A model generated the notes under the pieces. It was not told the origin of the DNA, ran no database searches, and worked only from the letters and a program-made list of their open reading frames with translations. DNA of 32,178 nt from NCBI GenBank assembly GCA_002168115.1, contig NHCC01000012.1, positions 9,889 to 42,066 of the forward strand. The letters run 5' to 3'. Below, piece by piece: positions 1 through 32,178 of the stretch. Source of the stretch: Rhodospirillaceae bacterium TMED23 (GTDB taxonomy: Bacteria > Pseudomonadota > Alphaproteobacteria > Rhodospirillales > UBA2165). Position numbers and translations under genes: made by a program. Numbering within the stretch: position 1 is the stretch's first letter; each line of letters begins with the position of its first letter.

Positions 1-114
1 GGTGAAGCTGGTATTGATATCATACTGAATATAAATCGAGATGGCTTGGATTTTGATATTCTCATAAAGACAGATGACCGTTATAATTACATGGACAAAC
101 GTAAAGAGCATTAA
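1..114 (+). CDS. C-terminal fragment of an unidentified protein, possibly a PDZ-type domain end
   Basis: An open frame runs from the window edge to a TAA stop at 112-114 and gives 37 residues (GEAGIDIILNINRDG... ending MDKRKEH). The pattern of alternating hydrophobic residues, an Asn-Arg-Asp-Gly turn, another strand and a charged tail resembles the last two strands of a PDZ domain such as those closing Do-like serine proteases. The fragment is too short to identify. The 73 bases between its stop and prfC show no clear terminator, so the two genes could be co-transcribed. Confidence 0.5.
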   Translation, partial: GEAGIDIILNINRDGLDFDILIKTDDRYNYMDKRKEH

Positions 115-187
115 TAAATCAAAAAATAAGATAAAGATCATATAAGTTTTTAAACTTAAAAATTTTTCAAAATGAAAAACTTAAAAA

Positions 188-1798
188 ATGGATAAAATTT
201 CAAAATCAATTATTCAAAGACGCACATTTGCAATTATTTCTCATCCAGATGCTGGTAAAACAACGTTAACAGAAAAATTACTATTGTTTGGTGGGGCTAT
301 TCAAATGGCGGGTGCGGTTAAAGCTCGAGGTAATACGCGAAGATCCCACTCAGATTGGATGAAAGTTGAACGAGAACGCGGTATATCCGTAGCATCTTCG
401 GTCATGACATTTAATTATTATGAGAATACGTTCAATTTACTTGATACTCCGGGTCATCAAGACTTCAGTGAGGACACATACAGAACATTAACAGCAGTAG
501 ACTCCGCCGTCATGGTTATCGATGCAGCACGGGGAATAGAACTGCAAACAAAGAAACTATTTGAGGTTTGTCGGCTTCGCGATGTTCCAATTGTTACCTT
601 CATCAACAAGATGGATAGAGAAGCGAGGGATCCATTTGAAATTCTTGATGAAATAGAACAATCTCTTGCTCTAGACGTCACTCCCGCAACTTGGCCAATT
701 GGGATGGGTCGTGATTTTCTGGGCTGCTATAATGTTATTAATGACCAGCTAGTTCTAATGCCAAAAGGTAAAGCAACAGGAAGTGCCGATGAAAATCAAG
801 ATCCTGGATTAATTGAAAAGTGTGAGGGTTTAGACGACCCTAAATTGGATCAACTACTTCCAGATTATGCCCTAGAGAAATTACGTGCAGAGGTGGAAAT
901 GGTTCGTGGTTTGTGCTCTCCATTTAACTTAGAATCATATAAAGAGGGCAGTTTAACTCCTATTTTCTTTGGGAGCGCAATAAATAACTTTGGTGTGCGT
1001 GAGTTGCTCAATGGCTTAAGCACATACGCTCCTTCACCTAGACCACAACCCTCAAAAAATCGGACCATCGAGCCAACTGAAAATAAAGTTAGCGGTTTCG
1101 TTTTTAAAATACAGGCTAATATGGATCCCAAGCATAGAGATAGAATTGCTTTCCTCCGTATGTCTTCGGGGCACTTTAAGCGAGGCATGAAACTCAAACA
1201 TGTTCGTAGTAAAAAAACTATTGCACTTCATAACCCGGTATTATTTCTTGCTCAAGATCGAGAAACTGCTGAGGAGGCGTACGCCGGTGACATCATCGGC
1301 ATACCAAATCATGGCAACTTAAGAATTGGTGACGCTCTGACAGAAGGTGAAGAAATCCAGTTTACTGGAATACCAAATTTTGCACCAGAGTTATTACAAA
1401 CAGTACGCCCAAAAGATCCAATGAAAGCGAAACATCTAGGTAGAGCTCTTCAACAACTCGCTGAAGAGGGAGCAGCTAGAGTTTTAAAACCTAGAATTGG
1501 GGCTGATTGGATTGTTGGGGTAGTGGGAACATTACAATTTGAAGTTATGGCTGATCGAATCCGAACGGAATATGAAGTACCGGTTGTTTTTGAATCAACT
1601 TCTCTATATACCGCCCGGTGGATTGAAGCAGAAAGTCATGTCATTTTAAAGGATTTTATTGACTCAAACAGCGGAGCCATTGCGGATGACCATGACCAAG
1701 ATCCGGTGTTTCTTGCGAGAAATGCGTGGCACCTAGACCGAGCTGCCAAAGACTTTCCTGAAATATCATTTCTTAAAATAAAAGAACAGCTAAACTGA
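188..1798 (+). CDS. prfC: Peptide chain release factor 3 (RF3), translational GTPase
   Basis: RF3 is a cytoplasmic GTPase that removes RF1 or RF2 from the ribosome after peptide release. The 536-residue product is close to the usual length of about 530. The G domain shows G1 SHPDAGKT (about residues 18-25), G3 DTPGH (86-90) and G4 NKMD (140-143). The ERERGISV switch I and the internal GxxMAGAVKARG stretch are typical of RF3 and separate it from EF-G and LepA. A beta-barrel domain and the RF3 C-terminal domain (around GVVGTLQFEVMADRI) follow. The ATG has no strong Shine-Dalgarno; the leader is A-rich. No frameshift or missing motif is seen. Confidence 0.96.
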   Translation: MDKISKSIIQRRTFAIISHPDAGKTTLTEKLLLFGGAIQMAGAVKARGNTRRSHSDWMKVERERGISVASSVMTFNYYENTFNLLDTPGHQDFSEDTYRTLTAVDSAVMVIDAARGIELQTKKLFEVCRLRDVPIVTFINKMDREARDPFEILDEIEQSLALDVTPATWPIGMGRDFLGCYNVINDQLVLMPKGKATGSADENQDPGLIEKCEGLDDPKLDQLLPDYALEKLRAEVEMVRGLCSPFNLESYKEGSLTPIFFGSAINNFGVRELLNGLSTYAPSPRPQPSKNRTIEPTENKVSGFVFKIQANMDPKHRDRIAFLRMSSGHFKRGMKLKHVRSKKTIALHNPVLFLAQDRETAEEAYAGDIIGIPNHGNLRIGDALTEGEEIQFTGIPNFAPELLQTVRPKDPMKAKHLGRALQQLAEEGAARVLKPRIGADWIVGVVGTLQFEVMADRIRTEYEVPVVFESTSLYTARWIEAESHVILKDFIDSNSGAIADDHDQDPVFLARNAWHLDRAAKDFPEISFLKIKEQLN

Positions 1799-1975
1799 TA
1801 AATCTGATTTACTTATATTCTTTTGTCTTGTAATTAATGGTTATAATGGATCTTGTGCAGTATTGATAAATTTGGGAAGTCTCAAAAAATTAAATAGAAA
1901 ATTATACTTGGCAAACAAGAGAATACTCGACTCAAAATTCTGCAAGCCTATTTAGGCTTAAACCAAAGATAAATT

Positions 1976-2416
1976 ATGAAAACGTTTTCACCAAAATATC
2001 AACCTAATAAGAATAGTAAATTCGTATTAGATCAAAGATTAATAAATGATACTTATTTTATCACTAATCTAAGTTTATGCAGTGTCTTGCTAATGAATGA
2101 TAGCCGATATCCCTGGATAATAGCAGTTCCAAGAAGAAACAAAATCAAAGAAATATATGAACTCAAGTCGACTGACCAATCATTATTACTTCGTGAGATC
2201 AACCTCTTAGCAAAAACAATAAAGAGCAAATTTAAATCCGACAAAATTAATATTGGCGCAATTGGAAATATTGTTCCACAATTACACATTCATATTGTTG
2301 GACGTAAAGAGAATGATCCTGCATGGCCGGCCCCAGTATGGGGATTTGGTACTTCGCTTACTTATGAGAAAAAAAATGCTGATAATATTATTACAGCTTT
2401 CATTAATGAATTATAA
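1976..2416 (+). CDS. HIT-family (histidine triad) protein
   Basis: A 146-residue protein of the HIT superfamily, nucleotide hydrolases or transferases acting on AMP-linked substrates. The N-terminal half contains LMNDSRYPWIIAVPRR, typical of a proteobacterial HIT subgroup. The signature near residues 102-108 reads QLHIHIV, so the first His of the HxHxH triad is Gln while His104 and His106 remain; the central nucleophile position is kept. The tail DPAWPAPVWGFG is also subgroup-typical. The substrate cannot be deduced. The gene converges on the acyl-CoA ligase gene, with one base between the two stop codons. A small inverted repeat (1944-1959) lies just upstream of the start. Confidence 0.88.
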   Translation: MKTFSPKYQPNKNSKFVLDQRLINDTYFITNLSLCSVLLMNDSRYPWIIAVPRRNKIKEIYELKSTDQSLLLREINLLAKTIKSKFKSDKINIGAIGNIVPQLHIHIVGRKENDPAWPAPVWGFGTSLTYEKKNADNIITAFINEL

Positions 2417-2417
2417 C

Positions 2418-4304
2418 TCAGTTCTTGGGAATAAGTACATCAGCACTGGAACCAAAGAGTTTGCCAACATCGTTCGAACGAACCTCTAAAACAGCGCGTT
2501 GATTTATATAACCTTTATCGGTAATTTCATTAGAGTCAATATCTGGCAGATCAACTAGGAATAGTGCGCGCGCAACCCTCCTACTCGTGCTCGGGTTCTT
2601 GAGATTGTAATCATTAAGACCTTCCAATAACTTTTTGATAATATTTTTGTCCCGTAAAATTTCTTCGTTTGAAATCTCGGTGGAAATAGCACTACATAAT
2701 TTTTTACAGGAATCAATGTTAGGAAAAATTAATATACCAATTTCTTCCCGATCATGCCCTGCAATTACAATATCCTGCGCAACTTGATCTATTTTTGCGA
2801 GAATATTTGTCCGAATATTTCCAACGGAGACCCAGGTTCCTGATGATAATTTAAAATTTTCCGCTACACGACCATCAAATATGATACCCTTTTCAGGTTT
2901 TTCTATATTTTCAAATCGAACAGCATCACCAATACAATAGTATCCCTCTTCGTCAAAAGCTTGCTTAGTGAGTTCCGGCTGTTTCCAATATCCTGGAGTA
3001 ATATTGGGACCCTTTACTCTGACTTCTAACTTGCCTTCATTAGGCTTTAGCTTTAATTCAGTAGAAGGAATCGGAATGCCAATCACACCAGCTTTCTTGA
3101 TAGGCCAATAAACTTGCGTACAATCCGGAGCTGTTTCAGTGGCACCCCATCCTGATAGCATCATAACCTGTTTACCTATTGTGTCTGTTGAGAGAGTTTC
3201 AAGTTTGTCCCAAGTACTTTGGGTTAATGCGGCAGCGGCATAAAATATCACATCTAAATTTCGAAAAAATGACTCCCTTAGATTACTATCACTCTCAAAG
3301 TACGGTAACAACATATCAAACCCACGTGGAACATTGAAATAAATAGTTGGAGATATTTCTTTTAAGTTCGCAATGGTTTTCTCAATTAGTCCCGGAGCAG
3401 GTTTGCCAGAATCAATATATAGTGTACCCCCATTTCTCAAAACCATATTTAAGTTATGGTTACCACCAAAAGTATGATTCCAAGGTAACCAATCAACTAT
3501 TACAGGTGGCTTATCTTCCAAAAATTTCCAGACTTGAGAAATTGCCTGCTGATTTGAGCATAACATCCTTTGAGTATTGATAACGCCTTTAGGCTGCCCT
3601 GTTGATCCAGAAGTAAATAATATTTTTGCAATAGTATTATGATCAACTTCGTTGTATGCTTTATCTACATCTGTTGTCGCATTTGTATCCGATAAAGCTT
3701 TAAATTCAATGCAACTATTGTCGTTAGACAAATTAGCACTAACTACTTTTTCAGTATTAGATAACTCAACAACACTCAACGCACGCAAGAATTTATTATT
3801 ATCTGAAGCATAAACAAGACCAGGTGAGGTAATCTGAAGAATTTGTCGTAACCTGCCGAGATCTTTTGACATGAGTGAATAAGCGGGCGAAATTGGAACA
3901 ACAGGAATACCAACATGCATCGCGCCGAAAAGAAGTATTGCATTATCAATCGAGTTATCCGACAAAATGGCAACTGGTTGTTTAATAGATAATTTACGAT
4001 CTATCAAAGCTTGCCCAACTGATTCTATCTTCTTTAAAAAATCCTTATATGTTATTCCATGCCAAGAACTATCATCATCTATTTTTTCAGCCATAAAAAT
4101 GGTATCTGGACTTTTTTCAGCCCATTTTGCAATCCAAGCACTTAAGTTTTTTGGATAGTCACCTATGATTTCGGTGGATCTTAGAATCATCTCCCCATCA
4201 TCTTTTCCAATTAGTTCAACTTCAGGTTGAGCTAAATTGAGAAATTTTCTAAATTTATTAACAGTCATGGTTTCCATCGTAGCATTTATTTTCTGAAGGT
4301 TCAT
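2418..4304 (-). CDS. AMP-binding acyl-CoA ligase, feruloyl-CoA synthase-like
   Basis: A member of the ANL superfamily that activates a carboxylate with ATP and joins it to CoA. The phosphate-binding loop ILFTSGSTGQPKGV, the block DWLPWNHTFGGNHNLN, YFNVPRGFDMLLP and the late motif GRVAENFKLSSGTWV match feruloyl-CoA synthase-type enzymes, so a hydroxycinnamate or related aromatic acid is the likely substrate; this is inferred from family resemblance. An upstream in-frame ATG at 4433 would add about 43 residues (a run of Leu/Phe/Ile) with no counterpart in the family and would fill the divergent promoter region. The ATG at 4304 (MNLQKIN...) is preferred, and 4277 (METMTV...) is also possible. 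Neither has a clear Shine-Dalgarno. The gene is divergent from typA and convergent with the HIT gene. Confidence 0.88.
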   Translation of the reverse strand: MNLQKINATMETMTVNKFRKFLNLAQPEVELIGKDDGEMILRSTEIIGDYPKNLSAWIAKWAEKSPDTIFMAEKIDDDSSWHGITYKDFLKKIESVGQALIDRKLSIKQPVAILSDNSIDNAILLFGAMHVGIPVVPISPAYSLMSKDLGRLRQILQITSPGLVYASDNNKFLRALSVVELSNTEKVVSANLSNDNSCIEFKALSDTNATTDVDKAYNEVDHNTIAKILFTSGSTGQPKGVINTQRMLCSNQQAISQVWKFLEDKPPVIVDWLPWNHTFGGNHNLNMVLRNGGTLYIDSGKPAPGLIEKTIANLKEISPTIYFNVPRGFDMLLPYFESDSNLRESFFRNLDVIFYAAAALTQSTWDKLETLSTDTIGKQVMMLSGWGATETAPDCTQVYWPIKKAGVIGIPIPSTELKLKPNEGKLEVRVKGPNITPGYWKQPELTKQAFDEEGYYCIGDAVRFENIEKPEKGIIFDGRVAENFKLSSGTWVSVGNIRTNILAKIDQVAQDIVIAGHDREEIGILIFPNIDSCKKLCSAISTEISNEEILRDKNIIKKLLEGLNDYNLKNPSTSRRVARALFLVDLPDIDSNEITDKGYINQRAVLEVRSNDVGKLFGSSADVLIPKN

Positions 4305-4375
4305 CGATTTAATACTTAATAACAACAAAAATAAAAAAATAAATTCGAGAATAGAGTTTATAGGTAAATACAAGC

Positions 4376-4405
4376 TTGTCTTTGAGATACAGAAGGCTGT
4401 ATACA
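4376..4405 (+). promoter_or_regulatory. Candidate sigma-70 promoter for typA
   Basis: TTGTCT (4376-4381) and TATACA (4400-4405) are separated by 18 bases and lie about 55 bases upstream of the typA ATG, in the divergent gap with the acyl-CoA ligase. The hexamer matches are moderate and the region is AT-rich, so chance matches are possible. Confidence 0.35.
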
Positions 4406-4460
4406 GGCGCCATAAAATAAGCAAGAGAAACAAAAAAATATTTTCAGAAATTGAAGTTTA

Positions 4461-6299
4461 ATGGAAAGTATAAAGTCGGTGAATTTACGTAACATCGCTA
4501 TCATAGCACATGTGGATCATGGTAAAACAACACTTGTCGATTGTTTGCTTAAACAAAGCGGAACATTTCGGGATAATCAACAAGTACAAGAACGTGCCAT
4601 GGACTCAAACGATCTTGAGAGAGAACGTGGCATTACAATTCTAGCAAAGTGCACTTCTGTTGAATATCAAGATACCCGAATAAATATAATAGATACCCCC
4701 GGGCATGCAGACTTCGGTGGGGAAGTTGAACGAATCTTAAGTATGGTAGATGGCGTCGTTTTATTGGTGGATGCGGCTGAAGGCCCCATGCCCCAAACAA
4801 AATTTGTTTTAGGAAAAGCACTTAAGCTTGGATTAAGGCCAATTGTACTTATCAACAAGATAGACCGTCCTGATCAACGCGCTGACGAAGTTTTAGACGA
4901 AATATTTGATTTATTTGCTGCAATGGAGGCGGACGAATACCAACTGGATTTCCCACATCTATATGCTTCCGCAAAGCAAGGCTGGGCGGCGAACGAGACT
5001 GATGACCCCAAAAAGAATATGGATCCATTATTTAATCTCATCGTCAATCACGTTGCAGAACCAAAAGTTGACGACCCGAGAGACTTCAAGCTTTTAGTTA
5101 CAACTTTGCAAGCTGATCCTTACCTAGGCAGAATACTAACGGGGAAAATCGAGTCTGGTAAAGTTATCAGAAATATGGCGATTAAAGCATTAAATCGTGA
5201 AGGGCATATTATTGAAGAAGGCAGGGCAAGCCAGTTACTGGCATTCCGAGGTTTAGATAGGGTGCCTGTTGATGAGGCTGGCGCGGGTGACATCGTCGCT
5301 ATAGCAGGATTGGCTAAAGCCACAGTTGCAGATACTATTTGTTTGCCAAATGTTTCGGAAGCAATCGACTCACAACCAATTGACCCCCCCACCCTGTCTA
5401 TGAATTTTGCAATTAATGACTCCCCACTTGCTGGCACTGAAGGCAGCAAAGTAACTTCTCGAGTAATTTGGGATCGTTTAACTTCTGAAGCGGAGGGAAA
5501 TGTTGCTCTTCATGTTCAACAAACAGATGATTCTAACTCGTTTGAAGTCTCTGGCCGAGGTGAACTTCAGTTAGCAGTTTTAATTGAAACGATGAGGCGG
5601 GAAGGTTTCGAACTGACAATCTCAAGACCCAGAGTTGTCTACCGCAAGGATCCCGATACAGGAAAACGCCTAGAACCTATTGAAGAAGTAGTTATAGATG
5701 TAGATGACGAATATTCTGGCACCGTAGTTGAAAAACTATCAGCCCGAAAAGGTGAAATGCTAGAAATGAAATCTGCAGGTAGTGGAAAACAGCGTATGAC
5801 CTTTCATGTACCTTCACGGGCACTGATTGGTTACCATGGAGAATTCCTTACAGATACGAGAGGTACAGGCGTAATAAACCGACTATTCCATGGATATAGT
5901 GAGTATAAAGGGACTATTGAGGGTCGGCGAAATGGAACCCTAATCTCACTTGGTAATGGTAAAGCAATTGCTTATGCTTTATGGAAGATGGAAGACAGAG
6001 GACCAATGTTTATCCGGCCAGGGGATAAAGTTTATACTGGCATGATCATCGGGGAACACAGTCGAGGTAATGATCTCGACGTTAATCCCCTGAAAGGCAA
6101 GCAGCTTACAAATATCAGATCTTCAGGGAAAGATGATGCAGTGGACTTGACTACACCAATCGAAATGGGATTGGATAAAGCGATCGCTTATATCAGTAAT
6201 GACGAATTAGTCGAGGTTACTCCAGACTCCATTAGATTAAGAAAGCGATTCTTGGATATCCATGAACGAAAGCGCCATTCTAAACAATTAGAATTGTAA
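4461..6299 (+). CDS. typA: Ribosome-associated translational GTPase TypA/BipA
   Basis: TypA/BipA is an EF-G-like GTPase involved in ribosome assembly and stress or low-temperature adaptation. The 612-residue length is typical. G1 AHVDHGKT (about 16-23), the ERERGITI switch I, G3 DTPGH (78-82) with ADFGGEVER, and G4 NKID (132-135) are intact. The C-terminal region carries the BipA-specific [16 protein letters not shown] and RSSGKDDAV stretches. The ATG follows an AT-rich leader with only a weak GAAG-type ribosome site. It is divergent from the acyl-CoA ligase gene. A second GTPase of the same superfamily (prfC) lies 2.7 kb upstream; the two are not in one operon. Confidence 0.97.
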
Positions 6300-6385
6300 T
6301 ATTATTAAATGGAAGAAATTCAATTTTAAAAAATACTTTGATATGATATTCTTCAAACCGAAATGAGATTATTCAGATTAAAAAC

Positions 6386-7777
6386 TTGATAGAGCCCCGT
6401 TTAAATTCAAACGACCGAATTTTTCCTCGCATCAAAAATCAGATTTACGATATTTATAGATTGGCTATCCCTATTGTTTTGTCCAGGTCGGGGATGATGA
6501 CATTAATAGTGGTTGATGCTGCCATGGTCGGACACTTCTCCGCAGTAGAGCTTGGTTATCAAAGTATTGGATTGGCTCCGATGATGTTGATAATTGTTAC
6601 CAGTATTGGATTAATGAGCGGAACCCTCGTAACAACAGCCAACTACTATGGATCAAAAAATTTCAAAAAATGTGGTTTAGTTTGGCGTCAATCATTAGTT
6701 TATGCTTTTTTTCTCGGAATAATAGGTATTTTAATATCAAGTTTTGGAGAAGAAATACTTATAGCTAGTGGACAAAATAAAGAACTCTCGTCTGGTGGAG
6801 GCAGGATTATTCAAATTTTAGGTTGGTCAACGCCAGCGTTATTAATATACATTGCCAGTAGTTTTTTTCTAGAGGGTATAAAGCGCCCAAATGCGACCAT
6901 GTTAATAATGCTACTTGGCAACTTAACTAATATTTTTCTTAACTGGATTCTAGTTTTTGGAAATTTTGGTTTTCCCACATTAGGAGCGACTGGTTCAGCA
7001 TATTCAACTGGAGCTGTTAGGATAGTTATGGCGGTTTCAATTGTTTATTATATTTGGACCTTGAGAGATCACATTAAATTTAATATCCGAGGCTCAAACT
7101 ATTTATTTTTGAATGGCGGGTGGAAAAAATGGTCGAGAATGAGAAGAATTGGTTTTGGTGGGGGAGCGAGCAATGCTATCGAGTCTGGAGCTTTTTCTTC
7201 AATGACCATCTTTGCGGGCTTACTTGGTATTATCGAGTTAGGGGCATTCACACTCTCATTTAATATGTTGGCATTAACATTTATGTTTGCCTTAGGTTTT
7301 GGCAGTGCAACGGCAGTTTGTGTTGGGAATGCATCTGGCAGATCGGATATTTTAGCGATTAAAATAGCTGGCTGGACAGGTCTAGGATTAACAATTCTTA
7401 CTTTAGCATTTCTCGGCTCTCTCTTAGCATTATTTAATAACCAAATAGCCTCAAGCTTTACTCAAGACGCAGACTTAATTGTTAAAACTTCTTCGATGAT
7501 TGCATTTATTGGAGTTGTTTTAGTCATTGATGGTGGTCAGAGTGTTATGGCGCATGCATTGAGGGGTTGCGGTGAAACTTGGGTACCGGCAGCACTTCAT
7601 TGTATATCGTATATACTCGTCATGATTCCCTTGGGTTACTATCTCTCCATAATTTCTGGTCGAGGGATTTTAGGATTATTTGAAAGTATCCTTATTGGGA
7701 GTATTTTATCATTATTTCTTGGCTCACTTAGATTTACCTTTTTAACAAAAAAAGGTGTTAATTTGAAGCACAATTAA
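6386..7777 (+). CDS. MATE-family multidrug/cation efflux transporter
   Basis: A 463-residue integral membrane protein with about twelve hydrophobic segments in two halves, the MATE (MatE) architecture of Na+ or H+ antiporters exporting drugs or metabolites. The N-terminal segment LAIPIVLSRSG...VVDAAMVGHFS is the characteristic first MATE helix. The second half shows VLVIDGGQSVMAHALRGCGETWVPA, also typical. The likely start is the TTG at 6386: in-frame ATGs lie only inside helix 1, and an ATG at 6363 in another frame is quickly stopped. No strong Shine-Dalgarno is present. The 3' end overlaps the convergent DksA/TraR-type gene by 20 bases. The substrate is unknown. Confidence 0.9.
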   Translation: MIEPRLNSNDRIFPRIKNQIYDIYRLAIPIVLSRSGMMTLIVVDAAMVGHFSAVELGYQSIGLAPMMLIIVTSIGLMSGTLVTTANYYGSKNFKKCGLVWRQSLVYAFFLGIIGILISSFGEEILIASGQNKELSSGGGRIIQILGWSTPALLIYIASSFFLEGIKRPNATMLIMLLGNLTNIFLNWILVFGNFGFPTLGATGSAYSTGAVRIVMAVSIVYYIWTLRDHIKFNIRGSNYLFLNGGWKKWSRMRRIGFGGGASNAIESGAFSSMTIFAGLLGIIELGAFTLSFNMLALTFMFALGFGSATAVCVGNASGRSDILAIKIAGWTGLGLTILTLAFLGSLLALFNNQIASSFTQDADLIVKTSSMIAFIGVVLVIDGGQSVMAHALRGCGETWVPAALHCISYILVMIPLGYYLSIISGRGILGLFESILIGSILSLFLGSLRFTFLTKKGVNLKHN

Positions 7778-8108
7778 TACAGAGTGGCGTGGCTAAATCA
7801 TATTCCAACCTTTTAGGTGAAATCGCCTCTCCACATTTAACACAATATCCATACTCATTATTATTAATTCGCCTTAATGCTCCCTCTATTTTTAATAATT
7901 CAGAATTTCTACGGCGACCTTGTTCAAGAGCCATTTCCTGAATTTGTATTGCATCAATTCTTGATAAACGGCCAACCTGTGACTGATCTAGTTCAACTGC
8001 TTTCCTGTCATTGCTCGTTATTTTTGTCCGTTTAAGAAGTTCAGCTTTCTGGCTCTTTAACTGTCCTTCAATTTTTTTAAGGATGATTTTCAAATTTATT
8101 CCGCTCAT
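7758..8108 (-). CDS. DksA/TraR-family C4 zinc-finger protein
   Basis: A 116-residue protein with an N-terminal coiled-coil-like charged region (residues 1-80) and a C-terminal zinc finger CVKC-x17-CINC (about 93-115), the DksA/TraR layout. Such proteins bind in the RNA polymerase secondary channel and tune transcription. It is shorter than DksA itself (about 150 residues), so it is better called a DksA/TraR-type regulator than DksA. An acidic pair at the coiled-coil tip is not obvious, so activity on RNA polymerase is uncertain. It overlaps the end of the MATE gene on the opposite strand. Confidence 0.85.
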   Translation of the reverse strand: MSGINLKIILKKIEGQLKSQKAELLKRTKITSNDRKAVELDQSQVGRLSRIDAIQIQEMALEQGRRRNSELLKIEGALRRINNNEYGYCVKCGEAISPKRLEYDLATPLCINCASN

Positions 8109-8199
8109 CTATTTTTTTGCTTTTAATATAAACACGGATTATATATGAAAATTCTAGTTTGGTGAAATAGCTAAATCTATATTTAGAGGGGATCAATAA

Positions 8200-9183
8200 A
8201 TGACAGTTGTAGACATTCACACACATATGTTTGGTGAGTCATGGCTCAAAATGTTGAACGAACACGGCGGTCCAACTTATAGCGCGGGAACATTAAGTGA
8301 TGGTCGCGACTATTTAATTGAAAAGGGAGCCGCCGCATGTGCACTTGAAAAAGAAGCTTTCGATTATGACGCTCGCATCGAGGCAATGAACAAGCATGGG
8401 ATAGATATTTCTATAGTGTCATTGACTTCACCAAACGTCTATTGGGGAGGAGAACAAATAAGTAGTAGAACCGCAACACTAGCCAACGATGAAATGGCCG
8501 CTGGCCAAAAAGCATATCCTGATCGTATTCGCTGGTTTGCTTCTATCCCTTTTGAATACCCAGAAGCTGCAATTAAAGAGCTACATCGAGCAATCAAAAC
8601 AGGTGCCGTAGGTGTTATGGCGACAGCAAGTATTAACGGAAGACATCTAATTGATCCACTATTTGCGCCGGTATGGGCTGAAATAGATAAACTTGAACTA
8701 CCGGTCCTAATTCATCCAACTGCTCCTTTTGGCTCAAAAGAGGCAGAATTTGGGATAGAGCGGATATTAATGCCTGGAGCAGGATTTATGTTTGATACAA
8801 CTATAGGGATTGCAAGAATGGCGGTAAATGGTTTTTTTGAGCAATATCAAAAACTAAAAATAATAGCATCCCATGGTGGCGGTTATCTTCCGTATGTGAA
8901 TGGACGCATTGATATGTTTTTTAAACTTGAAACACTCTCTAAATTTAACATTGATAAGCCACCTAGCGAATACTTCAAACAGATTTATTATGATGCAGTG
9001 CTATATGATCCAGGAGCTTTATCATTGTGTATCGACATCGCTGGTCCAGAAAAGGTTTTGTTTGGTACTGACTTTCCTATGCCATGCGACGTCCCCAAGC
9101 TTTATGATTTGATCGACAGCCGGCCAAAAGATCAAGTTGCAGCCATAAAAAGTAGTAATGCTGTGAAACTATTTAAGTTATAA
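8200..9183 (+). CDS. Amidohydrolase-family protein, ACMSD-like decarboxylase/hydrolase
   Basis: A 327-residue metal-dependent TIM-barrel enzyme of the Amidohydrolase 2 family, which contains aminocarboxymuconate-semialdehyde, gamma-resorcylate and related decarboxylases. Metal ligands are recognisable: HTH near the N-terminus (His7, His9), His172 in LIHPTAPFG, His225 in ASHGGGYLP and Asp291 in LFGTDFPMP. The ATG has a good ribosome site (AGAGGGGA) about 8 bases upstream. It begins a co-directional group with an alpha/beta hydrolase 17 bases downstream and a flavin aromatic hydroxylase further on, which supports a role in aromatic ring catabolism. Whether it decarboxylates or hydrolyses cannot be told from sequence. 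Confidence 0.87.
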   Translation: MTVVDIHTHMFGESWLKMLNEHGGPTYSAGTLSDGRDYLIEKGAAACALEKEAFDYDARIEAMNKHGIDISIVSLTSPNVYWGGEQISSRTATLANDEMAAGQKAYPDRIRWFASIPFEYPEAAIKELHRAIKTGAVGVMATASINGRHLIDPLFAPVWAEIDKLELPVLIHPTAPFGSKEAEFGIERILMPGAGFMFDTTIGIARMAVNGFFEQYQKLKIIASHGGGYLPYVNGRIDMFFKLETLSKFNIDKPPSEYFKQIYYDAVLYDPGALSLCIDIAGPEKVLFGTDFPMPCDVPKLYDLIDSRPKDQVAAIKSSNAVKLFKL

Positions 9184-9200
9184 TAAATAAAGACAAAGAA

Positions 9201-9983
9201 TTGCTAGAATATATTCAAGTAAATAAAGCTAAACTCGAATGTCAGCACATCAGAATTCCTGGTCAAGAAGCAAGGCCAACTCTGGTGTTTCTGCACGAGG
9301 GTCTGGGCTGCGTTGCATTATGGAAAGATTTTCCATTGAAACTATGTAATGCCTTAAAGCTAAATGGTTTTATTTATAGCCGTCAAGGATATGGTGCATC
9401 AGACCAAATAATATTACCTCGTAAGATAGACTTTATGCACCGCGAAGCATTTGATACAGTCTCATCTGTTTTAGATGTTGCGAATATTAACTCAGCAATC
9501 TTAATTGGTCATAGTGATGGAGGTTCAATCGCCTTAATCCATGCAGGAGGTATACAAGACGATCGAGTGAAAGCAATATCGACCATTGCAGCCCATGTTT
9601 TTACTGAAGAGTTAACAGTAAAAAGCTCCAAAGCCGCAAAAAATGCTTTTGAAAACGAAAACCTAAGGACAAGACTCGCAAAATATCATGGTGATAATGT
9701 TGATTGTGCGTTTCGAGGTTGGAACGACATTTGGTTAAGCCCAGATTTTTTAAATTGGAACATTGAAGAATTTCTGCCAAAGATTAAAATTCCAACTTTG
9801 GCAATACAAGGCTCCAATGATCAGTATGGAACCATTAATCAAATCACAGCAATTGAAAAAGGACTCCAATGCACTAAGCAAATAAAAATAATACAAGATG
9901 CACAACATTCACCTCATTTAAACAATCAACGTACAACATTAAAGATATTGGAGGAATTTTTTATAGAAAAGCTCAATATTTAA
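9201..9983 (+). CDS. Alpha/beta-hydrolase fold enzyme
   Basis: A 260-residue soluble hydrolase. The nucleophile elbow GHSDGG places the catalytic Ser at residue 105; Asp207 (in QGSNDQYG) and His236 (in DAQHSPHL) complete the triad, and LHEGLG near residue 31 supplies the oxyanion region. The start is the TTG at 9201, only 17 bases after the amidohydrolase stop and preceded by AAAGACAAAG; no ATG is available near the expected N-terminus. Tight spacing indicates co-transcription with the amidohydrolase. Likely substrates are a ring-cleavage product or an ester, but nothing in the sequence fixes this. Confidence 0.87.
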   Translation: MLEYIQVNKAKLECQHIRIPGQEARPTLVFLHEGLGCVALWKDFPLKLCNALKLNGFIYSRQGYGASDQIILPRKIDFMHREAFDTVSSVLDVANINSAILIGHSDGGSIALIHAGGIQDDRVKAISTIAAHVFTEELTVKSSKAAKNAFENENLRTRLAKYHGDNVDCAFRGWNDIWLSPDFLNWNIEEFLPKIKIPTLAIQGSNDQYGTINQITAIEKGLQCTKQIKIIQDAQHSPHLNNQRTTLKILEEFFIEKLNI

Positions 9984-10109
9984 TTATTCAATAGTATTCT
10001 AAGAATATTTGCGATCATAGTTTAACCACTACGATATTAGACTGGCACACTTATATATAATCTGAGATAATTATAGTATTATAATTAATTAGATTCTCTG
10101 GAGTAAGGA

Positions 10110-11285
10110 ATGTCAAATAACGAGGAACATCCGATAGTAATTATAGGCGGAGGAATTGGTGGATGTGCAGCTTCGTTAGCACTATCTAAAAAGGGATATA
10201 AATCTATTGTAATAGAAAAATCGCCAGTGTTTTCTGAAATTGGTGCTGGTATTCAGCTAGGACCAAACGTTCATAAGATGTTTGTTACATTAGGTTTGGA
10301 TCAGGCTATACAAGACATCGCCTTTTATCCCGATAATATGTTCATGAAAGATGGTATTACTGGCGAATTAATCACCAAAATCGTTACTGGTAAGGATTTT
10401 CAAATACGTTTCAACGGCCCATACGGTGTAATTCATCGCGGCGATTTACTCGAAGTAATTGTCAATGCATGTAAGAAATCCGATTTAATAGAGATGCGAA
10501 CATCCACTGAGATAATAGATTATGAAGAAAAAGAAACAGGAATAGTTGCAACAACATCAACGAATGAGAAAATTTTTGGTGACGCTCTAATAGCAGCTGA
10601 TGGGATATGGTCTAAAACCAGATCTAGTATAGTTAATGATGGCGATCCCATTATTTCTGGTCATATTGCCTACAGAGCAGTTTTGCCAATAGCCGAGGTT
10701 CCGGAATTTTCTAAAAATAACGATGTAGTTTTATGGGCTGGTCCAAAATTTCACCTGGTACATTATAAATTAAGAAGGGGCGAACTTTTTAATATAGTCG
10801 CTGTGTTTCATAGTGACCGATACGAGGAAGGATGGGATGCTTTTGGTGATCCGGAAGAACTTCAAATACGTTTTAAAGATGCTACAGTCGAGGTTCAATC
10901 ACTTCTAAGTAAAATAGAGTCTTGGAAAATGTGGGTATTATGCGATCGAGAGCCCGTAAGAAACTGGTCTAAAAATCGTGTTACTTTACTTGGGGATTCT
11001 GCTCATCCCACGCTACAGTATTTAGCTGCAGGAGCCGGCATGGCTATTGAAGATGCGGTAGTGCTTGCTGATTGCCTATCACAAAATAAACAAAATTACG
11101 AAGAAGCTTTTATAAAATATCAAAATACACGATATTTAAGAACTGCCCAAGTTCAAACAACAGCTCGGCTTTATGGTCAGTTATATCACGCCAGTGATGT
11201 TGTAGCAGAACTAAGAACTAATATGTTAAAAAACAAAGACCCCTATAATTATGAGGGTATTGCGTGGCTATATGATGGGATATAG
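10110..11285 (+). CDS. FAD-dependent aromatic hydroxylase, 3-hydroxybenzoate 6-hydroxylase-like
   Basis: A 391-residue group A flavoprotein monooxygenase. The N-terminal dinucleotide fold GGGIGG (13-18) is followed by the IGAGIQLGPN motif. The DG motif is AADGIWSKTR, and the GD motif GDSAHPTLQYLAAGAG contacts the FAD ribityl chain. The blocks HIAYRAVLPI, LWAGPKFHLVHY and AVFHSDRYEEGWDAFGDPEEL recall 3-hydroxybenzoate 6-hydroxylase and salicylate hydroxylase enzymes; the former would yield gentisate using NADH and O2. The substrate is inferred. The ATG has a strong ribosome site (GGAGTAAGG). A 126-base AT-rich gap with two TATAAT hexamers (10056, 10080) but no convincing -35 separates it from the hydrolase. 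No gentisate dioxygenase is present in the window. Confidence 0.9.
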   Translation: MSNNEEHPIVIIGGGIGGCAASLALSKKGYKSIVIEKSPVFSEIGAGIQLGPNVHKMFVTLGLDQAIQDIAFYPDNMFMKDGITGELITKIVTGKDFQIRFNGPYGVIHRGDLLEVIVNACKKSDLIEMRTSTEIIDYEEKETGIVATTSTNEKIFGDALIAADGIWSKTRSSIVNDGDPIISGHIAYRAVLPIAEVPEFSKNNDVVLWAGPKFHLVHYKLRRGELFNIVAVFHSDRYEEGWDAFGDPEELQIRFKDATVEVQSLLSKIESWKMWVLCDREPVRNWSKNRVTLLGDSAHPTLQYLAAGAGMAIEDAVVLADCLSQNKQNYEEAFIKYQNTRYLRTAQVQTTARLYGQLYHASDVVAELRTNMLKNKDPYNYEGIAWLYDGI

Positions 11286-11315
11286 TTAATTTATATCGAA
11301 TACAACTATTGCATC

Positions 11316-13322
11316 TCACTTAACCTTGTTCCTAGTCAGAGTTGCTAGACCCTGAGTTTGAACAACTTTATTCCCACTTTTAACCCCGGATTTTTGTTTA
11401 TTTTTTTTACTCTTAACCTTGCGTTCAGAGTTTATAATCAACTTTCCCTCATTCCGATCATTGGTGTCGAACATTTCGATAGGTCTTTTTCTTTTCCCTT
11501 TATTTTTATTCGTTTTATTAAGTTTTTTCCGTTTAACTTTGTCAGTTTTTTGCTCATAATCCTCAGCTCTATTTCTCAAATTTTTTCTATCAATAATAAC
11601 CACATTATCATTATCTTTTAATTTGTTTTGCTCTAATTTATTATTCAACAACTCTACTGGCATATTACCAATGCGATCCACAGTCATACTTTTTTCAAGT
11701 TTTCTTGAAGGTCCAAGATTGGATAAAAAATTTTCTACGCTCCTTGATGCAACTTCAAAAAATGTCTTATTTTCCAATATTCGAATTGCTCCTATGTCTT
11801 GCTTATCAATACCACCGCCTCGAATTAAAGCAGGCAGCAACCAGCGCGCCTCGGCAGTATGTTTGCTACCTACAGATAGTGAAAACCACTCAGCGTTGCC
11901 AAAATCTTCTTGGATTTGTTTTCGATTATTTTTCGCTCTTCTAGATTTAGAAGGTTTATTAACCCTATGGTTTCGAATGTTATTAGTATTCATTTCAGAT
12001 TCAAATTTCTCATCAATAGAGAGTTCTTCAGGTACGGACTGCCCAGATCTATACGCTCTAATAAACGCAGCTGCTAGTTGCTCCACACTATAACTTGATA
12101 TTAATTTCTCTACTAATTTAGTTTCCCCATCTTGTAATGGATTAGAGAGAATAGGATCTAACAATATTCGCTCATCATCACGTTGCATTATTTCCTGTAA
12201 AGTTGGTGGAACTGACCATTTTGCATTAATTCCAGCACTCTGAAAGAGCCGCTCCGCGCGTTTTTTGGCTCCAAAAGGCACTATTACAGAACTAACACCT
12301 TTACGACCAGCTCGTCCAGTTCGCCCACTTCTATGCAAAAGTGATTCTCGATTCTTTGGAAGATCTGAATGGATGACGAGTTCTAGGTTGGGTAAGTCTA
12401 TTCCACGAGCCGCAACATCAGTAGCAATACAGACCTTTGCACGGCCATCTCTAATCGCCTGCAATGCATGCATTCTTTGATTTTGACTAAGGTCTCCAGA
12501 TAATGCGACAACAGAAAACCCTCGATTTGTAAATCTATTGGTCATTCGATTAACAATTGCTCGGGTAGCACAAAAAACAATAGCTGTTTTGGCATTATAA
12601 AATCGTAAAATGTTGATAATTGCATTTTCACGTTCATTATTTGAGACAGTATAAGCACAATATTCAATATCACGATGTTGCTCTTGATCAGAGGATACGT
12701 TAACTCTAACTGCATCACGTTGATAACGTTTTGCAAGTTTTACAATTATTTTTGGAACAGTAGCAGAGAACATCAGGGTTCTTCGATCAGTAGCGGAAGC
12801 TTTCAAAATCATTTCCAACTCCTCTCTGAAACCCATATTAAGCATTTCATCTGCCTCATCTAAGACAAGCGCCTTAATATTTGATAAATCGAGCGACTTG
12901 CGGTTTATATGATCACATAATCGTCCTGGCGTTCCCACAACGATATGGGCACCCTTCTCCAGTGATCGACGTTCTGACCTAATATCCATCCCACCAACAC
13001 ATGATGCAATTAGCGCGTTTGCAGAGGCATAAAGCCAATTTAATTCACTCTTTACCTGCAATGCTAATTCACGTGTCGGAGCAATTATAATAGCCAGAGG
13101 TGATTTTACATTTTTTAAGGTAGTTTGATCACCCAGCAAGGTTGATGCAATCGAAATACCAAAGGCAACAGTTTTCCCTGATCCAGTTTGCGCTGAGACG
13201 AGAAGATCAGCATGTTTTAGCTCAGGCGCCATTATTGCGGTTTGGACAGGCGTGGGTTTATCATAACCACGCACCTCTAGCGCTTTGCCAAGCCCTGCGG
13301 TGATCCCATCAAAATTCGACAT
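11316..13322 (-). CDS. DEAD-box ATP-dependent RNA helicase with DbpA-type RNA-binding domain
   Basis: A 668-residue DEAD-box helicase of the DeaD/CsdA type, acting on structured RNA and ribosome precursors. Seen in order: Q motif (about 20-28), motif I SAQTGSGKT (43-51), Ia APTRELA, DEAD (155-158), SAT (186-188), and motifs V-VI with ATDVAARGIDLPN and HRSGRTGRAGR. A DbpA RNA-binding domain follows (around NAEWFSLSVGS...GAIRILENKTFFEV). The final hundred or so residues are extremely rich in Lys, Arg and Asn, a typical low-complexity RNA-binding tail. It starts at the ATG at 13322. A small palindrome (13359-13371) lies in the 165-base upstream gap; no cold-shock leader could be identified. Confidence 0.93.
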   Translation of the reverse strand: MSNFDGITAGLGKALEVRGYDKPTPVQTAIMAPELKHADLLVSAQTGSGKTVAFGISIASTLLGDQTTLKNVKSPLAIIIAPTRELALQVKSELNWLYASANALIASCVGGMDIRSERRSLEKGAHIVVGTPGRLCDHINRKSLDLSNIKALVLDEADEMLNMGFREELEMILKASATDRRTLMFSATVPKIIVKLAKRYQRDAVRVNVSSDQEQHRDIEYCAYTVSNNERENAIINILRFYNAKTAIVFCATRAIVNRMTNRFTNRGFSVVALSGDLSQNQRMHALQAIRDGRAKVCIATDVAARGIDLPNLELVIHSDLPKNRESLLHRSGRTGRAGRKGVSSVIVPFGAKKRAERLFQSAGINAKWSVPPTLQEIMQRDDERILLDPILSNPLQDGETKLVEKLISSYSVEQLAAAFIRAYRSGQSVPEELSIDEKFESEMNTNNIRNHRVNKPSKSRRAKNNRKQIQEDFGNAEWFSLSVGSKHTAEARWLLPALIRGGGIDKQDIGAIRILENKTFFEVASRSVENFLSNLGPSRKLEKSMTVDRIGNMPVELLNNKLEQNKLKDNDNVVIIDRKNLRNRAEDYEQKTDKVKRKKLNKTNKNKGKRKRPIEMFDTNDRNEGKLIINSERKVKSKKNKQKSGVKSGNKVVQTQGLATLTRNKVK

Positions 13323-13487
13323 TTATTTTTCTTTCGGAAACAAATTCGGTTGCTGAGTGCTCTAATAGAGCTAAACTTTGGAATACGCACTTAGGTAATG
13401 TAGTCGATCTTAGTTAGATTTGAACCTTTTACTGTCTGAATGTTTCAATGTAAAGCTCTCTGCAACTTTGTTGATAAGAGGATTAAA

Positions 13488-15659
13488 TTATTGAATATTT
13501 TGTTTAAATTCAGATCTCATATTATGCAAGATTGGCTCAGTATATCCAGAAGGTTGATCTTTACCTTTAAAAATTAAATCGCAGGCTGCAACAAATGCTT
13601 TACCATTATAATTTGGAGCCATTTTGATGTAATTATGATCATGTCGATTTTGTTCATCAACAATAATCGCCATTTTTTGTAATGTTCGCATAACTTGTTC
13701 ATTTTTACAAATACCATGGTGTAACCAATTTGCTATATGTTGGCTTGAAATTCTTAATGTGGCGCGATCCTCCATTAGGGCAATATTATCAATATCTGGA
13801 ACTTTAGAACATCCAACACCTTGGTCAATCCATCGAACGACATACCCAAGTATACCTTGAACATTATTATCTAATTCTCTTTGAATTTCATCGGGTGATA
13901 GATTTCTGCCAGCTAACAACGGTATTTTTAAAATATCATCCAAATCTGCTCTTTCTCGCGTTAAAAGCTCATTTTGGCGCTTAACTACATTACATTGATG
14001 GTAGTGTATTGCATGAAGTATGGCTCCCGTTGGCGAGGGAACCCACGCAGTGGTGGCTCCTGATTCTGGATGTGAAATCTTTTCATTATACATCGCGGCC
14101 ATTTCATCTGGCATGGCCCACATTCCTTTGCCAATCTGAGCTTTATTTTGAAATCCAGTTTCCAGACCAATATCAACATTCCAATCTTCATAAGCATTTA
14201 TCCATGAAGCTTTTTTTATCTCAGATTTGGGTAAAAATGCTCCCGCTTCCATATTGGTGTGTAACTCATCACCGGTACGATCAAGAAATCCCGTATTAAT
14301 AAAAACAATCCGATCTTGCGCGGCCCGAATGCATTCCTTTAAATTTACTGTAGTGCGTCGCTCCTCATCCATAACACCTATTTTGATTGTCTTTGGAGTA
14401 ATACCGAGAGAAAGCTCTACATGATCAAAAATTTCACAGGCAAATGCCACTTCTTCTGGACCATGCATTTTAGGCTTAACAATATAGATTGAGTCACTCT
14501 TACTGTTAATAAAATTACCAGTTTGTTGTAAATTATAAGAACCTATCAATCCCGTAAAAAATGCGTCCATTATACCTTCTGGTATCTCTTTGCCATTTTG
14601 GTCAAGTATCGCAGGCGTTGTCATCAAATGCCCCACATTACGAACCAATAGCAGAGATCGGCCCGATAAAGTTAAAATATTATTTGAAGGTGTAATATAT
14701 TCTTTATCTGGATTCATGCGTCTTGTTATGATTTCACCAGACTTCTCAAATGTATCCTCTAGTTCACCTGTCATTAAACCTAAAAAGTTTCCATAAATTA
14801 GAGCTTTATCTGATGCATCAACAGCGGCAACAGAGTCCTCAAAATCCAGTATGGTTGTCGTCGCAGCCTCTAATATAACGTCTTCAATTCCAGACTGATT
14901 TAACTTACCAATTGGTGAGCTACGATCTATATGAATTTCAATATGAAGCCCATTATTCTTTAGAAGGATTAATGAAGGCTCTTCGTTAATACCTTTATAC
15001 CCAACAAATTGATCCTCTTTGGCTAAGTAGGTTTTTGAACCATCGGCCTTAGTCATCGATAAACGTCCATCTATAACCGAGTATTTAGTGACTTCACAAT
15101 ATTTTGAGCTTAAAAGGCCGCATGTTTGATCCAAGAAATTTGAAACAAATTCAACTACTGCGTCACCTCTTTTTGCATTATACTTATCACCTCTGCTCTT
15201 ATCTCCCGTCTCACTGATTACGTTTGTTCCATAAATGGCATCATAAAGACTTCCCCAACGTGCATTAATAGCATTTAGAGCAAACCTTGCATTTGACGCC
15301 GGCACAACAAGTTGCGGTCCCGCAATCTTAGAAATTTCGGGATCCACATTGGCTGTAGATATTATGAAATTTTGCTGTTCGGGAACAAGATAACCAATTT
15401 CATACAACATTTTTTTATGGGCGATTGGATCGTGAACGTCTCCCCTATGAGATAAAAACCAGTCATCTATCTTGGTTTGAAGATCTTGACGTATTTTTAG
15501 AAGCTTAGAGTTTTTTGGAGCTAATTTATTCAAACACTCTGAGAGCCCATTCCAAAAATTATCAGAGTTAATATTGAGTTTGGGGCTAATTTTTTTTTCA
15601 ACCAATTCAACTAAAATATTTGACACTAATAATCCACTTTTTCTTGTCCGATTATTCAT
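13488..15659 (-). CDS. glcB: Malate synthase G
   Basis: Malate synthase G condenses glyoxylate with acetyl-CoA to give malate in the cytoplasm, the second step of the glyoxylate route and of glycolate use. The 723-residue size is typical of the monomeric G form. Recognisable blocks include AINARWGSLYDAIYGT, TTTILDFEDSVAAVDA, NVGHLMTTPAI, IVKPKMHGPEEVAF and FINTGFLDRTGDELHT. The ATG at 15659 is chosen because GGGAGA stands about 8 bases upstream and it gives the family's usual N-terminus; an ATG at 15689 would add ten residues and swallow this ribosome site. It is divergent from a GlxR-like reductase. No isocitrate lyase is in the window. Confidence 0.95.
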   Translation of the reverse strand: MNNRTRKSGLLVSNILVELVEKKISPKLNINSDNFWNGLSECLNKLAPKNSKLLKIRQDLQTKIDDWFLSHRGDVHDPIAHKKMLYEIGYLVPEQQNFIISTANVDPEISKIAGPQLVVPASNARFALNAINARWGSLYDAIYGTNVISETGDKSRGDKYNAKRGDAVVEFVSNFLDQTCGLLSSKYCEVTKYSVIDGRLSMTKADGSKTYLAKEDQFVGYKGINEEPSLILLKNNGLHIEIHIDRSSPIGKLNQSGIEDVILEAATTTILDFEDSVAAVDASDKALIYGNFLGLMTGELEDTFEKSGEIITRRMNPDKEYITPSNNILTLSGRSLLLVRNVGHLMTTPAILDQNGKEIPEGIMDAFFTGLIGSYNLQQTGNFINSKSDSIYIVKPKMHGPEEVAFACEIFDHVELSLGITPKTIKIGVMDEERRTTVNLKECIRAAQDRIVFINTGFLDRTGDELHTNMEAGAFLPKSEIKKASWINAYEDWNVDIGLETGFQNKAQIGKGMWAMPDEMAAMYNEKISHPESGATTAWVPSPTGAILHAIHYHQCNVVKRQNELLTRERADLDDILKIPLLAGRNLSPDEIQRELDNNVQGILGYVVRWIDQGVGCSKVPDIDNIALMEDRATLRISSQHIANWLHHGICKNEQVMRTLQKMAIIVDEQNRHDHNYIKMAPNYNGKAFVAACDLIFKGKDQPSGYTEPILHNMRSEFKQNIQ

Positions 15660-15804
15660 TGATTTATTCTCCCAGAACGCGCCAAACATTATTGAAAAAT
15701 AATAATAGTCTCAGTAATTTTTGAAATCAAGAATGCTGACAAACTAAATAACAATAAATGTGGTTTATATTTTCATAAAAAACAATAAATACAGAAATTT
15801 AAGG

Positions 15805-15834
15805 TTGTAATTTGAAGGTTCAATCCGATACAAT
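15805..15834 (+). promoter_or_regulatory. Candidate sigma-70 promoter for the GlxR-like reductase/DsbA pair
   Basis: TTGTAA (15805-15810) and TACAAT (15829-15834) are 18 bases apart and end 49 bases before the ATG at 15884, in the divergent gap with malate synthase G. The spacing and four to five matches per hexamer make it a reasonable candidate, though the region is AT-rich. Confidence 0.4.
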
Positions 15835-15883
15835 TAACAATTCATCACTACTTCAATAGTATTTAAATATTTGGATAAAAATA

Positions 15884-16765
15884 ATGAGACAAATTGGCTG
15901 GATTGGACTGGGTAAAATGGGACTACCCATGGCTCTAAGATTATTAGAGAAAGGTCATAATTTGAATGTCTATAATAGAACCCTGTCAAAAATGAAGTCG
16001 TTCAAAAACCAAAATATTAGCCAATTCGAAAATACTGCTGATTTGGCCCGACAGTCAGATCTTATTATTTCTATGATTTCTGATGACAAAGCGATAAACG
16101 ATGTTGCCCTATGCCGAGAAGGCGTTTTAAATCATGCAAAGAAGGGAACAACATATATCGACATGAGCACTATTTCACCTTCCATCTCCTCAGAAATAGC
16201 ACAATTAGCCGAACAAAAAGGTATTTATTATCTTAGAGCGCCAGTCAATGGAACTGTGATGCAAGCAGAGAACTCAACATTAGTTATCCTAGTCTCAGGA
16301 CCCAAGAAAATATTCAATATCAATAAAGACCTATTCAATATGTTAGGAAATAAAATCTACTACTTAGGCGATCAAGAACAGGCAAGATATATAAAACTCT
16401 CCATTAATATGATGGTGGGTATAAGTGCTATAATGATGGCAGAAGCCCTGGCTCTCGGTAACTCTGGTGGATTAGACAGGGACCTCATGGTAGATATCAT
16501 TAAAAATAGTGCAGTTGGCTCGCCGCTGATTAATTATAAAGAAAAAACCTTGAAAGAGCGGGACTTTACGCCAGCATTTTCAGCAGAACAAATGGCGAAA
16601 GATTTTGATTTAATTCTTCAAGCGGGGCGCTCCGCAAACGTACCGTTAACAATGGCAGCTCAAACGCGTGAACACTGGTCTACCATGATCTCAATGGGCA
16701 GAGGCGAGCACGATTATTTTGGGTATACAGATCTTCTTGAAAAATTAGCCGGACAGAAAGATTAG
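15884..16765 (+). CDS. NAD(P)-dependent beta-hydroxyacid dehydrogenase, GlxR/HIBADH family
   Basis: A 293-residue member of the family of 3-hydroxyisobutyrate dehydrogenase, tartronate semialdehyde reductase and glyoxylate/succinic semialdehyde reductases. The N-terminal Rossmann motif GLGKMGLPMA is intact, and an Asn-Arg-Thr after strand two (residues 31-33) suggests NADPH. The catalytic Lys171 with Asn175 (KLSIN) is present. The substrate motif usually reading PVSGG is PVNGT here (about 120-124), so substrate assignment is open. It starts 24 bases before the DsbA-like gene, so the two are likely co-transcribed. Its position opposite malate synthase G hints at glyoxylate metabolism, but this is only contextual. 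Confidence 0.87.
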   Translation: MRQIGWIGLGKMGLPMALRLLEKGHNLNVYNRTLSKMKSFKNQNISQFENTADLARQSDLIISMISDDKAINDVALCREGVLNHAKKGTTYIDMSTISPSISSEIAQLAEQKGIYYLRAPVNGTVMQAENSTLVILVSGPKKIFNINKDLFNMLGNKIYYLGDQEQARYIKLSINMMVGISAIMMAEALALGNSGGLDRDLMVDIIKNSAVGSPLINYKEKTLKERDFTPAFSAEQMAKDFDLILQAGRSANVPLTMAAQTREHWSTMISMGRGEHDYFGYTDLLEKLAGQKD

Positions 16766-16789
16766 TATAACTATCCGATGGAATTTTAA

Positions 16790-17431
16790 ATGACTGGTAA
16801 AGAAATATTATACATCGGAGATCCAATGTGCTCCTGGTGCTGGGGATTCGCGCCTGTAATAGCTAGCATATACGATGAGTTTAGTAAAAAAATACCCATT
16901 TCGCTAACTTTAGGTGGATTACATGCTTACGATAATTTCCCAATGAGCGAGGATTATAAATCAAATATTAAACACCATTGGGAAGATGTAAATAAAATGA
17001 CTGGCGCAAACTTTGATTATAGATTTTTTGATCGCAAGGAATTTATTCTTGATACGGAGCCCGCATGCCGAGCAGTTGTGACAGTAAAGCACTTGAGAAA
17101 AGGAAAAGAAATATCATTTTATGAAAAAATAAGTAGAAGTTTTTATTTGGAAAATAGGGATACCACTAACATCAATACCTTCGAATCTATATGTATAGAG
17201 GAAGGCCTTAATTTTACAGAATTTTCTATGATTTTTCACTCCGATGAGATAAAGAAAAAAACTGCCGAAGATTTTGCATATACCAAGGCTATTGGAGTAA
17301 ATGGTTTTCCGACGCTTATCGCAAAAGATAATGAAAAATTAGCTCTTATATCTTCTGGCTACCAACCTTACTCAATTCTACAGCCTATCATTAAAAATTG
17401 GATTAATCATAATTCTAAAATCCGTTTCTAG
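16790..17431 (+). CDS. DsbA-family thiol oxidoreductase, FrnE-like
   Basis: A 213-residue protein with the thioredoxin-like DsbA fold. DPMCSWCWGF near the N-terminus supplies the CxxC active site (Cys14, Cys17); the CSWC form with DPMC before it is typical of the FrnE/DsbA-like group. The cis-Pro loop is seen in GVNGFPTLI near residues 176-184. No signal peptide is visible, so it probably works in the cytoplasm as an isomerase or stress-related oxidoreductase. It follows the reductase gene by 24 bases. Its TAG stop (17429-17431) directly abuts the stop of the convergent EamA gene, with no base between. Confidence 0.88.
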   Translation: MTGKEILYIGDPMCSWCWGFAPVIASIYDEFSKKIPISLTLGGLHAYDNFPMSEDYKSNIKHHWEDVNKMTGANFDYRFFDRKEFILDTEPACRAVVTVKHLRKGKEISFYEKISRSFYLENRDTTNINTFESICIEEGLNFTEFSMIFHSDEIKKKTAEDFAYTKAIGVNGFPTLIAKDNEKLALISSGYQPYSILQPIIKNWINHNSKIRF

Positions 17432-18328
17432 CTAACCCGGATCTTCATGTAAATTATCGGTCATCTCTACATGTGCTAAATAACTAGCTGCAATAACAAT
17501 TATTATAGCACCAAACCAAACCCATGTTTCAGGAATCTCATCGAAAATTAAATAGCCTAAGGATGCAGCAAATATAGTACGCATAAATGTAAATGGTGAC
17601 ACTGCAGTGACATCGCCAGCTTTGTATGCACTAGTAATGCAGAAATAAGCAAAAGTTGCAATACTGCCTAAAACTATTAACATTAAGAATTGCTCGAGTG
17701 TTGGTGTAACCCAGAAGAATAAAGCCGGGATAAATGATAGAACAACTGTTAAAGCCGACGAATAGGCTATTACGATAATTATATTTTCGTCTCTGCTTTG
17801 CACCTTGCCCAACAATAAGAAACTCGGCCACATAACCGCTGCGATCAGAATAAAACTAACTCCTATCGAAATTTCCATGATACCTGGACGAATAATAATT
17901 AGGGCACCAAGCATAGCAATTATAACACATATCCAACGTCTTGGATCGTTTCTCTCTTTCAAGAAAAGAATAGCTAGAATAGAACCGATGATTGGCTCAA
18001 TTAACATTAAAGAGGTGGCAGTAACTAATGGAATAACTGTCACACCATAAAACCAAAGAGAACTCGAACCCGTTTGCAAAACTCCCCTAAAAAAAACTAA
18101 ATTTAAACGTTTTGGTTTTCCTATTTCATGCCTTAATCGCCACAAGAATGGAGAAAGCACCAATAAACCGAATAAATTTCGGAAAAACACAAGTTCGAAA
18201 ACATGGAAGTCTATAGACAATAAACGAATTACACTATAATTAGCGGCAAAAACAGCACCCGACAAAGTCATCCATAACATTCCTCGAACATTGCTCGCAT
18301 GCGTTAAATGGTTTGCAATTTTAAACAA
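17432..18328 (-). CDS. EamA/DMT-superfamily transporter, RhaT/YdcZ-like permease
   Basis: A 298-residue inner-membrane protein with about ten hydrophobic helices in two EamA repeats (first half through ALIIIRPG, second from GVSFILIAA onward), the layout of drug/metabolite exporters. The helix with FRNLFGLLVLSPFLWRLR and the block LFLKERNDPRRW are usual for the group. The first residues (MFKIANHLTHASNV) are a short cytoplasmic lead before helix 1. The stop touches the stop of the convergent DsbA-like gene. The substrate is unknown; relatives move amino acids, purines or sugars. Confidence 0.88.
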   Translation of the reverse strand: MFKIANHLTHASNVRGMLWMTLSGAVFAANYSVIRLLSIDFHVFELVFFRNLFGLLVLSPFLWRLRHEIGKPKRLNLVFFRGVLQTGSSSLWFYGVTVIPLVTATSLMLIEPIIGSILAILFLKERNDPRRWICVIIAMLGALIIIRPGIMEISIGVSFILIAAVMWPSFLLLGKVQSRDENIIIVIAYSSALTVVLSFIPALFFWVTPTLEQFLMLIVLGSIATFAYFCITSAYKAGDVTAVSPFTFMRTIFAASLGYLIFDEIPETWVWFGAIIIVIAASYLAHVEMTDNLHEDPG

Positions 18329-18398
18329 CTCTATATCTTCTTGTTAAATTTTTTACAAAATTTTAGAAATTCTTGGATAACATTAGCGACTTAAAATA

Positions 18399-18688
18399 TG
18401 GTGCGGGCGGCCGGACTTGAACCGGCACTTACTTACGTAAACAAGATTTTCTTACCAACTACAGTTTTCACTGCCACCTCGGTGTTTGTGGCCTGGACTT
18501 TCTCTTAACCATACTCCAAATGAAGTTTAGGTTCTGTCCGTCAAGTCTCTACACCTTCCCTTAAGGGCTTGGCTCGGGATTGCCATTTAACAGGTTTCCC
18601 CGAATTTGAACAGTTCTACTCATATTGTTTCCAACATGGCACTCAAATATTTTAAGTCTTGCGTGTCTACCAATTCCACCACGCCCGC
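18399..18688 (-). tRNA. tRNA-Leu(UAA) gene interrupted by a group I intron
   Basis: On the minus strand the 5' exon (18688-18654) starts with acceptor GCGGGCG and has the D-arm GGTGGAATTGGTAGAC. The anticodon stem CAAGA (18661-18657) follows, then loop bases C32 U33 U34. The 3' exon (18450-18399) continues the loop AAAA, then stem TCTTG (18446-18442), a long variable arm, T-arm GCCGG/TTCAAGT/CCGGC, acceptor CGCCCGC, discriminator A and an encoded CCA. Joining the exons gives the loop CTTAAAA, anticodon UAA, and an 87-nt class II tRNA, so the isotype is Leu. The 203-nt insert lies between U34 and A35. A TATATT-like -10 (18708-18703) sits a suitable distance upstream on the minus strand. No clear terminator follows. 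Confidence 0.95.
18451..18653 (-). ncRNA. Self-splicing-type group I intron (IC3-like) in tRNA-Leu(UAA)
   Basis: The 203-nt insert has the core of a small group I ribozyme (minus-strand positions). P1: exon ACUU (18657-18654) pairs with GAGU (18644-18641), giving the U-G wobble at the 5' splice site. P2: CATGTTG/CAATATG closed by a GAAA tetraloop (18638-18621). P3: CTGTTC (18613-18608) with GGACAG (18539-18534). P4: TCGGG (18603-18599) with CCCGA (18578-18574). P7: GACTT (18547-18543) with AAGTC (18500-18496), which forms the guanosine site. P8: AACC...ACTTC/GGAGT...GGTT (18533-18507). P9: GCCAC/GTGGC. The intron ends in the required G (18451). The P/Q stretch (GGGAAACC ... AATCCCGAGCCAAGCCC) and R stretch (AGAGACTTGACGG) closely resemble cyanobacterial tRNA introns. 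No homing endonuclease is encoded. Splicing is inferred, not shown. Confidence 0.93.
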
Positions 18689-18811
18689 TTGATTTATTTC
18701 ATAATATACAAAAACATTTATGTAAAACTGATCTTTCAATTATCACAAAGATTATTTCTATAGGTTATATCAAAACGTCAAACTCCAGATTATTAATTTA
18801 TATAGTATAAT

Positions 18812-19603
18812 TTAGTAATCTTTCTCAGTATCTCCATCTACGGGTGTAACAAGGTCTTCATTGATAGGATCACCATCAAGCGAAATTATCATCTCACGTA
18901 TTTTTTCAGCGACTTGTTCTAGTTCTTCCATATCTGTCCCCCTCGATATGAGCGTACAACCAAAATTACCCGAACGAAAAAAAGGGTAACTCCCAATCTC
19001 AACGTTAGAGTATAGATTTTGGATCTTGGTAAGTGGCTCGGCTATTGATCCTTCAGGCAGATAGCATGCAACGGCTATCGACAACATTTTTTTACCACCA
19101 ATTAATTCTCCTGAAAATCCTTTAAACATAGACCGCATGATAGACGGAACACCTGCCATAACATATACGTTTTCCATCTTAAATCCCGGCGCTTTGCTAA
19201 CGGGATTACCAATTAGGGTTGACCCAACCGGGATATCAGCCATTTTTAACCTTGCCTCATTCAAACGTTCAACAGGTATAAAAGACTCTAAAAGTGCCTT
19301 TGCCTCAGGATTTCGATAAATTTCAACTCCGAAAGCTTTTGCCACGCATAAAGACGTAATATCGTCATGTGTTGGCCCAATTCCACCAGTCGTAAATACA
19401 TATGAATATTTGACACGCACTTCATTAATTACATTAATAATGATTTCTTCATCGTCAGGTATCACCCGTGCTTCCGCCATTCGAATGCCCATATCGGTAA
19501 GGCGCTCAGCAAGCCACCCAAGGTTTGCATCTTTTGTTCGGCCAGATAAGACCTCATTCCCTATTATTAGACAACACGCTGTAACAGAAGTTTCTTTTGA
19601 CAT
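18812..19603 (-). CDS. CinA-like/MoaB-Mog domain protein (competence/damage-inducible protein A family)
   Basis: A 263-residue protein whose first 170 residues form a molybdopterin-binding (MoaB/Mog-like) domain, as in CinA. Typical blocks are LIIGNEVLSGRTKDANLGWLA, VIPDD and TTGGIGPTHDDIT (about 71-84), followed by NPVSKAPGF and AGVPSIMRSMF. The C-terminal nicotinamide-mononucleotide deamidase domain of full-length CinA is absent; this stand-alone form is common in alphaproteobacteria. Members of this domain family have been linked to ADP-ribose or pterin-nucleotide hydrolysis, but its exact reaction here is unknown. It is transcribed in the same direction as MutT, ArgJ and the parvulin gene upstream. 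Confidence 0.88.
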   Translation of the reverse strand: MSKETSVTACCLIIGNEVLSGRTKDANLGWLAERLTDMGIRMAEARVIPDDEEIIINVINEVRVKYSYVFTTGGIGPTHDDITSLCVAKAFGVEIYRNPEAKALLESFIPVERLNEARLKMADIPVGSTLIGNPVSKAPGFKMENVYVMAGVPSIMRSMFKGFSGELIGGKKMLSIAVACYLPEGSIAEPLTKIQNLYSNVEIGSYPFFRSGNFGCTLISRGTDMEELEQVAEKIREMIISLDGDPINEDLVTPVDGDTEKDY

Positions 19604-19724
19604 AGGTCTAGCTCACAATATTAATAATTATATCTAGGATTGATTGAATTGATTAAAAAAGCAAGTATATTTCTCAATATTTGGAAAATCAAAAGATAAC
19701 GTTTTATTATCTCAAAAAAATAAC

Positions 19725-20156
19725 TTACAAAAAATCCTTTAGCATAGCCACCAAAGGAATATCTGCTGGTGGCATTTCAAAATTATCAAAATTTTTTAGG
19801 CGAGCCCACGTTAATTTTTGCCCTTCCCTTCCTTCAGGTGCACCGTTCCATTGCCGACATAAAAACAATGGCATTAACAAGTGAAAATTTTCATATTTGT
19901 GTGAAGCAAATGTAAACGGAGCCAAACAAGCTGCAGAAACATCAATACCAAGTTCTTCGCCTAGTTCTCTAATAAGCGCATCTTCAGGCGTTTCGCCTAA
20001 TTCAACTTTCCCTCCAGGAAACTCCCATAGGCCGCCCATTTCTTTACCATGTGGCCGCTGCGCTAGAAGAATACGACCATCAATATCTATTAAAGCTACG
20101 GCTGAAACTAGAACCGTTGGTAAACTAGTCGATCCCCGATTATTTTCTATTTTCAT
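19725..20156 (-). CDS. mutT: MutT-type Nudix hydrolase (8-oxo-dGTP diphosphatase-like)
   Basis: MutT hydrolyses oxidised nucleotides such as 8-oxo-dGTP and limits A-to-C mutations. With the start at 20156 the protein is 143 residues. The Nudix box runs about 49-71 with GKVELGE, then REL and EELGI, so all conserved Glu and Arg positions are present. LLAQRPHGKEMGGLWEFPGGK before it is typical of MutT. The start at 20156 lies 10 bases after the argJ stop and gives the usual N-terminus; an upstream ATG at 20204 would overlap argJ and is less likely. The pair argJ-mutT is a frequent neighbourhood in alphaproteobacteria and supports co-transcription. Confidence 0.9.
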   Translation of the reverse strand: MKIENNRGSTSLPTVLVSAVALIDIDGRILLAQRPHGKEMGGLWEFPGGKVELGETPEDALIRELGEELGIDVSAACLAPFTFASHKYENFHLLMPLFLCRQWNGAPEGREGQKLTWARLKNFDNFEMPPADIPLVAMLKDFL

Positions 20157-20166
20157 GCAGTTTTGC

Positions 20167-21393
20167 TCAGGTTCGATAATCGGCATTAATATCAATGTAC
20201 CCATGAGTTAAATCACATGTCCAGACTTTAGAAAGCCCATTGCTAACGCCAACATCCACATCAATTACAATTGACGAACCCTTCATATGTTGCGCAACCG
20301 GCATCTCATTGTACCCTTCTACCGCTTGGCCATTACGAGCGATTTGAATGCCACCTATCGAGATCGCGAGGGTATCGCGATTGGCCTTTTGTCCAGATTT
20401 CCCTACAGCCATAACTATACGTCCCCAATTTGCATCTTCTCCCGCAATAGCAGTTTTAACTAGGGGTGAATTGGCTATCGAAAAACCTATTTCTTTCGCA
20501 GCATCATTATTATCAGCTCCACTAACATTAATTTCAATAAATTTAGTTGCTCCCTCGCCATCACAAACAATTTGGTGAGCTAAGTCTAACAATACTCTAT
20601 CTAATCCTGCTTTAAATTCTTTTAGCTCTTTTTGGTTATAATTTTTTATATACAGGTGTTTCGCCTTACACGTAGAAAATAAAAGAACACTATCACTAGT
20701 TGATGTATCTGAGTCGACAGTTATACGATTAAAACTTTTTTCAACTGAATCTTTTAATAATAGTTGGAGAATATCGCTTGAGATACTTGCGTCAGTAAAT
20801 ATAAACGCCAACATTGTCGCCATATTCGGAGCGATCATACCCGAACCTTTTGCGATACCACTTATCAAAACCTCGGTATCATCGACCATAACCTTCTCAG
20901 TGGAACCTTTCGGAAAGGTGTCTGTTGTACCAATCGCTTCAGCTGCAGATCTCCAGTCAATACATGCTTCAATATCTAAATCTACTATGGCATCCGTTAT
21001 TTTTTTATGAGGCAATTGTTCACCAATTACGCCTGTGGAAGCTATAAAAATTTCATCTGGTTTACTATTAACTATCTTTGATGCATATTCTGCCGTAAGA
21101 CGAACCGCATTGTCACCAGATTTACCAGTAAATGCATTTGCATTTCCAGAGTTTACTACAAGAGCTCGAGCTTTCCCTTGAAGCAAAGCCTTCTTACACC
21201 ACTCAACAGGAGCGGCGGCTGTTTGAGATTGTGTAAAAACACCAGCCACTTGTGTACCAACATCAAATTTAGCAAATAATAGGTCTAACTTTCCAGAATA
21301 CTTTACGCCGCAAGCAACAGAAGTCATCCCTACTCCTGAAATATCTGATATAATTGGAAATCTCTCTGGTGCCAAGGGCGACAATTTTGTCAT
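20167..21393 (-). CDS. argJ: Bifunctional ornithine acetyltransferase/N-acetylglutamate synthase ArgJ
   Basis: ArgJ moves the acetyl group from N-acetylornithine to glutamate, recycling acetyl groups in arginine synthesis; the bifunctional form also uses acetyl-CoA. The 408-residue length is normal. The self-cleavage and nucleophile site GSGMIAPNMATMLAF is present, with Thr193 expected to become the N-terminal nucleophile of the beta chain. Other recognisable blocks are NSGNANAFTG, AGEDANWGRIVMAVG and the C-terminal DLTHGYIDINADYRT. It lies 10 bases upstream of mutT and 59 bases downstream of the parvulin gene on the same strand. Whether it is mono- or bifunctional cannot be read from sequence. 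Confidence 0.96.
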   Translation of the reverse strand: MTKLSPLAPERFPIISDISGVGMTSVACGVKYSGKLDLLFAKFDVGTQVAGVFTQSQTAAAPVEWCKKALLQGKARALVVNSGNANAFTGKSGDNAVRLTAEYASKIVNSKPDEIFIASTGVIGEQLPHKKITDAIVDLDIEACIDWRSAAEAIGTTDTFPKGSTEKVMVDDTEVLISGIAKGSGMIAPNMATMLAFIFTDASISSDILQLLLKDSVEKSFNRITVDSDTSTSDSVLLFSTCKAKHLYIKNYNQKELKEFKAGLDRVLLDLAHQIVCDGEGATKFIEINVSGADNNDAAKEIGFSIANSPLVKTAIAGEDANWGRIVMAVGKSGQKANRDTLAISIGGIQIARNGQAVEGYNEMPVAQHMKGSSIVIDVDVGVSNGLSKVWTCDLTHGYIDINADYRT

Positions 21394-21452
21394 ATTATTT
21401 CCTCAAAAAAATTAGAAGCTACTTCAATAATAACAATCGATTTAATTACTTA

Positions 21453-22316
21453 TCAATTAAATGGATATTTTTGTATTTTAGCGCTTTTACGAAGTTCTGT
21501 TATAAAAGCTTCCTCTCGCCGATTAATTATCGTCTTCATCAATTCCGCCTTTATCTTCTCAAAAGATTGGATTTTTTTAAATCTTTTATCTTCAACTTTT
21601 ATAATATGCCAACCAAACTGTGTTTTGATTGGAATATCATTAATTTCTCCCTTTTTTAGAGAAAACGCCGCTTTTGAGAACGGTAAGACCATTGCATCTC
21701 TGATAAAATAACCAAGATCACCTCCAATTATTTTTGACGGACCTGTCGAAATTTTATTCGCTAAATCAGCAAAATCAGAACCTTTTTTTAGTAATTTAAC
21801 CACTTCGAGAGCTTGCTCTCTCGTCTGAACTAGAATATGCCGGGCTCGGATTTCCTCAACGCCCGAATTTAATTTAACATAATCATTATACTTTGATTTA
21901 AGTTGATCGAGACTTACTTCGTTGTTGATCGATCGGGCCATAAATGCCTGAGACAGAATATTTTCCTCAAACTCTTTTATTTTTAGTCTAATGCCTTTTT
22001 CTTTCCCGATACCGTGTTTTTGCGCAGCTTCTATAATCAATCGACGATTTATCAAATCATCTAATAAAAAGTCATAGACTATTTCCAGGGGGAATTTTTG
22101 GGCTTTTAAACTTAATAATTTTCTCGCTTTATCAATATCTGAAAGATAGAGATTGGAACCATTTATTTTGGCGACAATTTTATCTTGCTTATTTTCTGCA
22201 AAAAGTAGTTTATGATCATAAATTAGAGACAATGAAAAAACTATAATAGCAAATATATTTAATTTATTTTTTGCTATGATTGTAAGAGCATATTTAGGCA
22301 ACATACCACATCTCAT
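21453..22316 (-). CDS. Exported parvulin-type peptidyl-prolyl isomerase (PpiC/SurA-like)
   Basis: A 287-residue periplasmic folding factor. A basic start and a hydrophobic stretch (LNIFAIIVFSLSLIY, about residues 19-33) form a signal peptide or anchor, with possible cleavage before ENKQDK. An alpha-helical SurA-like chaperone region follows. The parvulin domain spans about 155-255: RARHILVQT at its start, GGDLGYFIRDAMVLPFSKAAFSL in the middle and TQFGWHIIKVEDKR at its end. An ATG at 22304 would give MLPKYALTII and is an equally good start. The gene is divergent from secA, so two steps of protein export and outer-surface folding share a promoter region. Confidence 0.88.
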   Translation of the reverse strand: MRCGMLPKYALTIIAKNKLNIFAIIVFSLSLIYDHKLLFAENKQDKIVAKINGSNLYLSDIDKARKLLSLKAQKFPLEIVYDFLLDDLINRRLIIEAAQKHGIGKEKGIRLKIKEFEENILSQAFMARSINNEVSLDQLKSKYNDYVKLNSGVEEIRARHILVQTREQALEVVKLLKKGSDFADLANKISTGPSKIIGGDLGYFIRDAMVLPFSKAAFSLKKGEINDIPIKTQFGWHIIKVEDKRFKKIQSFEKIKAELMKTIINRREEAFITELRKSAKIQKYPFN

Positions 22317-22438
22317 CCAAAACCCGAATTTTGATTTTATTTTCTAATTATTCATATCGTTTTCAACCAAATGATAAAACCATTATTTTTAAAGTGCGCC
22401 GATTATTTCAATAAAAAATAATTCATCCCCTCAAAACG

Positions 22439-22505
22439 TTGACAGATCGCGGCTAGAGTTCTATCCCTTTGACACAAAAATTAATTTTTCAAATATAATT
22501 TGACA
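22439..22505 (+). promoter_or_regulatory. secA promoter region with three TTGACA hexamers
   Basis: TTGACA occurs at 22439-22444, 22469-22474 and 22500-22505. The middle copy with TATAAT at 22494-22499 (19-base spacer) is the best sigma-70 promoter in the window: both hexamers are perfect, and it would start transcription about 46 bases before the secA ATG. The first copy has TATCCC 17 bases on (22462-22467), a weaker alternative. The third overlaps the predicted start-site zone of the middle promoter and lacks a good -10. Confidence 0.6.
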
Positions 22506-22552
22506 TATTACAAGTTAGTGCCAAATTTGAATGAAAAGCATAAGGAACTTAG

Positions 22553-25291
22553 ATGTTTGATACTCTTGTTCGTCGCCTTTTCGGTAGCGCAAATGATCGG
22601 TATGTTCGCGGTCTTGGTAGCATCGTTAATAGTGTTAACGGGCTTGAAGAAACGTTACAAAATCTAACAGATGAAAAATTGAAACTTCAAACTGAGGTCT
22701 TAAAAGAACGATTATCCAATGGTGAAACTTTGGATGAAGTGCTACCGGAGGCATTCGCTACTGTCCGGGAAGCAGCAAAAAGAACATTAGGTGAGCGTCC
22801 TTATGATGTTCAAATTATTGGGGCGATTATTCTCCACAAAGGGATGATCGCTGAAATGAAAACAGGAGAGGGGAAAACACTAACTTCTACAATGGCTGTC
22901 TATCTCAATGCTATTGAGGGGAAAGGCGTTCATATTGTTACGGTTAATGATTACCTTGCGGTCCGAGACGCTGAATGGATGGGACAAGTATACAATAAAC
23001 TTGGTCTAACTGTGGGTTGCATTATTCCCAATTTATCGGAAAGTGAGAGATCTGAGGCGTATAACTGTGATATCACTTATGGCACAAATAGTGAATTTGG
23101 CTTCGACTATTTAAGAGATAATATGAAATTTTCATTAGAGGATATGGTTCAACGCCCCTTTAATTTCGCAATAGTCGATGAGGTAGACTCTATTTTGATA
23201 GATGAAGCTCGAACACCTCTTATTATTTCAGGAGCTTCAGAAGATTCGTCTGAATTGTATCAAGTCATTGATAAATTAATACCTAATTTAAATGCCGAAG
23301 ACTATGAGAAAGATGAGAAAGTAAAAGCTGTTACTCTTACTGATATTGGTAACGAGCACGTTGAAACTCTATTACGCGAAGCTGGGTTATTATCAGAGGG
23401 TAGTTTATATGAGTATACTAATATTGCATTAGTTCATCACATAAACCAAGCATTGAAAGCGCATAAATTATTTGAAATTGACACGGACTACATCGTACAT
23501 GAGGGTAATGTGGTTATTGTCGATGAATTCACAGGCAGAATGATGGAAGGCCGACGTTTTTCAGAAGGTTTGCACCAAGCACTTGAGGCGAAAGAAGGCG
23601 TCAAAGTCGAAAACGAAAATCAAACCCTAGCCTCCATAACTTACCAAAACTATTTTAGGATGTATCCTAAATTAGCTGGTATGACCGGGACAGCTATGAC
23701 TGAAGCTGGAGAATTTCAGGAAATTTATAAATTAGAAGTTGCCGAAATTCCAACCAATGAGGCATGTGTTCGTATTGATAGTGATGATGAAGTTTATCGC
23801 ACCGAAGTTGAAAAACATATCGGCATCGTGTCGATGGTCAAAGAATGTCAGAATCGAAAGCAACCAGTTCTGGTGGGAACAGTAAGTATTGAAAAGTCAG
23901 AAGAAATTTCTAATTTACTTAAAAATGAAAAAATTGAACATAAAGTTTTAAATGCTCGTTTCCATGAACAAGAAGCAATTATTATCGCACAAGCTGGAGC
24001 ACCCTCTGCTGTCACCATAGCCACAAATATGGCTGGGCGAGGAACCGATATTCAACTTGGTGGAAATATTGAGATGCTAGTAAAGCAAAGGGTTGATGCA
24101 AAATTAAACAAAGAAAAATATAAAGAGGTAGAAAATAGACTACGAGAACAGGTGATTAAAGATAAGGAGATCGTAAAACTGGCTGGTGGACTCTATATAA
24201 TCGGAACCGAAAGGCACGAAAGTAGAAGAATTGATAACCAACTTAGGGGAAGATCCGGGCGGCAAGGAGACCCTGGTGGTTCTAAATTTTATCTTTCATT
24301 AGAAGATGACCTAATGCGAATATTTGGATCTGAGCGCATGGATGGTATGTTAAAAAAGCTCGGCCTTCAGGAAGGAGAAGCAATTGTCCATCCATGGATA
24401 AATAAAGCGTTAGAAAAAGCGCAACAAAAAGTTGAGGCCCGCAATTTCGACATCAGGAAAAATCTCCTAAAATTCGATGATGTCATGAATGACCAACGCA
24501 AAGTAATATATGAACAGCGAAAAGAATTGATGGCAAGTGATGACGTCTCTGCAACTATTATTGATATGCGAAATAATGTAATTGAGGGATTGGTAGCCCA
24601 ATGTATCCCAGAAAAAGCATACCAAGAACAATGGGATACCGCAGCGTTACATGAGGAAGGTAAGCGCTTATTTGGACTCGATTTACCCACGACAGAATGG
24701 GCCAAAGAAGAAGGAGTTGCTGATGAACAAATTCTGGAGAGAATTAATGAAGCAGTAACGCTAAAAATGGCAGAAAAAGCAGCAACTTGGGGTCTCGAAG
24801 TAATGAGAGACGTAGAAAAGAGCTTGCTTCTTCAAGTTCTAGATCAAGTCTGGAAAGAGCACTTATTATCTCTTGATCACTTACGCCAAGGTATTGGACT
24901 ACGAGCATATGCACAGAAAGACCCTTTAAATGAGTATAAAGGCGAAGCCTTTGATATGTTTAATGGAATGCTCGCTGAATTAGATGAAAGAATAACCATT
25001 ATTTTAGCACAGATGGAATTACAGTTTTCTGATCCAAATGAAATAAATAGTCAAAATAGCAGTGAGACGTATGAAATAAGTAACGATACAACCTATCTCC
25101 TAGACTCGGGGAATGAACAAGTATCAAGTCCGGCTTTAAATCAAGAATATACGCAGAGTCCATTGTTGTTGAGAGAGAGCGCAGATATTATTGATCCAGA
25201 AGACCCTTCAACTTGGGGAAAAGTTGGACGAAATGATCTATGCCCTTGCGGTTCTGGGAAAAAATTCAAACATTGCCACGGAGCCGCATAG
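22553..25291 (+). CDS. secA: Preprotein translocase ATPase SecA
   Basis: SecA drives secretory proteins through SecYEG using ATP, at the cytoplasmic face of the inner membrane. The 912-residue product has the usual proteobacterial size. Walker A is TGEGKT (about 104-109); the DEAD-like motif is in [19 protein letters not shown], and motif VI is in [16 protein letters not shown]. The C-terminal linker is variable, and the protein ends in a zinc-binding SecB-type motif [15 protein letters not shown] good ribosome site (AAGGA) stands 8 bases before the ATG. The stop is one base before the pirin start, so the two are translated as neighbours. Confidence 0.98.
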
Positions 25292-25292
25292 T

Positions 25293-26141
25293 ATGACACC
25301 TAACAAAATTATTTCAAAAATTTATCCGGGTATGCCGACGTCTGATGGCGCTGGGGTAAAACTTACCAGAATGCTGGGAACTCCAGAATTAGAGATACTT
25401 GACCCATTTTTAATGTTGGATCGCATGGATAGCGATGACCCTGACTCCTATATCGCTGGCTTTCCGAATCATCCTCATCGGGGTTTTGAGACTGTAACCA
25501 TCATGCATTCCGGACAGATGAGGCATGAGGACTCGGTAGGAAATTCAGGTTTAATTACACCAGGTGACGTTCAATGGATGACAGCGGGGCGAGGGATTAT
25601 TCACTCTGAAATACCTGAGATGCTTGAAGGTAGAATGAGCGGTTTTCAACTATGGGTGAACTTACCAGCAAAACACAAAATGGTAGACCCTAAATACCAA
25701 GATATTCCGGCAGAAAACATTCCAATGATAATCAGTGACGGTACGAAAGTTCGTATAATTAGAGGTACTTACAATAATACCAAGGGTCCTGCGGAGAGCC
25801 TAATGCCTGTTAGGGTCCTCGATATAACCTTGGAGCCGGATGCAAGTTGGTCTATTAATCCCAAAAAAGGCAACTCTTTCTTTTTTTGTGTTTATGATGG
25901 ATCTATTACTGCACTAGATTCTGGCGGCAAAACTCAAAAAATTGATTCTCCTTCAATAATTACATTTAGTGGCGACGGCGAAGCCAAAGTAAAATCGAAT
26001 AAGATTGGCGCTGGGGTTCTATACTGCGAAGGAGAGCCTCTTAACGAACCTGTAGCCCGTTATGGACCGTTTGTTATGAACACTCAAACTGAGATCAAAA
26101 AAGCAATCGACGATTTTAACTCTGGTAAGTTAACCGTTTAA
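25293..26141 (+). CDS. Pirin-family cupin protein
   Basis: A 282-residue bicupin of the pirin family, Fe-binding proteins of which some act as quercetinases or redox regulators. The four metal ligands of the N-terminal cupin are present: His60 and His62 in NHPHRGFETV, His104 and Glu106 in GIIHSEIP. The start is the ATG at 25293, one base after the secA stop, with GGAG in the secA 3' end as ribosome site; an open frame continues upstream inside secA but is in the wrong frame for that gene and non-homologous. Linkage to secA is probably transcriptional rather than functional. Confidence 0.92.
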   Translation: MTPNKIISKIYPGMPTSDGAGVKLTRMLGTPELEILDPFLMLDRMDSDDPDSYIAGFPNHPHRGFETVTIMHSGQMRHEDSVGNSGLITPGDVQWMTAGRGIIHSEIPEMLEGRMSGFQLWVNLPAKHKMVDPKYQDIPAENIPMIISDGTKVRIIRGTYNNTKGPAESLMPVRVLDITLEPDASWSINPKKGNSFFFCVYDGSITALDSGGKTQKIDSPSIITFSGDGEAKVKSNKIGAGVLYCEGEPLNEPVARYGPFVMNTQTEIKKAIDDFNSGKLTV

Positions 26142-26244
26142 ATTTCATAAAATGTAGCCTTCCCTTACCATATTAAAATCTACTGCAATTATGCCCAGCT
26201 GAAGTTAGCAACAAAATTAGCCAGAGAATTATTCCAAATTACTT

Positions 26245-26403
26245 TCCTCATCATCATTCCATGATGCCAAGGCGGCCCGTGAAATGGCTAAAACAGCTCC
26301 GAACGGACGATTGGAAATAATGGAAGGCTGTTGAGACGGCCCTTATTTTCAGAAACCTAAAGAATTCAACAAAATCCATCTTGATTTTTTACAGGGTCGT
26401 TAG
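26245..26403 (+). pseudogene. Remnant of an alpha/beta-hydrolase C-terminus with an in-frame stop
   Basis: In the 288-base gap between pirin and the dppD-like gene, one frame reads HDAKAAREMAKTAPNG, then RLEIMEGC, then TGA (26332-26334), then DGPYFQKPKEFN and KIHLDFLQGR before TAG (26401-26403). This matches the usual hydrolase ending, in which the catalytic His lies in a GCGHWP motif just after the LEI strand; here the stop and altered codons replace GHW. Upstream, the frame is blocked by stops at 26206 and 26218, and a neighbouring frame ending FLIIIP would join it with a small indel. The rest of the gene is gone. This is inference from pattern; no start or full domain remains. Confidence 0.5.
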
Positions 26404-26429
26404 TAATAATTAATTCTATTTGAAAAAAA

Positions 26430-27467
26430 GTGGCAGGGGGGGCTAAACTGGAAACTATTGATGTATCAAACCCGCTATTGACGGTTAATAATCTTTATAC
26501 TCAATTCGATACACCAAGAGGCATTGCTCGTGCGGTTGACGGTGTATCATTTTCTCTAGAGCGCGGAAAAACTCTCGGCATTGTTGGCGAGTCAGGCTCG
26601 GGCAAAAGTGTCTTATCGCGAACCATTATTGATATTCTCGCTAAAGACGATTCGGTCCTCTTTGATGGTGAAATCATATTTGAAGGCTGTGATCTCCGCA
26701 CTTTAAGTGAGAGAGAAATGCAGGAAATCCGCGGAAAAGAGATTGCGATGGTTTTCCAAGATCCCATGTCTTCCCTAAACCCAGTAAAAAAAATTGGTAA
26801 ACAAATTACTGAAGTTTTAACAAAACGGTTAGGGATGAGCTCGCATTTAGCAAAAATACGTGCGGTTGAATTAATTCACTCGGTTGGCATTCCCGATCCT
26901 GAACAGCAATTGGGACGTTATCCTATGCATTTATCAGGTGGCATGCGACAAAGAATAGCAATAGCCATTGCAATAGCATCTGAGCCAAAACTTCTAATCG
27001 CCGACGAACCAACAACAGCTTTAGATGTAACAATCCAAGCGCAAATTCTCGAGTTATTAAAAGAACAGCAAACCAAATACAATATGTCTATAATCTTAAT
27101 TACGCATAATCTTGGGATTGTTTCTGGATACACAGATGATGTAGCAGTAATGTACGCTGGTAAGATTGTTGAAAAATGTTCCACAAGTGAACTTATTTCA
27201 AATCCGGTAATGCCATATACCAAGGCCCTCATGAATTGCGCCCCTTCTCTGACTAATACCCCTCATACTAGGTTACAAGCTATCCCCGGCCTTCCTCCAA
27301 ATCTGCTGAACCTTCCAAATGGCTGCAGTTTTCATTCACGTTGTTCATATAATGATGAGAAGTGCAACAAATATACACCGGATCAAACTCTACTGAAAGA
27401 TTCTATGCATAGTTTCGCTTGCTGGCATCCATTGAACCGATCATTAGCTGAAGGGGTTGTCAAGTAA
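26430..27467 (+). CDS. Peptide/nickel-type ABC transporter ATPase, DppD/OppD family
   Basis: A 345-residue ATPase of the dipeptide/oligopeptide/nickel importer family. Walker A is GESGSGKS, the signature is LSGGMRQR and Walker B is [12 protein letters not shown]. The C-terminal oligopeptide-transporter extension carries cysteines ([18 protein letters not shown]), positions that can hold an iron-sulfur cluster in DppD/OppD relatives. The start is a GTG at 26430, with no strong Shine-Dalgarno. The TAATG at 27465-27469 overlaps it by one base with the following ATPase, giving translational coupling. No DppB/DppC permease or DppA-type binding protein is adjacent. Confidence 0.9.
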
Positions 27468-28471
27468 TGTTTGATGCGCAAATAAATAATGATGGGCCTT
27501 TGCTAGAGATTAGTGAACTTGCTATGGAATATAATGTCCAAGGGAAAACATTTTCTGCAATTTCAAATATAAATTTGAATATACAAAAAGGTGAAACCTT
27601 GGGTATCGTAGGAGAGTCTGGCTGCGGTAAATCCACCCTGGGGAGAGCTATTATCCAGTTACCTCGTCCTACCAATGGTAGTGTAAAGTTTTCTGGAGAG
27701 GAAATTACAGGTTTGAGCCACAATGAAATGCGTCCAATTCGTAAAAATATGCAAATTATTTTTCAAGATCCAATATCGTCATTAAATCCCAGACGGAAAG
27801 TTGGAAATATTGTCGCAGAACCGCTTGTAATTTCTGGCCTCTTCAAAAAAGATGAAATAGATCGAAGAGTGCGCAATGTTCTAGAGACTGTTAGCATGGA
27901 TCCAGATATTGTTATGGATAGGAGACCTCACCAGTTTTCTGGTGGGCAATGCCAAAGAATTTGTATTGCAAGGGCTCTAATTCTAGAACCAGATTTAATA
28001 ATTTGTGATGAACCAGTTTCAGCGTTAGATGTATCTGTTCAAGCACAAATATTAAATTTGCTCGAAGACATGAAAGATCGCTATGGTTTAACCCTATTAT
28101 TTATAAGCCATGATCTCGCAGTAGTAAAAAATATTAGCGACAGAGTTGCTGTAATGTATCTTGGGAGAGTCTGCGAATTGGCGGAATCGGAACAATTATA
28201 TAAATATCCAGCCCATCCGTACACAGCTGGGTTGATTGCAACAATCCCAGAAATAGATACAAATAAGAAAGAAGAAAAGTCATTGTCCCTACAGGGAGAA
28301 ATACCGTCGCCCCTTAATCCACCGAGTGGCTGCAGATTCAGAAATAGATGCCCTATTGCGCAAGATAGATGCATAAATGAAGAGCCAGTCTTAGATGAAA
28401 TTAAATCTGAACACCATGTAGCTTGTCATTTCCCACTTTATAACCACTCGAAAATGAAATCCGAGTATTAA
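27467..28471 (+). CDS. Peptide/nickel-type ABC transporter ATPase, DppF/OppF family
   Basis: The partner ATPase, 334 residues, expected to pair with the preceding subunit as a heterodimer. Walker A is GESGCGKS, the Q-loop is IFQDPISSLNPR, the signature is FSGGQCQR (Gly-Gly-Gln as usual) and Walker B is LIICDEPVSALD. The C-terminal oligopeptide extension shows GCRFRNRCPIAQDRC and a later Cys (ACHFPL), a candidate iron-sulfur ligand set. Translation is coupled to the upstream gene by TAATG. The substrate cannot be told: the family carries peptides, nickel, opines, sugars and other compounds. Confidence 0.92.
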   Translation: MFDAQINNDGPLLEISELAMEYNVQGKTFSAISNINLNIQKGETLGIVGESGCGKSTLGRAIIQLPRPTNGSVKFSGEEITGLSHNEMRPIRKNMQIIFQDPISSLNPRRKVGNIVAEPLVISGLFKKDEIDRRVRNVLETVSMDPDIVMDRRPHQFSGGQCQRICIARALILEPDLIICDEPVSALDVSVQAQILNLLEDMKDRYGLTLLFISHDLAVVKNISDRVAVMYLGRVCELAESEQLYKYPAHPYTAGLIATIPEIDTNKKEEKSLSLQGEIPSPLNPPSGCRFRNRCPIAQDRCINEEPVLDEIKSEHHVACHFPLYNHSKMKSEY

Positions 28472-28639
28472 GCCTGAGAAAAACTAGTAACCTTTGGAAG
28501 TAACTGTGAGTTAAAGCCTTATTTTAACATTACAATAATTCTACTAATCCCATAATATGAGATTTTTATTTACATATCATTGCCGTTATTTATAGTAAGC
28601 AATTAGTTATTACTTTTCAAATGGGGGGTGAAAAGTACT

Positions 28640-29857
28640 ATGCTAGATAATCATGAGATTGGTATAGAAACTGATGACTTCGATTCCAAAATAACAGACT
28701 TGGTAAATAGAGCTAAGTTAGTTGCAAAAGATCTAAAGACTCGGGTACAAAAAACTGAGTCCAATAGAAGGCTTCCAGTGGAAAATATGGAACGTATTTG
28801 TGACGAGGGATTGTTAACAATAATACAATCAAAAGAGTCGGGTGGACATGAACTTTCCATGCGTGCGCATCTTGATGTTCTAAGCGCAATAGCCGAGGGT
28901 TGCTCGGCCACAGCATGGGTCTTAGGGGTTATGCATGCACATAGTTGGTTGCTCGCTCATTTTCCTAAAAAAGCGCAGGATGAAGTTTATAAAGAAAATT
29001 CAAATACGATGGTTTCTGCGGTAATTGGGCCAAGGGGGAAAGCAGTTCTAAAAAGAGATGGCTCATATCTTCTTAATGGTTTCTGGCCATTTGGATCGGG
29101 GTGTCAACTCTCAAAATGGCTTTTATTGGGCGCTGAAGTATTTAACGAAAGTGGCGAGTTCTTAGATTTAGCAGATCTCTTAATTCCGACCTCAGACGCT
29201 AAAATCCAAGATGATTGGTATGTAGAGGCTTTTAAGGGCACGGGTAGTAATTCGCTAGTTGTCAAAGATCTACAAATACCAAGTCATCGTTATTTATCGC
29301 TACTTGGTCTTCTTAAACATGACACACCGGGTATAAAAGATAATTATACAGGCTGGTTACACAGAGCAGAACCTGTGCCGGTTTTAGCCATCGCACTCTG
29401 TGGAGGAGCGGTTGGATTGGGCAAAGCGGCTAAAAAACAATTTATGGAGAATATTGAAAATAAAAAGGTAATTTATACAGAACATGTTCAAACAGAATGG
29501 GCTTCAACCCATATAACGCTTGGTAAAGCAGCCTCGCAAATAGACGCAGGTGAACTTCTTATTTACCGGGCAGCAGACGATACTGATCGCCTTGCCAAAG
29601 CGGGCGAGAAAATGAGTATGAAAATGCGTGGTCGTATTCGCATGGATTGCTCTCATGGTGTTAGATTAATTTTAGAAGGCGCTACAGAACTCTATCTTGC
29701 GGGCGGAGCTGCCGGCATCTCATCAAAAAATCCAATGCAACAAATTTCGCGTGATTTGCATGCAACTAATATGCACGGCTTATTGCTTGTCGAGCCAAGT
29801 GCTGAAGTTTATGGCAGAATTTTGCTTGGACTGGAGCCCAATACGATTATTATATAA
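28640..29857 (+). CDS. Acyl-CoA dehydrogenase-fold flavin monooxygenase, HsaA/HpaH-like
   Basis: A 405-residue protein with the acyl-CoA dehydrogenase fold used by flavin-dependent, reductase-fed monooxygenases: the HsaA steroid-phenol hydroxylase, 4-hydroxyphenylacetate C2 hydroxylase and DszC groups. Blocks such as GGHELSMRAHLDVLSAIAEGCSATAWVLGV, SAVIGPRGKAVL, LNGFWPFGSGC, FKGTGSNSLVVKDL and the C-terminal GGAAGISSKNPMQQISRDLHATNMH support this. The ATG at 28640 is preferred because GGGGGGTGA stands 8-11 bases upstream; the GTG at 28628 would overlap that ribosome site. The flavin reductase partner is not in the window. It lies just upstream of a Liv-type importer, suggesting an aromatic or polycyclic substrate taken up by that transporter. 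Confidence 0.88.
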   Translation: MLDNHEIGIETDDFDSKITDLVNRAKLVAKDLKTRVQKTESNRRLPVENMERICDEGLLTIIQSKESGGHELSMRAHLDVLSAIAEGCSATAWVLGVMHAHSWLLAHFPKKAQDEVYKENSNTMVSAVIGPRGKAVLKRDGSYLLNGFWPFGSGCQLSKWLLLGAEVFNESGEFLDLADLLIPTSDAKIQDDWYVEAFKGTGSNSLVVKDLQIPSHRYLSLLGLLKHDTPGIKDNYTGWLHRAEPVPVLAIALCGGAVGLGKAAKKQFMENIENKKVIYTEHVQTEWASTHITLGKAASQIDAGELLIYRAADDTDRLAKAGEKMSMKMRGRIRMDCSHGVRLILEGATELYLAGGAAGISSKNPMQQISRDLHATNMHGLLLVEPSAEVYGRILLGLEPNTIII

Positions 29858-29905
29858 ACTGATTACAAAAATAACAGAAATATATTTTAAAAAAAGGGGA
29901 TTAAT

Positions 29906-31228
29906 ATGACATTTAAAAAGAATACTCAATTAACCAACATACCGATTGGACGAAGGAAATTTTTAACATACAGCGGTGGTGTTCTTGCAGCAGCAGCAGC
30001 GTCTACCCTACCAAGCCCAGCTGTTCACGCCGCTTCAACAGTAAAGATTGGTTTTGTTAGCCCTCAGACCGGTCCACTTGCGCCCTTTGGTGAAACAGAT
30101 AAATTTGTATTAGCTAATGCCAGAGCAGCCTTAAAAAATGGCATTAAAATTGGTAGTAAAAATTACCAAGTCGAAATTATATCCAAAGACTCACAATCAA
30201 ACCCAAATAGAGCAGCAGAAGTTACCTCTCAACTAATTCTAAAGGATAAAGTAAACCTTATGATCGGTTCATCAACAGGAGACACTGTAAACCCAGTTTC
30301 CGATCAATGTGAGCTTAATGAAGTCCCATGCGTAACCTCAGATACACCTTGGCAAATTGTCTATTTTGGAAGGGGAGCCACTCCTAAAAAAGGCTTTAAA
30401 TGGACATATCATTTCTTCTGGGGAATTGATGATATGGTTGGAAATTTTATCAATATGTGGGACTCAATAGATAGCAATAAAAAACTTGGAAGCTTAATAG
30501 CAAATGACTCTGATGGGGTTGTTGCGGGCAATCCCAAAATGGGTTTCCGGCCACCTATGACAGGCGCTGGATATAACTATATTCAACCGCCAATTTTTAA
30601 TCCTGGTTCGAATGATTTCACAGCGCAAATTAATCTCTTCAAAAAAGAGGGCGTTGAGGTTTTGACAGGTTTAGCCGTGCCGCCTGATTTTGCGACCTTC
30701 TGGACACAAGCTGCACAGCAAGGCCTAACAAAACAACTTAAAGCAGCAACTTTTGCGAAGGCGTTATTATTTCCGCCTGCGATCGAAGCATTAGGTGATC
30801 GTGGGGTCGGGCTTACTTCAGAAGTTTGGTGGTCACCTTCTCACCCATTTAAATCAGGATTAACAGGCATGTCTGCCAAACAAGTTACCGACGAATATAC
30901 ATCAACAACAGGAAAGCAATGGACACAACCTCTAGGATTCAAACACGCTAATATTGAGGTTGCCATTGATGTATTAAAACGATGTGGTGATCCAAAGGAT
31001 CCAAATGCTATTTTAAATGCCATAGAAAACACAAATTATAATTCTATTGTGGGACCTATATCCTGGAAATTTGGCGATCGCCGTAACCCAGTAAAAAATG
31101 CCTGCAGAACACCCTTGGTTGGCGGGCAATGGAAAAAGGGTAAAAAGTTTAAATACGATTTAGTTATTGTAAATAACAAACTGGCGCCTGAAATTCCCAT
31201 TGGCGGGGAAATGGATAAGCTAGGTTAA
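29906..31228 (+). CDS. Periplasmic substrate-binding protein of a Liv-type (HAAT) ABC importer, Tat-exported
   Basis: A 440-residue extracellular ligand-binding protein of the branched-chain amino acid, urea and amide (HAAT) family. The N-terminus has a twin-arginine motif GRRKFL (15-20), a hydrophobic stretch and an Ala-rich cleavage region near AVHA|AS (42/43), so Tat export is likely. The mature part begins with VKIGFVSPQTGPLAPFGE, typical of LivK-like proteins, and FNPGSNDFTAQI is a usual mid-protein block. A strong ribosome site AAGGGGATT precedes the ATG. Relatives near oxygenases often bind aromatic acids or amides. A hairpin with a T-run separates it from livG. Confidence 0.9.
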   Translation: MTFKKNTQLTNIPIGRRKFLTYSGGVLAAAAASTLPSPAVHAASTVKIGFVSPQTGPLAPFGETDKFVLANARAALKNGIKIGSKNYQVEIISKDSQSNPNRAAEVTSQLILKDKVNLMIGSSTGDTVNPVSDQCELNEVPCVTSDTPWQIVYFGRGATPKKGFKWTYHFFWGIDDMVGNFINMWDSIDSNKKLGSLIANDSDGVVAGNPKMGFRPPMTGAGYNYIQPPIFNPGSNDFTAQINLFKKEGVEVLTGLAVPPDFATFWTQAAQQGLTKQLKAATFAKALLFPPAIEALGDRGVGLTSEVWWSPSHPFKSGLTGMSAKQVTDEYTSTTGKQWTQPLGFKHANIEVAIDVLKRCGDPKDPNAILNAIENTNYNSIVGPISWKFGDRRNPVKNACRTPLVGGQWKKGKKFKYDLVIVNNKLAPEIPIGGEMDKLG

Positions 31229-31248
31229 AATCCATTCAATAATTGATT

Positions 31249-31288
31249 AAGGGGTGTAACTTGCGATCCCGCAAAGCCCCCCCTTTTT
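31249..31288 (+). terminator. Hairpin with T-run between binding protein and livG: partial terminator/attenuator
   Basis: The stretch AAGGGG (31249-31254), TTGCG-ATCC-CGCAA (31261-31274) and CCCCTT (31280-31285) forms a nested hairpin and ends in TTTTT (31284-31288). It sits 20 bases after the binding-protein stop. Such structures often let abundant binding protein be made with less of the downstream ATPases. Confidence 0.6.
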
Positions 31289-31314
31289 CCAAGAAACTTT
31301 TTTAAATAAATAAA

Positions 31315-32037
31315 ATGACCCATCTCTTATCAATTAGAAACTTATCCAAAAGTTTTGGATCCCTCAAAGTTATTGATAACTTTAGTATAAATTTAAATAG
31401 TGGCGAAGCATTGGGTATAATCGGGCCAAATGGAGCCGGCAAAAGTACACTCTTTAATTTAATTACTGGTACTTTAATTGCTGATCGAGGAAATATTATT
31501 TTCCTTGGAAAAGATTTAACACGATCACCAGCATATTCGCGATGCCGTGCCGGTATTGGCCGTTCATATCAGATACCTCATCCATTTTCCGGTATGACAG
31601 TATTTGAGAATTTACTAGTCGGCGCGGCCTTCGGTGGACAAGAAAAAGAATCTCGCACCTACGCCTACTGCAAAGAAATACTTGATCTAACAGGTCTAAT
31701 AAAGAAAGCTAATACACTCGCGGGGTCACTTACTTTACTGGAACGAAAGAGATTAGAAATGGCTCGAGCTCTGGCAACTAAACCGCAAATATTACTGCTT
31801 GATGAGATTGCTGGTGGACTTACAGAGCACGAAGTGGATGAATTAATTGGCACTATTAGAAACATCCATATTCAAGGAACCTCAATCATTTGGATAGAAC
31901 ATATCGTCCATGCTTTAATGTCAGTGGTAGAGAGGCTTGTTGTTATAAACTTTGGGCAAAAACTGAGTGAGGGCAATCCCGAAAAGGTTTTCAAAAGCCC
32001 GGAAGTTCAAAAAGTTTATATGGGAATTGATATTTAA
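31315..32037 (+). CDS. livG: LivG-type ABC transporter ATPase
   Basis: A 240-residue ATPase of the branched-chain amino acid/HAAT importers, at the cytoplasmic side of the inner membrane. Walker A is GPNGAGKS (about 37-44). The signature reads [11 protein letters not shown] in place of the usual LSGGQ-like or LSYGQQ form, and Walker B is LLLDEIAGG, a variant in which Ile replaces the usual Pro. Both changes recall one LivG subgroup. Its stop codon overlaps the start of livF by one base (TAATG). The permease genes livH and livM are not between the binding protein and livG and may lie downstream of the window. Confidence 0.9.
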
Positions 32038-32178
32038 TGAACCTTCTTGAAATTGAAAATATGACCTCATTTTATGGCGACTTTCAGGCTCTTTTTGGAA
32101 TAAACCTAAGAATTGAAGAGGGTAAAACTGTGGCTGCTATTGGAGCTAACGGTGCAGGTAAGTCAACTTTCTTGCGCT
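32037..32178 (+). CDS. livF: LivF-type ABC transporter ATPase, 5' part
   Basis: The first 47 codons are visible ([19 protein letters not shown]...), reaching Walker A with GANGAGKST. The LEIENM-x-YG start and length to the P-loop are typical of LivF, the second ATPase of the Liv importer. It overlaps the livG stop by one base, so translation is coupled. The gene is cut by the window end. Confidence 0.85.

Follow-up and report, generated by a model that had tools for sequence, protein, structure and literature searches.

An IC3-like group I intron at the U34|A35 site of an alphaproteobacterial tRNA-Leu(UAA) gene, with relatives in other bacteria, phages and plasmids

Group I introns carry an internal guide that pairs with the exon (P1) and places a U-G wobble at the 5′ splice site, and those of the IC3 type are small, having GNRA loops at both L2 and L9 and a P8 that carries a tetraloop receptor. 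The position between U34 and A35 of tRNA-Leu(UAA) is the classic cyanobacterial intron site. Introns at this position have been described for the tRNA-Leu(UAA) of both cyanobacteria and plastids (PMC4033280), while the phage introns known in 2014 were reviewed as restricted to protein-coding genes (PMC3984707). IC3 tRNA introns, the U34|A35 site in cyanobacteria and plastids, and the host group considered here, through its tRNA-Arg(CCU) introns, are already known, each separately. In the literature searched, older key work aside, no description was found of the Leu(UAA) site in Alphaproteobacteria, of how common it is there, or of tRNA genes of phages and plasmids that carry such an intron. 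Here, we describe a split tRNA-Leu(UAA) gene in a stretch of 32,178 nucleotides (hereafter the window) from Rhodospirillaceae bacterium TMED23. With a probability of roughly 0.85, we read it as an IC3-type ribozyme that interrupts what is apparently the only tRNA-Leu(UAA) of its host, was drawn from a proteobacterial and phage pool, and restores a tRNA reading UUA. By sequence reading, the gene occupies positions 18688-18399 of the minus strand and is interrupted by a 203-nt intron at 18653-18451. Its parts are:

18654..18688, minus strand: 5′ exon of tRNA-Leu(UAA), 35 nt, last nucleotide U34 at 18654 (sequence and uninterrupted gene of the same genus)
18451..18653, minus strand: group I intron, IC3-like, 203 nt, with terminal omega-G (RF00028 and family model R1)
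18399..18450, minus strand: 3′ exon of tRNA-Leu(UAA), 52 nt, from A35 to the encoded CCA (sequence and empty-site comparison)

The 5′ exon ends in GACACGCAAGACTT and the 3′ exon, at whose end CCA is encoded, begins with AAAATCTTG; joined, they form a tRNA of 87 nt with the anticodon stem CAAGA/TCTTG and the loop CTTAAAA. The intron closes with ...GGTAAG, omega-G being the last nucleotide, and is too short for a homing endonuclease gene. In an Infernal search the Rfam group I intron model RF00028 matched 18663-18478 over its whole length (E 3.9e-12), its score of 57.1 bits exceeding the curated cutoff, which is 50, and the family model R1 described below scored 215.6 bits at 18451-18654, the window being among its 21 training sequences. 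ARAGORN called no tRNA at 18399-18688, as is expected since the gene is split. The initial annotation had placed a 203-nt group I intron between U34 and A35 on the minus strand, had recognised this as the classic cyanobacterial and plastid position, and had proposed the above anticodon stem and loop after its removal. Coordinates, length, stem, loop and intron class are all borne out, and the uninterrupted genes of the same genus have an identical anticodon arm.

Comparison with relatives supports the fold. An alignment of 21 related introns from various tRNAs, hosts and phages yielded, by itself, P2, P3, P4, P5, P6, P6a, P8 and the P9 region; with the P7 pseudoknot included, the 50 pairs were of standard type in 98.3% of 1034 pair cells. 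Both sides had changed in 34 of these 50 pairs, against a mean of 19.9 in shuffled alignments and 10-14 in controls with a slid structure. In the window the elements lie as follows:

18641..18657, minus strand: P1, exon ACUU and intron AAA against the internal guide UUUGAGU (sequence reading and the group I pairing rule)
18617..18641, minus strand: P2 hairpin with a GAAA loop, L2 (consensus fold; 8 of 10 pairs changed on both sides)
18507..18613, minus strand: catalytic core, P3-P4-P5-P6-P6a-P7 (5′ strand)-P8 (pair counts and compensatory changes)
18496..18500, minus strand: 3′ strand of P7, AAGUC, forming the pseudoknot with 18543-18547 (100% paired in the 21 introns)

Across the 21 introns each of the core helices P3 to P8 was paired in 98.8-100% of cells, and compensatory changes were present in P3, P4, P5, P6, P6a, P7 and P8, that of P7 being a change on both sides in one of its five pairs (U-A to A-U and to G-C). 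P1 has its U34-G wobble at the 5′ splice site, the guide's UUU is able to pair also with the AAA of the 3′ exon (P10), and the P1 pairing was recovered by script in the relatives too. The window intron has the features of a group I intron: the P3-P8 core with the P7 pseudoknot and P4-P6, the wobble in P1, and omega-G. It carries GAAA in both L2 and L9, and its P8 contains CCTAAA...TATGG, which resembles the IC3 tetraloop receptor; by these motifs it is classed as IC3-like. Among 146 introns, the L2 loop was found in 141, the L9 loop in 140 and the P8 receptor motif in 33.

When the joined window exons were used as a query against 60 related genomes, uninterrupted tRNA-Leu(UAA) genes were recovered from three members of the same genus (G006, G005 and G008), together with a partial match at a contig end in G004. 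The G006 gene is 95% identical to the joined exons over query positions 5-87, and all four read CAAGACTTAAAATCTTG, which is exactly the sequence of the window exons joined. Of the same-genus genomes with a readable gene, two have the intron (G000 and G001, whose introns are 85% identical to each other) and four lack it. The tRNA is located within a few kb downstream of cinA where both share a contig (G000, G001, G004, G005 and G006), and the locus is therefore syntenic. Its neighbours in the window are:

18812..19603, minus strand: cinA-family gene, upstream (NCBIfam match; the order cinA then tRNA-Leu(UAA) recurs in the genus and in several related families)
17432..18328, minus strand: EamA/DMT-type transporter gene, downstream (an ordinary chromosomal neighbour)

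No phage gene adjoins the window tRNA, the neighbours being ordinary chromosomal genes. G000 and G006 have identical variable arms, and differences in the acceptor stem are compensated. As judged from these sequences, the body of the tRNA is the genus's own, and the difference is the intron, not a whole foreign tRNA. Within the genus the intron would have been either acquired here or lost by sister species, two histories that are inseparable because the cinA tree lacks resolution.

The window belongs to a 348-kb contig of a 2.57-Mb MAG of 86% completeness. The initial annotation had inferred an alphaproteobacterial host, and this is what was found: the genome falls not in Cyanobacteria but in the same genus as Rhodospirillales bacterium isolate UWMA-0295, which is G001 (DUBF01000201.1, a record that includes the G001 locus letter for letter). 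The introns of three further members of the order (G080, G062 and G061) are identical, in the columns compared, to introns in records named Magnetovibrio sp. and Rhodospirillaceae bacteria. The host 16S has one mismatch at the alphaproteobacterial probe site ALF968.

For a census of the family, a covariance model (R1) was built from 21 family introns including that of the window, and tRNA sites were assigned by joining the exons in silico and scoring the anticodon arm and T-loop. ARAGORN had been tried as the splice-site caller on joined candidates and was rejected as too permissive. Of 317 genomes in the order of the host, 52 gave an R1 match, as did 50 of 385 genomes of a class-wide sample. 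The commonest site in the order was Leu(UAA) after nt 34, with 18 of about 50 matches (15 strict, 3 near), followed by Arg(CCU) with 8, Thr(CGU) 6, Thr(GGU) 5, Thr(UGU) 4, Leu(CAA) 3, Lys 2 and others, the rare-site tallies being approximate. In the class sample, of about 49 matches, 17 were at Leu(UAA), 14 of these strict and 3 near; Lys, Arg(CCU) and Thr(GGU) came next. In a sample of the phylum, where 41 of 398 genomes matched, it was the site in 14 of the 22 newly read. Five calls with odd anticodons (L299, L301, L308, L319 and L347) are probably misassigned. Against these counts, the premise that proteobacterial tRNA introns are those of Arg(CCU) and Ile(CAU) proves too narrow: Arg(CCU) is among the sites, but Leu(UAA) is the commonest in the order and class samples. 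Of the two options originally offered for an alphaproteobacterial host, horizontal transfer or an under-described lineage, the latter fits.

Within the window's genus alone, the split tRNA differs from species to species: it is Leu(UAA) in G000 and G001, Thr(CGU) in G004 and Leu(CAA), interrupted in the D-loop, in G007, three tRNAs in all. The group I intron in the D-loop of tRNA-Leu(CAA), inserted after GGU, was seen at L004:724-924 (G011) and at L006:1501-1702 (G007); this is an unusual site outside the anticodon arm, with the P1 U-G wobble present.

The family extends beyond Alphaproteobacteria and beyond chromosomes. A single DNA pattern retrieved 98 IMG/VR contigs (L015-L112), in most of which the match falls in a split tRNA gene, often one whose anticodon is UAA, and related group I introns were found in phage genes for tRNA-Leu(UAA), tRNA-Lys and others. 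Among the 24 named genome contigs retrieved by the same pattern were those of Phaeodactylibacter xiamenensis, Salinibacter altiplanensis, Bdellovibrionales, SAR116 and Brachymonas. Besides its split gene, phage contig L019 has 11 other tRNA genes and encodes an HNH endonuclease, and its intron is 80% identical to that of the window; contig L060 contains a helicase gene and a gene of an anti-restriction family. The cultured jumbo Agrobacterium phage Atu_ph07 (NC_042013.1, L327:1480-1850) has an unannotated intron-split tRNA-Leu(UAA) with an R1 score of 164 bits; the paper on this phage counted 33 tRNAs and left the intron unmentioned (PMC6102473). Several relatives in phages, plasmids and elsewhere score below the RF00028 cutoff, which is in part why they have been overlooked so far. 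Some viral tRNAs (L017, L020, L041, L046 and similar) combine the UAA anticodon (GGACTT^AAAATCC) with a short variable arm unlike that of ordinary tRNA-Leu. In seven other contigs (L028, L035, L067, L069, L077, L093 and L108) the intron core is located in an apparent phage protein-coding gene, not a tRNA.

Plasmids of Bradyrhizobium and resistance plasmids of E. coli also carry the family. At L224:2950-3330 (NZ_CP023816.1) an unannotated tRNA-Leu(UAA), with an intron at the same site as in the window, adjoins aac(3)-IId; the split gene linked to aac(3)-IId occurs in 645 of 5426 complete E. coli genomes and on resistance plasmids of E. coli, Klebsiella and Salmonella. In the tree the intron of the E. 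coli plasmids nests among alphaproteobacterial Leu(UAA) introns. In Bradyrhizobium elkanii plasmid pUSDA76 a degenerate intron with the 3′ half of a tRNA-Leu (L226:1501-1702) is found directly upstream of a TrlF-family AAA ATPase gene, and the intact version in E. coli plasmids adjoins DUF3883 and AAA ATPase genes. The location on these plasmids is possibly a hotspot for integration or defence.

An unrooted tree of 132 introns over 206 columns, with cyanobacterial sequences absent, required 28 changes of tRNA-site label, against 78 when labels were shuffled; the introns therefore mostly keep one tRNA site and occasionally move to another tRNA. The introns of the window and of UWMA-0295 group together with support of 87/80 (95/91 in another tree), inside a set supported at 96/91 that includes other alphaproteobacterial Leu(UAA), Thr(CGU), Bacteroidota and phage introns. 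The backbone is weak and indicates no donor, having about 200 columns. By its nesting and its significant match to R1, in whose training set it was included, the window intron belongs to the proteobacterial family, and its nearest relatives, at 79-85% identity, are alphaproteobacterial Leu(UAA), phage and Arg(CCU) introns.

We infer both the direction and the vehicle of transfer, and the histories that may be envisaged for the intron differ in these. A phage may have delivered it, an intron-bearing phage tRNA-Leu(UAA) having recombined with the host gene and converted its anticodon region. The many split viral tRNA genes, the tRNA-rich contig L019 and Atu_ph07 as a carrier all speak for such an entry, as does the supported set that the window intron shares with most phage introns. 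We nevertheless consider it rather unlikely, since the window gene has exons and flanks typical of its own genus, most phage introns form a subclade of their own with Bacteroidota introns as sisters, and a search of INPHARED gave no nearly identical phage copy. About equally improbable is ancient vertical inheritance in Alphaproteobacteria followed by many losses. The Leu(UAA) introns do constitute the backbone of the unrooted tree over many families, and the site labels are strongly clustered, but the distribution is patchy (two of the six same-genus genomes with a readable gene, and 18 of 317 genomes of the order) and introns of Bacteroidota, plasmids and phages are interspersed.

Transfer from a cyanobacterial or plastid tRNA-Leu(UAA) gene with retention of the site would account for the shared tRNA and the shared U34|A35 position (PMC4033280). 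We hold it to be very unlikely: the nearest relatives are those listed above, and the Leu(UAA) intron is widespread across the class, so that a special cyanobacterial import is unneeded. Two pattern scans of IMG/VR gave no cyanobacterial introns, and in a blastn comparison, which serves as a lead only, an Anabaena intron matched no plasmid-borne family member. A proteobacterial and phage pool is thus the better supported origin, as suggested by the grouping in a tree that is unrooted and has cyanobacterial sequences absent. According to this preferred reading, the intron would derive, with no homing endonuclease of its own, from a family of tRNA introns that recurs here in Alphaproteobacteria, phages and plasmids.

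By the established group I mechanism, the precursor would fold and guanosine would attack after U34 at the P1 U-G pair, whereupon the freed 5′ exon would attack after omega-G and the exons would be ligated into an 87-nt tRNA-Leu(UAA) reading UUA. We infer that this takes place in vivo. Splicing is probably essential, to judge from gene content and codon usage, because no second tRNA-Leu(UAA) was present among the tRNAs found in the host's own MAG, where the other leucine anticodons seen were UAG, CAA and GAG, and because UUA accounts for 302 of the 830 leucine codons in the window's genes, more than any other codon; at 86% completeness, the MAG could lack a second, intronless copy that the genome has. 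That the insertion is a degenerate pseudogene which does not splice is hardly credible, given that all core elements are intact, the P1 wobble and omega-G are present, and no other tRNA-Leu(UAA) was found.

The window intron is no lone oddity, and its interest arises mainly from the wider family. Tentatively, and at less than even odds, a single IC3 family devoid of homing endonuclease genes may be spreading between bacteria via phage and plasmid tRNA genes, with Leu(UAA) as its home site, from which the introns in Arg(CCU), Thr, Lys and Leu(CAA) would stem. If so, the "cyanobacterial" site would actually be pan-bacterial and maintained by mobile tRNA genes. Because the split gene escapes ARAGORN and several relatives score too low for the Rfam cutoff, alphaproteobacterial genomes with the intron seem to be missing an essential tRNA. 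The customary view of tRNA-Leu(UAA) introns as belonging to cyanobacteria and plastids is to be broadened.

Compared with the tRNA-Leu(UAA) intron of cyanobacteria and plastids, the intron described here is alike in its tRNA, its U34|A35 position and its group I nature, and differs in its alphaproteobacterial host, its length of 203 nt and its grouping with proteobacterial and phage introns, the cyanobacterial copies being known for this comparison by description only. The proteobacterial tRNA-Arg(CCU) intron of the Agrobacterium type belongs to the same family by its sequence, the copy in G014, a genome of the same host family, being 81% identical; its insertion follows nt 36 of tRNA-Arg(CCU), that of the window intron nt 34 of tRNA-Leu(UAA). 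The Leu(UAA) introns found here in other Alphaproteobacteria, in Bacteroidota and on phages and plasmids agree in site and core, most at 68-85% identity; they differ in the peripheral stems P5, P6a, P8 and P9, and several do not reach the RF00028 cutoff.
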